From assembly GCF_000010305.1 (NCBI RefSeq), contig NC_012489.1:248001-312000 (forward strand): a stretch of 64,000 nucleotides of DNA, read 5' to 3'. Shown piece after piece: positions 1 through 64,000 of this stretch. Each line of letters opens with the position of its first letter. The stretch's first letter is position 1. Source of the DNA: Gemmatimonas aurantiaca T-27. GTDB lineage: Bacteria > Gemmatimonadota > Gemmatimonadetes > Gemmatimonadales > Gemmatimonadaceae. A program made the position numbers and the translations under genes. The notes under the pieces were generated by a model, which saw nothing but the letters and a program-made list of their open reading frames with translations, was not told the origin of the DNA and did not search any database.

Positions 1-1692
1 GTGACGGCGCGCGTCGTGCCGGTGGCGATGGTGACGGTGGCGCCAGTGATCGATACGATCCTGGTCGGCGACTCCGTCGTATTCACGGCCACCGCTCGTG
101 ATTCGCAGAACAACGTGCTGACCGGGCGCACCTTCACGTGGGCGTCCTCGACCGGCACGATTGCCACCATCAGCAACAGTGGTCTGGTGCGTGGTATCGC
201 GGCAGGCACCGCCACCATCACCGCCACCAGCGAAGGCAAGACGGGTACCGCCACGGTGCTGGTACAGCCGCGCGTGGCGCCAGTGGCCATCACCATCGAT
301 GTGGCGCTCGATACGATCGAAGCGTATGAGCAGCGCGCGCTCGTAGCGACGGTGCGTGATGCGCAGAACCGTCCGATCCTGGGATTGCCGGTGACCTGGA
401 CGAGCTCCAACACGGCCGTTGCGACCGTCGACAGCACGGGGCGTCTGACGGGTGTCGATCGTGGTACGGTGACCATCACGGCGCGTCACGCGGCGTTGAC
501 GGCCACGGTGAGCCGTGTGGTGGTGATCAAGTATCGCTCGCTGGCCATGGGAACGGCGCATGCCTGCGATCTGGCCAGCGGTGGTATCGCGTGGTGCTGG
601 GGCATGAATGGCAATGACGCCCGCTTGGGCGATACGCAGACGGGTGATGAAGCCCATCGCACGTCACCGGTGCGTGTGCCGGGCAACCATCGTTATACGC
701 AGCTCGTGGCGTTCGCGCGCTTCACCTGCGGTCTGCGGACGGACGGTGTGGCGTTGTGCTGGGGCAACAACGGGTGGGGCACACTTGGTGGTGGCACCAC
801 GGCGGCGTTCTCGGCCAACCCCGTGGAGATCGGTGGTGGTATCAAGTTCACGCAGCTCACCGCAGGCATCGAGCATGCGTGCGGCGCGGCGAATACGTCG
901 TCGAGCCCGATCGTATGCTGGGGTCACAACGATTGGGGGCAGTTCGGCATCGGTAACACGTCGAGCCCGAATGGCCCGGTGCCCGCAGGCACGGCCGGCG
1001 GCAACCCGCCGTTCCTGAATGTCTACGCCGGTGGTTCTTTCACCTGCGCCATTGCGATGACCAACGCCGCCTATTGCTGGGGCGCGAATGGACTGGGCCA
1101 GAATGGCGACGGCGGCGCGCTGACGTATGGCAACACCTATCGCACGTCACCGATCGCGGTGACAGGTGGCCACAGCTTCCGTTCATTGTCGCTGGGCAAT
1201 CAGTACGCATGTGGTGTCACGACGAGCAACGAAGGCTTCTGCTGGGGCAGCAACAACGGCAAGCTGGGTGATGGTGGGTTCACCGATACGTCCACGCCGC
1301 GTGCGGTCGCTGGTGGACACCGCTTCACGGAGATCTCGGCCGGCTACAATCACTCCTGCGGTCTGACCACGCTCGAGCAGATCTACTGCTGGGGTGGCAA
1401 CGGCAACGGACAGCTCGGCAATGCCGCTGCGAACGCGTCTTCGCCGGTGCTCGCCATCAACGGCGTGAAGGCAGCCGAGGTGGAGGTGTCGGGTATCGGC
1501 ACGGGTTCATCGAGCTTCACCTGTGCCGTGTCGAAGGATCGCCTCACCACCTGGTGCTGGGGGCGCAACGACATGGGGCAGCTTGGCAACGGGCAGCGCC
1601 ATACTGCGGTCACGGTGAATAACAGCGCCACAATTGTGGTGGGCCAGCGTCCGCTGGAGGTGGCGACCCAGCGCGCCAACCGCGCGCAGTAA
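1..1692 (+). CDS. Surface protein with Ig-like (Big_2) and RCC1-type repeats, 5' truncated
   Basis: The reading frame is open from the first base of the window, so the N-terminus and any signal peptide lie outside it; 563 codons are visible. Two bacterial Ig-like (Big_2-type) repeats occupy about residues 8-90 and 92-175, each with the typical TWSSS..A.V...G.V.G...GT.TITA pattern. From about residue 178 to the end there are seven RCC1-like blades, each carrying a Cys near its start and a second Cys in a CWG motif (for example HACDL...WCWG, FTCGL...LCWG, HSCGL...YCWG). Proteins with this layout are usually secreted or cell-surface adhesion or ligand-binding proteins; the role here is unknown. 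The paired cysteines suggest one disulfide per blade, fitting an extracytoplasmic location. The gene faces the convergent histidine kinase gene 63 bases away. Confidence 0.85.
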   Translation: MTARVVPVAMVTVAPVIDTILVGDSVVFTATARDSQNNVLTGRTFTWASSTGTIATISNSGLVRGIAAGTATITATSEGKTGTATVLVQPRVAPVAITIDVALDTIEAYEQRALVATVRDAQNRPILGLPVTWTSSNTAVATVDSTGRLTGVDRGTVTITARHAALTATVSRVVVIKYRSLAMGTAHACDLASGGIAWCWGMNGNDARLGDTQTGDEAHRTSPVRVPGNHRYTQLVAFARFTCGLRTDGVALCWGNNGWGTLGGGTTAAFSANPVEIGGGIKFTQLTAGIEHACGAANTSSSPIVCWGHNDWGQFGIGNTSSPNGPVPAGTAGGNPPFLNVYAGGSFTCAIAMTNAAYCWGANGLGQNGDGGALTYGNTYRTSPIAVTGGHSFRSLSLGNQYACGVTTSNEGFCWGSNNGKLGDGGFTDTSTPRAVAGGHRFTEISAGYNHSCGLTTLEQIYCWGGNGNGQLGNAAANASSPVLAINGVKAAEVEVSGIGTGSSSFTCAVSKDRLTTWCWGRNDMGQLGNGQRHTAVTVNNSATIVVGQRPLEVATQRANRAQ

Positions 1693-1706
1693 GTCGTGCG
1701 CCAGGT

Positions 1707-1748
1707 GTCGGAGCCGCCGATCCGAACCTCGATGCGCGCGGCTCCGAC
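1707..1748. terminator. Putative hairpin between convergent genes
   Basis: A perfect 10-bp inverted repeat (GTCGGAGCCG at 1707-1716, CGGCTCCGAC at 1739-1748) with a 22-nt loop fills the gap between the RCC1 protein and the histidine kinase. There is no T-run, so factor-independent termination is uncertain. Confidence 0.4.
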
Positions 1749-1755
1749 CTGATGA

Positions 1756-4176
1756 TCAGGAAACGGGTGTGCCGCTCGGAGGTGTGGTGCGGCGCGCGCT
1801 GTACACGGCGCTGAGGAGTTCCTGCGCCGAAAATGGCTTGTCCATGACGACGGTGGCCGCCGAGGCAAGCAATGCGGTCGGCCATCCGTCGCGTGTGAAT
1901 CCCGAGATCAGCACGATGGGCAACGCGGGATTCATGGCACGGAACGCGAGCGCCACGGCATCACCACGCACATGTGGCATGTCGTAGTCGGTGATGAGCA
2001 CATCGATCGGGCGTGAGGGGGATGCGCTGGCTGTGATCGCTTCCTGACCGTTCTCTACGGCGGTGACATGAAAACCTGCCCGCGTGAGGATCCGCTCGAG
2101 CAGATTGCGCACTTCAGGCTGATCTTCCGCGACCAGCACATGGGCCTGAACCTCCGAGAGAGCAACGGCCGGCACCGGCACGGACGGATCATCGGATGCG
2201 CCACTGGCTTCGGGGAGCCAGATGGTGATGGTCGTGCCGTCTCCTGGTGCGGTGCGCACGTGCACATGCCCCCCGTGGTATTGCACGGTGCCGTACACCA
2301 TGGCCAGTCCGAGTCCTGTGCCTTGTCCGACGCCCTTGGTGGTGAAGAAGGGCTCGAAAATCCGGCGTCGTACGTCCGGGGTCATGCCATGCCCGGTATC
2401 GCTCACCGTCAGCCGCACCCATGCGCCAGCGGGCGGATGATCGGGCGATTCCTGGCTCGTGGTTTCCACATCGTCGAGCTCGATGACGAGACGTCCACCC
2501 TTGGGCATCGCATCGCGCGAGTTCACGGCCAGATTCATGATCGCCTGTTCGATACGCCCGGCATCGACACGCACCAACTTGTGGCTGGCGGTGTGCACGT
2601 CGAGCGTGACGGAGGCCGGCATCACGCGGACCAGCAGCGCCGCGGCGCCCTGCACGATCGCATCGAGCCGCTGCGGGGCATTGCTCAGCGGCGCGCGGCG
2701 TGAGAAATCGAGCAATTGCCGCGTGAGCGACCCCGATCGGCTGGCCGACGACTTGATGGTGGCCAGTTCGGCGCGGGCGGGGTGATCGATCGGCAATTCG
2801 TCGAGCGCGAGATCGGCGCTGCCCACGATGGCCGTGAGCAGGTTGTTGAAATCGTGCGCCACGCCGCCAGCCAGGCGACCCAGCGATTCCATGCGCTCGG
2901 CGTGCCGCATGCGATCCTGCCGTACTTCGAGTTGCGACGCCATCGTGTCGAAGGAGTCGGCGAGCTGGCTGATCTCGCCCGTGGTGCTCGCCACACCGGT
3001 GCGGGCCGACAGGTCGCCGGCCCCGAGTCGCCGCGTGGCCGCGAGAATGGCGTTCACGTCACGCAGCACAAGCCTCTCGGCGCCGAACCACGCAATCACC
3101 AGTGCCACCGCGCCGGCCACAAAGAGGAACGCCAGCCGCACCCGGGCTCGCTCGGTGGGTGCAGCAAAGGCGACATCGGGCGACATGACCATGGCGAGTC
3201 GTACGAAGCTGCCTTCGGCACTCGCGAGCTGGTGGTAGGCCACCAGGCGCATAATGCCCTTGCGATTGTTGCGGATGGTGACGCCACTTCTGGGATCCAT
3301 CGTGCGCCGGTCCTGCTCTATCATGGCACTGAGGCCCGGCACACGGGTGCCCACCAGATCCGGCAGCGCCGGAAGGGTGGCGTAGACGAAACCGGTGGAA
3401 TCGACGATGGACAGTTGTGACCCCGGCGGCAATTCCGCGTCGCTGGCCAAGCGGCCCAGCCACCCGATACGAATGCCGATCGACAGCACGCCAACGAACC
3501 GACCTGTCGAATCACGCAGGGCGATGGACAGCGGCATTACCACTTCGCGATCGATGCTGGCGGGGAGATGCATGCCCAGTACGGCCGAGTCGACAGCGAG
3601 AATGCGCTGGGCGATGGGGCCATCCCCTACCAGGTCGGTGCCGCCGGGTGGCAGGGGGCCACCACAATCGACCTCCCCCCGCGTGTTGACGCGGGTGGGC
3701 AACACGGCCGACGGTGCAAACCGGGAGAGTCGGGCGAGTGTCGCTTCACATTCTGCACGTGTGCCGCTGATGATCTCCGGTACCTGCGCCCAGGTGCCGA
3801 TGATACGACGCCCGGATCCAAGCTGGAGGTCATTCTCGTGCGCCGCTCCGCTCAACATCTGGGTCAGGTGCGTGCGCACGGCGTCGAACGCCTCTTCCCG
3901 GTCGCGACTGATCGTCCAGAGGGTCAGCCCCACTGCGGGCAGATACGCAGCCGCGACCAACAGTAGCAGACGTGTCCGAAGACTCGAGAGCGACAGTGCC
4001 AAGGCCTGGCGGGAGAGCGGTGAGGGGGAAGTCAACGCAAGGGGCGAGTCGACGCGAACCGGTTCCTTCGGTGGCAACGGCGTGCGATCATGAAGCAACG
4101 AGTAGCCTGCCGTGATGACTTCCAAACGGTGGCTCCACAATAACTGCAATCGGCCTCTTCGGAAGAGTTCGCCCAT
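1756..4176 (-). CDS. Membrane-bound hybrid sensor histidine kinase with C-terminal receiver domain
   Basis: A hybrid two-component kinase of about 806 residues. A membrane helix lies at about 68-88, a cache-like extracytoplasmic sensor region at about 90-340 and a second helix at about 348-366. A HAMP-type linker follows, then a dimerisation helix with phospho-acceptor H441 (GGVAHDFNNLL), a HATPase domain (N box NLAVNSRDA, G boxes DTGHGM and GQGTGLGL) and a receiver domain from about 690 with acceptor Asp in LITDYDMP. Kinases of this type pass phosphate from His to their own receiver; no partner regulator is adjacent. I chose the ATG at 4176 because the frame upstream overlaps the neighbouring gene. 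An AGGAGG lies only 2 nt before this ATG, so a downstream TTG start is also possible. The start shares a CATG with the divergent gene at 4175. Confidence 0.85.
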   Translation of the reverse strand: MGELFRRGRLQLLWSHRLEVITAGYSLLHDRTPLPPKEPVRVDSPLALTSPSPLSRQALALSLSSLRTRLLLLVAAAYLPAVGLTLWTISRDREEAFDAVRTHLTQMLSGAAHENDLQLGSGRRIIGTWAQVPEIISGTRAECEATLARLSRFAPSAVLPTRVNTRGEVDCGGPLPPGGTDLVGDGPIAQRILAVDSAVLGMHLPASIDREVVMPLSIALRDSTGRFVGVLSIGIRIGWLGRLASDAELPPGSQLSIVDSTGFVYATLPALPDLVGTRVPGLSAMIEQDRRTMDPRSGVTIRNNRKGIMRLVAYHQLASAEGSFVRLAMVMSPDVAFAAPTERARVRLAFLFVAGAVALVIAWFGAERLVLRDVNAILAATRRLGAGDLSARTGVASTTGEISQLADSFDTMASQLEVRQDRMRHAERMESLGRLAGGVAHDFNNLLTAIVGSADLALDELPIDHPARAELATIKSSASRSGSLTRQLLDFSRRAPLSNAPQRLDAIVQGAAALLVRVMPASVTLDVHTASHKLVRVDAGRIEQAIMNLAVNSRDAMPKGGRLVIELDDVETTSQESPDHPPAGAWVRLTVSDTGHGMTPDVRRRIFEPFFTTKGVGQGTGLGLAMVYGTVQYHGGHVHVRTAPGDGTTITIWLPEASGASDDPSVPVPAVALSEVQAHVLVAEDQPEVRNLLERILTRAGFHVTAVENGQEAITASASPSRPIDVLITDYDMPHVRGDAVALAFRAMNPALPIVLISGFTRDGWPTALLASAATVVMDKPFSAQELLSAVYSARRTTPPSGTPVS

Positions 4177-4756
4177 GACCTCCTGGCTACAACGCTGGTT
4201 CGGCGACCCCGAACCGCTTCGGCTGCACGGCATTCCGGTGGACCTCCGGAACTCCCGTCCTGACATCGCCGATGCCGATGTGCTCGCGCGGCTCGACGAG
4301 GCGCTCGGGCTGATCGCCCAGTATCAGCCACTGCGATTCCGTCATCTCGTGCGCGACGTCCGGGGGATTCGCGTGGAGCGTTTTCCGACCCGCGGTGCAT
4401 TTCTTCCGGCTGAGGAAGTGGTACTGACGGAGCTGACGTTCCTGGCACGTCGCGACATTTCGGCGGCGCCCGTTGCTTCGAGCATCCTGCACGAAGGCGT
4501 CCATGCGCGGGTGCACGCCTTCCGGAGTCATGTGCTGGGTGGCCGCAACGATGCCGAATCGATGGCGCGCGAGGAACGCCTGTGTCGGCGAGCGGAACTC
4601 ACTTTTGGTCAGAGTTTGCCGCCAGCCCTGGGCGCGCCGGTGATCGAGCGCGCGGCCGCGTCCCTCGCCCTTGCTGATGAGGAGGTCGCGCCCACCATTG
4701 ATTGGCAGGAAGCGCGTGCCCGTCAGGACGACGTGGACCGCGGCCGCAACGGCTGA
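4175..4756 (+). CDS. Unknown 193-residue protein with an HEXXH motif
   Basis: No family is recognised. The protein is soluble, with no signal peptide or membrane segment. It contains ILHEGVHARVH, an HEGVH (HEXXH) motif at residues 106-110, which in zinc metallopeptidases supplies two zinc ligands and the catalytic Glu. A third ligand is not obvious, so peptidase activity is only possible. The ATG at 4175 was chosen over upstream in-frame codons because GGAAGAG sits 7 nt before it. The gene is divergent from the histidine kinase, the two ATG codons sharing the tetranucleotide CATG, and its 3' end faces the SRPBCC gene 7 bases away. Confidence 0.7.
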   Translation: MTSWLQRWFGDPEPLRLHGIPVDLRNSRPDIADADVLARLDEALGLIAQYQPLRFRHLVRDVRGIRVERFPTRGAFLPAEEVVLTELTFLARRDISAAPVASSILHEGVHARVHAFRSHVLGGRNDAESMAREERLCRRAELTFGQSLPPALGAPVIERAAASLALADEEVAPTIDWQEARARQDDVDRGRNG

Positions 4757-4763
4757 TTGGCGC

Positions 4764-5690
4764 TCACGCCTCGGTGAGTTTCTCCGACAGCGCCTGCACC
4801 TGCGACAGGAACCACACCCAGCCAAACGGATAGTCGCTGATGTCGGCGGTGCGCTGGAAGCCTGTGTGCACAAACGTGAGGCGCGTGGCGGCGTCGCCTT
4901 CGTCCGCCAGCAGGAAGGTGATGGTTTGTCCCTGCACCGACGTATCGCCGCGCCAATCGGGCCAGTCGAGGGTGAGCCGTTCGTTCTCGACGTATTCGAT
5001 GATACGCGTGGGTCCGCCGCTGACGGCACGCCCATCAATCTCATAGCTCCAGCCGAACACGTACTGGCCACCCGGTCGCGCATCGATGACCGCGTTCTTC
5101 GAACCACACCACTGATTGACCAGTTCCGGCTCGATGAGCGTGCGGAACACCGTGGCGCGCGGCGCGTTGATGACAAGTTCCTTGCGCACTTCCGGAGAGG
5201 GATCGGTGAAGTCGGGCAACACAATGCCTCCCATCTCTCCACTCAGCTCCGCCATGAGGTTGCCCACGACGAAGCGCCAGTGATCGTCGAGTAACTCGCG
5301 TTGCCGGGGCACACCGAGCGCGCCCTGCACCACATGTCGCAGTAGCAGTGTCGTCGCGCCGTCCTTTTTGCCCGGCCCCAGCGTGAGATGGACCTCGGTG
5401 GGCACACCATGCAGTGACCAGGTGAAGGCGAGCACACGATCCGGCTCCCACGCGATGAGGCGCTGCGTGGCATCGGCCGCCGTGGGTGTCTCCAGCGAAT
5501 GGCGTCCCCAGAACCGGAAGGGCGCTCCAGCGGCGCTGCCGATATCCACTTGTTCGGCGAACCAGCGGCGCAGGGCGTCAGGTGCCGTCAGGGCATGAAA
5601 AACGGCACCGGGCATGGCCTCGAGTTGCCAGGAATACTCGTGATGCCATTCGGCATCGGCAGGTGTGACGACAACAGGCGCAACGGTCAT
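4764..5690 (-). CDS. Tandem SRPBCC (AHSA1-like) domain protein
   Basis: A 308-residue protein with two SRPBCC/AHSA1-type hydrophobic-ligand folds: residues about 15-150 (AMPGAVFHALTAPDALRRWF) and about 165-305 (NAPRATVFRTLIEPELVNQW). Each has the usual start of a START-like domain, where a strand is followed by the F..L..P..L..W helix. Such proteins bind small hydrophobic molecules or act as co-chaperones; the ligand is unknown. The start ATG at 5690 overlaps the stop of the upstream ArsR gene by four bases (ATGA), so the two are co-transcribed and probably translationally coupled. ArsR-SRPBCC pairs are very common in bacteria. The two-domain length is greater than the usual single domain of about 150 residues. 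Confidence 0.9.
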   Translation of the reverse strand: MTVAPVVVTPADAEWHHEYSWQLEAMPGAVFHALTAPDALRRWFAEQVDIGSAAGAPFRFWGRHSLETPTAADATQRLIAWEPDRVLAFTWSLHGVPTEVHLTLGPGKKDGATTLLLRHVVQGALGVPRQRELLDDHWRFVVGNLMAELSGEMGGIVLPDFTDPSPEVRKELVINAPRATVFRTLIEPELVNQWCGSKNAVIDARPGGQYVFGWSYEIDGRAVSGGPTRIIEYVENERLTLDWPDWRGDTSVQGQTITFLLADEGDAATRLTFVHTGFQRTADISDYPFGWVWFLSQVQALSEKLTEA

Positions 5691-6025
5691 GGCGTCTCCG
5701 AACGCGCGGCGGCTTCCGCCACACGCTTGAGGTCGTGGAGGCGAGCCGTCCAGAAGACGCGATAGTGGGTGATCCACTGATCGACTTCCCGGAGCGGGGC
5801 GGGGTCCAGCGAATAGCGGCGGGACTGGGCTTCGCGGCGTTCGCGCACGAGACCGGCCTCCCGCAGCACCCGGAGGTGCCGCGAGATAGCCGGGCGGCTC
5901 ACCGGGAAGAGGTCGGCGATTTCGCCGGCCGATCGTTCGGTGTGTCGAATGGCGTCGAGGATGGCGCGACGGGTCGGGTCCGCGATGGCGTGATAGACCG
6001 CGGCGTCGGGAGCGTACGTAACCAT
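5687..6025 (-). CDS. ArsR-family winged-helix repressor
   Basis: A 112-residue regulator with the ArsR winged HTH: IADPTRRAILDAI (helix 2) and AGEIADLFPVSRPAISRHLRVLREAGLV (helices 3-4 and wing). The metal-binding ELCVCDL motif of arsenic sensors is absent, which fits the non-metal subgroup usually paired with SRPBCC genes. It is the first gene of a two-gene leftward operon and overlaps the SRPBCC gene by four bases. A 16-bp perfect palindrome covers its own start codon (6018-6033) just downstream of a promoter-like sequence, so autorepression is likely. Confidence 0.92.
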   Translation of the reverse strand: MVTYAPDAAVYHAIADPTRRAILDAIRHTERSAGEIADLFPVSRPAISRHLRVLREAGLVRERREAQSRRYSLDPAPLREVDQWITHYRVFWTARLHDLKRVAEAAARSETP

Positions 6026-6033
6026 ATGGTTAC
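6018..6033. promoter_or_regulatory. 16-bp palindromic operator over the arsR start codon
   Basis: GTAACCATATGGTTAC is a perfect palindrome containing the ATG of the ArsR-type gene and touching the putative -10 box. ArsR-family dimers bind such imperfect or perfect dyads near their own promoters, so this is the likely autoregulatory site. Binding itself is inferred. Confidence 0.6.
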
Positions 6034-6060
6034 ATAGTGCACTTCCGACCTCAAAAGCAA
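6032..6060 (-). promoter_or_regulatory. Putative promoter of the ArsR-SRPBCC operon, probably leaderless
   Basis: On the minus strand TTGCTT (6060-6055) is followed after 17 bases by CTATGT (6037-6032). Transcription would start close to 6025, the A of the ATG, giving a leaderless mRNA. No Shine-Dalgarno sequence is needed or seen in that case. Prediction from consensus match only. Confidence 0.4.
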
Positions 6061-6116
6061 CCCTGTGCCGGCGCTGCTGACGGATGCGATTGCGCTGGCT
6101 GGGCAGTAGGCGCCAG

Positions 6117-6527
6117 TCAGGCCTTGGGGCAGTCGAGCATCCAGGACACGCCGAACTGGTCCACCACGACGCCGAACAGGGTGCCCCACGGTGAGTCGAA
6201 CAGGGGCTGGACGATCATGCCGCCAATAGCGAGGCGGTCGAAGCCACGCCGGATCTGGTTGGGGTCGTCGAAGCCTATGGCCACGCTGACAGTGCCTCCT
6301 GCCGGCGGCGATTCCATGGGGCCGTCGCTCAGCATGATGCGCGCCGCGCCGAGCTGGAGTTCTGCATGCATGACACGCTCACGCATGGCGGTGGGGCAAC
6401 TGTCATCCATGTCGCCAAATCGGGTGAGTGCGCTCACTTCGGCGCCGAGGGCCTCGTGGTAGAAGGCCAGGGCGTCGTCGGCGCGGCCGCCAAGGATGAG
6501 GTAGGGGATGATGGACTGAATGGCCAT
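6117..6527 (-). CDS. VOC/glyoxalase-fold protein, PhnB-like
   Basis: A 136-residue single-domain VOC protein of the PhnB/3-demethylubiquinone-9 type: it opens with IQSIIPYLILGGRADDALAFY and closes with DQFGVSWMLDCPKA, matching the PhnB pattern (PYL.f.g.a.eA..fY ... D.fGv.W.i). Members are small metal-binding or related proteins of mostly unknown substrate. The ATG at 6527 is preferred to an upstream one because GGAG lies 7 nt before it and the family start MAIQ..IPYL aligns there. It sits alone, on the same strand as the ArsR operon 90 bases further on, and divergent from the DUF305 gene. Confidence 0.88.
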   Translation of the reverse strand: MAIQSIIPYLILGGRADDALAFYHEALGAEVSALTRFGDMDDSCPTAMRERVMHAELQLGAARIMLSDGPMESPPAGGTVSVAIGFDDPNQIRRGFDRLAIGGMIVQPLFDSPWGTLFGVVVDQFGVSWMLDCPKA

Positions 6528-6836
6528 GGGCGAACTCCGGCAGATCGTGGGATGGTAGGTGGGCGTGCCGGTGGACACGCGTTTCGTCGATGCTTTGACT
6601 CCGCAATGCGGCGGAATTCATCGTCGGTGCCGGGAGGCGTGCGAGGCGCCTGGCGACGGCATACCGCCGGTCATGCCCGGAGCCTCCGTGTCCGACGGAC
6701 TACCATCACAAAAACACATTTTGTCACTGTTTGGAATCGCCAGCTCGTCCCCGTGAAATGAACACAGGCGCATCGATTGCCCCGCCACACACGTAAGCAT
6801 TAGCGTAGACGATTCCCACGGTCTCCGCTGCGGCGG
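6528..6836. other. Divergent intergenic region, 309 bp, no gene
   Basis: This region separates the leftward VOC gene from the rightward DUF305 gene and must hold both promoters. It contains an A/T-rich patch (6708-6735) inside otherwise GC-rich sequence. I see no convincing coding frame, strong hairpin or clear sigma-70 pair. Confidence 0.4.
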
Positions 6837-7592
6837 ATGTCCCAACCAGCGAACATGACAATTCCTGCCAATCGTTTCGTCCGCCCTGCGGCGATCATCG
6901 CGGCCGCCCTCGTGTTGGGCGCCTGCGCCAGCGGCCGTCAGCCCGGGGTCTCGAGCGATCCGCGATTCCAGATGGGTGATGCGGGCGCCATTGCGCGTGC
7001 GCGGGCAGACAGCCTGCGCTATCCGTACACCAAGGCGGACATCGACTTCATGAGCGGCATGATTCATCATCATGCTCAGGCCATCACGATTTCCCGTTGG
7101 GCGCCCACACATGGTGCCAGCGCATCGGTGCAACGTCTCACGGCACGCATCATCAATGCGCAGACCGACGAGATCAACATCATGCAGACGTGGCTCAAGG
7201 ATCGTCTGCAGCCCATCCCAGTGGTCGATTCACTGGGTCAGGTGACCATGCAGGGCGCCATGGCCGGCATGTCGCATGATGCCCACGCGGGACACGGCGG
7301 TGCCACCAACGCGCACGGTCAGATGGAAATGCCGGGCATGCTGACGGCCGCGCAACTGGCCGAGCTTGATGGCGCGCGTGGCGCTGACTTCGATCGCCTG
7401 TTTCTGACCTACATGATCCAGCACCATCGCGGCGCCGTCACGATGGTGAAGGTGCTGTTCAATGCGCCGGGTGCCGGTCAGGACGAGACGATCTTCAAGT
7501 TCGCGAACGATGTCGAAGTCGATCAAGGCACCGAGATCAAGCGCATGATGTCGATGATGCTCGATATGGGTTTTGTGCCGCCCTCGGAGTAA
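6837..7592 (+). CDS. DUF305-domain lipoprotein
   Basis: A 251-residue protein with a lipoprotein signal (hydrophobic residues 17-29 then the lipobox LGAC) followed by a DUF305 ferritin-like region. Typical motifs are DIDFMSGMIHHHAQAI (residues about 63-78) and FLTYMIQHHRGAV (about 187-199), with a His/Met/Gly-rich insert (MAGMSHDAHAGHGG) between them. DUF305 proteins are four-helix, often metal-associated periplasmic proteins; the His and Met richness suggests copper or another soft metal, which is inference. The upstream ATG at 6837 and a second one at 6855 are both possible; neither has a strong ribosome-binding site. The LVIVD-repeat gene begins 52 bases after its stop, and such pairs suggest a shared cell-envelope function. 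Confidence 0.9.
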   Translation: MSQPANMTIPANRFVRPAAIIAAALVLGACASGRQPGVSSDPRFQMGDAGAIARARADSLRYPYTKADIDFMSGMIHHHAQAITISRWAPTHGASASVQRLTARIINAQTDEINIMQTWLKDRLQPIPVVDSLGQVTMQGAMAGMSHDAHAGHGGATNAHGQMEMPGMLTAAQLAELDGARGADFDRLFLTYMIQHHRGAVTMVKVLFNAPGAGQDETIFKFANDVEVDQGTEIKRMMSMMLDMGFVPPSE

Positions 7593-7644
7593 CTGCATTC
7601 CCGGTTCAGCAGGTTTGTCGTTCCCCACACTCACCCCACGGTTC

Positions 7645-9606
7645 ATGTTCCTGTTCTCTTCCCGCGCCGCCATGGCGGGCGCAGCGCTCGTCGCGCTGGC
7701 AGCCTGCGCCAAGGCCAAGCCGAACACGGGGGCCTCGCCGGCCACCGATCCGCGCAACAACCTGAAGGCCGGCCTGCTCGACGCGGCCGAGTACACGTCG
7801 AACATGAAGGTCCTGGCGAAGGCGGTGTCGCCGAAGGGGTTCCTCGGCATCACCAACTCCGACCTGGCGTTCACGGGCAACTACGTCATTCAGGGCAACT
7901 ACAACGGCCCCGTGGTGTGGGACATCAGCAACCCGTCCAACCCGCAGCTTGTGGTGGCGTACGAGTGCCCGGCGTCGCAGAACGACGTGTCGGTGTACAA
8001 GAACCTGATGTTCATGTCGGCCGAAGCGCAGAACGGCCGCATCGACTGCAAGCCAGGTGGTGTGCGGGAGACGGTGAGCAAGGAGCGCATGCGTGGCGTG
8101 CGCATCTTCGACATCACCAACATCCGCGAGCCCAAGCTCGTGGCCAATGTGCAGACGTGCCGCGGTTCGCACACGCACACGGTGCTCGAAGATCCGAAGG
8201 ACAAGCAGAACCTCTACATCTACGTGTCCGGTTCGTCGGGCATCCGTTCGGCGGGTGAGCTGGAAGGGTGCGCGGACGCGGCCAGCGTCGATCCGAATTC
8301 GTCGCGCCTGCGCATCGAAATCATCAAGGTGCCGCTCGCCAATCCGGCGCAGGCCGCCGTTGTGGGTCGGGCGAACATCTTCGCCGGTCTCTCCGACAAC
8401 CCGCGCCACGGTCTCTCCGACGCCGACAAGGAAGCGGCGGTCAAGCAGTTGGCCGATGCGCGTGCGCGTGGTGGTTTCGTGGCGAAGAACCCGCAGTCGG
8501 GTCTCGATCAGGTGGTGCCGCCGCAGATCGTGCGTCCGCTGCTCGACAGCCTCGCCAAGGCGCGTGGCGCGTCGACGCCGAACGCGGCCGACACGGCCGC
8601 TGCTCGTCCGCTGGTGCAGAACGCGCTGAACCGGATGTTCGCCAATGCGGCGGGTGCCGCAGCCGGCACGGGCGCGATCAGCGAGCGCTCGCAGTGCCAC
8701 GACATCACGGTGTACCCGTCGCTTGGTCTGGCCGGTGGCGCGTGTGAAGGTCATGGCCTGTTGCTCGACATCAGCAACCCGGTGGCGCCGGTGCGTCTCG
8801 ACGCGGTGGCCGATTCGAACTTCGCCTACTGGCACTCGGCCACGTTCAACAACGATGGCACGGCCATGCTGTTCAGCGACGAGTGGGGCGGTGGCAGCTC
8901 GCCGAAGTGCCGCGCTGGTGACAAGGCCGAGTGGGGCGCCAACGCGATCTTCAAGATCGTGAACAAGAAGTTGGTGTTCCAGAGCTACTACAAGATTCCG
9001 ACCTACCAGACGTCGAACGAAAACTGCGTGGCGCACAATGGCTCGCTGATCCCGATCCCGGGTCGTGACGTGATGGTGCAGGCGTGGTATCAGGGCGGCA
9101 TCTCGGTGTTCGATTGGACCGATCCGACGAAGCCGAAGGAAATCGCCTCGTTCGATCGTGGCCCGGTGGACAGCACGCGCATGGTGTCGGGTGGTTCGTG
9201 GTCGGTGTACTGGTACAACGGCAGCATCGTGAGCTCGGAAATCGCCCGCGGTATGGATGTCGTGGACCTGACGCCCAGCGAATTCATCTCGCAGAACGAG
9301 ATCGATGCCGCGAAGACGGTGAAGTGGGACCAGCTCAACGCGCAGGGCCAGCCGAAGATCGTGTGGCCGCCCAGCTTCTCGCTGGCCAAGGCCTTCACCG
9401 ATCAGCTCGAGCGCAAGGGCTGCTCGGCGAGCACGGTGAGCGCGCTGCGTTCGCAGATCTCGGCGGCCGAAAAGGCCAATGGCGCGGCGCGCAATGACGC
9501 GCTGAACAAGGCCGTGACCGACGCGGAAGGCGCGCGTGGTTGCGATGGCGCCAAGGTCGACATGCTGAAGAAGTCGTTGCAGGACCTGCGCGCGCTGGCG
9601 ATGTAA
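7645..9606 (+). CDS. LVIVD-repeat lipoprotein
   Basis: A 653-residue exported protein. The start at 7645 gives a lipoprotein signal (MFLFSSRAAMAGAALVALAAC); an earlier in-frame ATG at 7573 would overlap the DUF305 gene and bury the signal. The body carries LVIVD-type propeller blades: GNYVIQGNYNGPVVWDISNP, VRIFDITNIREPKLV, LLLDISNPVAPVRLDAV and ISVFDWTDPTKPKEIASF. Repeats of this type form beta-propellers on secreted proteins of unknown function. Paired Cys residues and a C-terminal helical tail rich in K, A and D (about 595-653) are also seen. It follows the DUF305 gene and ends before a strong terminator, so the two form a bicistron. Confidence 0.85.
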   Translation: MFLFSSRAAMAGAALVALAACAKAKPNTGASPATDPRNNLKAGLLDAAEYTSNMKVLAKAVSPKGFLGITNSDLAFTGNYVIQGNYNGPVVWDISNPSNPQLVVAYECPASQNDVSVYKNLMFMSAEAQNGRIDCKPGGVRETVSKERMRGVRIFDITNIREPKLVANVQTCRGSHTHTVLEDPKDKQNLYIYVSGSSGIRSAGELEGCADAASVDPNSSRLRIEIIKVPLANPAQAAVVGRANIFAGLSDNPRHGLSDADKEAAVKQLADARARGGFVAKNPQSGLDQVVPPQIVRPLLDSLAKARGASTPNAADTAAARPLVQNALNRMFANAAGAAAGTGAISERSQCHDITVYPSLGLAGGACEGHGLLLDISNPVAPVRLDAVADSNFAYWHSATFNNDGTAMLFSDEWGGGSSPKCRAGDKAEWGANAIFKIVNKKLVFQSYYKIPTYQTSNENCVAHNGSLIPIPGRDVMVQAWYQGGISVFDWTDPTKPKEIASFDRGPVDSTRMVSGGSWSVYWYNGSIVSSEIARGMDVVDLTPSEFISQNEIDAAKTVKWDQLNAQGQPKIVWPPSFSLAKAFTDQLERKGCSASTVSALRSQISAAEKANGAARNDALNKAVTDAEGARGCDGAKVDMLKKSLQDLRALAM

Positions 9607-9618
9607 GGCACGCGCGGT

Positions 9619-9634
9619 GCGATGACATCATCGC
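9619..9634. repeat. Short perfect inverted repeat after the LVIVD gene
   Basis: GCGATGA and TCATCGC flank a CA dinucleotide, 13 bases after the stop codon and upstream of the main terminator. It may contribute to 3'-end structure; no T-run follows. Confidence 0.4.
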
Positions 9635-9655
9635 ATCGGAACAACATCGGAACAG

Positions 9656-9698
9656 CAAACGGGCGGTGTCTCACCAGAGACGCCGCCCGCTTTGTTTT
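9656..9698 (+). terminator. Rho-independent terminator of the DUF305/LVIVD bicistron
   Basis: CGGGCGGTGTCTC at 9660-9672 pairs with GAGACGCCGCCCG at 9677-9689 (one G-U pair) across an ACCA loop. The stem is extended by CAAA/TTTG around a one-base bulge and followed by TTTT. It lies in the gap facing the convergent M1 peptidase gene. Confidence 0.85.
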
Positions 9699-9732
9699 CA
9701 GGATTGCATGACGACCAATGATGCCGTGTGGG

Positions 9733-11514
9733 TCATGGGGTCTGCCGTTCCACGCGAATGTCACCCAAGACCCCGACATCGGGATCGGCATCGACCGCGA
9801 CGGGTGTTCCGATCAAGCCGATGGGGGTACGCAGCGTTTGTGTGGCGGTGGGTTGAACGGTCAGTGTGATGCGCTGGGTGGCACCGTTGGCATCGCGCAG
9901 CGCTAGCACCAGCGGTACCGCGTATGGTGCAAACCGCGCGCTCTGCGTCACCGTGGATTCGAGCATTCGGGTGGCCGCATCGTAGCGCCAGGTCACCGTG
10001 AGCTCGGCGAATCCCGGCCGATGCAGCCACTGCAGGAAGAACGCATCGAGTGAGCGCGCTGCATGACGCTCCATGATGCGCTGCAGTTCTCCGGTGGTGG
10101 CGGTGCCGTGCCGGAAGCGCCGCTGATACTCCCGCACACCTGCGAAGAAGACCGAATCGCCGAGCATGTCATGCAGCATGCGCAGGACAAAGCCGCCCTT
10201 CTGATAACTGTTGGCGTTGAGCAGTGTCATTGGCGCAACGGCTCCGACGGTATCCACCACCGGGCGCGAAGAGACCACCGATGCCCTCAACACGCTGCTG
10301 CGCATGCGGCGCAGTTCGCCGAGATACGCCGTGTCACCACGCGACGCGCGTAGGTAGAGTGCGGCCCAATAGGTGGCAAATCCTTCGGACAGCCACACGT
10401 CTTCCCAACGCCGCGGGGAGACTGCGTTGCCGAACCACTGATGTGCGGTTTCGTGCGCGATCAGACCGATACCGACGTTGTGCCGACGAAAGGCATTGTC
10501 GGAATAGAAGATGGCGGTGGCGTTTTCCATGCCCCCGAAGCGGGTGGACGACTGCAGGTGCGCGAGATGTTCGTAGGGAAACCCGGTGGCGGTTTTTGCG
10601 AACATCTCGATGACGCGGCCGGCTTCGCTGAATGGGCCGGGCACGTAGTTCGTTTCCTGTGGGAAGGTCCACACGGATTGCGGCACACAGGCGCCGTCGA
10701 TGCCACTGCCGCAGGCCGTGCGGCCCAGTGGTGTCTCTGTCATGCGTGCCGCCCCGACTACCATGAGGTACGTGGGGATGGGTTGGCGCATGGTGAATTG
10801 CCAGGCCGAAAATCCCTGTCGTGAAGACAGCGACGCATGTGATGTTTGCGCACCGTTGGCCACCACCGACAGCTCCGATGGTGCCACGACGGTCCAGCGC
10901 ACGGTGGCTTTGTCGCTTGGGTGATCGACGGTGGGAAGCCAGTGTCGGGCGCGATTGGGCCAGTTGTCGCCAAAGGCACGCCAGCCCCGTTCGGCCTCGG
11001 CGGTGCTGTCGCGTTCGGTGATGATGAGACCGTCTTCGGGAGCGCCGTGCCATCGCACCCGCACGGTGAGGCGTGTGCCGTCGGCAGTCTGCAGCGGTAT
11101 GTACACCCGTTCCTGATCGCGGCGGAACGCGCGCGCGCGGGTGCCGACCTGCACCGAGTCGACGATCATCGCGGCCTTGAGATCGAGCCGGAGTGTATCG
11201 ACGGATCGGCGCCGATTGACGGTCAGGGTGGCCGAACCCTGAAATTCGCGTCCGTGGCCAGGCAACGTGATGCCAAAGTCGTAGTGCGCGACATCGATGC
11301 CCGGCTGGTAGGGAAACAGTGAATCCGGGGCGATGGCGGCAGAGGTCGCCGTTGCGGCAGGGGGGCGAGCGGGAGGTTTGGTGGGCGGCCGTCCCGTCCC
11401 GGTTGTTTGAGCACCGACCAATGACGGTACCATCGACGGGACCGCAGAAGCCGCGGTGCAAGCCAACACGCAACGGACCAGCACGGCCGTCCGGGCAGAA
11501 AAGGGAGTGCGCAT
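9733..11514 (-). CDS. Secreted M1-family zinc aminopeptidase
   Basis: A 593-residue gluzincin with an N-terminal signal sequence (hydrophobic about 8-36) and a proline/alanine linker (40-60). The M1 N-terminal beta domain spans about 75-255. Catalytic motifs are intact: substrate N-terminus anchor GGMEN (327-331), zinc motif HETAH (354-358) and the third ligand E377 in WLSEGFATYW. The C-terminal region (about 440-590) is helical then beta and shorter than in the long PepN type. It likely removes N-terminal residues from peptides in the periplasm or outside. It stands alone, divergent from the sigma factor gene about 250 bases away, and ends against the terminator after the LVIVD gene. Confidence 0.93.
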   Translation of the reverse strand: MRTPFSARTAVLVRCVLACTAASAVPSMVPSLVGAQTTGTGRPPTKPPARPPAATATSAAIAPDSLFPYQPGIDVAHYDFGITLPGHGREFQGSATLTVNRRRSVDTLRLDLKAAMIVDSVQVGTRARAFRRDQERVYIPLQTADGTRLTVRVRWHGAPEDGLIITERDSTAEAERGWRAFGDNWPNRARHWLPTVDHPSDKATVRWTVVAPSELSVVANGAQTSHASLSSRQGFSAWQFTMRQPIPTYLMVVGAARMTETPLGRTACGSGIDGACVPQSVWTFPQETNYVPGPFSEAGRVIEMFAKTATGFPYEHLAHLQSSTRFGGMENATAIFYSDNAFRRHNVGIGLIAHETAHQWFGNAVSPRRWEDVWLSEGFATYWAALYLRASRGDTAYLGELRRMRSSVLRASVVSSRPVVDTVGAVAPMTLLNANSYQKGGFVLRMLHDMLGDSVFFAGVREYQRRFRHGTATTGELQRIMERHAARSLDAFFLQWLHRPGFAELTVTWRYDAATRMLESTVTQSARFAPYAVPLVLALRDANGATQRITLTVQPTATQTLRTPIGLIGTPVAVDADPDVGVLGDIRVERQTP

Positions 11515-11768
11515 GGCACCAACGTACAGCGCCGACGCTATCGTCGGGCCCGTCCGCAGGCGGTGTGTCGCATCCTGGGACGGGCGAGAGCCGGTGACCC
11601 AAAAAAGGGGTCAATCAATCATTGTCATCAATAGGGTGCCCCGGGCCACGATTGAGTGTGATCCGGATTGCGTATTTCATGCTACGGTCGCTCTCGCCAC
11701 TCAACTGACGGACAGGCGGCTCCGTTTTCCCGGCACGTCGGGTACATTGGCCAGATCATGCCGAGGTC
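11515..11768. promoter_or_regulatory. Divergent promoter region (M1 peptidase / sigma factor)
   Basis: A 254-bp intergenic region with no credible gene. It contains an AT-rich stretch at about 11600-11690 (AAAAAAGGGG... and ATTGCGTATTTCATGC), consistent with promoters, but no promoter pair stands out. Confidence 0.3.
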
Positions 11769-12554
11769 ATGAGTCCACCGTCCGCGTACGAGGCGCAGTT
11801 TCTGGAGTTGCTGCCGACGATCGATCGGATCGCCGGCGCGCTTGCGCGTGCCAGACGGTTGACCGGTGCGGATGCGGAGGACTTCCTGTCGCTGGTCCGG
11901 GCACGGTTCGTCGAGACGGACTATGCGGCGTTGCGGCAGCATCGGGGCGAAGCCTCGATCAGCACCTACCTGACGGTCGTGATCACGCGGTGGCTGCAGG
12001 ACCAGATGGTCGCGCGCGATGGGCGGTGGCGTCCCACGGCCGCAGCGGTGCGTGTTGGTCCGGTGGCGATTCTGCTGGAGCGACTGGTCACCCGCATGGG
12101 CTCATCGGTGGACGAAGCCATCACCCAATTGATGACCGAAGGCGGGCACGGCTATAGCGAACGAGAGCTTCGGATGTTGGCCAGGCAGTTGCCGTCACGT
12201 CCGCCGCTCCGCCCCAAGCTGGTATCGGACACCGATGCGCGCGATGTGCCTGGGCTGGACAGAGATCATGCCGATTCGGTCCTGCGCATGCAGGAACACT
12301 CTTCGTCATCAGAAAGAGTCGATTCGGCCCTTTTTGACGCACTGGCACTCCTCGACGAGGAGGACCGCTTGTTGGTCACGATGCGTTTTCTGGATGGCCA
12401 TACCGTGGCCCAGATCGCGCGGGCGCTGCGCATCGAACAGAAGCCGCTCTATCGTCGTCTCGATCGCCTGATGGTGTCCCTGCGTCACACCTTGGAGGCC
12501 GACGGCATCACGGCGGATGACGCCGGGGAGTTGTTGTCGCGTACGGATCAGTGA
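11769..12554 (+). CDS. ECF-like RNA polymerase sigma factor
   Basis: A 261-residue sigma-70 family protein. Residues about 15-95 resemble region 2 (ADAEDFLSLVRARFVETDY ... STYLTVVITRWLQDQM), and about 195-250 form region 4 with a clear HTH (LDEEDRLLVTMRFLDGHTVAQIARALRIEQKPLYRRL). The linker of about 100 residues is longer than usual for ECF factors and contains Arg/Pro-rich sequence. It would direct RNA polymerase to a small regulon. The gene 94 bases downstream encodes a membrane protein with the layout of an anti-sigma factor, so it is probably held inactive at the membrane. Confidence 0.82.
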   Translation: MSPPSAYEAQFLELLPTIDRIAGALARARRLTGADAEDFLSLVRARFVETDYAALRQHRGEASISTYLTVVITRWLQDQMVARDGRWRPTAAAVRVGPVAILLERLVTRMGSSVDEAITQLMTEGGHGYSERELRMLARQLPSRPPLRPKLVSDTDARDVPGLDRDHADSVLRMQEHSSSSERVDSALFDALALLDEEDRLLVTMRFLDGHTVAQIARALRIEQKPLYRRLDRLMVSLRHTLEADGITADDAGELLSRTDQ

Positions 12555-12648
12555 TTTTTTCAGGAACAGCGGCGGGAAATTTTTCCGTCCGTCCGTCTGC
12601 ATCAGTGGAAGCCAATGATGCACGTCGCGTGTTCTACGAGGAGCTTGG

Positions 12649-13572
12649 GTGAGCGAAGGGTCTGATGCTCGAATGTTGTCAGATGCGGAGCAGGTGGCAG
12701 CACTGATTGACGGGCGGCTGTCGGTCGAGGCGCGCAAGGCGCTGATCGCCCGTCTGTCCGGGGATCCGGAATGGCGCGACGTGCTGGTGACAGCCGCTGA
12801 GCTGGTGGATCGGACCTCGGAATCGACCGTTGCCCCGTCGGCCGTGAGCGGCGCCTTCCCTGTGTATGGGGAAGAGGTTGTGGCTCAGGGAGCGAAGGTT
12901 CTGCCCTTTGCGCCGCGCATCCAGCGGTGGCGCTGGACCATGGCCGCTGCCGCCGTGATGGTCGGTGTGGCCGGGTTGTCGTACTGGACCCATTCGCAGA
13001 TGTCGATTGCCACCCGGCCGGCACTGACCCTGGCGATGGTGGAACCGCCGGCGATGGTGGTGGCCGAGGGCCGCAGTGTATCACCGGCGCTGGCTCGTTG
13101 GACACGGGTACGTGCGGCCACGCGTGAGTTGCCGCCCCGTGCGCTGGCCGTGCGGCTTGGGGCGTTGTCATCGGTGGCGTTGCAGGCCGCCCGTGCCGGT
13201 GATGATGCTGGCTTGCGCGTGCACCGCGAAGACATGCGGGCATTGCTTGGGCAGTTGCCCGGCAGCAGCCCTTTTGCCAGCGCGCTCGATTCCACGCACA
13301 ACGTCCAGGCCCTGTTTGAACTCTTCCAGAGCGTGCGTGCGTTGGTGGATGGCCGGGCGTTTGATGCCGGAGCGATGCTGGCGCTGGCTCATGTGCGTAT
13401 CGACATCGCCTCGGATCGCCTGATCACGTTGCTCGCGGCGGATTCGGCGGCCGATCCCGAAGTGGCGCGTCTGCTGGTGCGCCTGCATGAAGAGGGCGCC
13501 ATCAATGCCCCCACGCCGAGTGCCTCCACGGTATCCACGCTCGATTCCTTGCTGGTACGACTGGCCCGCTGA
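12649..13572 (+). CDS. Putative single-span anti-sigma factor
   Basis: A 307-residue protein starting with GTG; GAGGAG lies 5 nt before it. The N-terminal cytoplasmic part (1-90) resembles the short helical sigma-binding region of anti-sigma factors (DAEQVAALIDGRLSVEARKALIARL), but no zinc-binding HXXXCXXC is present. A single membrane helix lies at about 93-112 (WTMAAAAVMVGVAGLSYW). The extracytoplasmic part (about 120-307) is alanine-rich and helical with no recognised sensor domain. The position directly after the sigma factor gene supports the call; binding is inferred. A perfect hairpin terminator follows the stop. Confidence 0.7.
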   Translation: MSEGSDARMLSDAEQVAALIDGRLSVEARKALIARLSGDPEWRDVLVTAAELVDRTSESTVAPSAVSGAFPVYGEEVVAQGAKVLPFAPRIQRWRWTMAAAAVMVGVAGLSYWTHSQMSIATRPALTLAMVEPPAMVVAEGRSVSPALARWTRVRAATRELPPRALAVRLGALSSVALQAARAGDDAGLRVHREDMRALLGQLPGSSPFASALDSTHNVQALFELFQSVRALVDGRAFDAGAMLALAHVRIDIASDRLITLLAADSAADPEVARLLVRLHEEGAINAPTPSASTVSTLDSLLVRLAR

Positions 13573-13583
13573 ACAACGACCGG

Positions 13584-13634
13584 AAAAGACAACGCCGCCC
13601 GATTCCAGACAGGAACCGGGCGGCGTTGTCTTTT
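13584..13634. terminator. Bidirectional hairpin terminator
   Basis: An 18-bp perfect stem (AAAAGACAACGCCGCCCG at 13584-13601 against its complement at 13617-13634) with a 15-nt loop. It has an A-tract on one side and a T-tract on the other, so it can terminate both the sigma/anti-sigma transcript and the leftward CHAT operon. Confidence 0.9.
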
Positions 13635-13645
13635 CTGCGCTTGAA

Positions 13646-14449
13646 TCAGATGTCGCCGTCGACAAACGCGCCGGCGCACAGCGAGTCTTCGTTCGCTCCA
13701 ACCATCTGCACCTGGCCCAGGATGATTTCGTGCGAGGACGTGGTGCGTGGCATGAAGTGCGGCACCGGCGTGGGCAACGGCGAATCAGGACGCCGTGTCA
13801 ACAAGTAGTTGGCGGCGAAATCGTCATCCGAGCGGCTCTCCGTCGGCTTCTGCCCCATGCGGTCCGCCAACGACAATACCTGGATCACCAGCGTAATGGT
13901 GCCGTTGCGCGCGGGATCGCCCTTGAGCGTGATGGACTCCTGCTGGCTGCCATCACGAAGTGTGCGGGAGATACTCACCGTATCGCTGGCGAGCGGGGCA
14001 CTCCAAGCCTCGCGATAGGTGAGCAACAGATCGAGATCAGCACCGCAGGAGGCCGGGCCTACGAGCGGATACGCACCCGGCGACAACATGCCCGGTGTGA
14101 GCTGCAGGACCCCATTCACTTCTTCCGGGCACTCCACGAACGGGTCTTTCCGGGTGACCGGTGAACCCTTCTCGGCAATCAGCCCCACGAGAAATGGCTG
14201 CTTCACGGTTGAGCGTGGCAGCGGTTGTGTGGCCTTCCGCAGATCGACACGCCAATTGCGCAGATCCCAATACACTGGCTTGCCGTCGTCGGTGTAAGCA
14301 CCGTCGATGTACAGGGAGGGGTCGTGCGGGGCGATCCACTTTCCATCGGGTGATTTGGCGTGCTCCGCAATCGGAAACATCAATTCCCAATGGGATTTGC
14401 GGTTCATCCACACTCCGAGTCCCTGATGGAACACGGTCATGACGCTCAT
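13646..14449 (-). CDS. Unknown soluble protein, last gene of the CHAT operon
   Basis: A 267-residue protein that I do not recognise. It has no signal peptide or membrane helix, so it is probably cytoplasmic. The sequence is beta-rich with many Asp/Pro/Gly turns (APHDPSLYIDGAYTDDGKPVYWDLRNW) and three cysteines. The ATG at 14449 has GGAG 9 nt upstream and begins 4 bases after the stop of the CHAT-domain gene, so the two are almost certainly in one transcript; an ATG at 14440 is also possible. The tight linkage makes it a candidate substrate, effector or partner of the CHAT protease. This is inference from position only. Confidence 0.6.
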   Translation of the reverse strand: MSVMTVFHQGLGVWMNRKSHWELMFPIAEHAKSPDGKWIAPHDPSLYIDGAYTDDGKPVYWDLRNWRVDLRKATQPLPRSTVKQPFLVGLIAEKGSPVTRKDPFVECPEEVNGVLQLTPGMLSPGAYPLVGPASCGADLDLLLTYREAWSAPLASDTVSISRTLRDGSQQESITLKGDPARNGTITLVIQVLSLADRMGQKPTESRSDDDFAANYLLTRRPDSPLPTPVPHFMPRTTSSHEIILGQVQMVGANEDSLCAGAFVDGDI

Positions 14450-14453
14450 GTCG

Positions 14454-17400
14454 TTACTCTCCTCGAACCAAAAGCTGAAAGGCAGACCATACGGAAGGGG
14501 CGTTGTGCGCTGGGTTGGGGTCGCGCCGCATTTCCAGTTGTACACGCCGCAGCGCGGCCGCGGGAGGCAACCCTGCACGCAATGCCTCGTGCAAGCGTTG
14601 CATCAGGACCGCTGTGGCATCGTCGTCGACTGGCCAACCGGCCGCGATGACATTGGCCACTCCCGCTCGGTGCAGCACACCCGCCAAAGACTCCAGGCCA
14701 CTCAATGGCGTAACACTTGCGACGCGTGTGTCGCAGGCGGCCAGGATCATCAGTCGCACATCGGGCAGTTTGTACTGGCTCAGCACGGCCGCACGCAGCA
14801 GTGAATCGCCCGTCGATGTGGGAATGCGCAGCGCGGATTGTTCGGGGATCACGTCGTCGATGATCGCATGTCCCGCGAAGTGCACGATGTCGGCCCCTTG
14901 CATGGCCTGCTGCAGATTGACGTCGCTGGTGGTGGGCACCACACGTCCGTTTGCTCCCCAGATCCTGTTCACCGCGGAGACTTCTCGCACGGCGCCCGGG
15001 AGCCGTGCCACTCCCTCGCGCGGTGCTGCGTCGATGATCAGTGTGCGCGGAGCGCCCTGGCGAGGTGTGAGTCGTGGCAACTCGCGTGGCGGACCGCCAG
15101 ATGGCGCGATGGCCAATGTGTAGTCTTCGATCAGGTATCGTGCGCTGCCGGTCGGTGAGCCAGCGCGTAAGGCGGGCCAAGGTACGCGCGCGGCCAGGCC
15201 CTGCACATCGAGCAGGAGTGTCGCGCCCGTATCCGATGACGGGTTGTCTGGCCGTGCCGAGCGCCACGGTGCAACCAACGCGTCGTACATGGCCGTCAAG
15301 GCACCCGGATCCGTGCGATCGATGAGTGGCTGCAGCGCGGTCGTTCGCGCCGGCGAGATTCGGATGCGCAAAGCACTGGGAGCTGCACCGGACGATGCGT
15401 CGTGCGTGAACAACAGTACCGAGTCGCCCAGTTGGCGTACGGCCAGCCAGTGAGGCTGCGCCGCGGGTCTGGTGTAGCGCACGGAGTCGGCAAGGGCGAG
15501 CCCCGTCAGCACGGCGAGTGTTGCCGAAGCGCGTCCCTGCTGGAGGAGCGCCTGGGCCAGATGCTGACGGGTTTCGCCCACCATGGCGATCAGTCGTCCT
15601 TCGGCAAACACGGTATTGTCCCGTGGGCCGCGCAAGCCATACTCGATCAGAGCACTGTCCAGCTCGAGCACCGCACCAACGGTATCGCCGGCGCGCAATC
15701 GCGCCCGCCCGTGTAACTGTCGGATCTGCGTCAGGCGGTTGGCGTTGGAGACGACGCGCTCCTGTGCCAGCGCCGAATCGAGTGAACGGACGACGGCGTC
15801 AGGCGCAGGTGTTCCGCGAAGCAACGCGACCTCCGCACGCCGCAACCGGATATGATTGATAAAGCTGACCTGCGTAGCCGGTGAATGGGCGGCCATCAGA
15901 TCCGAAAAGTGTTCTGTCGCGTTGGCCGCGAGGTCGATGGCGGCTTTCCGCGATTCCCCTGATGCATACGCCACACGCAGCACGGCTTCCTGCGCACGGC
16001 GATTGGCCACATCCAATCGGTTGTTCGGGCGTTGCAGGTGTTCCGCCACAAACTCGAGTTCTTCGTTCAATGCCGCAGCGGCATTCGGCAGGCGATTGAG
16101 CTCAACGCCACGCTGCAGTTGGCTGAAGGCGCTGAAGGTCCGCCCTGTCAGCGGTTGGCGGGACGCACGACGCACGGCCATCAGCCCGGCGAGTGCCGCG
16201 GCACGTTTGTCTCCCAGGTTGCTCTCCGCTCCGACGCGCATCGCGGGCGCCGCCACGGCACATTCTTCGTCGTTGGTCGCGAGACACTCCTGCTCGAGCG
16301 CGATGAACACGTCACGTGCTGCGGCATGTTCGCGCGTGGTGAGTTTCACCAGGGCATCCAACCAGGCGACCCGTCGTTTCACCCACGGGTATTCGGCGGT
16401 GCCGTACCGGGCGCCCTCGGCGTCCAGAATCAGCCGCGCCTCTGCCGGTGCGCCGCGCTGAATAGCCAGGAGTGGCTTGAGATACCACACCCACGCCGGA
16501 AACGCGGTCGCGAAGGCCTTCGCCGCGTACATGCGGGTCAGTGCAGAATCACTCTTGGCGAAGTTGGACAGGTAAAACTCCGTCCAGTACTCGGCGTAGG
16601 CCACGAAACCCTGCGCCAGCTCGCGCTGTGCGAGGGTGTCGCGAGCCGTCTGCAGGACCCGTTGTACAGCATGCGGCGCATGGTGCCGATCAGGGTCGGT
16701 ACTATGGCGAGCAATGGTATCGAGCTCGGCGAGCGCACGCGCCGCACCCTGCTGATCGCCTGCGAGATAGGCACGTCCCCAATCCGGAACGACGACGCGC
16801 CATACATACTCACGCGCGTGATCGAACCATCGGCCGGAGCGGGCGTTCTCCTTGCCGTCACGCGCATAGTCATTCTGACCAAAATCGATCGCCGGGCGGG
16901 TGCGGCCGCTCAGACGTTCGTAGCGTTCCCACACGGACTTCTGTGTGCGAGGCAGTCCAATCCATGTCGAGGCGACCGCGCTGTTCCATGCAGCAGCGGC
17001 CAACGACGGGTCCGTGATCAAGGCATGTTCGGCGGCATCGAGCGCCGAGAGCAGGTCCATGCCATCCCCTGTGCGGCGATAGCGGAGCAGCAGCGCTGCC
17101 GACAGGTCGGAGCGCATGGCCGCGCTGCCGTCGGCGCCATTGGCCACATCGCGCAAGGTGGTGATCGCCCGTGTCAGTACCGTGTCGTCACGTGTGCCGT
17201 ACCACAGGTCGATCAACGCGCGGGTGTGCACCAGATCCAACGCCTCAGGGGCCGCATCGGTCTGTCGTTCCGACGGCGCCTGGGCGTTCAGCGCGACGGC
17301 GATCGCCGAGAGCACTCTGGTCGCGGCCGAGTCATCGGTGCGTGCGGGAGCGCCGCAGTCATCGCCGGTGCCGAAGGTTGTGTCGGCAAATACCAGGCGC

Positions 17401-17537
17401 CGGCACGCCATGCCCCCACCGGTCGACACCGCCACCGGCACACCCCACGACAGTCCCTCGAGGTCGCGCTGCGGCGCGTCACCCCGACATGCTGAGAGCG
17501 CGCATACTGCGCCGAGCAGAAGAAAGAGGGCTCGCAT
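14454..17537 (-). CDS. CHAT-domain caspase-like protease, lipoprotein with helical repeats
   Basis: About 1027 residues. The ATG at 17537 gives a lipoprotein-type signal (MRALFLLLGAVCALSAC). Residues about 100-680 are alpha-helical and TPR-like, with repeated A..L/A..Y pairs. The C-terminal CHAT domain (about 740-1027) keeps the catalytic His of HFAGH (about 890) and Cys of LAACDT (about 935), the dyad of caspase/separase-type cysteine proteases. A conserved tail follows (GLESLAGVLHRAGVANVIAAGWPV). TPR-CHAT proteins often cleave a partner on sensing a signal; the known Craspase is one example. The lipobox would place this one in the envelope, which is unusual given the soluble protein encoded 4 bases downstream. 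Upstream, 86 bases away, lie the exported protein and the hydrolase. Confidence 0.88.
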   Translation of the reverse strand: MRALFLLLGAVCALSACRGDAPQRDLEGLSWGVPVAVSTGGGMACRRLVFADTTFGTGDDCGAPARTDDSAATRVLSAIAVALNAQAPSERQTDAAPEALDLVHTRALIDLWYGTRDDTVLTRAITTLRDVANGADGSAAMRSDLSAALLLRYRRTGDGMDLLSALDAAEHALITDPSLAAAAWNSAVASTWIGLPRTQKSVWERYERLSGRTRPAIDFGQNDYARDGKENARSGRWFDHAREYVWRVVVPDWGRAYLAGDQQGAARALAELDTIARHSTDPDRHHAPHAVQRVLQTARDTLAQRELAQGFVAYAEYWTEFYLSNFAKSDSALTRMYAAKAFATAFPAWVWYLKPLLAIQRGAPAEARLILDAEGARYGTAEYPWVKRRVAWLDALVKLTTREHAAARDVFIALEQECLATNDEECAVAAPAMRVGAESNLGDKRAAALAGLMAVRRASRQPLTGRTFSAFSQLQRGVELNRLPNAAAALNEELEFVAEHLQRPNNRLDVANRRAQEAVLRVAYASGESRKAAIDLAANATEHFSDLMAAHSPATQVSFINHIRLRRAEVALLRGTPAPDAVVRSLDSALAQERVVSNANRLTQIRQLHGRARLRAGDTVGAVLELDSALIEYGLRGPRDNTVFAEGRLIAMVGETRQHLAQALLQQGRASATLAVLTGLALADSVRYTRPAAQPHWLAVRQLGDSVLLFTHDASSGAAPSALRIRISPARTTALQPLIDRTDPGALTAMYDALVAPWRSARPDNPSSDTGATLLLDVQGLAARVPWPALRAGSPTGSARYLIEDYTLAIAPSGGPPRELPRLTPRQGAPRTLIIDAAPREGVARLPGAVREVSAVNRIWGANGRVVPTTSDVNLQQAMQGADIVHFAGHAIIDDVIPEQSALRIPTSTGDSLLRAAVLSQYKLPDVRLMILAACDTRVASVTPLSGLESLAGVLHRAGVANVIAAGWPVDDDATAVLMQRLHEALRAGLPPAAALRRVQLEMRRDPNPAHNAPSVWSAFQLLVRGE

Positions 17538-17623
17538 TCCGGTTGAGTATGTGCTTCTCCGCTCGAGCCCGCTACAGGGAAACCCGTAACACTTGACGGA
17601 AGCGTCGGGTTTTTGGCGGCCGT

Positions 17624-18619
17624 TCAGAACGTCCAGGGCAGCAGTTGCACCTTCCGCGTGAGCAGTATCCGCGAGTCCCGCCCGCCGATGAACCCGATCT
17701 TGGCGTTGCCCCACGCGACATAGGCACCGAATCGTGAGTTGCCCTGAAATGGCGACTCCAGCGCACCATCGTGCGCACCGGCCACGAGAGCGCCCACCGT
17801 GACATGCCCGGGACGCAGCACACCGCCTGCATCGCCACCCCATCCCGGCTTCCAGATGTACACACGCAGTCCCGCTTCGGCGACGCTGACCGCATCACTG
17901 CGTATGCCTTTTCGGGGCATGCTGATCCAGGTGGGTACGTACGCGGCCGACAGTTCGAGGCGCGACGGTGATTCGTCGGGGCGTGGACCGAACAGTGGCA
18001 ACCATTGCGCGGCGTAGTTGAGGCCCACCTCCACGATGTTGCGCGTCGGGGCCTCGGGCCCGTACTTGCGCTCGAATCGGCGCAGGCGTTCGAGACTCTC
18101 CGCCAGTGACTGACGGCGACGTGCCGAATTGAACGCGTCGACTGGAAGGAACAGTTCCCGCGTGCGCGCGGCGCCGGCTGCCCCCGCGAGCGGCCGACGG
18201 ACCGATTGTTCGGCCAGGGCGGCCAGCGTATCGATCGCTGCGGCCTCGGCGGTCGTGAGCGCGCGTACCCGACGGCGGGCCACATCAGAAAAGCGCGCCC
18301 GTTCGGCCACCAGATCCTGCAACGGACGAGAGCCGATCTCCGGGCGGGTGAGTCGCGAAAACAGGTCCTGCAGTTTGGCGTGCAGCGGTGGAGCGCTGGT
18401 TGGTGCATCGAGCAGCGAATCGGCTGCCGTGAGCGAGCGCACCAGTGAATCGATGGTCTGGCGTGCAAAGCGCGACGCGATGGCGCTGCTGTCTGGCGCC
18501 GCCGCCGGCTGGGCATGGAGCAACGACGCCGAGGCCACGGTCAGGGTGGTCGCGGCGATGGCGACCGAGCGGCTCACCAACACGCCGACCCGACGGGCGC
18601 AGGTGGCATGAGCGATCAT
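17624..18619 (-). CDS. Exported protein of unknown function, probably beta-rich C-terminus
   Basis: A 331-residue protein with an N-terminal signal (hydrophobic about 10-33, cleavage near LLHAQ). The middle (about 35-190) is helical and Arg/Ala/Leu-rich and may form a coiled coil. The C-terminal half (about 200-331) has alternating hydrophobic residues and ends in QLLPWTF with a terminal Phe, as in outer-membrane barrels. No family is recognised. Its ATG at 18619 overlaps the stop of the hydrolase gene by four bases (ATGA), so the two are translationally coupled. It precedes the CHAT gene by 86 bases on the same strand. Confidence 0.7.
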   Translation of the reverse strand: MIAHATCARRVGVLVSRSVAIAATTLTVASASLLHAQPAAAPDSSAIASRFARQTIDSLVRSLTAADSLLDAPTSAPPLHAKLQDLFSRLTRPEIGSRPLQDLVAERARFSDVARRRVRALTTAEAAAIDTLAALAEQSVRRPLAGAAGAARTRELFLPVDAFNSARRRQSLAESLERLRRFERKYGPEAPTRNIVEVGLNYAAQWLPLFGPRPDESPSRLELSAAYVPTWISMPRKGIRSDAVSVAEAGLRVYIWKPGWGGDAGGVLRPGHVTVGALVAGAHDGALESPFQGNSRFGAYVAWGNAKIGFIGGRDSRILLTRKVQLLPWTF

Positions 18620-19578
18620 GTCAGCCACTCCCGCAGGCGATCGGCATGGCGATCGACGTAGCCTTCCCAACTGTGTGGGTTGGCGATGCCGAACATCGGT
18701 GGGGCATCGGGGCGACGAGAATCCAGGAAGGTCTTCAACAAGGCTGCGGGGGAATCGATGCCCAGAAGCTGCTGGTCGTCGACGAGCGCGGCGAACTGCC
18801 CGTCCACCTTCATATATCCCCAGTCGGCGCGACGTCTGAAGAAGTGTCCACCCACCGGGTCCAGTGATCCGGTGATGGAAATCCATCGTTTCACCGATGT
18901 CGCCTCACCGCCCAGCATGAGCGGTTCGCTGGGGATGGCCAGCGCATCGCCCTTGACGGCGTACAGCCAGCGGCGGTTGGGCACGAGTGGTCCCATGCGA
19001 TCGGCCACGGTGCGAATGAGCTGTACCGGCGACGCCATGAAGATGACATTCTCGAATACCACGCCATCGGAGCCGGGCCGCAGCGTGTGTGTGCCCATCA
19101 CGGCGGCGTGATGCAGGGCTTCATACGTGTGGAAGCAGCCGAGCGAGTGGCAGATGATGGAGATCTTCCGCTCGAGGGGGTCCACGTTGGACTCTTCGGC
19201 GTCGAGCAACATGCGCTTGACCTGGGCGAGAAACGCATCGCGTACGGCGGCGCGGGCTTCGGCCACCAACACCGGCCAAAGCACATCGCCGATCACTTCG
19301 GCCATCGTCTCACCGAGTTCGGCGTCGTCGATGGAATCGGACAGCGTGTTGACGGCTTGTTGCAGGAGTGACCCCACCTGCAGCTTGCCTTTCACCCAGT
19401 CGTTGATCTGGTCATACCAGAGCTGATAGATGACGGTGGTGTCGGCGGCCGGGCCCAGCGCAGTCTTCACACGCTCGAGCAGCTCCTTGTAGTCGCCGGG
19501 AGCCGCGTTCCCGATGCCATGCACGAGAAGGATGGCGCGATTGCTGGTCCACGGCTGGCTCTGTGGGGTCCACGGCAT
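18616..19578 (-). CDS. Alpha/beta hydrolase (lipase/esterase-like), first gene of the CHAT run
   Basis: A 320-residue alpha/beta hydrolase. The oxyanion strand reads AILLVHGIGNAAPGDY (15-30) and the nucleophile elbow is ISIICHSLGCFHTYEAL with Ser145. The elbow has Cys in place of the first Gly of the usual GHSLG. A candidate catalytic His lies near DPVGGHFF or in the C-terminal NPHSWEGYVDRHAD. Large acidic and helical inserts (80-130) separate these elements, a pattern seen in lipase-like and effector-type hydrolases. There is no signal peptide, so it is cytoplasmic. The substrate is unknown. It overlaps the next gene by four bases and opens a leftward run of four genes ending in the CHAT protease and its small neighbour. 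Confidence 0.8.
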   Translation of the reverse strand: MPWTPQSQPWTSNRAILLVHGIGNAAPGDYKELLERVKTALGPAADTTVIYQLWYDQINDWVKGKLQVGSLLQQAVNTLSDSIDDAELGETMAEVIGDVLWPVLVAEARAAVRDAFLAQVKRMLLDAEESNVDPLERKISIICHSLGCFHTYEALHHAAVMGTHTLRPGSDGVVFENVIFMASPVQLIRTVADRMGPLVPNRRWLYAVKGDALAIPSEPLMLGGEATSVKRWISITGSLDPVGGHFFRRRADWGYMKVDGQFAALVDDQQLLGIDSPAALLKTFLDSRRPDAPPMFGIANPHSWEGYVDRHADRLREWLT

Positions 19579-19716
19579 GGGACGTCTGGTGAAGGCTGGG
19601 AGGGGAGTGTGTCGGGGCGGGTGTCACAGGGCCGGCACGCCGACACTGGGCAGATGATAGCCCATTCAGCGTCGCCGCACAGGAGAGGGAGGGAACCACG
19701 ATGATAGATTCCCGGC

Positions 19717-19914
19717 ATGACTGAGGGCGGAGAGGTGATGACGGGCACGGCCGAGTCGCCGTGCATCAAGGTGTGCCGGCTGGATCTCGAGGACCGGTGT
19801 TATGGTTGCGGGCGTACCCGCACGGAGATTGCGCGCTGGTCTGGGATGACCTTGGACGAGCGGCGCGCGGTGAACCGGCGTGTGGGGTTCCATGGGCACA
19901 AGCGGGAGTGGTAG
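19717..19914 (+). CDS. DUF1289 small Cys-rich protein
   Basis: A 65-residue protein with the complete DUF1289 signature: ESPCIKVCRLDLEDRCYGCGRTRTEIARW, i.e. four cysteines in C-x3-C and C-x2-C pairs that could bind zinc or an Fe-S cluster, followed by the W..M..ER motif. The function of DUF1289 proteins is not established. Two starts are possible (19717 and 19738); the motif begins shortly after both. It lies alone between the divergent hydrolase operon and the serpin gene. Confidence 0.88.
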   Translation: MTEGGEVMTGTAESPCIKVCRLDLEDRCYGCGRTRTEIARWSGMTLDERRAVNRRVGFHGHKREW

Positions 19915-20006
19915 CTGAGTTTGCTTGTGCTGCTTCGATAGTGGCTCAAAATTGAGCAAGCACGCCGAGTGAAGGCCAATGAGGCAGGGCGTTCGACCTT
20001 CTGCGG

Positions 20007-20020
20007 CGACACAATTGTCG
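20007..20020. promoter_or_regulatory. Inverted repeat in the serpin upstream region
   Basis: CGACA and TGTCG flank CAAT, about 95 bases before the serpin start. It could be an operator; nothing else supports that. Another small dyad, GCTCAA-AA-TTGAGC, is at 19944-19957 after the DUF1289 gene. Confidence 0.25.
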
Positions 20021-20114
20021 TTTCATGTGATCCACGCCGCAGGATGCGGTGACAGGTGCAGGCGAAAGTGAGGTAGGGCGAGAGACGGAACTCCCACCCC
20101 GACCAGATCCCGCC

Positions 20115-21356
20115 ATGTCCAATTTGCTGTCCCGCAGTGCGCTCATCGGAGCGTTGCTGCTCGCTGCCTGCAGCGAAGGCACCGGACCAGGAGATGCCGG
20201 CAATACGCCGGTCGATTCGCTGACTGCGCTTCCACGCGCGCTCACCGCCGTGGAACGGGAAGGTATTCAGGCCAACAACAGCTTCGCGTTGCATCTGCTG
20301 CGCACGACGGCGTCGAGCCGATCGGGCAATGTGTTGCTGTCGCCGCTGAGTGTGTCGTTTGCGCTGGGCATGACGATGAACGGGGCCGGTGGCGAGACGT
20401 TGGCCGAGATGAACCGCACGTTGGGTTGGGGCACGCGTACGCGGGCCGAGACCAACGTGGCGTATCGCGACCTGCGCACCATGCTGCCCACGCTCGACAA
20501 CTCGACCACCATTCGCATTGCGAACGGTCTGTGGGTGCGGCAGCCGCTGGTGATCGATACCGGCTTTTTGCGGGAGGCACAGACCTTCTTCAATGCGCCG
20601 GCGCAATCGTTGCGGACTTCGCAGATCATGTACGATTCGGTCAACGTGTGGGGCAACCGGCATACCGATGGCATGATCCCGCGTGTGTTGCAGGAACCGC
20701 CGCGGGAAGACCTGGCGATGCTGCTGGCGAACGCGGTGTACTTCTCCGGCACGTGGCGTGACAAGTTCGATCCAGCCAAGACCACACCCATGCCGTTCAC
20801 CCTGGCATCGGGCACCCAGGTTTCGCATCCGATGATGCAGCGGGCTGGTGACTTCAATGTCTACCAGAACAGTCAGCTCATGGCGGCGGAACTGTTGTAC
20901 GGCAACGCCGCCTACAGCATGGTGGTGATCGCGCCGGCGTCCGGCACGGCAGCCGCTCTGGCGGCGCGACTCGATTCTGCAACATACGCGACGATCGTCC
21001 AGGGCCTTCGCAAGTCGGATGACCGGTCGATGATCTTCCTGCCGCGTTTCAAGGTGGCAGGATCGCTCGAGCTTTCTCCGGAACTCAAGGCGATGGGCAT
21101 GCCGCGCGCGTTTACGACGGCGGCGGAGTTTCCCCGTCTCGTGAATGCCCGGACTATGCTGGACTTCGTGCAGCACTCCGTGGCGCTCGAGGTGGACGAA
21201 CGTGGGTCGCGCGCGGCGGCCGTGACCGTGGTGGGGGTTGTGCCCGTGTCGGCACCACCCAGCTACCAGTTCAATCGGCCGTTCGTGTTTTTCATTCGCG
21301 AACGTCTGAGCGGTACGATCCTGTTTACGGGAGTGGTGAACGACCCGCGGCAATAA
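20115..21356 (+). CDS. Bacterial serpin, lipoprotein
   Basis: A 413-residue serine/cysteine protease inhibitor of the serpin fold with a lipoprotein signal (ALIGALLLAAC, residues 9-19). Serpin landmarks are present: NNSFALHLLR, GNVLLSPLSVSFALGMTMNGAGGET, ANAVYFSGTWRDKFDPAKT, the shutter and gate elements, and near the C-terminus the hinge DERGSRAAAVTVV, the reactive-centre loop and FNRPFVFFIRERLSGTILFTG. Small residues in the hinge fit an inhibitory serpin, which traps a protease by loop insertion. The ATG at 20115 was chosen because it starts the signal peptide; a GTG at 20049 would add 22 uncharacteristic residues. It probably protects the cell envelope from proteases; the target is unknown. 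Confidence 0.93.
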   Translation: MSNLLSRSALIGALLLAACSEGTGPGDAGNTPVDSLTALPRALTAVEREGIQANNSFALHLLRTTASSRSGNVLLSPLSVSFALGMTMNGAGGETLAEMNRTLGWGTRTRAETNVAYRDLRTMLPTLDNSTTIRIANGLWVRQPLVIDTGFLREAQTFFNAPAQSLRTSQIMYDSVNVWGNRHTDGMIPRVLQEPPREDLAMLLANAVYFSGTWRDKFDPAKTTPMPFTLASGTQVSHPMMQRAGDFNVYQNSQLMAAELLYGNAAYSMVVIAPASGTAAALAARLDSATYATIVQGLRKSDDRSMIFLPRFKVAGSLELSPELKAMGMPRAFTTAAEFPRLVNARTMLDFVQHSVALEVDERGSRAAAVTVVGVVPVSAPPSYQFNRPFVFFIRERLSGTILFTGVVNDPRQ

Positions 21357-21465
21357 GTGCTGCGGGGTAGGACCCGCTGCTCCACGCGAAAGCCAGGGGC
21401 GAAAAGGAGCGGCGGTGGTAGGCCGGCGCAGCTACGCCGTGAAGCGGAGCGATGACAAACGATGA

Positions 21466-21491
21466 CAGCCCGACCGGATTCGGTCGGGCTG
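21466..21491 (+). terminator. Hairpin terminator downstream of the serpin
   Basis: CAGCCCGACCG (21466-21476) and CGGTCGGGCTG (21481-21491) form a perfect 11-bp stem with a GATT tetraloop, followed by CCGTTGTTTGTG. It lies 110 bases after the serpin stop. Confidence 0.75.
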
Positions 21492-21637
21492 CCGTTGTTT
21501 GTGACAGACAGGATCGTGGATGAGTATCTGAAATACCTGAACGGACGGAGAAACCTGGCGCGCCAATGTGCGTATGGAAGGCGCGGAGACTCCGATCGGG
21601 AGACTTCCTGCAGTCATAGATTCGAGAAAGTGCAATC

Positions 21638-21895
21638 ATGTCATATACCACACGTTCCTCAATGCGCTCGACAGAGCTCTCGGTGATGAGGCCCATGATG
21701 CGGCCTCTGCCGATGTCCACACGCGAGATGGCGGCCCGGGCGGGCGCGCGTCTCATTGCTTCGCCGATGCAGTTGGCCAAGCAAAACGCACGGCGTCGGC
21801 GCCGTCAGCGGGTGCTCACCATGTCGATTGCGCTGTTTGTTGTCATTGTCGCGTCACTGGTCGGTGTACACCCATTACATGCCGCCATGCGCTGA
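21638..21895 (+). CDS. Possible small basic single-span membrane protein
   Basis: An 85-codon frame in the 670-bp gap between the serpin and VOC genes. The N-terminal 57 residues are basic and Met/Arg-rich; a strong hydrophobic helix follows (VLTMSIALFVVIVASLVGV, about 60-78) after an Arg cluster RRRRRQR, an orientation that fits a membrane anchor with a cytoplasmic N-terminus. GAGAAAG lies 7 nt before the ATG. A strong terminator on the same strand begins 51 bases after the stop, showing that something in this gap is transcribed rightward. No family is recognised, and it may instead be a non-coding transcript. Confidence 0.45.
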   Translation: MSYTTRSSMRSTELSVMRPMMRPLPMSTREMAARAGARLIASPMQLAKQNARRRRRQRVLTMSIALFVVIVASLVGVHPLHAAMR

Positions 21896-21946
21896 GTTGG
21901 ACTGAAGTCGAAGCGTTGTACTGAACGTTGTCAGTGAATGCAATAC

Positions 21947-21985
21947 GAGGGCCCGGCACGGGAACATGTGCCGGGCCCTCTTCTT
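21947..21985 (+). terminator. Rho-independent terminator
   Basis: GAGGGCCCGGCAC (21947-21959) and GTGCCGGGCCCTC (21968-21980) form a perfect 13-bp stem with an 8-nt loop followed by TTCTTGTTGT. It lies beyond the serpin's own terminator and so implies a transcript arising between them. Confidence 0.85.
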
Positions 21986-22025
21986 GTTGTGCCGCTCGGT
22001 GCACCGCACCTGGCGTTCTGCCTGC

Positions 22026-22442
22026 TCAGGCGGCGGGCATCACATGGTCGGGGTTCATGTAGAACACTTCCCAGTGGTGTCCTTCGGGATCATAGAAGCT
22101 CCAGCTATACATGAAGCCGAGGTCCTGAGCCGGCATGGCCGGGCTGCCGCCGTTGGCCAGTGCCGTGTTCACCAGGTGATCCACTTCCTCGCGGCTCTCG
22201 CAGGAGAGCGCGAGAAGCACTTCGGTCTGCGCATGTGGATTGCTCAGTGGGCGGGTGGTGAAACCCTTGAAGAACTCTTCCTTGAGCAACATCACCGACG
22301 CCATCTCGTTGATCACGAGGCAGGCGGCGTTGTCGTCGGTGAACTGTGCGTTGTAACCGAACCCCAGCGCCGTGAAGAACGCCTTGGTGCGGGGCAGGTC
22401 ACGCACCGCCAGGTTGGGGAAAATCATACGGGTAAAGGCCAT
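22026..22442 (-). CDS. VOC/glyoxalase-family protein
   Basis: A 138-residue VOC protein of the extradiol/bleomycin-resistance type: FTRMIFPNLAVRDLPRTKAFFTALGF at the N-terminus and FYDPEGHHWEVFYMNP at the C-terminus, with the acidic metal-ligand position in the last motif. GAGGTG lies just before the ATG. It is 97 bases downstream of the ECF sigma factor gene on the same strand, a common arrangement in which small enzymes follow SigJ/SigG-type sigma factors. The substrate is unknown. Confidence 0.9.
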   Translation of the reverse strand: MAFTRMIFPNLAVRDLPRTKAFFTALGFGYNAQFTDDNAACLVINEMASVMLLKEEFFKGFTTRPLSNPHAQTEVLLALSCESREEVDHLVNTALANGGSPAMPAQDLGFMYSWSFYDPEGHHWEVFYMNPDHVMPAA

Positions 22443-22539
22443 GGTGCACCTCGTTCAGTAGTGGGATGGAGCGAACCGGAACACACCTTTGACTCCGGGC
22501 TCCGCCAAAAATCATCGGTGTCGCTGTCCGGGGGGTCGG

Positions 22540-23508
22540 TCAGTCCAATCGCATGGGAAGGCCGAACCGCGGAAAGAGGGTCTCGACGTCCAGGAAGTAG
22601 GTCATGCCGGCAATGCGGGGACCGTCGAGTTCGAGCACCACCAGCGCCCAGGGCGTCGCGCCGCCGTCGCGGTACTGGGCAAATGCCGGCGCGCCGGATG
22701 CCCAGGTGGGGACCAGCTTCGACCCACGGCACCCCGCGCCCGGACCCAGCATCCAACTGCTGATGTCGGCGTGGCCTTCAAGCCAGAGATCGAAGGGCGG
22801 CATGCAGAGTGTTGCATCGTCGCGCAGCAATGCGGTGAGACGTGGCACGTCGTACGCCGTGAATGCATCGGTGAACTGGTCGACCAACTGTTGCTGCTCG
22901 TCACTGAGTGCCCGTGTTGCCGTCGCATGGCGGCTCGAGAGCGCGACGATACGATCGAGTTGCTGCTCGGCGCGGCGTTCGGCCAGGGTGGCGCGTGCCC
23001 GCTGCAGCGCACTGTTCACGGCGGCCGTGGACATATCGAGTGATTCGGCCACTTCCGCGGCCGACCAGTTGAGCACCTGTGTGAGCAGCAACGCGGCGCG
23101 CTGACGGGGCGGCAGGTGCTGTAGGGCCGCCACGAAGGCCAGCCGGATGCTCTCGCGCATGACGGCATCTTCGTGCGGATCACTGTCGGCCGGCATGCTG
23201 GCCAGGTCGGGAATAGGCTCGAGCCAGTGCGTGCGGGGTTGCTTTCGCAGCTCCGACGTCAGGCTGCCGCGTGGTCCTTCGTCGGTGGGCAAAACACGCG
23301 GTGCACGATCGGCCAGCGCGTCGAGGCACACGTTGGTCGCGATACGGTGCAGCCAAGTCGCCAGCGCCGACCGTCCGTCAAACCGGTCGCGGGCGCGCCA
23401 GGCGCGCAACATGGTCTCCTGTACCGCGTCCTCGGCATCGGTGATGGAGCCGAGCATACGGTAGCAATGACCCGTGAGGGTGGGGCGGTAGATATCGAGA
23501 TCGGTCAT
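22540..23508 (-). CDS. ECF sigma factor with C-terminal SnoaL-like domain
   Basis: A 322-residue RNA polymerase sigma factor. Region 2 is at about 6-72 ([31 protein letters not shown]) and region 4 at about 125-180 ([44 protein letters not shown]). The C-terminal 110 residues form a SnoaL/NTF2-like domain ([23 protein letters not shown]), as in the SigG/SigJ-type ECF groups, where this extension controls activity in place of a separate anti-sigma factor. No anti-sigma gene is adjacent, which fits. The VOC gene follows on the same strand. Confidence 0.93.
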
Positions 23509-23622
23509 CGTTCACTGATACTCGGATGTTGCCAACACGGTGTCCAGCGCGGATTCGGAGGTGTGCCGAGTTGCGGACGGGCCGCTATCATACCGTGACC
23601 ATTCACCCGTTCTGCAGACACA

Positions 23623-24942
23623 GTGGACAACGTCACACACGCGCTGGCCGGCATGCTGCTGGCTGACGCCACTACGTCGATCGTGGCGCAGCGCACGCGC
23701 GTTGCCGTGCCGGACCGGTTCCGGCGAGCGGCCGTTGTGCTGGGCATCACGGCCGCCGAACTCCCTGATATCGATGTGCTCTACGCCGGTACGCCGTTGC
23801 GTATGGGGCCGCTGGGATATCTGCTGCATCATCGTGGCCACACCCACACCATCATCTGGGCGTTGATCGGCGGTGTGCTGATCTGGCTTGCCGCGCGATG
23901 GTGGTACCGGCGCACGCAGGATCCAGGCGAACAACACTGGTTTGCGTCGCATGGTGCCACACCATTGTTGGTGTTGGCACTGGTGGGCACGCTGTCGCAC
24001 ATCCTGCTGGATTTCACCAACAGCTATGGTGTGCATCCGTTCTGGCCGCTCGACGACCATTGGTACTATGGTGACGCCGTGTTCATCGTGGAGCCGTGGC
24101 TGTGGGTGGTGGCCATCCCAGCTCTGCTCTGGCGACCGCGTGCCACGGCCGGTCGGGTGATCCTGGCCCTGTTGTTGGTGGTCATTCTGGCCGCGGCATG
24201 GCGCATTGGCGAAGTGGCGCGTCCGATCGCCATGACGCTGACCGTCTTTGCCGCCGGGTGGCTGTTGATGCAGCGGCTGTTCGCCAATCCTGTGCGTACC
24301 GCATCGGGCATCGCGGCATGGGTCATGGTGACGCTCGTGTTTTTCTCGGCGTCGCGTTCGGCGCATGCCGCGGTGGCTGAACGGGTGCAGCGCACGCAGG
24401 CTCCGACCACACCGGGCGTGGCCCATGCAGGCACACTCAATGACCTGGTGTTGACCCCGTCAGCGGGCGATCCGACCTGTTGGTCAGCGATGGCCGTGAC
24501 CACAGACGGCATGTTCTATCGCCTGACGACGGCCGTCGTGGCGCCGTTCCCGTCGGCGCGCACGGTAGACGATTGTCAGCGTGCCTATCCCGGCGCTCGT
24601 CTTCAGGGCGATCCGCTGGAGGTGCTGCGTACATCGACGACGCTTGTGCCTTTTGACTCCAGTGCTGCCGTGCGCTGGCGTCGCACCTGGTCGGCGGCGC
24701 GCGCCGAGATGGTGGCGCTGGCCGATGAACGCTGCGAGTTCGTGGGGGCGCTGCGATTCATGCGCACGCCGGTGTGGGCCGAAGATCCCGACGGCACTCT
24801 GACCATCTCGGATGCGCGCTATGGCGTGGGCAGCGGTTTTGCGACTGTGACGCTGCCGGGGTGGCCGCACGATTGCACACTCCGGCGGGCGTGGGTGCCG
24901 CCCTGGACCCCACCACGTAGCGACATGCTGTTCGCGGATTGA
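23623..24942 (+). CDS. YdjM-like (DUF457) membrane-bound metal-dependent hydrolase
   Basis: A 439-residue membrane protein starting with GTG. The N-terminal half carries the DUF457/YdjM motifs: DNVTHALAGMLLADA, AAELPDIDVLY, HHRGHTHTI and LSHILLDFTNSYGVHPFWPLDDHWYYGD, whose His/Asp residues could bind metal. About six membrane helices cover residues 78-255. The C-terminal 180 residues are soluble and beta-rich with cysteines, probably extracytoplasmic. YdjM-type proteins are inner-membrane proteins; a hydrolase role has been proposed but the substrate is unknown. The gene is divergent from the ECF sigma gene and precedes the ABM-domain gene by 49 bases. Confidence 0.88.
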   Translation: MDNVTHALAGMLLADATTSIVAQRTRVAVPDRFRRAAVVLGITAAELPDIDVLYAGTPLRMGPLGYLLHHRGHTHTIIWALIGGVLIWLAARWWYRRTQDPGEQHWFASHGATPLLVLALVGTLSHILLDFTNSYGVHPFWPLDDHWYYGDAVFIVEPWLWVVAIPALLWRPRATAGRVILALLLVVILAAAWRIGEVARPIAMTLTVFAAGWLLMQRLFANPVRTASGIAAWVMVTLVFFSASRSAHAAVAERVQRTQAPTTPGVAHAGTLNDLVLTPSAGDPTCWSAMAVTTDGMFYRLTTAVVAPFPSARTVDDCQRAYPGARLQGDPLEVLRTSTTLVPFDSSAAVRWRRTWSAARAEMVALADERCEFVGALRFMRTPVWAEDPDGTLTISDARYGVGSGFATVTLPGWPHDCTLRRAWVPPWTPPRSDMLFAD

Positions 24943-24991
24943 GCTTCCCTGTCATCACCTCTGCAAAAGACCCCAGGATTGGAGCACGACC

Positions 24992-25276
24992 ATGTATGGA
25001 CTGATCGGCCGGATGTTGTCGGTGGACGGCCAGCGCGACGCCTTGCTGGACCTGCTGCTCGAAGGCACGGGCGAGATGCCGGGGTGCGTGAGCTACATCG
25101 TGGCCCGCGATCCCAAGGATCCCAACGGCATCTGGATCACCGAGGTATGGGAGACGCAGGCTCACCACATGGCATCACTCAAGCTGCCCGCGGTGCAGAC
25201 CACGATTGCCAAGGCCCGCCCGATCATTGCGGGTTTTGCCGAGCGGTTTGAAACGGAGCCGGTGCTGCGGTCTTGA
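24992..25276 (+). CDS. ABM-domain protein, putative quinol monooxygenase
   Basis: A 94-residue single antibiotic-biosynthesis monooxygenase (ABM) fold: MYGLIGRML..DGQRDALLDLLLEGTGEMPGCVSYIVARD and ITEVWETQAHHMASL.LPAVQTTIAKARP. Such dimeric proteins oxidise quinol-like or heme-like substrates without metal or flavin, or act as small accessory proteins. GGAG lies 8 nt before the ATG. It follows the YdjM-like gene on the same strand and its stop overlaps the A-run of a terminator that serves the opposite strand. Confidence 0.9.
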   Translation: MYGLIGRMLSVDGQRDALLDLLLEGTGEMPGCVSYIVARDPKDPNGIWITEVWETQAHHMASLKLPAVQTTIAKARPIIAGFAERFETEPVLRS

Positions 25277-25321
25277 AAAAGCCCCGCTGTGTGGCGCAAT
25301 TGGCGCACTGCACAGCGGGGC
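25276..25321 (-). terminator. Rho-independent terminator of the serine hydrolase gene
   Basis: GCCCCGCTGTG (25281-25291) pairs with CACAGCGGGGC (25311-25321). Read on the minus strand the stem is followed by TTTTT, 54 bases after the stop of the serine hydrolase gene. The T-run coincides with the end of the convergent ABM gene. Confidence 0.85.
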
Positions 25322-25374
25322 ATTCGAATCTCACAGGATCGCGGTATTTGTTCTGATAGTGATTTGTTGATGCT

Positions 25375-26973
25375 TTATTGCTGTCGGCAAACAGCGCCTG
25401 GTACTGCCTGGCGTTCTGGCGGAATGCTCATGACGGTGAACTGCTGAATACGCGCCGGTTCGGTGGGGGCGAGGGTGATGCCCACCTGCAGGGCGCCACT
25501 GGCGCAGCGCAGCTTCCACACACCGCGCAGCGCGTTTTCCACCCACATGGCGCCTTCGGGTCGGCAGTTGCCGCCAGCGGCCGAGACCAGCCGTGCGATC
25601 TCCGCGGCGCGGCGCGGCGCCGCTTCATCACGGAAGAGGTTCATGGCCGCGACACTGTCGGCCAGGGGTTGCTCCCAGTGCTGCACCAGGCGGGTGGCCT
25701 TGGCCTGCATGTCGGCGAGCACGGGCGACGGCTGCGCCGCACGCGCCACCAGGCTGCCGGCTCCGGCGAGCAGCTCGAGCGCCTGGTCGATGGGCGGTCC
25801 CCAGCCGGTGTAGGTAAGGTTGCCCAGCGCCACGATGCCCACCCCCTGCTCGGGCAGCCAGCGCATCTGTGATCCGAACCCGGGCAGGCCGCCGGAGTGC
25901 GCGACGATGTGATTGAACAGGCAGTTTTGCGAGATGCGCAGGCCGTAACCGTAGCCGCCCGCCGAGAGATTGAGTGTGCCGCCCTGCAGGACCGCGCTGC
26001 CACCGGCGTACCGCCAGATCTGCTGCATTTCGCGCAGCGAGGAACGCTTGAGCACCGGTGACTCCGCGCCATCGCGCGCCGGCCAGGCGCTCAGCATGAG
26101 GCCCACCCATCGGCTGAGATCCGCGCTCGAGGTGAGCATGCCGCCCATGGCCCCGAACGATCCGTCGGGGAGCGGCGGTTCTTCGAGCCATTGCCCATCC
26201 TGCAGGCGGTAGCCATGGGCGAGGCGCGTTGCCGGTACATCGCGCGACTGCATGGTGGTGGACGTCATGCCCAGCGGGCGCAGCACCTTGTCGCGGATGT
26301 AGGTGGCGTAGGGTTGTCCCGACACGTTCTGCACAATGCGTCCGAGGATGGCGAAGCCGTAGTTCGAGTATTCGTAGGCGACGCCGGGCACGTTGGAGAA
26401 CGGGATGCCCTGCCGGATCATCTGCCCCAGTTCGGCGTCGGTGCGATCGAGCTGCTGGTCGCCCCATGGATTGTCCTCGGGAAACCCCGCCGAATGCGAC
26501 AACAGATGACGCACCGTGATGCGCGGCGCATCGGATGTGGGGTACTTGAGGGTGCGCAGCTCGGGCACGTACTTCTCGGCCGGGTCGTCGAGCGCCAGCT
26601 TGCCCGCATCGCGGAGCTGCAGGATGGCGAGTGCCGTGAAGCTCTTGGTCATCGACGCGATGCGGAACACCGTACTGGTGTCGACGGCGGCCCGAGAGGG
26701 CACTTCGCGCTGGCCCATCGCCGCCACGTGCAGCAGTCGACCGTCGACTACGACGCCATAGGCGATGCCCGGCACACGATTGCGCTCCATGAACGCGCGC
26801 ATGACGCTGTCGATGCGTGGGACCGTGCGCTGGATGCGCGCGAGCCGTTCGGGATCGGCGAAGCGGGCGGGCGGGGCCACACTCGACTGCGCGAGCACCG
26901 AGGCGCCGGGGACGGTGAGGAGCGCGAGCGTGGTCGCGATGGAACGGAGCACGGGAGCGGGAGTTGATCGCAT
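25375..26973 (-). CDS. Serine hydrolase, class C beta-lactamase/DD-peptidase family
   Basis: A 532-residue secreted protein with signal peptide (about 1-29, cleavage near VLAQS). The beta-lactamase-related fold carries S107-M-T-K110 (the SXXK nucleophile and base), YSN in YEYSNYGFAIL and HSGG in place of KTG near IVAHSGGLPGFGS. These match the esterase/DD-peptidase side of the family (S12) rather than true AmpC enzymes. A C-terminal extension of about 150 residues follows. It probably acts on a peptide, ester or cell-wall substrate in the periplasm. The start at 26973 is preferred; an ATG at 26994 would add seven residues. It is divergent from the Ada-like gene. Confidence 0.92.
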   Translation of the reverse strand: MRSTPAPVLRSIATTLALLTVPGASVLAQSSVAPPARFADPERLARIQRTVPRIDSVMRAFMERNRVPGIAYGVVVDGRLLHVAAMGQREVPSRAAVDTSTVFRIASMTKSFTALAILQLRDAGKLALDDPAEKYVPELRTLKYPTSDAPRITVRHLLSHSAGFPEDNPWGDQQLDRTDAELGQMIRQGIPFSNVPGVAYEYSNYGFAILGRIVQNVSGQPYATYIRDKVLRPLGMTSTTMQSRDVPATRLAHGYRLQDGQWLEEPPLPDGSFGAMGGMLTSSADLSRWVGLMLSAWPARDGAESPVLKRSSLREMQQIWRYAGGSAVLQGGTLNLSAGGYGYGLRISQNCLFNHIVAHSGGLPGFGSQMRWLPEQGVGIVALGNLTYTGWGPPIDQALELLAGAGSLVARAAQPSPVLADMQAKATRLVQHWEQPLADSVAAMNLFRDEAAPRRAAEIARLVSAAGGNCRPEGAMWVENALRGVWKLRCASGALQVGITLAPTEPARIQQFTVMSIPPERQAVPGAVCRQQ

Positions 26974-27034
26974 GTCCTGATCTGCCACCAACATCTGCCA
27001 TCGTCAATCCAGTGACGGATTTCCGGAGCCCATG

Positions 27035-27052
27035 GCGCAAGACTGCGCAAGA
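27035..27052 (+). promoter_or_regulatory. Tandem GCGCAAGA repeats, candidate Ada-type boxes
   Basis: GCGCAAGA occurs at 27035-27042 and again at 27045-27052, one helical turn apart, about 75 bases before the Ada-like start. The E. coli Ada box is usually written AAAGCGCA, and the repeats share its GCGCA core. Recognition by this Ada-like protein is inferred. Confidence 0.4.
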
Positions 27053-27128
27053 TTCGGAGCGCGTCGGTTGGGCGCCACGCATTTCGTTCGGTCACGGCTC
27101 CTGACACATTTCTTTCACTGCTCCGCCG

Positions 27129-28070
27129 ATGCCGAATTCACGCTCCTCCTCCTCGCCTGCGATCCGTCCCGCACCTTCGCCTGAAGTGGCGGCGCGGATG
27201 CGTCATGTGGCCGAATACATCGCCTCACATGCCGACGAGCCGCTGCCGCTGGCCCGCCTGGCCCGCCAAGCCGACATGAGTGCCACCCACCTGCAACGCA
27301 CGTTCACGCAGGTGATTGGGGTGAGTCCCAAAGCGTACCAGTCGGCGCAGCGGCTCGAGCAATTCAAGCGTCGTTTGCGTGAAGGCGATGCCGTGCTCGA
27401 TGCCACGTTTGGTGCGGGGTATGGCAGCACCAGCCGGGTGTATGAACAGGTGACGGGTGGGTTGGGCATGACGCCGTCGGCGTATCGCAGTGGCGGCGCG
27501 GGAGAATCCATCGTCTACGCGGTGCGCGAGACCGGGATGGGGCTGTTGCTCATGGCGGCCACGACACGCGGGGTCTGTCTCGTGGAGTTTGGCGACAGCG
27601 ACGCCGCACTGGTGGCCCGATTGACCGACGAGTTTCCGCGCGCGCAGCTCGAACCGGCCGGTGATACCGCGCGTGCGCCGCTGGATGCGTGGATGGCTGC
27701 GCTCGACGCTCACATGGTGCAGGGAGCCCCGCGTCCGGATTTGCCACTGGATGTGCGGGGGACGGCGTTTCAGGTGAAGGTGTGGCGTTTTCTGATGCAC
27801 GTGAAGCCGGGGGAAGTGGTGAGCTACACTGAGCTCGCAGCCGGCATCGGACATCCACGGGCCGTCCGGGCGGTGGGGAGTGCCTGCGGCGCCAATCGCC
27901 TGGCCGTGCTCATTCCGTGTCATCGGGCGTTGCGCGGTGATGGCTCACTCGGCGGGTACCGCTGGGGACTCGATCGCAAGCGGACACTGCTCGATCGTGA
28001 GCGCCGTTCGGCTGCCGAACACAGCAGCCGTAGCCATGCGCAATCCAGCGGCGCGCTCGCTGATGGGTAG
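27129..28070 (+). CDS. Ada-like fusion: AraC-type HTH plus O6-alkylguanine-DNA methyltransferase
   Basis: A 313-residue fusion. Residues about 24-120 are an AraC-type DNA-binding domain (LARLARQADMSATHLQRTFTQVIGVSPKAYQ) and about 130-300 a DNA methyltransferase with the active-site motif IPCHR, nucleophile C264, and the VKVWRFLMHVKPGEVVSYTELA helix. It lacks the N-terminal zinc domain of E. coli Ada that repairs phosphotriesters and switches the protein into an activator, so the repair signal may be sensed differently. It directly reverses O6-methylguanine and may regulate its own gene through the tandem repeats upstream. The stop is 63 bases before the start chosen for the phosphatase gene. 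Confidence 0.93.
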   Translation: MPNSRSSSSPAIRPAPSPEVAARMRHVAEYIASHADEPLPLARLARQADMSATHLQRTFTQVIGVSPKAYQSAQRLEQFKRRLREGDAVLDATFGAGYGSTSRVYEQVTGGLGMTPSAYRSGGAGESIVYAVRETGMGLLLMAATTRGVCLVEFGDSDAALVARLTDEFPRAQLEPAGDTARAPLDAWMAALDAHMVQGAPRPDLPLDVRGTAFQVKVWRFLMHVKPGEVVSYTELAAGIGHPRAVRAVGSACGANRLAVLIPCHRALRGDGSLGGYRWGLDRKRTLLDRERRSAAEHSSRSHAQSSGALADG

Positions 28071-28133
28071 ATTGGTGCGATGCGCGGTACAATGCAGGCG
28101 GTGGCTCATTCTGCCGACGGAGAACGGAAGACG

Positions 28134-28751
28134 ATGACGAAGGTGTCGATGATGTCGTGGAAACAAGCGGATCGCGTGGGCGCTGTGACCGGAAGCCTGA
28201 GGCGGGCCGCGCTGTTGGGTGTTGCCATGATCGGCGCGGTGGCTGTTTTGCCGCAGGTGGCGCAGGCACAGCCGTCGCTGGTCATTCTGGTGCGGCATGG
28301 CGAGAAGCAGCCGACGCCGGCCAACGATCCGTCGCTGAGCGAAGCCGGCGTGGCGCGTGCCGACGCGCTGGAAAAGGCGCTGGCCGGCGCGACACCGGGC
28401 ACCATCGTGGTGACGGCCACCAAGCGCACGCAGGAAACGGCCGCCGCTGTGGTGAAGCGCACCGGCATCACACCCACTGTCATCGCCCTCTCCGGCGCCC
28501 ATGTGAAGTCGGTGGCCGATGCCGTCATGAAAGCCAGCGGGGTGGTGCTGGTGGTGGGGCACAGCAATACCGTGCCGGCTATCGTGAACGCGCTGGGTGG
28601 TCCCAAGTTGCCCGATCTGTGCGACGCGAGTTATGCCACGATGTTCGTCTTTCAGCCCGCTCGGGACGGTCGTGCGGCGCAGCTCGTGACCAGTTCGTAC
28701 GGCACGCCCGACGCTCCGGGCGCCTCAACCTGCGCGCCGCCGTCACGATGA
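28134..28751 (+). CDS. Exported histidine-phosphatase-family protein
   Basis: A 205-residue protein with a signal peptide (hydrophobic about 22-43, cleavage near AQAQP). The phosphatase motif is LVRHGEKQ and a second catalytic His lies in VVGHSNTVPAIV. The domain is short (about 150 residues) as in SixA/PhoE-like members. It probably hydrolyses a phosphoester in the periplasm. Several starts are in frame; 28134 places the ATG just before the signal peptide, with GGAAG 4 nt upstream, while 28080 would add 18 atypical residues. It begins a rightward run of genes. Confidence 0.85.
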   Translation: MTKVSMMSWKQADRVGAVTGSLRRAALLGVAMIGAVAVLPQVAQAQPSLVILVRHGEKQPTPANDPSLSEAGVARADALEKALAGATPGTIVVTATKRTQETAAAVVKRTGITPTVIALSGAHVKSVADAVMKASGVVLVVGHSNTVPAIVNALGGPKLPDLCDASYATMFVFQPARDGRAAQLVTSSYGTPDAPGASTCAPPSR

Positions 28752-28773
28752 TCGGCTGGCGGTCCGTCGGTTG

Positions 28774-29532
28774 ATGGCCGACGTGCGCGGCGATCATTTC
28801 TCCACCGTCTCCGCGGGGTACGCGACCTTCAGGCCGCGTTACCCCGCGTCGCTGTTTCAGGCCCTCGCGGCGGTGGCACCGGTGCACACGCTGGCCTGGG
28901 ACTGCGGATGTGGTTCCGGCCAGGCCAGTGTGGCGCTGGCCGAGTGGTTCGGGCAGGTCCATGCCACCGATGTGAGCGCGGCGCAGGTGCAGGCGGCACA
29001 GCCCCATGCGCGGGTGACGTATCAGGTGGCGCCTGCCCAGGAGAGCGGCCTGCCCGCCGGCAGTGTTGCCCTCATCACCGTGGCCCAGGCACTGCATTGG
29101 TTCGATGTGGACGCCTTTCATGCCGAAGCCACGCGTGTGCTCATGCCCGGCGGCGTGATTGCAGAATGGTCGTACGCGCTGATGGAAACACCAGCACATC
29201 CCGCGGTTGGCCAGGTCGTGAATGCGCTGGATGCCGATGTGCGGGCGTGGTGGCCACCAGAGCGCCGGCATGTGGATTCGCACTACGCCGATCTGGCCTT
29301 TCCGTTCTCGCCGGTCGACATCGGCACGCACCACATGACCGTCGACTGGACGCAGGAACAACTCCTGGGCTATCTCGCCACCTGGTCGGCCATCACCCGT
29401 GTCCGTGCCGGTCAGGGGCATGATCCGCTGGTCGCGTGTGCCGCCGCGCTGGCCGCCGCATGGCCGGCGTCTGACACGGTGCGTGTCCGCTGGCCGCTCA
29501 CCGCGCGTGTGGGACGCCTCGCGCGCCCGTAG
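28774..29532 (+). CDS. Class I SAM-dependent methyltransferase
   Basis: A 252-residue methyltransferase of the YcgJ/Methyltransf_11 type. Motif I is WDCGCGSGQASVAL (residues about 42-55), followed by the acidic motif HATDVSAAQV, LITVAQALHWFD and LMPGGVIAEW. The N-terminal HFSTVSAGYATFRPRYP is typical of this small-molecule methyltransferase group. The substrate is unknown. ATG 28774 was chosen over the TTG one codon earlier. The gene lies between the phosphatase and mog. Confidence 0.9.
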   Translation: MADVRGDHFSTVSAGYATFRPRYPASLFQALAAVAPVHTLAWDCGCGSGQASVALAEWFGQVHATDVSAAQVQAAQPHARVTYQVAPAQESGLPAGSVALITVAQALHWFDVDAFHAEATRVLMPGGVIAEWSYALMETPAHPAVGQVVNALDADVRAWWPPERRHVDSHYADLAFPFSPVDIGTHHMTVDWTQEQLLGYLATWSAITRVRAGQGHDPLVACAAALAAAWPASDTVRVRWPLTARVGRLARP

Positions 29533-29555
29533 AGGCGGCATGATACCTTTGGGCC

Positions 29556-30083
29556 ATGATCTCCCTCGGCATCGTCACCATCTCCGATCGGGCCAGCACC
29601 GGTGTGTACGAGGACAAGTCCGGGCCGGCGATTCGCGATGTGTACACCCGCTGGCTTGCCACGCCGTGGCAGGAAGCCTACCGGTTGGTGCCCGATGAGC
29701 AGCCTGCCATCGAGGCGGCACTGCGCGAACTGGCCGACGATGTGCGCTGCCCGCTCATCGTGACCACGGGTGGTACCGGTCCCGCGCCGCGCGACGTGAC
29801 GCCGGAAGCCACGGTGGCGGTGTGTGATCGCATTCTGCCCGGCTTTGGGGAACAGATGCGCGCCGTCTCCATGCAGACCGTGCCAACGGCGATCCTTTCG
29901 CGGCAGATCGCCGGATCGCGTGGTGCCTCGCTGATCATCAACCTGCCCGGCAAACCCGTCGCCATCGAAGAATGTCTGCGGGCCGTGTGGGCCGCGGTGC
30001 CCTACTGCGTGGAGTTGCTCGGCGGACCACGTCTCGCCTTCACCGACGCGGCGCCCCGTCATCATCGTCCGACGTCTGCATGA
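29556..30083 (+). CDS. mog: Molybdopterin adenylyltransferase
   Basis: A 175-residue MoeA/Mog-fold protein of the Mog (MogA) group: IGIVTISDRASTGVYEDKSGP at the N-terminus, the loop TTGGTGPAPRDVTPEAT and INLPGKPVAIEECL. Mog adenylylates molybdopterin so that MoeA can insert molybdate, giving the molybdenum cofactor. No other cofactor gene is in the window, so the rest of the pathway lies elsewhere. It starts 23 bases after the methyltransferase and is followed by the Trm112-like gene. Confidence 0.93.
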   Translation: MISLGIVTISDRASTGVYEDKSGPAIRDVYTRWLATPWQEAYRLVPDEQPAIEAALRELADDVRCPLIVTTGGTGPAPRDVTPEATVAVCDRILPGFGEQMRAVSMQTVPTAILSRQIAGSRGASLIINLPGKPVAIEECLRAVWAAVPYCVELLGGPRLAFTDAAPRHHRPTSA

Positions 30084-30135
30084 TGCACCGGTCTCATCGT
30101 GTCATGTTGTGTCGCCCCCTTTCCTGTTGCCGCTC

Positions 30136-30333
30136 ATGAGTCTGTCTCCCACGCTGCTCGAGATCCTGGTGTGCCCCAAGAGCAAGGCGCCGCTCGAGTA
30201 TCATGCCGGTCCACCGGAAGTGCTGATCTGCCGCGAGAGTCGCCTGGTGTATCGCGTGGAGGAGGGGGTTCCGGTGATGCTCATCGATGAAGCGGAGCCG
30301 CTGGACGAAGCGCGCTATCCGCGTCCGGTTTGA
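30136..30333 (+). CDS. Trm112-like (YcaR/UPF0434 family) small protein
   Basis: A 65-residue protein matching the Trm112-like family: LEILVCPKSKAPLEY, LICRESRLVYRVEEGVPVMLIDEA. The first Cys of the family's zinc-binding pairs is in CPKSK; the second pair is reduced to a single Cys in LICRES, as in many bacterial members. Eukaryotic Trm112 activates methyltransferases, and bacterial members may do the same, but the partner here is unknown. The ATG at 30136 was chosen to match the family start. Its stop (TGA at 30331-30333) is 11 bases before the next start. Confidence 0.88.
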   Translation: MSLSPTLLEILVCPKSKAPLEYHAGPPEVLICRESRLVYRVEEGVPVMLIDEAEPLDEARYPRPV

Positions 30334-30344
30334 TCGAGGCATCG

Positions 30345-31535
30345 ATGATGGATTCCGCTCACCATCCAGTTGCGTCGACCGACGAGGGGGCGTGGCAGGG
30401 CGCGACCCGTGTCGTGCGTGCAGGTCTGCCCGATGCCGTGCCGGGCACCCCGTATCTGCCAGGTCCGGTGTTTGCCGCGCCCTATCACGCGCCTGGTGAT
30501 CCATCGCAGTCCCCATACACGTACGGCCGGTTCGACAACCCGTCGTGGAAGGGCTACGAATCGGCATTGATGTCGCTGGAAGGCGGCCCCTGTGTGCTCT
30601 TTCCGAGTGGCATGGCGGCGACAGCGGCGGTATTGGCCACGTTGGTGCCACCTGGCGCTTCGGTGTTGATGGCCGCCGAGTGCTACTACACCACGCGCGT
30701 CATGGCCACGCAGACGTTTGCCGGTGGATGGTTTGCATCACAGGGCATGCAGGTGGTGCAGGCGCCCACGGCCAACGACGGCATTCTGCACGCGTTGGAG
30801 CACTGGTCGGGTCCGTTGGCGATGGTGTGGCTGGAGTCGCCCACCAATCCGCAGCTCGACGTCTGCGACATTGCGGCCATTGCGGCGCGGGCTCATGCCC
30901 TGGGAGCGATCGTGGTGGTGGACAACACCACCGCCACCCCGTTGTTGCAGCAGCCGTTGTCACTGGGTGCCGATGTGTGCGTGGTATCGGACACAAAAGC
31001 GATGACCGGACACGGCGACATCGTGCTGGGTCATGTGGCGGTGCGCGATGGTGCGCATGCGGATGCGCTGCGCATGTGGCGAACGCGTATGGGTGTGATT
31101 CCGGGACCCATGGAAGCATGGTTGGCCCATCGCTCCTTGGGCACGCTGCACGTGCGGATGATGCAGCAGTGTCGTACCGCGCAGGTGGTGGCGGAATTTC
31201 TGGCCGCGCGGGCAGCGAGTGGTTCGGTGGTGCGCAACGTGCGCTATCCCGGGCTCCCCGGTGATCGGGCCCATGTACTCGCCTTGCGTCAGATGACGCA
31301 TTTTGGCGGTGTGGTCAGCTTCGAGTTGCCCAGTGCCGATGCCGCGACGCGATTTTTTGCGGCGTCGCAGTTGGTGTACGAAGCGACGAGTTTCGGTGGC
31401 TTGCACACCAGCGCCGAACGTCGGGCCCGCTGGGGCGGTGATGCGGTGAACGAAGGATTCATCCGACTCAGTGTCGGACTGGAAGACGTGAACGATCTGG
31501 TGCGCGATCTCGCGCAGGCACTCGATGCGATCTGA
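30345..31535 (+). CDS. PLP-dependent trans-sulfuration enzyme (cystathionine gamma-lyase/synthase-like)
   Basis: A 396-residue fold-type I PLP enzyme of the Cys/Met metabolism family. Markers are the N-terminal YGRFDNPSWKGYESALMSLEGG, the phosphate-binding loop FPSGMAATAAVL, the Asp in VVVDNTTATPLL, and the Schiff-base Lys in SDTKAMTGHGD. The SDTKA...GHGDIVLGHV form is closer to actinobacterial-type cystathionine lyases than to E. coli MetB. It probably makes or breaks C-S bonds of cystathionine, cysteine or homocysteine. GAGG lies 5 nt before the ATG at 30345. It overlaps the next gene, an amidase, by 11 bases. Confidence 0.9.
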   Translation: MMDSAHHPVASTDEGAWQGATRVVRAGLPDAVPGTPYLPGPVFAAPYHAPGDPSQSPYTYGRFDNPSWKGYESALMSLEGGPCVLFPSGMAATAAVLATLVPPGASVLMAAECYYTTRVMATQTFAGGWFASQGMQVVQAPTANDGILHALEHWSGPLAMVWLESPTNPQLDVCDIAAIAARAHALGAIVVVDNTTATPLLQQPLSLGADVCVVSDTKAMTGHGDIVLGHVAVRDGAHADALRMWRTRMGVIPGPMEAWLAHRSLGTLHVRMMQQCRTAQVVAEFLAARAASGSVVRNVRYPGLPGDRAHVLALRQMTHFGGVVSFELPSADAATRFFAASQLVYEATSFGGLHTSAERRARWGGDAVNEGFIRLSVGLEDVNDLVRDLAQALDAI

Positions 31536-33225
31536 ACAGGATGAGCGTGACGTGACACACGACAACGGCGAACGCACCATCGATCGTCGGCGTTTCATGA
31601 CGGCGGCGGGGCTGACCACGCTGGCCGCAGTGGCGGGCGTTGGATGCGCCGGCGATCCCGCGCCGGTGCAGGGCGCATCGGGCAAGGCGGCCGGTACGAG
31701 TGGCGCTGCGAGTGGTGACGGGCAGCCGGCGTTTGTGCACAACGAAGCGACGATCGCCAGTCTGCAGGAGCAGATGCAGCGCGGGTCGCTCACGTCGACG
31801 GCACTCACCGAAGCCTATCTCGCCCGCATCGCCGCCGTGGATGCGGCAGGGCCCACGCTGCGCAGTGTGCTCGAAACCAATCCTGATGCGCTCACGATCG
31901 CGGCGGAACGCGACGCCGAGCGCAAGGCGGGCAAGGTGCGTGGTCCGCTGCACGGTATCCCGGTGTTGGTGAAGGACAATCTCGACACCGGTGATCGCAT
32001 GCAGACCACGGCGGGTTCGTTGGCGCTGGTGGGCACGCCGGCCACGCGCGATGCACACGTGGTCGCGAAGCTGCGTGAGGCGGGGGCCGTGATCATCGGC
32101 AAAACCAATCTCAGCGAGTGGGCCAACTTCCGTTCCACTCGCTCGTCGAGCGGATGGAGTGGCCGTGGTGGGCAGACCAAACATCCCTATGTCCTCGATC
32201 GCAATCCGTGTGGTTCGAGTTCCGGTACGGGCACGGCGATCGCGGCCAATCTGGCCACGGTGGGTATAGGCACCGAGACGGACGGATCGATCATCTGTCC
32301 GAGTTCGATTTGTGGCCTGGTGGGGCTCAAGCCGACGGTGGGGCTGGTGAGTCGCGCGGGCATCATTCCGATTTCGGCCACGCAGGACACCGCCGGTCCG
32401 ATGACGCGCAGCGTGTCCGACGCAGCCGCGCTGTTGCAGGCGATCGCGGGGCGCGATGAACAGGATCCGTCCACCAGTGCGGCGCCGGCTGCAACGCCCG
32501 ACTATGCCGCGGCTCTGGTGAAGGGCGCGCTCAAGGGCGCGCGCATCGGTGTGGGCCGCAATCTCGCGGGCTTCAATCCGGCAGCCGATGCGGCGTTCAA
32601 CAAAGCCATCGACACGCTGCGGGCGGCTGGTGCGGTGATTGTCGATCCGGCCAACGTGCCAACCGTGGGCAAATACGACGATGCCGAGTTCCAGGTGCTG
32701 TTGTACGAGTTCAAGGACGGACTCAATCGCTATCTGGCGTCACGTGGCGAGACGGTGTCGCACAAGACGCTGGCGGCCCTCATCGCGTACAATCGCGAGC
32801 ACGCGGACACGGAGATGCCGTGGTTTGCGCAGGAGATCTTCGAGCAGGCCGAAGCCAAGGGGCCACTCACCGATGCGGCGTACCGCAATGCGCTCGAGTT
32901 GTGCCGTCGCGCGTCACGTGAGCAGGGACTCGATGCGCTGTTCCGCGAGCATCAACTGGACGCACTGGTGGCACCATCGAATGCACCATCGTGGGTGACC
33001 GATCATGTGAACGGTGACAAGTACAGTGGCGGCAATTCTTCGGTGGCGGCCGTGGCCGGCTATCCATCGCTGACAGTGCCGATGGCCTACGTGCATGGGC
33101 TGCCACTGGGCATCAGCTTCATCGGGCTCGCGTGGAGCGAAGCGAAGCTGTTGGGTTATGGCTATGACTTCGAGCAGCAGGTGATGGCGCGTCAGGCGCC
33201 GAAGTTTCTGAGGACGGTGGAATGA
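31525..33225 (+). CDS. Amidase-signature hydrolase with Tat-type signal
   Basis: A 566-residue amidase-signature enzyme. The N-terminus carries a twin-arginine-type signal (DRRRFMTAAGLTTLAAVAGVGC) with a possible lipobox. Catalytic elements are the Lys in VLVKDNLDTG, the cis-Ser/Ser pair in CGSSSGTGTAIAANL and the nucleophile Ser in TETDGSIICPSS. These enzymes hydrolyse amides of small molecules or peptides; the substrate is unknown. The first ATG overlaps the lyase gene by 11 bases; a GTG at 31552 is an alternative. Its stop overlaps the next start by four bases. Confidence 0.93.
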   Translation: MRSEQDERDVTHDNGERTIDRRRFMTAAGLTTLAAVAGVGCAGDPAPVQGASGKAAGTSGAASGDGQPAFVHNEATIASLQEQMQRGSLTSTALTEAYLARIAAVDAAGPTLRSVLETNPDALTIAAERDAERKAGKVRGPLHGIPVLVKDNLDTGDRMQTTAGSLALVGTPATRDAHVVAKLREAGAVIIGKTNLSEWANFRSTRSSSGWSGRGGQTKHPYVLDRNPCGSSSGTGTAIAANLATVGIGTETDGSIICPSSICGLVGLKPTVGLVSRAGIIPISATQDTAGPMTRSVSDAAALLQAIAGRDEQDPSTSAAPAATPDYAAALVKGALKGARIGVGRNLAGFNPAADAAFNKAIDTLRAAGAVIVDPANVPTVGKYDDAEFQVLLYEFKDGLNRYLASRGETVSHKTLAALIAYNREHADTEMPWFAQEIFEQAEAKGPLTDAAYRNALELCRRASREQGLDALFREHQLDALVAPSNAPSWVTDHVNGDKYSGGNSSVAAVAGYPSLTVPMAYVHGLPLGISFIGLAWSEAKLLGYGYDFEQQVMARQAPKFLRTVE

Positions 33226-33575
33226 GCGACGGTGCAACGAGCGGCCGGCCGCCAGTGGCGGCCCTGCTCACGTTGGTGGTGGCGCTGGTGGTCAGCTTCG
33301 TGGCATGGCGCATGTTCGGCGCCGCGGCCGACGCCGGTGTGGATCGCCTGGCGCGCATCGATACCGTGCGGGCCTGGTGTGAAGGGTTCTATGTGCAGGC
33401 GCAGAGTCGCACCGATACCATGCGTGTCGATCGTGTCGCCTTGCCCGACACCATCGATCCCCAGTCGAGCAACGCCATCGATCGGTGCGGAGACCTGCGC
33501 AGTGAAGCGCCCGGCACGCCACCGCCGAATCCGCGGGAGATGAACGGACAGGAGATGCCACGAGGGCTGCGCTGA
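33222..33575 (+). CDS. Small single-span membrane protein of unknown function
   Basis: A 117-residue protein with one N-terminal membrane helix (about 12-32, VAALLTLVVALVVSFVAWRMF). The remainder is an extracytoplasmic domain with two cysteines (WCEGFY, DRCGD), a possible disulfide. No family is recognised. It overlaps the amidase stop (ATGA) and its own TGA overlaps the ATG of the dipeptidase gene by one base, so it is translationally locked between two hydrolases and probably anchors or chaperones one of them; that role is inferred. Confidence 0.75.
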   Translation: MSDGATSGRPPVAALLTLVVALVVSFVAWRMFGAAADAGVDRLARIDTVRAWCEGFYVQAQSRTDTMRVDRVALPDTIDPQSSNAIDRCGDLRSEAPGTPPPNPREMNGQEMPRGLR

Positions 33576-34774
33576 TGCATGCGACACGATCGGGATCACT
33601 CTGGAAGCGGATCGGCCTCGGCACCCTGCTGTTTCTGGTGGCGGCCCTGGTGATCTTTCACACCATCGTGCCACGAGTGGTGGACAGCCGGATGAACACG
33701 GTGGTGAGTGCCACGCTGCCGCCGGTGTCGCCGCAGGCCGCAGCACTGCATCGCACGCTGTTCGTGGCCGACCTGCACGCTGATGAAATGTTGTGGGGTC
33801 GCGATCTGCTCGCGCGTGTCTCGCGTGGGCATGTGGATCTGCCGCGTCTGCAGGAAGCGCATGTGGCGTTGCAGGTGTTCAGTGCGGTCACCAAGACGCC
33901 GCGTGGCATGAACTACGATCAGAATACCGGCGAGACCGACAACATCACGTTGCTCGCCATGGCGCAGCGATGGCCGAGTGAGACGCGCACCAGTCTGCGC
34001 GCCCGGGCGCTGTATCAGGCGGAACGTCTGCAGGATGCGGTGCTGCGTTCGCAGGGGCAGCTCACGCTGATCACGTCACGGGATTCGCTGGCGGCGTTCG
34101 CTGATCGTCGTCGAGGCGATCCGGCGCAGGTGGCCGCGTTGCTGGCCATCGAGGGGCTGCACGCGCTCGACGGGAAGCTCGAGAGTGTGGATGTGCTGTT
34201 CGGGGCGGGCTACCGCATGATGGGCCTGGTTCACTTCTTCGACAACGAAGTGGCCGGCAGCGCCCACGGTGTCACGCATGGGGGGCTCACGCCGCTGGGC
34301 CGGCAGGTGGTTCAGCGCATGGAGACGCTGGGCATCATCGTGGATCTGGCCCATTCGTCGCAGCAGACGGTCACCGAGGTGCTGGCCATGGCCACCCGCC
34401 CGGTGGTGGTGTCGCACACCGGCGTGGCGGCCACCTGCGCAGGGCCGCGCAACCTGACCGACGATCAGTTGCGCGCCATCGCTGCCAATGGCGGTTTGAT
34501 CGGTATCGGGTACTGGGATGGCGCGGTGTGCGAGCCGACGCTGGAGAACATCGTGAAAGCGATCCAGCACGCGGTGAGCGTCATGGGCGTGCAGCATGTG
34601 GCGCTGGGGTCCGATTTTGACGGGGCCACCCGCACGCCGTTCGACACGCGCGGGGTTCTGCTGATCACCGAAGGGCTGCTCAAGGCGGGGATGACCCCTG
34701 ATCAGGTGGCCCGGGTGATGGGACGAAACACCCTGGAGTTCCTCTTCCGAGGATTGCCGGCTGCGCAGCCGTAA
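33575..34774 (+). CDS. Membrane (renal-type) dipeptidase, peptidase family M19
   Basis: A 399-residue M19 dipeptidase anchored by an N-terminal helix (about 12-32). Metal-site motifs are FVADLHADEMLW (HXD), LLAIEGLHAL (bridging Glu), LVHFFDNE, IIVDLAHSSQQTV and VVVSHTGV, with LGSDFDGA at the C-terminus. The family hydrolyses dipeptides, including Cys-Gly and D-amino-acid peptides, with a binuclear zinc site outside the membrane. It is the last gene of a tightly overlapping run with the lyase and amidase, which together could degrade Cys-containing peptides or amides; that pathway is inferred. Confidence 0.93.
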   Translation: MHATRSGSLWKRIGLGTLLFLVAALVIFHTIVPRVVDSRMNTVVSATLPPVSPQAAALHRTLFVADLHADEMLWGRDLLARVSRGHVDLPRLQEAHVALQVFSAVTKTPRGMNYDQNTGETDNITLLAMAQRWPSETRTSLRARALYQAERLQDAVLRSQGQLTLITSRDSLAAFADRRRGDPAQVAALLAIEGLHALDGKLESVDVLFGAGYRMMGLVHFFDNEVAGSAHGVTHGGLTPLGRQVVQRMETLGIIVDLAHSSQQTVTEVLAMATRPVVVSHTGVAATCAGPRNLTDDQLRAIAANGGLIGIGYWDGAVCEPTLENIVKAIQHAVSVMGVQHVALGSDFDGATRTPFDTRGVLLITEGLLKAGMTPDQVARVMGRNTLEFLFRGLPAAQP

Positions 34775-34830
34775 CAAATCCGTGCCTTGCGCATGAGGTT
34801 GGAGTAGGCAAGTTGACTGTTGTGCTCGTC

Positions 34831-34853
34831 ATTCGTCATCTCGATGAGCGAAT
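34831..34853 (+). promoter_or_regulatory. Hairpin in the leader of the Ser/Thr kinase gene
   Basis: ATTCGTCATC and GATGAGCGAAT pair with a one-base bulge across a TC loop, 42 bases before the kinase start. A weak promoter-like TTGACT lies just upstream at 34813-34818, with TCATCT 17 bases later. Function uncertain. Confidence 0.25.
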
Positions 34854-34895
34854 TGCGTTGCCGCGTATCCAGTCGCACTTGGACGATCTCCCCGC

Positions 34896-36797
34896 ATGAC
34901 CCTCCCCACGACGCCGAACGAACCGATCGCGATCGGGAAATACCAGATCCTCGACCTGGCCGGAGAAGGGGCCATGGGGGCTGTGTATCGCGCGCGCGAT
35001 ACCGTGCTCAATCGACTGGTTGCGATCAAGGTCATGAACGCCACGATCGCGCGCGATCAAAGCCTGCGCGATCGTTTCCTGCGTGAGGCGCAGTCGGCGG
35101 GATCATTGCAGCATCCGAACGTCGTCACGATCTATGACTTCGGCGAACTCGATGGCCATCTGTTCATCGCCATGGAGTACGTGGAAGGCAAAGATCTCGA
35201 GACACTGCTGGCGGAGCCAAATGGCCTCACACTGCAGACCCGGCTCGAGATCATGATCGATGTGCTGGCTGGTCTGGCGTACGCCCACCAGCACGGCATC
35301 GTGCACCGCGACCTCAAGCCGGCCAACATCCGCGTGACGCCCGAGCCGCGCGGCAAGTTGATGGACTTCGGTGTGGCGCACCTCGAGTCGCAGAAGATGA
35401 CGCAGACCGGCGTCATGATCGGTACGCCGAACTACATGGCGCCCGAGTACATCTCCGGCAAGCCGGTCACCGCGTCCAGCGACATCTTCTCGATGGGTGC
35501 GGTGCTGTACGAAGTCCTCACGGGCCGTAAGCCGTTTCTGGGTGACACCTTGCACGCGTTGCTGTTCAGCGTGGTGCAGAATGATCCCGAACCGCCCAGT
35601 GTCGTGGCCCCGGGTGTGCCGCGTGCGCTCGATGCGGTGGTGATGCGTGCGATGGCCAAGGATCCGGCGGAGCGTTACGCGTCGGCGCTCGAGATGGCGC
35701 AGGCGTTGACGGCGGTGCGCGCGTCGTTGAGTGGTGCCCCGTACAACGATTCCCTGGCGCTCAGTCAGACGCTGGCCCACAAGGTGGCCGCGAAGGGCGC
35801 CGATGTGGCACGCGAAGCTGTGGCCCGCGAGGTTGCCTCGGCGACGCGCGGTGGTCGCACGGTGCCGCCCACCGGGGCGGCCGATTCTTCGACGCCGACC
35901 GCACCACGCAAGACGGGCCGCTTGCTCGTGTCGGGTGTGGCGGCCGTGGGCGTGCTTGCCGCAGCGGGTTTCGCGTTCATGCGGAGTTCCGGTGGTGACG
36001 CGGAGAGTGCGCCGGCAGCGGCACAGGTGGCCGTGTCACCGTCGCTGGATGGTGGCGCCAATGACGGAGCCAATGGCGCCGCTGGTGCCAATGGTGATGT
36101 GGCTGCCGGTGGTGCTGGCCGTGGTGCCGATGTCGCGCCGACGCCTGCGGGGCAGTCGGCCCGTCCGGTTGCCGGCAACGTTGGTGGTCCGGTTGCAGGT
36201 CCGATCAGTGGCGGTGGTGCATCAGGATCGGGGCGTGCACCATCTACAACGCAGCCTGCGGCACGCGTCGCGGGTTCAGCACAGGGCTCGGCGGGTTCTG
36301 TACCGGCGTCTGGAGCGAGTGCCGCACCATCGGCGAATGCACCCGCCGTGCAACCGCCGCCGGTTCAGCAGGCGCCCAGCAGTGCCCCTCCGGTCGTGGA
36401 GCCCACAGTCACGGCTCCGGTGGCGAGCGCACCGGCCGCCAGCGTGCCGGCTGCGCCTGTTGTGGAAACGCGATCGTCGCAAAACGAGATGCGCGATCTG
36501 ATCGCGCGTTACGCCCGCGCCATTTCTGCGCGCGACATCAATGCGGTGCGGGCAGCATATCCGGGTATCTCACGCGATCAGCAGCAGGGCTTCGAACGGT
36601 TCTTCTCCTCCACCAAGTCGTTGAGTGCTTCGCTGCTGCTCGGCGGTCTCGAAGTACATGATCGCACGGCGGATGGTCGCGTCACGGGCACGTACGAATT
36701 CGTGGGTGGTAGTGGACGCAAGGAAGTGCAGATGGTGTCGTTCCGCGCGCAGTTCGAGCGCGACGGAGACAGTTGGCGGCTGACCAGCGTGCGGTGA
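34896..36797 (+). CDS. Membrane Ser/Thr protein kinase with NTF2-like C-terminal domain
   Basis: A 633-residue Hanks-type kinase. The kinase domain covers about residues 15-280 with glycine loop LAGEGAMGAVY, K45, catalytic HRDLKPANI (137-145) and DFG (157-159); a GTPNYMAPE activation-segment end follows. A membrane helix lies at about 344-363. The next 165 residues are a low-complexity Gly/Ala/Pro/Ser/Val linker. The C-terminal 100 residues (from about 530) resemble an NTF2/SnoaL-like domain (MRDLIARYARAISARDINAVRAAYPGIS) in place of the PASTA repeats of PknB-type kinases. It probably senses an extracytoplasmic signal and phosphorylates cytoplasmic proteins. A complex inverted repeat separates it from the convergent outer-membrane gene. 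Confidence 0.93.
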   Translation: MTLPTTPNEPIAIGKYQILDLAGEGAMGAVYRARDTVLNRLVAIKVMNATIARDQSLRDRFLREAQSAGSLQHPNVVTIYDFGELDGHLFIAMEYVEGKDLETLLAEPNGLTLQTRLEIMIDVLAGLAYAHQHGIVHRDLKPANIRVTPEPRGKLMDFGVAHLESQKMTQTGVMIGTPNYMAPEYISGKPVTASSDIFSMGAVLYEVLTGRKPFLGDTLHALLFSVVQNDPEPPSVVAPGVPRALDAVVMRAMAKDPAERYASALEMAQALTAVRASLSGAPYNDSLALSQTLAHKVAAKGADVAREAVAREVASATRGGRTVPPTGAADSSTPTAPRKTGRLLVSGVAAVGVLAAAGFAFMRSSGGDAESAPAAAQVAVSPSLDGGANDGANGAAGANGDVAAGGAGRGADVAPTPAGQSARPVAGNVGGPVAGPISGGGASGSGRAPSTTQPAARVAGSAQGSAGSVPASGASAAPSANAPAVQPPPVQQAPSSAPPVVEPTVTAPVASAPAASVPAAPVVETRSSQNEMRDLIARYARAISARDINAVRAAYPGISRDQQQGFERFFSSTKSLSASLLLGGLEVHDRTADGRVTGTYEFVGGSGRKEVQMVSFRAQFERDGDSWRLTSVR

Positions 36798-36812
36798 TCC
36801 TGGTGTTGTCGT

Positions 36813-37030
36813 CGGCAGGATTGGGATAGACGACAGGCGTTGCAGGGCCGCCTGCGGCGGCGATACCGGCAGGATACACAACCGAATAAAAGCAGGATGG
36901 CCTCCGTGCGAGCAGCAGATGCTGTGTGTCGCACGGAGGCCATCCTGCTTTTATCGGTCGTTCATCCTGACGGTATCGCGCCCGAAGGGCGCCCCTCAAC
37001 ACCCGAGGAACGCCCTCAATCCTGCCCACG
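36813..37030. repeat. Long imperfect inverted repeat with central bidirectional terminator
   Basis: The 236-bp gap between two convergent genes is largely one nested inverted repeat. The core is a perfect 26-bp stem (36886-36911 and 36929-36954) with a 17-nt loop, extended outward by CCG/CGG around a one-base bulge. An outer 15-bp arm pair (about 36861-36875 and 36966-36980) differs at one base (CGATACCGGCAGGAT against CGATACCGTCAGGAT). Further out, arms near 36815 and 37020 share GGCAGGATTG with much divergence between. Two small GC hairpins (36847-36861, 36978-36992) lie at matching positions. The A-tract/T-tract ends of the core fit a bidirectional terminator; the outer arms look like an old inverted duplication. 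Confidence 0.85.
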
Positions 37031-37033
37031 CAC

Positions 37034-38410
37034 TCAGAACGAGTACTCGAGTCCCATCGTCCAGAGCTGGTTGGCGCGCATGCCACCGCGATTGAGCGGC
37101 AGCAGGGCATTGGTCACCACGATGACGTTGCGGGACGCGAGGAACTTGAAGCCGAACGAACCGTTGATGAGATCATCGCGGATATCCGGGATCGTCGTCG
37201 GGTTCACGCTGCGACGGTACGGTGAGTCGTAGAAAATCGGCTTGGGCAGCGCCAACTTGCTGGCACCCACCTGGAATTCGCTCACGATATCCACGGCCAG
37301 TGTGACTTTGGGGCCGAGCAGGTGATCGAAGCCGGCGGTGGCCAGCACGGCATGGTTTTGCGATTCGTCGGCGCGGTAGAGGAAGCCCGTGTTCAGGTGC
37401 GGCGAGAAATTGCCAAAGCGCGACGACATGATAGCCTGGCTGCGTAGTGCGAAGTGACCGAGGCCGAGCAGGTCTTCCACGTCGCCGGTGGGGAAACGTG
37501 CGTCGGCCAGAAAGGCCACCGCCGTGTTCTGTGACTGATACGCATTCACTTTCACGCGTGCCGCCACATCGCCGATGCCGAAGGTATTGCCTTTGGTGGT
37601 CTTGGTGGCCTGCAACACCGGATCGGTGGGCGTACCCGAGAAGAAGTGTGCCGCAGAGGTGCCACCGAACGGATCGATCTGCGCGAAGCTGGTGCCGCTG
37701 AATGACGTCTGCTGCAGCGGTACGACCACACCGAAGTCGATGCGGTCGGTGATGCCAAACGTCGTGTAGAACGACGTCACGTCGACGGCGATGTTGAGGT
37801 TGAGGTTGAAGCTCATCGCTTCATTCTCGAGCACCGGCACACCGTACTTGGAGCAGTCCTGACCGCCCTGCTCGGCGTCGCAGCCATCGTAGTCGACGTT
37901 TTCGTGCGTGAACACGAGACCGACATCAGACAGCGGGCGCCCGCGCAGCGTGGAGAACTGGAAGGTGCTGCGATTCACGCCGGCGAGTACACGACCACGA
38001 CCCAGCGTCTGTCCGCGTTCTGCGAAGATCGGGCCGGCTGACGTGGCCGTACTCACCGGCACGCCGCCCTCGAAGCGGAACGTTTCACCGCTCGTGGTGG
38101 CGCCGATCGGCACGTTGGACACCGATGCGGCGAGCGCACTGCTGATGAAGCCGATGATCGAACCGTTTTCAGCCGCCGCCGACGGAATGAAGTGCGTGCC
38201 GTGTGCGCGAACGCTGGCCGGGTTGGACGAGGTGGCCGAACCGGCGAGGAAGAGGGGCTCTTCACCCTCGCCAAAGACAAACAGTTGCGAGATACGTTCG
38301 CGCAGGCGCTGCGCCTGCACGGTGGATGGAAGCGCGGCGAGTGTCATGGCCGAAGCCAGGGCAATCGTCAGTGCTGGTGTGGAGCGGCGGAGGGGCCAGT
38401 GACGGCGCAT
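37034..38410 (-). CDS. Outer-membrane protein, paralogue A of a tandem pair
   Basis: A 458-residue protein with a signal peptide (about 10-34, cleavage near VQAQR). The body is rich in alternating strands and Gly/aromatic residues and ends in MGLEYSF with a C-terminal Phe, the usual signal for barrel insertion. It resembles transporter-like porins of the phenol-degradation-associated type, but this is weak. The segments TTSGETFRFEGGVPVSTATS, GPIFAERGQTLGRGRVLAG and ARFPTGDVEDLLGLGHFALR are shared almost unchanged with the upstream paralogue. A Cys pair occurs in DGCDAEQGGQDCSKYG. It starts 33 bases after the paralogue's stop, so the two are co-transcribed. Confidence 0.82.
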   Translation of the reverse strand: MRRHWPLRRSTPALTIALASAMTLAALPSTVQAQRLRERISQLFVFGEGEEPLFLAGSATSSNPASVRAHGTHFIPSAAAENGSIIGFISSALAASVSNVPIGATTSGETFRFEGGVPVSTATSAGPIFAERGQTLGRGRVLAGVNRSTFQFSTLRGRPLSDVGLVFTHENVDYDGCDAEQGGQDCSKYGVPVLENEAMSFNLNLNIAVDVTSFYTTFGITDRIDFGVVVPLQQTSFSGTSFAQIDPFGGTSAAHFFSGTPTDPVLQATKTTKGNTFGIGDVAARVKVNAYQSQNTAVAFLADARFPTGDVEDLLGLGHFALRSQAIMSSRFGNFSPHLNTGFLYRADESQNHAVLATAGFDHLLGPKVTLAVDIVSEFQVGASKLALPKPIFYDSPYRRSVNPTTIPDIRDDLINGSFGFKFLASRNVIVVTNALLPLNRGGMRANQLWTMGLEYSF

Positions 38411-38443
38411 TGAGTGACTCGGAGGGGGCGGTGGAGGGGCAAA

Positions 38444-39763
38444 TCAGAATGCGTATTCGACACCAAGCGTCCAGGTGTACGCGGCACGCATACCACCGGC
38501 GTTCAGCGGCACCATGGCATTTGTGACGAGCATGAAGCTACGCGTCGGCGCGAACTTGAGTCCAACAGATCCGTTGACCAGATCATCCCGGATGTCCGGG
38601 ATCGACGTCGGGTTCACGAGGCGACGAAAGGGCGCGTCGAAAGTGACGGCGCCGGGCAATTGAAGCAAGTCACCACCCACCTGAAACTCACTCACCAGAT
38701 CGAGCGCCAGCGTCACCTTGGGGCTCAGCAAGTGATCAAAACCGGCGGTGGCCATGAAGGCGTGGTTGCGGGCCTCGCCGGCGCGGTACAGAAAGCCGGT
38801 GTTGAGATGGGGTGAGAACGCGCCGAACCGCGACGAGATGATTGCCTGGCTACGCAGTACGAAGTGGCCCAGCCCCAGCAGGTCATCGACATCGCCGGTC
38901 GGGAAACGTGCGTCGGCGATCAGGGCCACGGCGCTGTTTTCGGTGGAGAAGGCGTTCACCTTCAGGCGAGCCGCCACATCGCCCACACCAAACGCGCGAC
39001 CGCGTGATGCCGAAGAGGCCTGCAGCACCGGATTGCTGGGCGTGCCGGCGAAGTAGTGCGTCGCCGGCCCATTGCCGTGAATCTCGATCTGCGCGGCGTT
39101 GGTGCCCTGGAAGGCCACCTGTTGCATCGGGATCACGATCCCGAAATCGATGCGGTTGGTGATGCCGATGGTCGTGTAGAACGTGGTCACGTCGACCGCG
39201 AGATCGAGATCGAGCGAAAATCGCGTCAGGTCGTTTTCATAGCCCGGCACGCCGTATTGGGTGCAGTCCTTGCCACCGTGTTCGGCGTCGCAACCGGGGT
39301 AGTCGACATTTTCATGCAGGAACGCCAGGCCGATATCGGACATCGGTTTGCCGCGCAGCGATGTGAATCGAAAGCTGCTGCGATTGAGCCCGGCGAGCAT
39401 GCGGCCACGGCCCAGGGTCTGTCCACGTTCGGCGAAGATCGGGCCGGCCGATGTGGCGGTGCTGATCGGGATGCCGCCTTCAAACCGGAACGTCTCGCCG
39501 CTGGTGGTGGCCCCGATGGGGATATTGGCCACGGCATTGGCCATCGTGCTGCCCAGAAACCCGATGGCCGCAGCGCCGGAGAGATCGGGCGCGGTGATGA
39601 TGTGCGAACCATGCTGGTGCACGCCGCCCGGCGAAGAGGACGTCGACGGATCACCGAACAGGAAGAGCTGCGCGATGCGGTCCCGCAGTCGCTGCGCCTG
39701 GGCGGTGGAGGGCGGAACTGCAACAGCAACGGCAAGACAGACCAACAACACACTGCGACGCAT
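38444..39763 (-). CDS. Outer-membrane protein, paralogue B of a tandem pair
   Basis: A 439-residue protein. The ATG at 39763 begins a signal peptide (MRRSVLLVCLAVAVAVPP, cleavage near AQAQR); the open frame upstream is not coding-like. The mature protein is closely similar to the downstream paralogue over its whole length, including the Cys pair (PGCDAEHGGKDCTQYG), TTSGETFRFEGGIPISTATS and the last strand LGVEYAF ending in Phe. The two differ mainly in the N-terminal 60 residues, where this copy has HQHGSHIITAPDLSG. The pair likely arose by local duplication. The role is unknown; transport or sensing across the outer membrane is possible. Confidence 0.82.
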   Translation of the reverse strand: MRRSVLLVCLAVAVAVPPSTAQAQRLRDRIAQLFLFGDPSTSSSPGGVHQHGSHIITAPDLSGAAAIGFLGSTMANAVANIPIGATTSGETFRFEGGIPISTATSAGPIFAERGQTLGRGRMLAGLNRSSFRFTSLRGKPMSDIGLAFLHENVDYPGCDAEHGGKDCTQYGVPGYENDLTRFSLDLDLAVDVTTFYTTIGITNRIDFGIVIPMQQVAFQGTNAAQIEIHGNGPATHYFAGTPSNPVLQASSASRGRAFGVGDVAARLKVNAFSTENSAVALIADARFPTGDVDDLLGLGHFVLRSQAIISSRFGAFSPHLNTGFLYRAGEARNHAFMATAGFDHLLSPKVTLALDLVSEFQVGGDLLQLPGAVTFDAPFRRLVNPTSIPDIRDDLVNGSVGLKFAPTRSFMLVTNAMVPLNAGGMRAAYTWTLGVEYAF

Positions 39764-39839
39764 TGTCCGGGCGGTGGAAGGGCACATCGACCGCCGATGT
39801 GCCTCCACGCGGGAGAGCTGGCCGATGGGTACTGCGGAC

Positions 39840-41093
39840 TTATGGCTTCGTGAGTAGGTCGAGCGAAGCCGCCGTGAGGTAACGCAATCCGATCGCCAAC
39901 GACGCTTCATCGATCTGGAAGCGCGGGTGGTGGTGCGGATACATGATGCCCTCGGCCTCGTTCCGGGCGCCGACAAAGGCAAATACGCCGGGCGCGCGCT
40001 GCTGATAGGCCGAAAAATCTTCGCCGCCCATGGACGGACGCATATCGACCAGCGTGTCCACGCCAAACGTCTCTTCCACCACCGCTGAAAGACGCGCGGT
40101 CAGTGCCGGATCGTTCACCACCGGACGGTAGCCCAGCTCATAGCGGAATTCGTAGGTGGCGCCAAAGGCCGACGTGATGCCGGCAATGACGCGTTCCATC
40201 TGTGCGGGAATACTCGCCCGCAGCGTCGCGTCGAAGGTGCGCACGGTGCCGGAGAGATAGGCAGAACCGGGAATGACATTGAACGCCGTGCCAGCAATGA
40301 ACTGCGTCACCGAGAGGACCACCGGATCGAGCGGATCGACGGTGCGGGACACCACCTGTTGCAGCGCGGTCACGACCTGGGCGCCAATGGCGATCGGGTC
40401 GATGGTTTCATGGGGCGCGGCCGCATGTCCGCCCCGTCCCATGATGGTGCACTGAAACGTGTCCGGTGCTGCCATCGCGGGGCCGGAGATGAGACCGATA
40501 CGGCCCACCGCCAATGGCGACCAGAGATGCAGTCCGATCACCTGGTGCACCCCATCCATCACACCATGCTGCACCAGCTCTTCGGCGCCGCCGGGGGAGA
40601 GTTCTTCGGCGTGCTGGAAGACGAACCGCACGGTGCCATGGAGGGCCGCACGATGGCGGGCCAACAACGTGGCCAGCGCGAGCACAATGGCCGTGTGCCC
40701 ATCGTGGCCGCAGGCGTGCATGGCGCCGTCCACCGTAGACCGGTACGGCACATCGTTCTCTTCGACGATAGGCAGCGCATCGATATCGGCGCGCACGGCG
40801 ATCGTGGGCCCGGTGAGCCCCCCACGCAGTTCCGCCACCACGCTGGTGCGTGTGGGCCGCGACACCGAGAGACCCTCGACGGCCGACAGCACATCGAAGA
40901 TGGTCTGTGAGGTACGCACCTCTTCGAAGGCGACCTCCGGATGCATGTGCAGGTGACGCCGCCAAGTGACCACCTGAGGCATCAGGGCATCGATTTCGCT
41001 CTGGAGGAATTCCTGCTGGAGGGGCAGATGGTGGGCAGCGGCCTCAGTCGTGCCGGCATGGCCGGTGTCGAATGGGGTGGCGTGACTCGTCAT
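39840..41093 (-). CDS. M20-family amidohydrolase (aminoacylase/hippurate hydrolase-like)
   Basis: A 417-residue M20D-type metal-dependent amidohydrolase: WRRHLHMHPEVAFEE, VRADIDALPI, MHACGHDGHTA, FQHAEELSPGGAEE and the dimerisation insert IMGRGGHAAAPHETIDPI are all present, and the C-terminal His is in YPHHHPRFQID. Such enzymes cleave N-acyl amino acids, amide auxin conjugates or related amides. GGAGG lies 5 nt before the ATG at 41093. It has no signal peptide and sits divergent from the coiled-coil membrane protein gene, 62 bases away. Confidence 0.93.
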   Translation of the reverse strand: MTSHATPFDTGHAGTTEAAAHHLPLQQEFLQSEIDALMPQVVTWRRHLHMHPEVAFEEVRTSQTIFDVLSAVEGLSVSRPTRTSVVAELRGGLTGPTIAVRADIDALPIVEENDVPYRSTVDGAMHACGHDGHTAIVLALATLLARHRAALHGTVRFVFQHAEELSPGGAEELVQHGVMDGVHQVIGLHLWSPLAVGRIGLISGPAMAAPDTFQCTIMGRGGHAAAPHETIDPIAIGAQVVTALQQVVSRTVDPLDPVVLSVTQFIAGTAFNVIPGSAYLSGTVRTFDATLRASIPAQMERVIAGITSAFGATYEFRYELGYRPVVNDPALTARLSAVVEETFGVDTLVDMRPSMGGEDFSAYQQRAPGVFAFVGARNEAEGIMYPHHHPRFQIDEASLAIGLRYLTAASLDLLTKP

Positions 41094-41155
41094 CGTGTCC
41101 TCCGGGATGTGGCCTGGGGTGTAACCGCGGCGCGGTCGGGCGCGTAGAATCCAGT

Positions 41156-41818
41156 ATGCCTCTCCTGCAAGCTACCACGGTACCCGCGCCACCACTGCCG
41201 CCCCAGGCACCTTCGGCGGTGGTGGGTGGCACCACGATACCGCTGAACAACACCCCGGTGAGCGCGGCGGATCTGGCCGCGTTGCGCTCTCGGCGCACGG
41301 AGCTGTCCAATCAGCTCACGTCTGCGCAGGGACGACGCGATGACCTGGTGAAGGAGCTCCGTACGAGTCCGGAGGGTGTTGCGCGCACCGGCATCGAGCA
41401 GCGCATGTCCGTGATCGACGAGCGCATTGTGCAAATCGAGAAAGACATTGCGGCCAATGGCCGCGAGCTGGCGCGTGCACCACTGGCCCGGGCAGAAACG
41501 CAGGCACCACCGCGCGTCGGCGGGTTTCTCACGTCGGGTCAGGTCACCGGAATCTCCATCGTGTTCACCGTCACGGTGCTGATGCCGATCGCGATGGCGT
41601 ACGCGCGATCGATCATGCGCCGGGCCAGTCAGCCCAAGCCGGCGCCGCAGGTGCTCGAAAGCGCCGCGCGGCTCGAGCGCATGGAGCAGGCCATCGACAC
41701 CATCGCGGTGGAAGTGGAACGCATCTCCGAAGGCCAGCGGTTTGTCACGCAACTCATGGCGCCGAAGCCACAGCAGGACTCGGTGTTGATTGGCGAACGG
41801 CATGAGGTGCCGCGCTAG
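41156..41818 (+). CDS. Coiled-coil membrane protein of unknown function
   Basis: A 220-residue protein. After a proline-rich N-terminus (1-30), residues about 40-115 form a coiled coil (AALRSRRTELSNQLTSAQGRRDDL ... MSVIDERIVQIEKDIAANGRELA). A single membrane helix follows at about 128-150 (GISIVFTVTVLMPIAMAYA) and a second helical region at about 160-210 (ARLERMEQAIDTIAVEVERISE). No family is recognised. The layout suits a structural or scaffold protein. The ATG at 41156 was chosen because upstream residues are atypical. Its stop is the left boundary of the long inverted repeat. Confidence 0.72.
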   Translation: MPLLQATTVPAPPLPPQAPSAVVGGTTIPLNNTPVSAADLAALRSRRTELSNQLTSAQGRRDDLVKELRTSPEGVARTGIEQRMSVIDERIVQIEKDIAANGRELARAPLARAETQAPPRVGGFLTSGQVTGISIVFTVTVLMPIAMAYARSIMRRASQPKPAPQVLESAARLERMEQAIDTIAVEVERISEGQRFVTQLMAPKPQQDSVLIGERHEVPR

Positions 41819-41999
41819 GAACAGCGGGGGGAACACAGACCACGCTGAAACGGGCAGATGGCACAGATACCACACCAATAAAAAAGAGGAGCCTCAGTCG
41901 ACAGGCTCCTCTTTTCTATTTTGCAACTGTTTGTTGAAGCAGTGGCAGTATCTGTGCCATCTGCCCGTTTCAGCGCCGTCTGTGTTCCCCCCGCTGTTC
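41819..41999. repeat. Near-perfect 181-bp inverted repeat filling a convergent intergenic gap
   Basis: The left arm 41819-41870 and the right arm 41948-41999 are 52 nt each and match, as inverted copies, at 50 of 52 positions (CA against GG at arm positions 23-24). The left arm begins the base after the TAG of the coiled-coil gene and the right arm reaches the stop codon of the DUF5519 gene. In the centre, AAAAGAGGAGCCT (41882-41894) pairs with AGGCTCCTCTTTT (41903-41915) around an 8-nt loop, extended by AATA/TATT across one mismatch: a bidirectional terminator. RNA from either strand could fold into a 52-bp hairpin. Origin may be a dispersed repeat or a local inverted duplication. Confidence 0.95.
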
Positions 42000-42393
42000 A
42001 CGCGGGCAGATCGTCGATACTGCGATCAGCGAGCAACGAGGCACGACCGAGCACCGGATGCATGGCCGGTTTGAGTGTGTTGCCGCAGAGTCGTTCGTAA
42101 TTGAGTCGGAGCAGCTCCACCACCGCGGGCACATCGTGCTCGCTGCGGATGCGGAAGCTGATCCAGCCGGAATGAGGGAGTGTGCGGTGCGCGGCCGCGC
42201 GGCCGGCCGCCACGAGATCACGGCGCATGCGCACGGGCACCAGCAGATCGACCACGTTGCCAACGTGCACGTGACCGATTTCCCGTTTGCTCACACGAAA
42301 CTCGACACCACCGAAGCGATGGGGTAACACTTCCACCCCTTCCCACTGACGCACGATCTCGGTGACAGCCGCACCGTAGTCAGTCGTTCCCAT
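41998..42393 (-). CDS. DUF5519 (luciferase-domain-like) protein
   Basis: A 131-residue protein that matches DUF5519: HRFGGVEFRVSKREIGHVH, VDLLVPVRMRRDLVAAGRA, HRTLPHSGWISFRIRSEHDVPAVVELLRLNYERL. This small fold is named after a luciferase similarity, but its molecular role is unknown. The ATG at 42393 has TGGAGGG 5 nt upstream and fits the family; upstream in-frame ATGs at 42429 and 42468 are less likely. Its stop lies at the right end of the long inverted repeat. Confidence 0.88.
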   Translation of the reverse strand: MGTTDYGAAVTEIVRQWEGVEVLPHRFGGVEFRVSKREIGHVHVGNVVDLLVPVRMRRDLVAAGRAAAHRTLPHSGWISFRIRSEHDVPAVVELLRLNYERLCGNTLKPAMHPVLGRASLLADRSIDDLPA

Positions 42394-42466
42394 GCGCGCC
42401 CTCCAGGCACCGTTCGATGTGGAGAGCATGAAGCGCGCCGGTCGCGTGCGCAAGCCTGTGCAATGC

Positions 42467-42512
42467 ACAACACCCCGCGTCGAACAGTGATGCTGTCGAC
42501 GCGGGGTGTTGT
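42467..42512. terminator. Long hairpin downstream of glnN
   Basis: ACAACACCCCGCGTCGA (42467-42483) pairs perfectly with its complement at 42496-42512, and the loop itself extends the stem through ACAG/CTGT with a one-base bulge. It lies 31 bases after the glnN stop and upstream of the DUF5519 start. There is no strong T-run on the minus strand, so it may stabilise the transcript end as much as terminate. Confidence 0.7.
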
Positions 42513-42542
42513 AGTCAGCCTGACAAGTATGCAGCGCCCGGA

Positions 42543-44765
42543 TCAGACCGGGAAGAGCATCTCGCGATAGCGGGGCAACGGCCAGAACTCGTCACCAATG
42601 GCGAGTTCAAGCGCGTCACTCGTTTCACGCACTTCGGCCAGCGCGTCGCAACCCGTGCTGGTCAGGTACACGGCCTGCGCATCGAGATCGTCGTGCAGCG
42701 CTTCCGCCTTCGTGATGACCTTGGCCAGTTCAGCCCGCTTCTTCTGCGCCGCCGCCACCAGCTTCGAGGTCGCATTGGCCGCGTCCACGACGGGCTGCAT
42801 GTTGATGCCCGCCGCCGCACCCTGACCCGCCGTGCCCGCGAGCTGCGCGAGGTAGGCGTACGACGCCGGCAGCACCTGCGTATCGATCATCTGCTGCAGC
42901 GTGTGCAGTTCGATGAGGATGTCCTTCACGTAGCGCTCGAGGCGCACGTGATAGCGGCTCTCGAGTTCGACATCCGTGAGGATGCCGGTGCCCTTGAACA
43001 GTGCCTTGGCCGAATCCGTCTTGAGTTCCGCCATCGCTTCCGGCGTGCGACGCAGGTTCAGCAAGCCGCGGCTCTTGGCTTCCACCACCCATTCGTCCGA
43101 GTAGTTGTTGCCTTCGAAGCGGACCGCAGTGGTTTCCTTGAACGCCTTGCGCACCACCTTGAGCACCGCATCATCGGTGCTCTTGGCCGTCTTGATTTCC
43201 TTGGCCAGCGCTTCGGTCAGCTCGATCACCGCTTCCGCCACACCGGCCTGCAGCAGCATCACCGGGAACGCGATGCTCTGCGACCCACCCACAGCGCGGA
43301 ACTCGAACTTCGCGCCCGTGAAGGCAAACGGCGACGTGCGGTTACGGTCGGTGTTGTCCTGCTCCACTTCAGGCAACTTGGCCACGCCCAGCTTGAGCAT
43401 CGCCTGTTCGGCGTTGGCCGGCGACGTCTTGCCACCCGCGATGTCTTCGATGACCTGCGTGAGACCCTTGCCGAGGAACGCCGAGATGATGGCCGGCGGC
43501 GCTTCGTTGGCACCGAGACGGTGTTCGTTGCCCGACGTGGCGATACCCGCGCGCAGGAGACCGGCGTGCTTGTGCACACCCTTCAGCACGGCCGCGAGGA
43601 TGATGAGGAAACGCAGGTTCTGGTGCGGCGTCTTGCCCGGCTTGAGCAGGTTGGTGCCGTCCAGGTTGTTGTCCGACGTGATCGCCAGCGACCAGTTGCA
43701 GTGTTTGCCCGAGCCATTGATGCCGGCAAAGGGCTTTTCGTGCACGATGGCCTGCAGGCCATGACGCAGCGCCACCTTGCGGAGCACGGCCATGGTCAGG
43801 TGGTTGTGATCGACGGCGATATCCGAGTCTTCGAAGATCGGCGCCATCTCGAACTGCGACGGTGCGACTTCATTGTGACGCGTGACGATGGGCACGCCGA
43901 GCTTGTAGAGCTCGTGCTCCACTTCGCTGATGCACGCCTGCACACGCTCGGGGATGCCACCGAAGTAGTGGTCTTCGAGCTGCTGGCCACGTGGCGGCGG
44001 CGCGCCGACGAGCGAACGGTTGGCCATCACCAGATCGGGGCGCAGCGCAAAATGCGCGCGGTCGATGAGGAAAAACTCCTGCTCCACGCCGAGCGTGGTG
44101 TTGACGCGCAACACGCCGGTGTCGCCCATCAGTTCGAGGAGCTTGATGGTCGCGGCGGAGAGCACATCGGAGCTGCGCAGCAGCGGCGTCATCTCATCGA
44201 GCGCTTCGCCGTTGTAACCGATGAAGACCGACGGGATGCAGAGATACTTCACGCCACCCGTTTCGCTGATGAACACCGGCGATCCCGGATTCCATGCCGT
44301 GTAGCCACGCGCTTCCCACGTCGCGCGCAGGCCGCCCGACGGGAACGACGACGCATCCGGTTCCGACTGAATGAGCTGCTCGCCGGTGAACGTCTCCATC
44401 GGCAGCTTGTTTTCGTCGAAGTTCAGGAACGCGTCATGCTTTTCGGCTGTGAGGCCAGTCTGCGGCTGGAACCAGTGCGTGAAGTGCGTGACGCCACGCG
44501 ACAGCGCCCATTCCTTGATGACCTGCGCCACCACCGGCGCGATATCGGAATCGAGCTTCTTTCCGAGACGGATGGAGGCCGCGAGCTTCTTGTACACATC
44601 CTTCGGGAGCTTGGCGCGCATGTCGCGCAGGCCGAAGGTGTTCATCCCGAACCACACGCTGGTGGGCTGCTGCACACCGTTGGAGTCAGGGCGCGTAGTG
44701 ATGCGAACCGGGCGGTGCGTGACTTCGCGCATTGCTGCGCTGCGCGAACGATTGCTTATCGACAT
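42543..44765 (-). CDS. glnN: Glutamine synthetase type III
   Basis: A 740-residue glutamine synthetase of the GSIII family, which is much longer than GlnA (about 470). Family marks include FGMNTFGLRDMRAKLPKDVYKKL, GVTHFTHWFQPQTGLTAEKHD, TGEQLIQSEPDASSFPSGGLRAT, KPFAGINGSGKHCNWSL and NEHRLGANEAPPAIISAFLG. It catalyses ATP-dependent synthesis of glutamine from glutamate and ammonia in the cytoplasm and forms dodecamers. The ATG at 44765 was taken; an ATG at 44732 is also possible. It is transcribed alone, ending before the 42467-42512 hairpin. The 300-bp upstream region is AT-rich with a promoter and two dyads. Confidence 0.96.
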   Translation of the reverse strand: MSISNRSRSAAMREVTHRPVRITTRPDSNGVQQPTSVWFGMNTFGLRDMRAKLPKDVYKKLAASIRLGKKLDSDIAPVVAQVIKEWALSRGVTHFTHWFQPQTGLTAEKHDAFLNFDENKLPMETFTGEQLIQSEPDASSFPSGGLRATWEARGYTAWNPGSPVFISETGGVKYLCIPSVFIGYNGEALDEMTPLLRSSDVLSAATIKLLELMGDTGVLRVNTTLGVEQEFFLIDRAHFALRPDLVMANRSLVGAPPPRGQQLEDHYFGGIPERVQACISEVEHELYKLGVPIVTRHNEVAPSQFEMAPIFEDSDIAVDHNHLTMAVLRKVALRHGLQAIVHEKPFAGINGSGKHCNWSLAITSDNNLDGTNLLKPGKTPHQNLRFLIILAAVLKGVHKHAGLLRAGIATSGNEHRLGANEAPPAIISAFLGKGLTQVIEDIAGGKTSPANAEQAMLKLGVAKLPEVEQDNTDRNRTSPFAFTGAKFEFRAVGGSQSIAFPVMLLQAGVAEAVIELTEALAKEIKTAKSTDDAVLKVVRKAFKETTAVRFEGNNYSDEWVVEAKSRGLLNLRRTPEAMAELKTDSAKALFKGTGILTDVELESRYHVRLERYVKDILIELHTLQQMIDTQVLPASYAYLAQLAGTAGQGAAAGINMQPVVDAANATSKLVAAAQKKRAELAKVITKAEALHDDLDAQAVYLTSTGCDALAEVRETSDALELAIGDEFWPLPRYREMLFPV

Positions 44766-45072
44766 GGGCGAAGGGCTGTGGTTCCGACGGCTGTAAATCC
44801 GGTGTCACCGGTTTTGTGCAATTCGGGAAGAAATATGGCAGCATCGGTCGCATATCCAAGTTCCGTCGATAAAATCGCGCAGAAAAACGTGCAAAAAGTG
44901 CACATCCTGGCGAGCAGTGTCACAATACGACCTATACATGCGAATAAAAGCCGAATAAAATAGGGACAATCTGCACCAATAAGCATTCGACGAGGAACGA
45001 ATCGGGCGACTGGCTGTGGCCCGCAGCTCAGCGTGGCCTTGTCGCATCCCTGACGCGTGGTAGTGTGAAGAC
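44766..45072. other. Divergent 307-bp intergenic region upstream of glnN
   Basis: No gene is seen. The region is clearly more AT-rich than the surroundings (44880-44990). It contains a minus-strand promoter candidate, the dyads at 44799-44811 (CCGGTG-T-CACCGG) and 44889-44903 (GTGCA-AAAAG-TGCAC), and the direct repeat CGAATAAAA at 44941-44949 and 44952-44960 (11-bp period). Confidence 0.6.
44866..44894 (-). promoter_or_regulatory. Putative glnN promoter
   Basis: On the minus strand TTGCAC (44894-44889) is followed after 17 bases by TATCGA (44871-44866), about 100 bases before the glnN ATG. The -35 overlaps the dyad GTGCA-AAAAG-TGCAC, which could be a repressor or nitrogen-regulator site. Prediction by consensus only. 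Confidence 0.4.
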
Positions 45073-45660
45073 GTGACCATACCCCATCTCCCGCTCCGCA
45101 TTGGCGCGCTCGCGGCGGCCTCGTTGATCGCGCTCGCCTGTGGTGGCTCGGATTCCTCTTCCGCCGACAGCGCGGCGAACACGGCGCAGTTGCCACCGGT
45201 CGCACGACCACTCACGCCCAGTGACTCGGCATGCCCGAAGGACGGCACCTGGAAGGCCTGCGCGCTTGAGGATCGCATCAACAAGGCCGGCATTCCCATC
45301 AAAGTGATCGATACGATCACCGTGCCGTACTTCCCCGAGCCTGGAGTGCGCTACCGCATCGGGCGTACGGCGACCATGGCCGCCTTCTACTTCGCTGACT
45401 CGGCGACGGGTGCCAATGCCACCGAAAAGCTCCATCGCTTCCGTCTCACACCGCCCAACGACTCCATCGGTGCCTGGCCCGCGGCACCCGTTGAAGGGGT
45501 CCGCTCGGCGAATCTCATTGCGGTGCTGTTCGATGTGAACGGGACGCAGGCCGAACGGGTGCGCTTGGCCATCACCGCCGGTGCACCGCAGCCGGCGAGT
45601 GCGCTGCCGCCGACGCCTTCCGGTGCGCAGAAGCTGCCGCCCGCACCACCGGCCCGTTGA
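45073..45660 (+). CDS. Lipoprotein of unknown function
   Basis: A 195-residue protein starting with GTG, with signal and lipobox ASLIALACGG (residues about 17-26). A Ser/Asp-rich linker follows. The body has a Cys pair (SACPKDGTWKACALEDRI) and beta-rich sequence, and the tail is Pro/Ala-rich (about 170-195). No family is recognised. Its TGA overlaps the next start by one base (or by four if a TTG is used), so the two form an operon. It is divergent from glnN. Confidence 0.75.
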   Translation: MTIPHLPLRIGALAAASLIALACGGSDSSSADSAANTAQLPPVARPLTPSDSACPKDGTWKACALEDRINKAGIPIKVIDTITVPYFPEPGVRYRIGRTATMAAFYFADSATGANATEKLHRFRLTPPNDSIGAWPAAPVEGVRSANLIAVLFDVNGTQAERVRLAITAGAPQPASALPPTPSGAQKLPPAPPAR

Positions 45661-46367
45661 TGCCATCAGGTCGGTGCGCGTCTCGGAGACGCGGCGCGCG
45701 CGCGATGGGCATGATGAGTGCAGCGGTCAGTGCGCTGATCCTGGTGACGACGCGCCTCGGCGCTCAAGCCCCAGTCCCTGAGCCGCCAGCCGTGGGACAA
45801 CGCGTGATTGCCAACGGGGCTTCCGATCACACGATAGAAGCGGCGGAAACGTCGGATTCCGATTCGTCCAGTCACGCCACGCGGAATCGCTATCTGCTGA
45901 TGGCCGCTGGCGCCGTCACGGCGGCCACCTTCAATCAGGCCACGGCGATGCCGGTGCAGTGGAAGCGCACCTGGTATGGATACGGCGCACGACTCGCCGA
46001 CCAGGCGGGGTTTGGTGTTGCCGAAGAATCGCTGCGTCTCGGACTGCTGGCCGCGATGCCGTGGAAAGGCGTGGCGATGGAATGCCCCAGCGCCCGTCGT
46101 GCATCAGGCCACGGCTTCTTGCGCCGTGTCGGTGCGGCCGGCACCTGTGGTGTCGTGAATACGCTGGTGGTGCGGAATGCCGAGGGAGCGCGTCGGCCGA
46201 ATCTGCCGCTCATTGGCGCCATCACCGGCGCGAGTGCCTTGAGCCTCACCTGGCGTCCCGAGCGTGTCGACGCGGGCAAGGGGCAGATGTTCGTGCTCAC
46301 GCGCATTGGTTTTGTATCTGGCAGCACCGCACTCAAGTCCGCCTACACGGAGTTCACGGCCCGCTGA
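45660..46367 (+). CDS. Exported or membrane protein of unknown function
   Basis: About 235 residues from the ATG that overlaps the previous stop by one base; an internal ATG about 15 codons later would give a cleaner signal sequence (MMSAAVSALILVTTRLGAQ). After an acidic, Ser-rich stretch, residues 75-95 are hydrophobic (YLLMAAGAVTAATFNQ). The rest has Gly/Ala/aromatic character and two Cys (MECPSARR, GTCGVVN), with a repeated hydrophobic pattern. No family is recognised. Its stop codon is inside a terminator hairpin shared with the convergent SDR gene. Confidence 0.65.
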   Translation: MPSGRCASRRRGARAMGMMSAAVSALILVTTRLGAQAPVPEPPAVGQRVIANGASDHTIEAAETSDSDSSSHATRNRYLLMAAGAVTAATFNQATAMPVQWKRTWYGYGARLADQAGFGVAEESLRLGLLAAMPWKGVAMECPSARRASGHGFLRRVGAAGTCGVVNTLVVRNAEGARRPNLPLIGAITGASALSLTWRPERVDAGKGQMFVLTRIGFVSGSTALKSAYTEFTAR

Positions 46368-46383
46368 GGCGCCGTGAACTCCG
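46348..46383. terminator. Hairpin enclosing a stop codon between convergent genes
   Basis: CGGAGTTCACGGC (46348-46360) and GCCGTGAACTCCG (46371-46383) form a perfect 13-bp stem with a 10-nt loop. The TGA of the rightward gene (46365-46367) lies in the loop, and the stem is 15 bases from the stop of the leftward SDR gene. Confidence 0.75.
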
Positions 46384-46397
46384 CTGTATTGCATCGA

Positions 46398-47177
46398 TCA
46401 GCGGTAGACGATGCCGCCGTCGGTGAGAATGGCCTGTCCGGTGATGTAGTCCGAATCGGGGCCGGCCAGGAACGACACCAGCGACGCCACATCATCCGGC
46501 GTTTGTGCACGACCGAGGGCGATGCCTTCCACGTACTTCTTGTACGTCTCACCCTTCGGGGCGCCGGTGAGCGCGGCAAACCGCTCGTCGATCTCCACCC
46601 ACATGTCGGTGCCGACGATACCGGGGCAGTACGCATTCACCGTGATACCGGCGCTGGCATACTCTTTCGCGGCGGCCTGCGTGAGACCACGCACGGCGAA
46701 CTTGGTGGCTGAGTAGACGCCGAGCATGGCAAACCCATCGTGGGCAGCAATGGATGCGGCGTTGATGATCTTGCCCTTCTGCTTGCGGGCCTGGAACTTG
46801 GCCGCCGCCGCCTGAATGCCCCAGAGCACGCCGTCGACGTTGATCCGAAAAATGCGTTCGACCTCTTCCGGCGTGACCGAGGCGATCGGATTCACCTGCG
46901 CGATGCCGGCGTTGTTGACGATGACATCGAAGCCGCCGAGGGCCTGTTCGGCCTTGTCGATGGCCGCATAAACATCGTCGCGTTTGCTGATGTCAGCGGT
47001 GATGGACACCGTCTTGCGACCCAGTGCCGCGATTTCTGCGGCGACGCCGGTGAGGCGATCGGCCTTGAGGTCGACCAGCGCGATATCGGCGCCGTCCTTG
47101 GCCAGGCGGAGGGCGATGCCACGGCCGATGCCCTGCGCCGCCCCGGTGACGAGAACCACCTTCCCTTCAATGGACAT
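46398..47177 (-). CDS. Acetoin/diacetyl reductase-like short-chain dehydrogenase (BudC-like)
   Basis: A 259-residue classical SDR. The cofactor loop is [17 protein letters not shown] is intact, and the catalytic Ser/Tyr/Lys are in [11 protein letters not shown] and YSATK. Long stretches match the (S)-acetoin-forming/2,3-butanediol dehydrogenase group: [66 protein letters not shown] and [17 protein letters not shown]. It probably interconverts diacetyl, acetoin and 2,3-butanediol with NAD(H). AGGAG lies 8 nt before the ATG. A clear promoter with an operator in its spacer lies just upstream, divergent from the FMN hydroxy-acid oxidase gene. Confidence 0.9.
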
Positions 47178-47207
47178 GTATCTCTCTCCTGTTGATTGGG
47201 TACCTCA

Positions 47208-47236
47208 ATACTAAGACATTGTAAATGTCTAAACAA
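47208..47236 (-). promoter_or_regulatory. SDR promoter with a 17-bp palindrome in the -35/-10 spacer
   Basis: On the minus strand TTGTTT (47236-47231), the 17-bp dyad AGACATTTACAATGTCT (47230-47214) and TAGTAT (47213-47208) follow without gap, so the dyad exactly fills the spacer. Transcription would start near 47201, 24 bases before the ATG, leaving room for AGGAG. Dyads in this position are typical repressor or MerR-type sites; the regulator is not in the window. Confidence 0.6.
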
Positions 47237-47331
47237 CTATTGGTAGACGATTTATTCTGAAGCATTGCCAGTCGGCGGTTACTGTGACCGATTGCAGTAT
47301 CACCGACCCCGCGACCGTTCCCGGAGTGTGC

Positions 47332-48432
47332 ATGTCTGAGCCATCACAAGTGATTGTGAATACACCACTTGCCAGTCTTCACGACATCGAGATCGCGGCC
47401 CGCGGCTGCTTGTCGTCGATGGCCTACGAGTACGTGAGTGGTGGGGCCGGCGACGAGTGTACGCTGGGTTGGAACGAGAGGGACTGGAACAGCATCCGGC
47501 TTCGGCAGCGGGTGCTGGTGGACGTTGCCGAGCTCGATACCTCGGTCAGCCTGCTTGGCCGAACGCTGTCGCACCCCATCCTGCTGGCCCCCACGGCCTA
47601 CCACAAACTCATTCACGCCGACGGGGAGGTGGCCACGGCACGGGGAGCCAGCGAAGCCGGCGCGCCGATGATCATGAGTTCGTTCAGCAACTCGCCCATC
47701 GAAGATGTGGCCCGGGCCACCACCGCGCCGTTCTGGTTCCAGCTCTACGTCCAGCCCGATCGTGAATTCACGAAGGCCCTCGTGCAGCGCGTGGAAGCCG
47801 CGGGATGCGAAGCGCTGTGCCTCACCGTGGACACACCCGTACTTGGTGCGCGCTATCGCGAAACACGCACGGGTTTTCATCTGCCGGACGGACTTACGCG
47901 TGCCAACCTGGAGGGCATGACGCAGGTGGCGGCCGACGCCGCGCATCGTCCGCCGGAAGGAGCGATCTACAGCGCCGTGCTCGAGCCGCGGCTCACCTGG
48001 AAAGACGTGGAGTGGCTGCGCAGCATTGCCACGGTGCCCGTGTTACTCAAAGGCATCATGGACCCGGACGATGCACGACTTGCCGTGCAGCACGGTGCGT
48101 CGGGTGTGATTGTGTCCAATCACGGTGCACGGAATCTCGATACCGTGCCATCGACGGCCATGGCGCTGCCCCATGTGGTGGACGCGATCGATGGTCGTGT
48201 GCCCGTGTTGGTCGACGGCGGCATCCGCCGCGGGACCGATGTGCTCAAAGCGCTCGCACTCGGCGCCTCGTCCGTCCTGATCGGGCGCCCCTACCTGTAC
48301 GGATTGGCGGTGGATGGTGCCGCGGGCGTCTCACGGGTGGTGCGCACGCTGCGCACCGAACTCGAAATGGCCATGGCACTCACCGGTCGTACATCGGTGA
48401 GTGCCATTGATCGCAGCGTGTTATGGGCGTGA
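47332..48432 (+). CDS. FMN-dependent alpha-hydroxy-acid dehydrogenase/oxidase
   Basis: A 366-residue protein of the lactate/glycolate oxidase family (LldD-like). Family motifs are the N-terminal Y.y..gGa.de.t substrate site (YEYVSGGAGDECTL), ILLAPTAYHKLIHADGE, the FMN-site FQLYVQPDRE, TVDTPVLGARYRE, KGIMDPDDA and IVSNHGARNLD with the catalytic His, followed by PVLVDGGIRRGTDVLKALALGASSVLIGRPY. It oxidises an L-2-hydroxy acid such as lactate. ATG 47332, with GGAG 5 nt upstream, is preferred over a GTG at 47284. Its 3' end overlaps the convergent permease-peptidase gene by 12 bases. Confidence 0.93.
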   Translation: MSEPSQVIVNTPLASLHDIEIAARGCLSSMAYEYVSGGAGDECTLGWNERDWNSIRLRQRVLVDVAELDTSVSLLGRTLSHPILLAPTAYHKLIHADGEVATARGASEAGAPMIMSSFSNSPIEDVARATTAPFWFQLYVQPDREFTKALVQRVEAAGCEALCLTVDTPVLGARYRETRTGFHLPDGLTRANLEGMTQVAADAAHRPPEGAIYSAVLEPRLTWKDVEWLRSIATVPVLLKGIMDPDDARLAVQHGASGVIVSNHGARNLDTVPSTAMALPHVVDAIDGRVPVLVDGGIRRGTDVLKALALGASSVLIGRPYLYGLAVDGAAGVSRVVRTLRTELEMAMALTGRTSVSAIDRSVLWA

Positions 48433-51400
48433 CGTGCGGGTGAGGTTCATGCCCGCATTGTTCACGCGATTGTTGGAGCGATCCCGGTCGATGAGATACA
48501 TGAGCGGGTCGATCTCCACCGACTGCACCAGCCACGACACCGTGGTGTCCAGCGAAACTACCCCACGCTGCGCCATCACATTCACCTGATGTAGCACGCC
48601 AGCGCGATCACGCAGACCGAGTATGATGGGCAGCGCATCGGCGGGCTCGATAACCTCTCGTGCTGCGGCACCTGCGCCGCGCACGGCCACCCGTTGCGCG
48701 GTGAAACGTGCCGTGAGATGGGTACCCGACGCATTGCTTCCTGATGCCGCGCTGAACGACGCAGCGACCGTGGTATCGACGGCAAGATCGTAGATCACAC
48801 GATCGGTGAGCCATTCGTCCACCGCTTGTTGCGCGGTGGGTGTGGTGGCTGCCGCGCGCAGCAGCCGATGCAGTTGTTGTGCACTGGCGGTACCACGCGG
48901 CCCACTCTGGGTCGCGAGCAGGTTGCGCAGAATGCCGCGTACGACACTGTCGCCCAGTGTATGCCGCAGCGCATGCATGGCCAATGTGCCCTTGCGATAG
49001 TACAGCTCGGGTTCGTCGGACATGGTGAGCAGGGTGGCTTCGGTGGTGCTGCGGGCATTGAGATATCGGTCGTGATCGAATGCCAGCATGTCCGTCAGAC
49101 GGTCCTGCCCATGCGCCTGTTCCAGCAGTACCTGTTCGGCGTACTTGGCCATGGTTTCCACGAGCAGCAGGCGTCCCTCCGTGTCGAGCGGATTGACGGC
49201 GTGTCCCCACCACTGGTGCGCCACTTCGTGTCCGATGCGCCGGAGCAGCAGATCCACATCAGTGCTGCGCGCGTCGGTGAGCATGCCCCGCGTTTCCGTC
49301 AGGTAGATGCTGCCGGGCAAGGCGTAGGCGCCAAAGCGGAATCCCGACTGCACTTCGATGATGCGCAACACGTCGTGCGGATACGGGCCGAACTCCCGCT
49401 CGAGCACCTCCAGTGACGACGTCGCAATGGTGAGCAATCGTGAGGCAGGTTCAGCATGCCGCGGGTTGTACCACACTTCCACGGGCGTGGCGCCACGCAC
49501 CGTCTGCACTGTGGCACGCTGCACATCATACCGTCCGCTGCTGATCGCCATGGCGCCCGACGTGGGACGCGTGGTGCGATAGTGCCACGTGCTGTGTGTG
49601 GTGGTGCGTGCACTGTCGATGAGCGCACCGGGGCCCTGTGCCACCTGATCGGCGTCGGTCTCGATGCGCACATCGGCCGTGAACCAGGCCGGCGTCTGTC
49701 CGTGTGCTTCCACCTGGGTCCGCAGCGAGTCTTCCGCGCTGGCGGATTGCAGGACGGGGGTTGCGGATTGCTCGAGCCCCTGCTTGATGCGCTCCGTGCT
49801 GTCGCGCAGTTCACGTCCCGGTGAATAGCCCAGTCTGGGCAACACGTCGGACGAGTGCAGGAAGGTACCATTGGCCGAAACATCGATGGCGTTGCCGTCC
49901 ACACGAATGCCACCGCGATCGATCGTGGCCATCATCGACAATGGCAGCGAATCTCCGGGAGCCAATGGTGCACTGAGCACCAGCACATGGACCGCGTGCA
50001 ACGCATCGACGCGCGCCAACTTCATCGTGTTGCGCGTCGCCCGTTCTGTGAGATCGGGGGAGAGCGGCTCTACCAACGGTACCACATCCGCATCGACGGC
50101 AGGGCCCACCACCACGTTCGACAGATCGGTGGGGAACACCAGCCACAGCGAATCGATGGACGCGTCGGTGTTGTTCACCAGATGCAGGCGCGCATGTACA
50201 TCGGCGCGAGCTTGCGTTGGCAGCAGCTTCACATGCATCGCCACATGCGTGAACGCCGGCTGCGGCGCACCGGACAGATGGCGATAGGTGCGCTCATAGG
50301 CCACCCGACGGGCCAGTGCTTCGTGCGACCGTTCGAACGGTGTGTGCACGGTGGTTTGCCAGGTCATGCCCGCCAACACGGCGGCATACAACACGCCACC
50401 GGCCAGCAAGGTCGTACGCGCACGTGGCGCGAGTCCCTGTTTGATGAGCTGGGGCGCACGTCGCATGCGCTGCAGAAAGGGCAGCACTTCACCACGCGGC
50501 CAGAGTGCAGCGGCAACACCGAGCAACACCAGTGTGCCCAGCAGCCAAGTGCCCTGATACGCCAGCCAGCTCACCAGCGTGTTGCCGTAACCGGCGAGAT
50601 CCGACCAGATCAGCGATGGTGCACTGCCAAATCGCCACAGGGGATGCTCGAGACCAACGGCCATACCCAACGACTCACCCTGCTCGGCGATGATCAACAC
50701 CGCGAGTCCGAGCAGCATGGCCACCCACCGGTTGCCGATCAGCACCTGCAGTGCTGCTGCGAGCCCAACGAGAATCACGAGTGGCAGCATGGACGCCGCA
50801 ACGTGTGCCGCGAGCACATCCCATTCGATGGGCAAGCCACCGGCGAACAGGTGCATGACCACGGTGGTGCCGTACCCGGTGAGCGCCAACACCAACGGCA
50901 CGGTCATCAGCGCCACCAGCTTGCCGGCCAACAGCGCTGTACTGCGCACCGGGGTGGCATCCCTGATGCCATCGAACTTGAGCAGGCGCTCCCGCGAGAA
51001 CACATCGGCGCCGAAGTACAGCACACACAGTGCGCCGAGCAGGCGGAGCGCGATGGGGACGGCGTCAGCCAACTGCGCCGTGCTGGCGAGAACACGGGTG
51101 CCGTAGTCGCCGCTCTTGAGCTGACCGTCGGCTTCGATGGCGATGACGGGAATCCACATGGCCAGCAGCGCGAGCAGCGGCCAACTGCGCAGCAACAGGC
51201 GGGCTTCGAGGCGCATGACCGCATTGGCGGCGGCACGCCACGCGCCCAGGCCGGTCACATCGACAACGGGCATCTTTACATGGGACGTGCTCTGTGGCGG
51301 CACAGGCGCCACCGCCGATGTGTCCGCGTCTGCTTTGGTGCGCGAGAACCAGCGGCGCTGGGGCGCGCCCACCGCGCGGGCCATGCGCCGATCGAGACGG

Positions 51401-52260
51401 AGCAGCGGTACCAGGCACAGCGCCGCCATGGCCAGGACCATCAGGCGGTTCTGCAGCAGATGACCACTCAAGGACAGTGCGCGGGCCTGTCGGTCGAGCG
51501 GCATCAGGTAACGCGTCTGTTCAAAAAACGCCGACAGACCGAATGGGTCGAGCAGGGCCGCGCGGGCGAGCAGTTCCGGCGTGGGCGGGCGTGTGCCTGC
51601 CATCAGCGGACTGTCCACCATCAGCGCCGTGACCATGTAGCCGGCGTAGATACCGATGCTGGCCACGAAGGTGGCGAGTGTGCTCCGGGAGGCCGCAGCC
51701 ACCGCGAACAGCAGTGCACTGCACCACAGCGCATTGGGAATCACCACCCAGGCAAAGGCGCGCCAATACGGGTCCGGTGAAAATGGCACGAGCCGATCGG
51801 CCGGCAGGGGAATCACCAGTGGCAACACCGCGAGGACGATGGTGCTGACGGCGAGTGCGGCGAGCAACAGAATCACCACCCCCGCATAGCGCACGGCCAG
51901 CACGGTGGTGCGGGACACCGGACGCGATTCGATCAATGCGCGCATGCCGTGTTCATCGTCACGCAGCGCCGCGTGCACACACAGCATGGGCAGCGCAAAC
52001 ACACTGAGCAGCGAAAACAGTGCCATGGTTTCCGTGACCACGAACGCACCATTCACGGCGTCCGCCGGCGGTCCGAACCGCGTTGCCACGGTGGTGACCG
52101 GCAACAAGGCCAGCAGCACCACGGTCGCGAGGAAGGTCACGCGCCATCCCTGGTAGCGCATCTCGAATGCCAGCAGTCCGGGCCAGATCGCACCGCCTGC
52201 CGGCACAGGTGCGCCGACGTTCCTGCCGGTATTGGTCCCGGTGTTGCTCCCGGTGCTCAT
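48421..52260 (-). CDS. ABC-2 permease fused to an M1-family peptidase domain
   Basis: A 1279-residue fusion. The first 620 residues contain two ABC-2-type permease halves with about twelve membrane helices. The remaining part is a large extracytoplasmic region whose last 300 residues form an M1 gluzincin domain: HEVAHQWWGH with zinc motif HEVAH at 1011-1015 and E1035 as likely third ligand. The Glu spacing is one residue longer than in classical M1 enzymes, which also occurs in other permease-M1 fusions, and the GXMEN anchor is not evident. The start ATG overlaps the stop of the ATPase gene by four bases. It probably exports or processes peptides, with the peptidase part acting outside; the substrate is unknown. 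Confidence 0.9.
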   Translation of the reverse strand: MSTGSNTGTNTGRNVGAPVPAGGAIWPGLLAFEMRYQGWRVTFLATVVLLALLPVTTVATRFGPPADAVNGAFVVTETMALFSLLSVFALPMLCVHAALRDDEHGMRALIESRPVSRTTVLAVRYAGVVILLLAALAVSTIVLAVLPLVIPLPADRLVPFSPDPYWRAFAWVVIPNALWCSALLFAVAAASRSTLATFVASIGIYAGYMVTALMVDSPLMAGTRPPTPELLARAALLDPFGLSAFFEQTRYLMPLDRQARALSLSGHLLQNRLMVLAMAALCLVPLLRLDRRMARAVGAPQRRWFSRTKADADTSAVAPVPPQSTSHVKMPVVDVTGLGAWRAAANAVMRLEARLLLRSWPLLALLAMWIPVIAIEADGQLKSGDYGTRVLASTAQLADAVPIALRLLGALCVLYFGADVFSRERLLKFDGIRDATPVRSTALLAGKLVALMTVPLVLALTGYGTTVVMHLFAGGLPIEWDVLAAHVAASMLPLVILVGLAAALQVLIGNRWVAMLLGLAVLIIAEQGESLGMAVGLEHPLWRFGSAPSLIWSDLAGYGNTLVSWLAYQGTWLLGTLVLLGVAAALWPRGEVLPFLQRMRRAPQLIKQGLAPRARTTLLAGGVLYAAVLAGMTWQTTVHTPFERSHEALARRVAYERTYRHLSGAPQPAFTHVAMHVKLLPTQARADVHARLHLVNNTDASIDSLWLVFPTDLSNVVVGPAVDADVVPLVEPLSPDLTERATRNTMKLARVDALHAVHVLVLSAPLAPGDSLPLSMMATIDRGGIRVDGNAIDVSANGTFLHSSDVLPRLGYSPGRELRDSTERIKQGLEQSATPVLQSASAEDSLRTQVEAHGQTPAWFTADVRIETDADQVAQGPGALIDSARTTTHSTWHYRTTRPTSGAMAISSGRYDVQRATVQTVRGATPVEVWYNPRHAEPASRLLTIATSSLEVLEREFGPYPHDVLRIIEVQSGFRFGAYALPGSIYLTETRGMLTDARSTDVDLLLRRIGHEVAHQWWGHAVNPLDTEGRLLLVETMAKYAEQVLLEQAHGQDRLTDMLAFDHDRYLNARSTTEATLLTMSDEPELYYRKGTLAMHALRHTLGDSVVRGILRNLLATQSGPRGTASAQQLHRLLRAAATTPTAQQAVDEWLTDRVIYDLAVDTTVAASFSAASGSNASGTHLTARFTAQRVAVRGAGAAAREVIEPADALPIILGLRDRAGVLHQVNVMAQRGVVSLDTTVSWLVQSVEIDPLMYLIDRDRSNNRVNNAGMNLTRTSRP

Positions 52261-53126
52261 GCGACGGGCCCGATGGCGCGGAAGTACACATCTTCGAGCG
52301 TCGCGGCGGTGGGCGTCGATTGGGCATCAGGCGCCGAGTCGGCCAGCAGGCGCAAGCGGGTCTGCCCTGCGTGCAGGGTGTGCGACAGCGGCGTGCCGCG
52401 GGCGGTGTTGGTCCACGTTTCCTGACGTCCCATCGTGCGGCTGAACACCCGACCTTCGAGTTCACCCACCAGATCATCGGGCACACCTTCGCACACCACC
52501 TGACCACGATTCATGATGGCCATGTGGGTGCATAGCTGGCGCACGTCTTCCACGATGTGGGTGGACAGGATCACCACCACCTGTTCACCCACGGCGCTGA
52601 GCAGGTTGTAGAATCGGCTGCGTTCGGCGGGATCGAGCCCCGCCGTGGGTTCATCGACGATGAGCAGACGCGGATCGCCGAGCAGGGCCTGTGCAATGCC
52701 GAAGCGCTGCCGCATACCGCCCGAGAATCCGCTTACTGCGCGATGCCGATGCTCCCAGAGATTCACCTGCTCCAGCAGCGCATCGACCTGGGCGCGCCGC
52801 GAAGCCTTGTCGGTGAGTCCCTTGAGCAGCGCGAGATGGTCGAGCAGCATGCGCGCTGACAGGCCGGGATACACGCCAAAGTCTTGTGGCAGGTATCCGA
52901 GCCGCGCACGATGAGACGTGACATCGGCGAAGATGTCGATACCGTCCATGGTGATCGAACCGGCATCCATCGGCTGCAGCGTGGCGATGGTGCGCATGAG
53001 CGAAGACTTGCCGGCGCCATTGGGGCCGAGCAATCCGAACAGGCCGGGACCAATGTGGAGCGTCACACCACGCAGGGCGTGCACGCCATTGGGATAGGTT
53101 CTGGAGACGTTGTGGAGAGCAAGCAT
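52257..53126 (-). CDS. ABC transporter ATP-binding protein
   Basis: A 289-residue ABC-2-type ATPase: Walker A GPNGAGKSS, Q-loop YLPQDFG, signature FSGGMRQR, Walker B LLIVDEPTAGLDP and switch His in STHIVED. The 60-residue C-terminal tail is variable. With the adjacent permease-M1 fusion, whose start overlaps its stop by ATGA, it forms a complete exporter. The ATG at 53126 is preferred over an upstream GTG that would add three residues. It is divergent from the ketopantoate reductase gene across an AT-rich 82-bp region. Confidence 0.95.
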   Translation of the reverse strand: MLALHNVSRTYPNGVHALRGVTLHIGPGLFGLLGPNGAGKSSLMRTIATLQPMDAGSITMDGIDIFADVTSHRARLGYLPQDFGVYPGLSARMLLDHLALLKGLTDKASRRAQVDALLEQVNLWEHRHRAVSGFSGGMRQRFGIAQALLGDPRLLIVDEPTAGLDPAERSRFYNLLSAVGEQVVVILSTHIVEDVRQLCTHMAIMNRGQVVCEGVPDDLVGELEGRVFSRTMGRQETWTNTARGTPLSHTLHAGQTRLRLLADSAPDAQSTPTAATLEDVYFRAIGPVA

Positions 53127-53208
53127 AGGCGACACGACGGACCCGCTGTTCTCAAGTTTCGTGCTAACAAGAACAAATCATTTATTAAGGTTCATCTTAA
53201 TATCCACC
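53127..53208. promoter_or_regulatory. AT-rich divergent promoter region
   Basis: This 82-bp region between the ABC ATPase and ketopantoate reductase genes is strikingly AT-rich for this genome and contains a small dyad, TTAAG-GTTCAT-CTTAA (53185-53200), 8 bases before the reductase start. It must carry both promoters. Confidence 0.5.
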
Positions 53209-54162
53209 ATGCCACCCTGGAGCCAGAACGCTGTGTCCCATCCGCACGCTGAACGCCCACGTCAAACCGTGGCCATTGTGGGTCTTGGCAGTATTGGTGG
53301 CGTGATCGCGGGCATGCTCCGCGCCGCCGATCGCCATGACGTGACGGCTTGTGTGCGGACGCCTGTCGATCGACTGACGGTGGAACGCCCAGGCGATGTG
53401 GTGCAGACGCCACTGCGCGCCATCACCGATCCGTTGCAGGCCACGCCGGTGGACTGGGTACTGCTGTGCACCAAGGTGCACGACGTGCCACACGCCGCAC
53501 CGTGGCTGACGCGCCTGTGTACGCCCAACACCCGCGTGGCGGTATTGCAGAACGGCATCGGTCATGTCGAACGCCTGACGCCATTGGTTGGCGGGGCCAC
53601 CATCGTTCCGACGATCGTGTACTACAACAGTGAGCGACTGGCGCCGGATCGGGTGCGTTTTCGTCCGGCGGATCATCAGGAGTTTGCCGTGCGCGATGAT
53701 GCCGATGGCCGGGCCTTTGCGGAACTGCTGGACGGCACGGCGATGCGCCTGCTGGTCAGCGAAGACTTCCTGACGCTGACCTGGAAGAAGCTGTTGCTCA
53801 ATGTGATCGCCAATCCGATCACGGCATTGGCCATGGAACGCATGACCGTGCTGCGACGGGATGACGTGCAGGCACTCTGTCTGGAGACGCTGCGCGAGGC
53901 CGTGGCTGTCGGGCGCGCGGAAGGTGCGCGGCTTCGCGACGACGACGCGGCTCAGGCGCTCGCCACGATCCTCACGTACCCTGCCGAAGCGGGGACATCG
54001 ATGTACTTCGATCGATTGGCGGGACGTCCGCTGGAAATCGAGGCGTTGACGGGCGCGGTGGTCGCTGCGGGCCGGAAGCATGACATTCCCATGCCCGTGA
54101 ACAACACCATGTTCACACTGCTACGTGCGGTGCACGATGCCCACGTGGCTGCCGGCCGATAG
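53209..54162 (+). CDS. Ketopantoate reductase family protein (PanE/ApbA)
   Basis: A 317-residue oxidoreductase: Rossmann motif AIVGLGSIGGVIAGML, LLCTKVHDVPHA, VAVLQNGIGHVERL, and the C-terminal helical domain with the catalytic Lys in TWKKLLLNVIANPITAL and the family motif GTSMYFDRLAGRPLEIEALTG. PanE reduces 2-dehydropantoate to pantoate with NADPH in coenzyme A synthesis. Homologues of this fold can act on other keto acids, so the substrate is not certain. The ATG at 53209 is preferred because upstream sequence is AT-rich and non-coding. It is divergent from the ABC transporter operon. Confidence 0.9.
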   Translation: MPPWSQNAVSHPHAERPRQTVAIVGLGSIGGVIAGMLRAADRHDVTACVRTPVDRLTVERPGDVVQTPLRAITDPLQATPVDWVLLCTKVHDVPHAAPWLTRLCTPNTRVAVLQNGIGHVERLTPLVGGATIVPTIVYYNSERLAPDRVRFRPADHQEFAVRDDADGRAFAELLDGTAMRLLVSEDFLTLTWKKLLLNVIANPITALAMERMTVLRRDDVQALCLETLREAVAVGRAEGARLRDDDAAQALATILTYPAEAGTSMYFDRLAGRPLEIEALTGAVVAAGRKHDIPMPVNNTMFTLLRAVHDAHVAAGR

Positions 54163-54174
54163 CGGCGCGGTGAT

Positions 54175-55413
54175 TCAACTCGCGCGCTTCATGCCGGGCT
54201 GCTGCGCTTCCAGCGCCGCACCCAGCGCTTCCGCCGTCCATATGATCGCGTTGGTGTAGAAGTCGTTGATCTTTGCCTGATCGACGCCCATGTCCTTGGC
54301 AATCATGGTCGCGTTCTCGAACAGGCCGAGCTCATAACTCTCGGCGAATTCCAGCGCGTTGGCATAGGGCCCCGAACGCTCCAGCAGCGCATCGTTGGCT
54401 TCCGTGCTCAGCACCACCCGATCGAGTATTTCGTTGAGCGGCATGCGGAACACCGCATCGAGCAGCGAAAAGAGTCCGACGAGGAACAGCGTACCACTGT
54501 CGCGACCACCACCCACGAGCTGTTCGAGCAGGCGGCCCCGTTCGACGGCCTGACGCACCAGTTCCTGATCCACGCCGGTCTTGCTCTTGCGGGCGGCGGC
54601 GACCGCCACGGCCAACCAGCGCAGAAAGGCATTGCGGCCGATGAGACGCAGCGCCTGGCCGATGGAGGCCACGCCCCGTCCGCCCAGCGCCGCCGAATTC
54701 ACGAGGCGCAGCAACTGGAAGGTGAGCACCGGATCGGTGGCGATGACGTCTTCGAGCTGCCGATCACTGATGTTGCCATCGCGGGCGAGCCCCATGAGCC
54801 GCATGGCCGCGACGGTGCTCTGCGGCATGTCGGCCGCCGGCAGTGGCTCGGGGCGGCTGAAGAACGTGCCCTGAAACGCATGGAAGCCACTCGAGAGTGT
54901 GGCTTCGTAGTGCTCGATCTCCTCGACATTGGCCGCGATGAGCTTGAGCGCTCCAGCCGCGGTGCCCGCCGTGCCGTTGGTCAGGCGCGCGCAGATGGCC
55001 GCCAGGGTGTCGGCATTGCCGGCGCGGGCATCGACGCGCACCCAGCTCGCATGGGACAGCAGCGATTCGGCTGGCGAGGTGTCGGCCCCGATCTGGTCGA
55101 GAGCGAGCAGACCGCCCGCCGCCCGGTACCGGGCGATGGCTTCCACCAGTACTACATCAGCCGCTGTGTCGGCAGGAAGCAGCACGATGGCCGAACCGGG
55201 TTCGGCGGCCAGGAACGCATCTTCGATGAGCTGCTCGCGCGAGGCCGGCACAAAGGCCGGCAGACGGTTGCGAACAAGGTCGAAGGTGCCGCTCAGAAAA
55301 CTCTGGGCGAATCCATGCTGACCGTCATCGGCGTCGTTGTACCGGACCTCATAGCCAATCAGAGACCCGGTGGAGCTGAAGACAGGCTGGCGAACGAGGC
55401 AGAAATCAGACAT
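54175..55413 (-). CDS. EAL-HDOD signalling protein (YuxH-like)
   Basis: A 412-residue protein of the YuxH type. The N-terminal 200 residues form a degenerate EAL-like domain (LVRQPVFSSTGSLIGYEVRYND ... LLALDQIG) lacking the EAL catalytic signature, so c-di-GMP hydrolysis is unlikely. The C-terminal HDOD domain (about 210-400) is clear: ISDRQLEDVIATDPVLTFQLLRLVNSA, SIGQALRLIGRNAFLRWLAV. HDOD proteins act in signalling, often with c-di-GMP or chemotaxis systems, without a known enzymatic activity. ATG 55413 was chosen because the preceding 56 codons are not coding-like. Its 3' end faces the ketopantoate reductase gene. Confidence 0.88.
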   Translation of the reverse strand: MSDFCLVRQPVFSSTGSLIGYEVRYNDADDGQHGFAQSFLSGTFDLVRNRLPAFVPASREQLIEDAFLAAEPGSAIVLLPADTAADVVLVEAIARYRAAGGLLALDQIGADTSPAESLLSHASWVRVDARAGNADTLAAICARLTNGTAGTAAGALKLIAANVEEIEHYEATLSSGFHAFQGTFFSRPEPLPAADMPQSTVAAMRLMGLARDGNISDRQLEDVIATDPVLTFQLLRLVNSAALGGRGVASIGQALRLIGRNAFLRWLAVAVAAARKSKTGVDQELVRQAVERGRLLEQLVGGGRDSGTLFLVGLFSLLDAVFRMPLNEILDRVVLSTEANDALLERSGPYANALEFAESYELGLFENATMIAKDMGVDQAKINDFYTNAIIWTAEALGAALEAQQPGMKRAS

Positions 55414-55555
55414 GGCGCTGTGACGTCGTGCGGGCGAGGGGTAGCGGGGACGACACCGTCCCAGCGACTCTACAGACGATTCAGGCGCTCCCGGGGGCAC
55501 GAACCTCGGCCGATCCGATTTCCGGGTGAGGGCGTGGTTCCCGTGCAGGTGGTCT

Positions 55556-56077
55556 ATGAGTCTGGCAACGTTGGATGGCACCCTGCATCGGGGGTGCGGC
55601 GGTCGGTACGCCCTGCAGACGGAGCAGGTGACGGTACGTCTGAGTGGTATGGCGGCCGAGGTGACCCGTGAGTTTTACCGGTGTGAGAAGTGCGGACACG
55701 AGCAGCGCACGATCGATCAGCGCGACTCGGCCGAAAAGGCCGCCACCGAACAGATCCGGGCCGCCAACGACCTGCTGGCCCCGCGGGCCATCCGGCAGTT
55801 GCGGGAGTCGCTGGGCCTCACGGTGCCCCAGTTTGCCGAACTGATCTACGGCACGCCAAAGGGCATTCTGGAAGGGTGGGAGAAGGGGCGGTATCTGCAG
55901 AACCGTGAGGCCGATGCGCTCATTCGGAGCCTGGCCGACCGCGAGACGCTGGAACGTCGGGCGGCCAAGGCCGGGGTGACGCTGCCGGCCGGTCCTCAGA
56001 CCGAAGCGCCGGCCAGCCAGCCGGCTGATCCCCAGGCCACCGCCGCAGAACCGACGCCGAGTTCCCAGGACTCTTGA
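55556..56077 (+). CDS. Zinc/HTH regulator of the YgiT/MqsA type
   Basis: A 173-residue protein. The N-terminal 70 residues contain a partial zinc-finger pattern: RGCGG near residue 13 and CEKCG near residue 44, i.e. one Cys where the first CXXC of MqsA-type proteins is expected, then a complete CXXC. The middle is an XRE-type HTH (RQLRESLGLTVPQFAELIYGTPKGILEGWEKGR) of the MqsA/YgiT subfamily. The C-terminus is a Pro/Ala/Gln-rich tail. MqsA-like proteins are antitoxins or repressors, but no MqsR-like toxin gene is adjacent, so this is likely an orphan regulator. An AGGTGG is a few bases before the ATG. Confidence 0.82.
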   Translation: MSLATLDGTLHRGCGGRYALQTEQVTVRLSGMAAEVTREFYRCEKCGHEQRTIDQRDSAEKAATEQIRAANDLLAPRAIRQLRESLGLTVPQFAELIYGTPKGILEGWEKGRYLQNREADALIRSLADRETLERRAAKAGVTLPAGPQTEAPASQPADPQATAAEPTPSSQDS

Positions 56078-56109
56078 CTGCACGGGGAGGTGAAGGAGTA
56101 GGGTAGCGC

Positions 56110-56619
56110 ATGACTGAACTCCTTCTTCTCCGTGTCGTGCATGTGTTGTCGGGCACCTTCTGGCTGGGTGCTGCTTTGGTGAATGTCTTTTTTCTGATGC
56201 CCGCGGCGATGAGTGTCGGTCCGGCCGGTGGCACGCTGATGCTGGCGCTGCGGGATCGTGGGCTCATGCATTGGCTGCTGGCGACATCGGTACTCACGCT
56301 GCTGTCGGGCATGCGGCTGTTCTGGATCATTGCCGGTGGTGACCCGGCCATGTTCATGGCCTCGCCGATGGGTCGTGTGTTCGGGCTGTCCGGCATCGCC
56401 GCGATCCTCGCGTTTGCCCTGGCCATGCTGGTCTCCCGCCCCTCGGCGGTGAAGATCGCGACGTTGTCGAGTGCCATGGGCAGCGCCTCCGAAGCCGAAC
56501 GCGACGTGCTGCAGCGGGACATCGAGCGGTGCCGGCAGCGGGCGCGCATCGGGTCGACGCTGAACATCGTGCTGCTGATGGGGAGTGCGATGGGCATGGC
56601 CGTGGCGCGCTATCTCTGA
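56110..56619 (+). CDS. Four-helix membrane protein, CopD/DUF2269-like
   Basis: A 169-residue membrane protein with about four helices (residues 4-30, 56-78, 88-108, 148-168). The first helix LLLLRVVHVLSGTFWLGAALV resembles the CopD/DUF2269 type, in which conserved His residues may bind copper or heme. A charged cytoplasmic loop (about 120-145) separates helices 3 and 4. The function is unknown. AGGG is 6 nt before the ATG. It lies 32 bases after the HTH gene on the same strand and may be co-transcribed. Confidence 0.75.
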   Translation: MTELLLLRVVHVLSGTFWLGAALVNVFFLMPAAMSVGPAGGTLMLALRDRGLMHWLLATSVLTLLSGMRLFWIIAGGDPAMFMASPMGRVFGLSGIAAILAFALAMLVSRPSAVKIATLSSAMGSASEAERDVLQRDIERCRQRARIGSTLNIVLLMGSAMGMAVARYL

Positions 56620-56660
56620 GCCCGCGGGATAAGTTGGGCCATCCTCCAGGAGAATCCCGC

Positions 56661-58736
56661 ATGATCCCGTGTTCTGCTTCCCGTGTGCCGTTGTCGTATC
56701 TCGCCGTGCTGACGGCGATGGTCCTGTCACCAGCAGTGGTGCAGGCGCAGTTGCGTGGTGTGATGCCGCGTGATGCGCTGGTGCACGAAACGGCCAGTGA
56801 TGTGCAGATCGCGCCTGATGGGCGGCAACTGGTGTACGTGCGACAGAATGTGGATTCGTTGCGCGACAAGCGGCTGCGCACTCTGTGGACCGTGAACGCC
56901 GACGGGTCGGCGCATCGCCAGCTCTTGCCGGGCAGCAATGAAACGGCGCCACGCTGGTCGCCCGATGGCACGCAGCTCGTGTTCCGTTCCGATCGTGAAG
57001 GCGGCGCGCAGTTGTGGACCATGCAGGTGGCGAGCGGCGCGCTCAAGCGACTGACGTCGGTGGCACGCGGACCATTGGGTGCCGCGTGGTCGCCTGATGG
57101 CAAACAGATCGCGTTCACCTCGCTGGTGCCGGAACCGGCGTTGTCGATCGCCCAGCAGATCGCGCCACCCGCGGGGGCGACATGGGCGCCGCCGGCGCGG
57201 GCGTTCGACAAGCTCATTTACCGGTTCGATGGCGCCGGTGAGCTCGAGCGTGGGTGGTCGCAGTTGTTCGTGGTGGATGTGGCGAGTGGCACCACACGCC
57301 AACTCACCAAGGGCGCGTACCATGTGGGCGGGGGCAATGGGCGTGGCAGTGGGGTGCCGTCGTGGAGTCCCGATGGCAAGACCATTCTGATCAGCGCCAA
57401 TCGTCGTCCCGACTATGAAATCGAAAGCACCGACACCGAAGTGATGGCGGTGGATGTCGTCTCCGGCGATGTGCGTGCGCTGACCACGCGTTTTGGTCCG
57501 GACAATCGCCCGATGATGTCGCCCGATGGACAGTGGATTGCGTTCACGGGGTACGACGACCGCCGATTGGGCTACCAGAATCACGAATTGTACGTGATGC
57601 GTGCCGACGGATCGGCGCGACGGTCACTGACCGCATCGTATGACCGCTCCGTGGGCAGCCCGGTGTGGGCGCCGGATTCGCGCGGTCTGTATGTGGAGCT
57701 CAACAACGAAGGGGAGACGCAGGTGGGGTACGTGCCGCTGGCCGGTGGTGTGCCGCGCACGATTGCTCGGCATCTGGGCAACGGGCAGACCGCGTACGAA
57801 GGCAGCGGCTACAGTGTATCGCGCGCCGGACGGGTGGCGTTTGTGACATCGCGTGGCAACCATCCCGGCGGTGTGGCAACTGCTGCCATAGGTGACAGTA
57901 GCCCCAAGGTGCTGGCCGGTATGAATGCCGTGCTGCTGGCAAATGCCAGGATGGGCGAGGTGGAGATGTTCTGGACGCCGTCGTCGCACGACGGTTGGCG
58001 GGTGCAGTCGTGGCTGATCAAGCCGCCCGGTTTTGATGCCAGCAAGAAGTATCCGATTCTGCTGGAGATTCACGGCGGCCCGTTTCTGGGCTACGGCGAT
58101 CGGTTCGACCTGGAAAAGCAGGCGCTGGCCGGTGCCGGATATCTCGTGTTGTATGTGAATCCGCGTGGCAGCACGAGCTATGGTGAGAAGTTTGCCAACG
58201 GCATTCATCACGACTATCCCAACTTCGACCGACTCGATCTCGAGAGTGCGGTGGATGCCGTGATCGCCAAGGGGATCGTGGACACCACGCGGCTGTATGT
58301 GGCCGGTGGCAGTGGGGGTGGCGTGCTGACGGCGTGGATCACGTCGTACACGCACCGCTACCGCGCGGCGGTGGTGGAATATCCGGTGATCAACTGGACG
58401 TCATGGCTGTGGACAGCGGACACGCCGCGAGGCACGACGACGTGGTTCCCCGGTGCGCCGTGGGATCATGAGGCCCAGTATGCGAAACGGTCCCCGCTGT
58501 CGCGGGTGCAGTTCGTGAAGACGCCGACGATGGTGCTCACGGGCGAGTTGGACTATCGCACGCCGATGAGCGAGTCGGAGCAGTGGTACAGCGCACTACG
58601 CTTTCGTGGGGTGGAAGCGGTGCTGGTGAAGGTGCCGGGTGAGCCGCATGGCATTCGGGAATCGCCCAGTCATTGGCTGCAGAAGATGGCGTATGTGCAG
58701 GGGTGGTTGGATGGGCATGGGGGGCGGCAGCCGTAG
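56661..58736 (+). CDS. Secreted S9-family prolyl oligopeptidase-like peptidase
   Basis: A 691-residue S9 peptidase. Signal peptide is residues about 10-30 (cleavage near VVQAQ). The N-terminal two-thirds is a beta-propeller of WD40-like (PD40) blades, with repeated SPDG motifs (SPDGTQLVF, SPDGKQIAF, SPDGKTIL, SPDGQWIAF). The C-terminal alpha/beta hydrolase domain carries the nucleophile GGSGGGVLTAW, the Asp in TGELDYRTPM and the His in EPHGIRESPSHW. It likely cleaves short peptides in the periplasm or outside, as dipeptidyl- or acylaminoacyl-peptidases do. AGGAG is 8 nt before the chosen ATG; an upstream in-frame start would overlap the membrane-protein gene. Confidence 0.93.
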   Translation: MIPCSASRVPLSYLAVLTAMVLSPAVVQAQLRGVMPRDALVHETASDVQIAPDGRQLVYVRQNVDSLRDKRLRTLWTVNADGSAHRQLLPGSNETAPRWSPDGTQLVFRSDREGGAQLWTMQVASGALKRLTSVARGPLGAAWSPDGKQIAFTSLVPEPALSIAQQIAPPAGATWAPPARAFDKLIYRFDGAGELERGWSQLFVVDVASGTTRQLTKGAYHVGGGNGRGSGVPSWSPDGKTILISANRRPDYEIESTDTEVMAVDVVSGDVRALTTRFGPDNRPMMSPDGQWIAFTGYDDRRLGYQNHELYVMRADGSARRSLTASYDRSVGSPVWAPDSRGLYVELNNEGETQVGYVPLAGGVPRTIARHLGNGQTAYEGSGYSVSRAGRVAFVTSRGNHPGGVATAAIGDSSPKVLAGMNAVLLANARMGEVEMFWTPSSHDGWRVQSWLIKPPGFDASKKYPILLEIHGGPFLGYGDRFDLEKQALAGAGYLVLYVNPRGSTSYGEKFANGIHHDYPNFDRLDLESAVDAVIAKGIVDTTRLYVAGGSGGGVLTAWITSYTHRYRAAVVEYPVINWTSWLWTADTPRGTTTWFPGAPWDHEAQYAKRSPLSRVQFVKTPTMVLTGELDYRTPMSESEQWYSALRFRGVEAVLVKVPGEPHGIRESPSHWLQKMAYVQGWLDGHGGRQP

Positions 58737-58769
58737 TGAAGTGACAACTCCTTCTTTTACTCGCCAGTC

Positions 58770-59561
58770 ATGAACCGACCTTTCGTATTGGCTGCGGCCA
58801 TCGTCGCATGGTGTGCCGTGCTGGCCGCCACGCGCGTGCCACCGCAAGACGACGCATTCACCGTCGCCAGCTACAACATCCGCCATGGTCGCGGCATGGA
58901 TGGTGTGGTCGACCTGCACCGCACCGGCGAAGCCATCGCTCGCCTGGGCGCCGATGTGGTGGCGCTGCAGGAAGTCGATCGGAACGTGGAACGTTCGGGG
59001 CGTGTGGATGAACCCCGCGTACTGGGCGAACAGTTGAGCATGTCGCACGCCTTCGGTGCTTTCATGCCATACCAGGGTGGTGAGTATGGCATGGCCATCG
59101 TGTCACGACTCCCGATCCGGCGCAGTCAGGCGCTCCGGCTGCCTGATGGCAACGAACCGCGAGTAGCGCTGCTGGCCGAACTGGAGCTGCCGAGCGGGGC
59201 GCGGGTACTGGTCGTGAACGTGCACTTCGACTGGGTCGGTAACGACACGCTGCGGTATGCGCAGGTGAAGGCGCTGGGGGCCGTGTTGGACACGGTGCGT
59301 CTGCCGGTCATCTTGCTGGGTGACTTCAACGATCAACCGGCCTCACGTACGCTGCAGCATTGGCAACCGCGTTTTCGCGTCGCCGCCAAACCGGAGTCCG
59401 ACCGTTTCACCTTCTCCTCTACCGAACCCAAGCAGGAAATCGACCACATCCTGCTGGCACCGGCACGCGCCTGGGGTGAGGCTACGGTGCGGGTGATCAC
59501 GGACCCGATCACCTCGGATCATCGACCCATCGTGGCGCAGCTACGCCTTCTCAAACCTTGA
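58770..59561 (+). CDS. Exported endonuclease/exonuclease/phosphatase (EEP) family protein
   Basis: A 263-residue EEP protein with a signal peptide (about 5-22). The metal-dependent phosphodiesterase motifs are present: VASYNIRHGRG, VVALQEVDRNVERSG, VNVHFDW, VILLGDFNDQP and ITSDHRPIVAQL, with the conserved Asn, Glu, Asp and His residues. Family members cleave DNA, phosphoinositides or sphingomyelin; the secreted bacterial ones often act on extracellular nucleic acid or phospholipid. It follows the S9 peptidase gene by 33 bases on the same strand. Confidence 0.9.
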   Translation: MNRPFVLAAAIVAWCAVLAATRVPPQDDAFTVASYNIRHGRGMDGVVDLHRTGEAIARLGADVVALQEVDRNVERSGRVDEPRVLGEQLSMSHAFGAFMPYQGGEYGMAIVSRLPIRRSQALRLPDGNEPRVALLAELELPSGARVLVVNVHFDWVGNDTLRYAQVKALGAVLDTVRLPVILLGDFNDQPASRTLQHWQPRFRVAAKPESDRFTFSSTEPKQEIDHILLAPARAWGEATVRVITDPITSDHRPIVAQLRLLKP

Positions 59562-59574
59562 AGGAGGTCTGAAG

Positions 59575-60054
59575 ATGCACACCATGCAGAATCGACCGTT
59601 GGTGCTGGGCCTGTTGCTCGCACAGGCCCTGTTGATCTCGTGCACGGCGCCAACCACCGGAACACCACGTGATGACGGCGTGAAGCCGCTGCAGGTGACG
59701 AGCAGTTCGTCGGCACTGCGTTTTGATGCGGCCACCATCGATAGTGCGTCGATAGCGGGTGATGTGCTGTCACTCCACGTCACACACGGTGGCGGCTGCA
59801 CCACGCACACGTTCGGCTTGCACACGTCGGGGATATTCCTGGAATCGTATCCTGTACAGGTGCCGGCGCAGTTGTCTCACGATGCGGCCGATGATCGGTG
59901 TCGTGCGCTGGTTCGGCCGGTGCTGCGCTTCGATCTGTCCGCACTGCGGACACTCTATCAGAAGGCGTACGGCGCACGTGGCGAGCTGGTACTCAATGTG
60001 CAGGCGCCGGGAGGTGGTGGCGCGTCCACGTCGGTGCGCTACGTGATTCAGTAG
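59575..60054 (+). CDS. Lipoprotein of unknown function
   Basis: A 159-residue protein with signal and lipobox ALLISC (residues about 18-23). The body is beta-rich with GGGCTTHTFGLHTSG (about 78-92), a motif with a Cys and several His residues seen in other small secreted bacterial proteins, and a second Cys in DDRCRALVRP. A Gly-rich loop precedes the last strand. AAGGAGGT, an ideal ribosome-binding site, lies 7 nt before the ATG. It is 13 bases after the EEP gene, so they share an operon. Confidence 0.75.
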   Translation: MHTMQNRPLVLGLLLAQALLISCTAPTTGTPRDDGVKPLQVTSSSSALRFDAATIDSASIAGDVLSLHVTHGGGCTTHTFGLHTSGIFLESYPVQVPAQLSHDAADDRCRALVRPVLRFDLSALRTLYQKAYGARGELVLNVQAPGGGGASTSVRYVIQ

Positions 60055-60086
60055 TACGAACCACCACGATCACTCATCACCGCAAC

Positions 60087-60977
60087 ATGGCCCACCAGAA
60101 CACACCACAACCACCCGCATCCAACACGCCGGCCAGCTTCGACTGGAACGGCCGCTCCGGCGAGGTCTGGCGCGACAACCAGTCGCGTCTCGATCGCATG
60201 CTCGCGCCGTATGGCGCGGCGGCCGTCGCAGCAGCATCACCCGCACCGGGTGAGCGTGTGCTCGATGTGGGGTGCGGCTCTGGTGCCACGTCGCTGGAGC
60301 TGGCGGCGCGTGTGGGAGCCTCGGGATCGGTGCTCGGCCTCGATATCTCCGAACCACTGCTCTCACGCGCACGCGAACGGGTGCCGCCTGGAGTGCCGGT
60401 GTCGTTTGCGCTGGGTGATGCCGCAAAACATGCGCTGCCCGAGGGCACCTTCGATCTGCTGTTCTCGCGCTTCGGTGTGATGTTTTTCGACGATCCGATC
60501 GCGGCGTTCACGCACCTGCGTCGTGCTCTCGCGCCGAGCGGGCGCCTGACGTTCGTGTGCTGGCGCCCGTTCGATCAGAACGATTGGGTGCGTCTGCCCA
60601 TGCAGGCCGTGGCGGATATCCTGCCACCGCTGCCGTTGCCGGGCCCCCATGCGCCGGGGCCATTTGCCTTTGGCGACACGGAGCGGGTGCGGCACATTCT
60701 GACGTCGGCCGGATTCACCGATATCGACATCACGGCGTTCGACAGTCCGCAGGTGTACGGCGAAGCGGACACGCGTGAAGATGCCGTAGCGGCGGCGCTC
60801 GAACTGGCGCTGCAGGTGGGGCCGCTCAGTCGGGCGATGGCCGAACAGCCACCGGAACTGCGGGAACGTGCGGCCGCGGCGGTGCGCGCGGCATTCGAAG
60901 CACGCGCCACCGACCATGTGGTCACGATGGATGGTGCGGCGTGGATCGTGACGGCGCGCAACGCGGTGCTTCGCTAG
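60087..60977 (+). CDS. Class I SAM-dependent methyltransferase
   Basis: A 296-residue methyltransferase of the UbiE/Methyltransf_25 type. Motif I is RVLDVGCGSGATSLELA (about 54-70), followed by LGLDISEPLLSRAR, GDAAKHALPEGTFDLLFSRFGVMFFDDP and APSGRLTFVCW. A C-terminal domain of about 120 residues resembles substrate-binding regions of small-molecule methyltransferases. The substrate is unknown. ATG 60087 was chosen because the upstream frame overlaps the lipoprotein gene. It ends 33 bases from the convergent aldo/keto reductase gene. Confidence 0.88.
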   Translation: MAHQNTPQPPASNTPASFDWNGRSGEVWRDNQSRLDRMLAPYGAAAVAAASPAPGERVLDVGCGSGATSLELAARVGASGSVLGLDISEPLLSRARERVPPGVPVSFALGDAAKHALPEGTFDLLFSRFGVMFFDDPIAAFTHLRRALAPSGRLTFVCWRPFDQNDWVRLPMQAVADILPPLPLPGPHAPGPFAFGDTERVRHILTSAGFTDIDITAFDSPQVYGEADTREDAVAAALELALQVGPLSRAMAEQPPELRERAAAAVRAAFEARATDHVVTMDGAAWIVTARNAVLR

Positions 60978-61010
60978 CGGCGCGCCATCACCGCGTTTTC
61001 AATACACGTG

Positions 61011-61850
61011 TCAGAACTCTTCGTGCGTCAGCGGGTCGAGGCCGAGGATGCGACCGTTGGTCCGTTCGAGTGTGGCAATGTTTGCCATGTCGTCCGCTGA
61101 CAACTCGAAGTCGAATACCGCCAGATTCTGCGACTGACGCTCGCCGTTGGCGGCCTTGGGCAGCGGCACGGCACCGAGCTGCACATGCCAGCGTAACACC
61201 ACCTGCGCCACACTGCGACCGACCCGAGTGGCAATACCGGTGAGCACCGGCTCGGCGAGCAGGTCCTGTCCTCGACCGATCGGACTCCACGATTCCGTGA
61301 TGATGCGGTGAGTGTCGTGGTACACGCGCTGCGCCATCTGCGGGAAATACGGGTGCAACTCCACCTGATTCACCGATGGTGTCACGCCGGAATCGGCAAT
61401 GATGCGATCGAGATGTTCGGGCAGAAAGTTGCTCACGCCAATGGAACGCACGAGGCCGCGCTTGCGCGCTTCGACCATCGCCTGCCAGGCCTCGATGTAC
61501 ACACCCTGATTCGGGTTCGGCCAGTGAATGAGATACAGGTCGAAGTACTCGAGGTTCGCGCGATACAACGATTCTTCGATGGTACGCAGCGCGCTGTCAT
61601 ACCGGTGATGGCGCCCGGGCAGCTTGGATGTGATGCGTAACTCGGATCGCGGCACGCCGGCGCGGCGCACGGCTTCACCGACCGCGCCTTCGTTTTCGTA
61701 GTTGAACGCCGAGTCGATGAGGCGATAGCCGCGGTGCATGGCGTCCACCATCGCGGCAACACCGGCCGATCCGTTCAGCTTGTAGGTGCCAAGCCCAACG
61801 TGCGGCAGGGTGGTGCCATCATTGGCGCGAACATCAGGAATGATGGCCAC
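61011..61850 (-). CDS. Aldo/keto reductase
   Basis: A 279-residue AKR of the small bacterial type. The (alpha/beta)8 marks are LPHVGLGTYKLNG, YRLIDSAFNYENE with the catalytic Asp and Tyr, the catalytic Lys in LRITSKLPG, LYLIHWPNPNQG with the catalytic His, GVSNFLPEHL, VNQVELHPYFPQ and the C-terminal NADPH-site LPKAANGERQSQNLAVFDF. It reduces an aldehyde or ketone with NADPH. A GTG start at 61850, two bases after the upstream stop, gives a length close to the family norm; the frame upstream is not coding-like. It follows the small lipoprotein gene on the same strand. Confidence 0.9.
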   Translation of the reverse strand: MAIIPDVRANDGTTLPHVGLGTYKLNGSAGVAAMVDAMHRGYRLIDSAFNYENEGAVGEAVRRAGVPRSELRITSKLPGRHHRYDSALRTIEESLYRANLEYFDLYLIHWPNPNQGVYIEAWQAMVEARKRGLVRSIGVSNFLPEHLDRIIADSGVTPSVNQVELHPYFPQMAQRVYHDTHRIITESWSPIGRGQDLLAEPVLTGIATRVGRSVAQVVLRWHVQLGAVPLPKAANGERQSQNLAVFDFELSADDMANIATLERTNGRILGLDPLTHEEF

Positions 61851-61852
61851 GG

Positions 61853-62272
61853 TCAGAGCGTGCCGAGTGCCACGTCCATCTGCACGACCTTGGCGCCGGA
61901 ACCACCGGCTTGCACGCCGGCGCGTTCGGCAACACCCGACACATTGGTGCCCACCGCCGAGAGGCGAACACACCCGTTGAACTGGATACCAAAGCCCACG
62001 CTGAACCGTCCATCCGCTCCGGCGCGTGCCTGGGAGCGCTGCTTCAACACGCCGGTGTTACATGCTCCTTCGTACAGTTCGCCGGTGACCACGGCGTAGG
62101 CCGCCGCCGAGCTGGTCGCGGCGGTGACCGTGCCTTCCACGCGAAACTCGTATCCGGGATCGAACGTGGTGTTGCCGCACCCGGTGATGCCCGCTCCTGC
62201 GGTCACACCCAGGATGATCCCATAGACGGTGCGCCAGCGGCGCCCGTCGAGGCCTGTCTGTCCTGCTGCCAT
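61853..62272 (-). CDS. Small lipoprotein of unknown function
   Basis: A 139-residue protein with a lipoprotein-type signal (about 10-32, lipobox GITGC). The mature part is beta-rich and Gly/Ala/Val-rich (EFRVEGTVTAATSSAAAYAVVTGEL), with two further Cys (GACNTG, FNGCVRL). It resembles carboxypeptidase-regulatory-like or similar beta domains only weakly. It ends two bases before the aldo/keto reductase start, so the two are co-transcribed. Confidence 0.7.
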   Translation of the reverse strand: MAAGQTGLDGRRWRTVYGIILGVTAGAGITGCGNTTFDPGYEFRVEGTVTAATSSAAAYAVVTGELYEGACNTGVLKQRSQARAGADGRFSVGFGIQFNGCVRLSAVGTNVSGVAERAGVQAGGSGAKVVQMDVALGTL

Positions 62273-62388
62273 CGTTCCTCCGGTTGGTCGACTGCGATCC
62301 TTTCAATCCTAGTCGGCGGGTGGGAACGATGGCATCGTCGGCGCAGGCGGGACCTGTCACGCGACACACCGCGTGCCGCGTCTTCTGC

Positions 62389-64000
62389 TCAGCGCCCGGC
62401 GCTTCGTGTGATCGAACCCACCGGCACGCCGTATACGACGAGTCCGTTCTGTCCCACCGCCATGGCCCGATTGCCCACATACGAGGCGTCGTTCACGAGC
62501 TCCGGCGTGGTGCCCACCGACACCCACTGGTTGTTCTGCAGCGTGTAGATGCCGCGCGTGCCAGTAAATGCGTAATACTCGCCTCCCGCGCGTCCCGTCA
62601 TCGCCTGGATGACATACCCGAGCTGCGGCAGCGGCTGCCACCGTGTGCCGTTCCAGCGCAGAATACCGGACTCTCCATAGAGCAGCGCCTCTGTGGGCGA
62701 CAACACTACGATGCGATCATATCGGCCGGTGGTGGCGGCTGTATCGACTGTGAAAGTCGAGCCATTCCAGCGCAGTACGCGGTTGGCGTTGGTGGAATTG
62801 GTGACGGCCATGACATTGTCTGCGGCGGTGCCGTGCAGGTCATTGAACGACCAGCCCGTGGCGATGGCCGGCACGTTCGCGTTCACCCAGGTGCCACCCA
62901 CCATGCGCATGAGTCCCTGTCGTCCCGCGGAAGACGACGCAGCGCCGGCACCCCACAGACCGTCGCTCGATGCACCCCAGGTCCGTATGAGGTCGGCGGG
63001 CAGGGTGGTCCATTGCAGGGTGCCGCTGCTGTATCGCGCCGCCACGCTGGCCAGCGTGAAGTAAGCACCGCCGGCGGCATCGGCATTCACGGTGCCATTG
63101 GCAAAACCGATGGTCGAGGTACGACCGAGGAACAGGGGTGTCCATCGCTGACCATCGTAACGCAGTGCCGACTCGGCGCCGCGTGCGACGGTCCACGCCG
63201 CGCCGGTGGGCGAGAGCGACAGCACGGCATTGTTGGTGAGATACGCTGTGGCGGAGATTGTCGAACTGGTGATACGCCACAGCGCGCCGCCGGCGGTGCC
63301 GCTGTAGGTACGCACGGTGCGATCTTGCGCGCTGCGGCAGGCCTGCAGCCCGCCGGCGTTGCGTGATCCGTCCGGCATCGTGATGGCGGTGAGTGAGCCG
63401 CTGTAGCGGAGGATCTCTCCGAGACCTCCGCTCACCAGCACATCGCCGTTTGCGCACAGCACCGGCGTGGCGCTGTTGTTGGTGGTTTGTGTGGACGAGG
63501 TCGCGACGCGCTGCCACGCACCGCCGGCATTGCGCGCGACGTACCAGTTGAACCCGTTGTTTTCCGATCCCCCGACCAGCAGCTCATCCGTCGGAAGCAT
63601 GATCAGTGCAACGGCGGCCGATGTACCACCGGCGAGTGAAGAGCGGGGCAGTGCCGACCAGGCGTTGGTGTTGAACTGGAGGACGTCTGCATTGGGCCAC
63701 GATCCGCCAGGGGTCCAGAGCATGTAGAAGCGACGGCCGGTGGGCGCGATCACGAGATCGCGCGACGTGGAGGGAGCGCCGGGCATGCCGGCATCACTCA
63801 GCACGTCCCAGGTGGTGTCGCGTCGCTCGAGGATGAGGCCACCGTCACCACTCGCAAAGCCGGCCCCGTCGGCGCGCATGGTGATGAAACGCAGATGCCG
63901 TGTCGTGTTGGTGATTTCGCGCGCCCAACCACTGGCGGTGCGCCGCAGAATGCGGCCGCTGTCGCCTACCACCCAGGTTCCCGCGCTGGTGGAGGCAACG
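62389..64000 (-). CDS. Secreted propeller-like repeat protein, 5' truncated
   Basis: The frame remains open to the right end of the window, so the N-terminus is missing; 537 codons are visible. The sequence is a series of Kelch/BNR-like blades of about 45 residues with GG/TW/LRWNG motifs: LRYDGQRWTPLF, LRWNGSTFTVD, LRWNGTRWQPL and GVYTLQNNQW-like segments, together with the alternating V...G..G.IL pattern (VGDSGRILRR). Such proteins are secreted beta-propellers of unknown role, similar in style to the truncated Ig/RCC1 protein at the other end of the window. Two Cys are seen near the middle. It precedes the small lipoprotein gene on the same strand by 116 bases. Confidence 0.75.
   Translation of the reverse strand, partial: VASTSAGTWVVGDSGRILRRTASGWAREITNTTRHLRFITMRADGAGFASGDGGLILERRDTTWDVLSDAGMPGAPSTSRDLVIAPTGRRFYMLWTPGGSWPNADVLQFNTNAWSALPRSSLAGGTSAAVALIMLPTDELLVGGSENNGFNWYVARNAGGAWQRVATSSTQTTNNSATPVLCANGDVLVSGGLGEILRYSGSLTAITMPDGSRNAGGLQACRSAQDRTVRTYSGTAGGALWRITSSTISATAYLTNNAVLSLSPTGAAWTVARGAESALRYDGQRWTPLFLGRTSTIGFANGTVNADAAGGAYFTLASVAARYSSGTLQWTTLPADLIRTWGASSDGLWGAGAASSSAGRQGLMRMVGGTWVNANVPAIATGWSFNDLHGTAADNVMAVTNSTNANRVLRWNGSTFTVDTAATTGRYDRIVVLSPTEALLYGESGILRWNGTRWQPLPQLGYVIQAMTGRAGGEYYAFTGTRGIYTLQNNQWVSVGTTPELVNDASYVGNRAMAVGQNGLVVYGVPVGSITRSAGR

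Follow-up and report, generated by a model that had tools for sequence, protein, structure and literature searches.

The window analysed here, the whole stretch of 64,000 nucleotides, covers positions 248001 to 312000 of the single 4,636,964-bp contig of Gemmatimonas aurantiaca T-27 (genome G000). Within it, two convergent genes are separated by a gap that is filled completely by a single inverted repeat, as had been claimed in the first-pass annotation (Table 1). The two arms are complementary at 96% of their positions and are spaced by 77 nt. The left arm had been described as starting one base after a TAG; the TAG of the left gene occupies positions 41816-41818, however, and the arm begins at the very next base. 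The right arm does end within the stop codon of the other gene, which reads TCA on the forward strand (41998-42000) and shares two bases with the arm. Both convergent genes could be aligned to congeners, and for both of them a second gene calling based on a codon model put the start later than the open reading frame listing. The A/T-flanked hairpin noted at the centre is real as well: its two arms (41877-41894 and 41903-41920) pair at 17 of 18 positions, preceded by an A-run and followed by a T-run, and RNA folding of the entire element gave about -138 kcal/mol. A 25-nt word from the arm, allowing for up to 3 mismatches, matched the two arms only within the 64-kb window, with 0 matches expected. 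An unbiased inverted-repeat scan of the window identified a sole further palindrome of the same class, located some 5 kb away from the first (Table 1). Next to this second palindrome, two tandem stretches (37034-37973 and 38444-39383) are about 75% identical at an offset of 1410 bp and are likely duplicated neighbouring genes.

Table 1. Features of the palindromic locus (window coordinates) and IS3-family-like elements of the same genome (genome coordinates, G000:C1)
Feature	Coordinates	Strand	Remarks
Whole palindromic element	41819..41999	.	181 bp, from one stop codon to the other
Left arm, 52 nt	41819..41870	+	Outer block GAACAGCGGGGGGAACACAGA; inner CAGA-type motifs each ~10 nt
Right arm, 52 nt	41948..41999	-	50/52 complementary to left arm
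Terminator-like hairpin in loop	41877..41920	.	A-run, GC stem and T-run on both strands
Left convergent gene	41072..41818	+	248-aa ORF from first ATG; TAG directly 5' of element
Right convergent gene	41998..42468	-	156-aa ORF from upstream GTG; stop shares 2 bases with element end
Second palindrome in window	36810..37030	.	Family tied to the GxxExxY gene at genome position 2678717
IS copies of one kind	G000:C1 135092-136368, 4262430-4263706, 535128-536403		L033, L032, L246
IS copy of the other kind	G000:C1 3406349-3407629		L034

A BLAST search with the arm sequence gave 57 matches in the genome of T-27 itself, and the palindrome family was absent from all 29 congeners searched (0/29). In its own genome the family comprises about 28 copies, 27 of them two-armed and one a half copy, and the outer block AGCGGGGGGAACACWGA was matched 50 times as a pattern versus once for the reversed control. 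The copies terminate in (A)ACAGCGGGGGGAACAC, their outer ~20 bp are almost invariant, and the outer block GAACAGCGGGGGGAACACAGA of the left arm is kept in nearly all of them. The inner arms differ among loci and agree inside each locus, with an identity of 0.80 within versus 0.71 between loci, and none of 2000 re-pairings in a permutation test (0/2000) reached a value as high. Motifs recur along the arms at a spacing of about 10 nt (autocorrelation peaks at 9-11 and 20), and all stems examined folded strongly as RNA. The loops vary in length, with no common sequence evident, and hold a terminator-like hairpin in some copies and only a few bases in others. No target-site duplication was evident at the ends of the elements.

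Four origins had been offered for arms of this length and conservation. Among these, a mobile palindromic repeat is supported by the dispersed copies and by the empty site in congeners. A recent duplication as a purely local event is excluded because the copies are dispersed and mutually different, and an assembly artefact is excluded on the same grounds. Gene conversion between the arms fits the agreement of arms within each locus, but does not account for the origin of the element. The sequence is a copy of a repeat family, but one for which no published description was found: in a search of Rfam 15, no match came anywhere near the gathering score of its family, and a literature search with words from the arm returned no description of the repeat, the lone similar word lying in a Bacteroides fragilis primer (PMC3090145).

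The gene context, based on our own codon-model gene calls, was convergent for 17 of 27 copies, codirectional for seven and divergent for three, the last being a class that inspection of the open reading frames did not settle. The convergent share compares with 16% of gene pairs (p = 5e-8), and six of the seven codirectional copies sit 5-38 nt past a stop codon. All copies but one (27/28) fall in that 57% of the origin-to-terminus distance which is nearest to the origin (KS p = 2e-4), the origin being marked by dnaA and dnaN at coordinates 1-6000.

Nine congeners allowed alignment of both genes that flank the window locus, and none of them has the element (0/9); in most, the two stop codons overlap or nearly adjoin, and in two a longer, unrelated spacer lies between them. 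As the flanking genes are present and the element is absent in all nine, the element represents an addition in the lineage of T-27. The core motif was likewise missing from a further 297 genomes of the phylum. Scanning 400 kb of each of two complete congeners in an unbiased way yielded 22 and 21 long palindromes that belong to several species-specific families; the full-element DNA search in relatives had missed such divergent families, which the reading of orthologous gaps alone revealed. At the locus at 64606, the corresponding gap of four congeners (L173, L174, L176, L179) is also occupied by a long palindrome, but its arms are different, as though this slot had been colonised more than once. 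Around the copies at 4162244 and 4166490, little of the surrounding region was alignable in congeners. Palindromes with the same base also occurred in MAGs of Planctomycetota and Bacteroidota, and the viral collection did not contain any copy of the base pattern.

Two kinds of IS3-family-like elements occur in the genome, one in three copies and the other in one, the family being judged from the protein sequences and the ends, without a family search. All four copies (4/4) lie inside palindrome loops, as if these elements were targeted to palindromes. The copy at 535128 sits in a variant palindrome that had been missed by the arm search. Insertion of IS elements inside extragenic palindromes has been reported earlier for REP sequences (PMC1525189).

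Outside the window, a gene at about 136444-136872 (genome coordinates) sits between two copies of the palindrome. Its product is a GxxExxY protein, scoring 125 bits with TIGR04256 (cut-off 35) and 133.5 bits with PF13366 (cut-off 22). PF13366 genes were present in all nine Gemmatimonas genomes tested (9/9), with two to six per genome. To our knowledge, GxxExxY proteins are annotated in many bacterial genomes without an assigned function, and the library names of TIGR04256 and PF13366 (PDDEXK_3) convey nothing on function beyond the superfamily. Among 11 diverse members the residues E30, D69, E79-x-K81, Q93 and Y97 are invariant; they fit a putative PD-(D/E)XK nuclease, with D69, E79 and K81 matching the D...ExK catalytic signature. 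The strand order of an AF2 model fits the PD-(D/E)XK core, but at a pLDDT of 65. None of the Foldseek matches of this model in the PDB was significant; many of the top ones were PD-(D/E)XK-fold nucleases, and the weak matches included Hjc, RecU and SSO0001 among restriction enzymes. A sequence search of the PDB with the GxxExxY profile returned no relative. Among the open-access papers searched, none was found that ties GxxExxY to repeats.

The dispersed palindromes of three Gemmatimonas species (genomes G000, G028 and G029) were compared with the flanks of GxxExxY genes. In G000 all 11 matched the flanks of GxxExxY genes of their own genome (11/11), nine of them those of the gene at ~136444-136872 (136464) and two, including the second palindrome of the window, those of the gene at 2678717. 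In genome G029 this applied to 19 of 19 palindromes, a count that leaves out two gene-adjacent ones and is spread over five GxxExxY genes, and in genome G028 to 10 of 22. The flank-match scores were 40-107 for GxxExxY genes of the own genome, versus medians of 18-28 for the flanks of random genes and 21-48 for GxxExxY flanks of other genomes; for the palindrome at 38091 in G000, a GxxExxY flank from another genome outscored that of its own genome. Some random genes near a family copy also match, at 0-7% in G000. Of 30 Gemmatimonas GxxExxY genes, 12 carry a palindrome no more than 60 nt 3' of their stop codon, and the remaining 18 have none directly 3'; among random genes the count was 33 of 360 (p = 2.5e-5). 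Thresholds throughout were picked after inspection of the data, and the random-gene controls were drawn without phylogenetic matching. Over 15 loci, the similarity of the GxxExxY proteins correlated with that of the arms (Mantel r = 0.52, p = 0.0002), a co-divergence that is partly expected from linkage alone. The association of the palindromes with GxxExxY genes is well supported by these comparisons. Of the 22 palindromes in the region 0-400 kb of G028, 12 match no GxxExxY gene of that genome. These 12 include the palindromes at 2939, 206675, 211102, 219567, 277280, 296149, 336362, 372162 and 389407 and comprise, e.g., the AACTGACAACTGAGAACTC and CACTGCGGTTTTGGACG types; they could be orphans or have a different partner.

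The arrangement extends beyond the genus. Inverted arms flanking the GxxExxY gene exceeded the 99th percentile of shuffled pairs at 19 of 45 loci (MWU p = 1e-13), one Planctomicrobium gene being counted twice among these. The loci with such arms include members of Planctomycetota, Sphingobacteriales, Bernardetia, Bacteroides and Gemmatirosa as well as three IMG/VR contigs; a scan of the viral collection for GxxExxY yielded three loci only. Gemmatirosa kalamazoonensis possesses two GxxExxY genes, each with palindromes of its own family on both sides and with dispersed copies. Among genomes that were reached via periodic palindromes, PF13366 was found in four of five (one as a weak match, one as a gene broken by a stop codon); among those reached via non-periodic or chance matches it was found in none of six. 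In an Anaerolineae MAG palindromes were present and PF13366 was not found, and the GxxExxY genes of Fusobacteria, Sphingomonas and Persicobacter had no periodic palindrome next to them. No copies of the palindrome motif adjoining the broken Planctomicrobium gene were found in ~60 kb of the MAG that carries this gene. Long palindromes with the base GGGAACACTGA that do not display the periodic motif occur in Thioalkalivibrio (L144, 1491-1617) and Marinimicrobium (L149, 3349-3438); PF13366 is absent from both genomes, and these palindromes probably represent a different kind of element.

The palindrome between the two convergent genes is probably a copy of a dispersed, non-autonomous hairpin element whose cognate enzyme is the GxxExxY nuclease encoded at ~136444-136872, and we infer that this nuclease mobilises the element. 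According to this model, the GxxExxY nuclease would recognise the stem by its conserved outer block and by the motif that recurs about once per helical turn, and would cut the hairpin or cruciform, upon which the element is copied to new sites and the nuclease's own family is spread. The copies that survive would be those sitting where they are harmless, after stop codons, and copies between convergent stops would be tolerated because neither a gene nor a promoter is broken. At such positions they may form long 3' hairpins on both mRNAs, and the loop of the window copy would contribute its bidirectional terminator-like hairpin; any function as a terminator or long 3' hairpin could be secondary. 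The symmetry of the arms could be maintained because the enzyme requires a paired stem, or through hairpin-templated correction. Whether GxxExxY in general constitutes an undescribed, phylum-spanning class, in which each paralogue spreads and diversifies its own long periodic palindromes independently of a transposase as a functional analogue of RAYT/REPIN, we consider an evenly balanced question.

Other explanations have to be weighed against mobilisation by the nuclease. The palindromes might be kept as 3'-end RNA structures, i.e., bidirectional terminators or RNase III substrates, that GxxExxY genes carry like other genes do. Such a role is in line with the marked preference for convergent gaps and for sites directly past stop codons, with the terminator-like hairpin held by the window copy and with the strong folding of all stems. 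However, it leaves unexplained that palindrome families map to the GxxExxY flanks of their own genome and that arms surround the GxxExxY gene in other phyla, and the inner terminator is missing from several copies. Selection for an RNA duplex, the last of the four origins offered in the first-pass annotation, also left no significant signal, as G-U mismatches in codirectional copies exceeded A-C mismatches by 73 to 57 (p = 0.19). We regard maintenance as RNA structures as quite unlikely. It also appears rather unlikely that GxxExxY is a resident nuclease which acts on extruded palindromes, processing or restraining them, and does not mobilise them. GxxExxY would then co-evolve with the palindromes because these are its substrate or its regulator. 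Junction and hairpin nucleases are among the members of the PD-(D/E)XK superfamily, and the weak fold matches to Hjc, RecU and SSO0001 as well as the mostly chromosomal location of the GxxExxY gene in few copies would agree with a resident function; the mapping of families to genes and the species-specific turnover would, however, follow more readily from a gene that spreads its own family.

The four IS3-family-like insertions raise the question of whether the palindromes are MITEs moved by a DDE transposase such as that of these elements, which we consider very improbable. The ends of the IS elements (TGTCGCGTCC..., TGAGC..TGCCCCGG...) are unlike the arms, and each IS represents an insertion in a loop. 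In addition, a MITE family would be expected to share internal sequence, whereas the loops of the palindromes differ in length and sequence and it is the arms that agree within loci. Least probable of all is that the palindromes form a REP/REPIN system served by a RAYT (Y1) transposase, even though the layout is the same: inverted repeats on either side of the enzyme gene, cognate palindromes dispersed in the genome, co-evolution of the two and compensatory changes (PMC2817692; PMC3116915). Here, the stems measure ~50 bp, the GTAG/CGTC tag is missing and no PF01797 gene is present. The Y1 transposase model (PF01797) gave no match in G000, G028 and G029, and it does detect the E. coli and other controls.

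If GxxExxY is the partner of the palindromes, a protein family that has a name but no known role would gain one, and an explanation would be at hand for a class of hairpins that are dispersed in genomes of Gemmatimonadota, Planctomycetota and Bacteroidota at least. The partnership of gene and repeat, for which no published description was found in the open-access papers searched, appears to occur in several bacterial phyla. It would give the RAYT/REPIN design a second representative, apparently unrelated to the first, would make the persistence of gene-repeat partnerships directly testable and would point to a route of DNA mobilisation via a PD-(D/E)XK nuclease.

Among known systems, a MITE derived from a DDE transposon is characterised by terminal repeats shared with an autonomous transposase element and by a target-site duplication, and neither was found for the palindromes. 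REP sequences that serve as IS targets (PMC1525189) resemble them in holding IS elements within palindromes, but the palindromes are of another type, and here the two kinds of IS3-family-like element occupied them at four of four places. GTAG/CGTC-tagged palindromic repeats favour convergent and codirectional gaps downstream of coding regions (PMC3733652); the placement is alike, whereas the elements described here have no tag, longer stems and a different enzyme. RAYT genes are flanked by inverted repeats with which they co-evolve and have dispersed cognate repeats (PMC2817692), and REP hairpins display compensatory changes (PMC3116915). Membership in REP/RAYT fails on the defining enzyme and the tag: the enzyme here is the PD-(D/E)XK-like GxxExxY protein and theirs a Y1/HUH transposase, ~50-bp stems built of ~10-nt motifs take the place of the GTAG/CGTC head, and the copies number tens here and hundreds there. 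Both systems nevertheless consist of dispersed extragenic palindromes, each a hairpin of two inverted halves with compensatory changes, and of few distinct enzyme genes flanked by their own repeats with, apparently, one family per enzyme, and in both the families are species-specific and repeats and enzyme co-evolve, as indicated here by the Mantel correlation, to which linkage may contribute.
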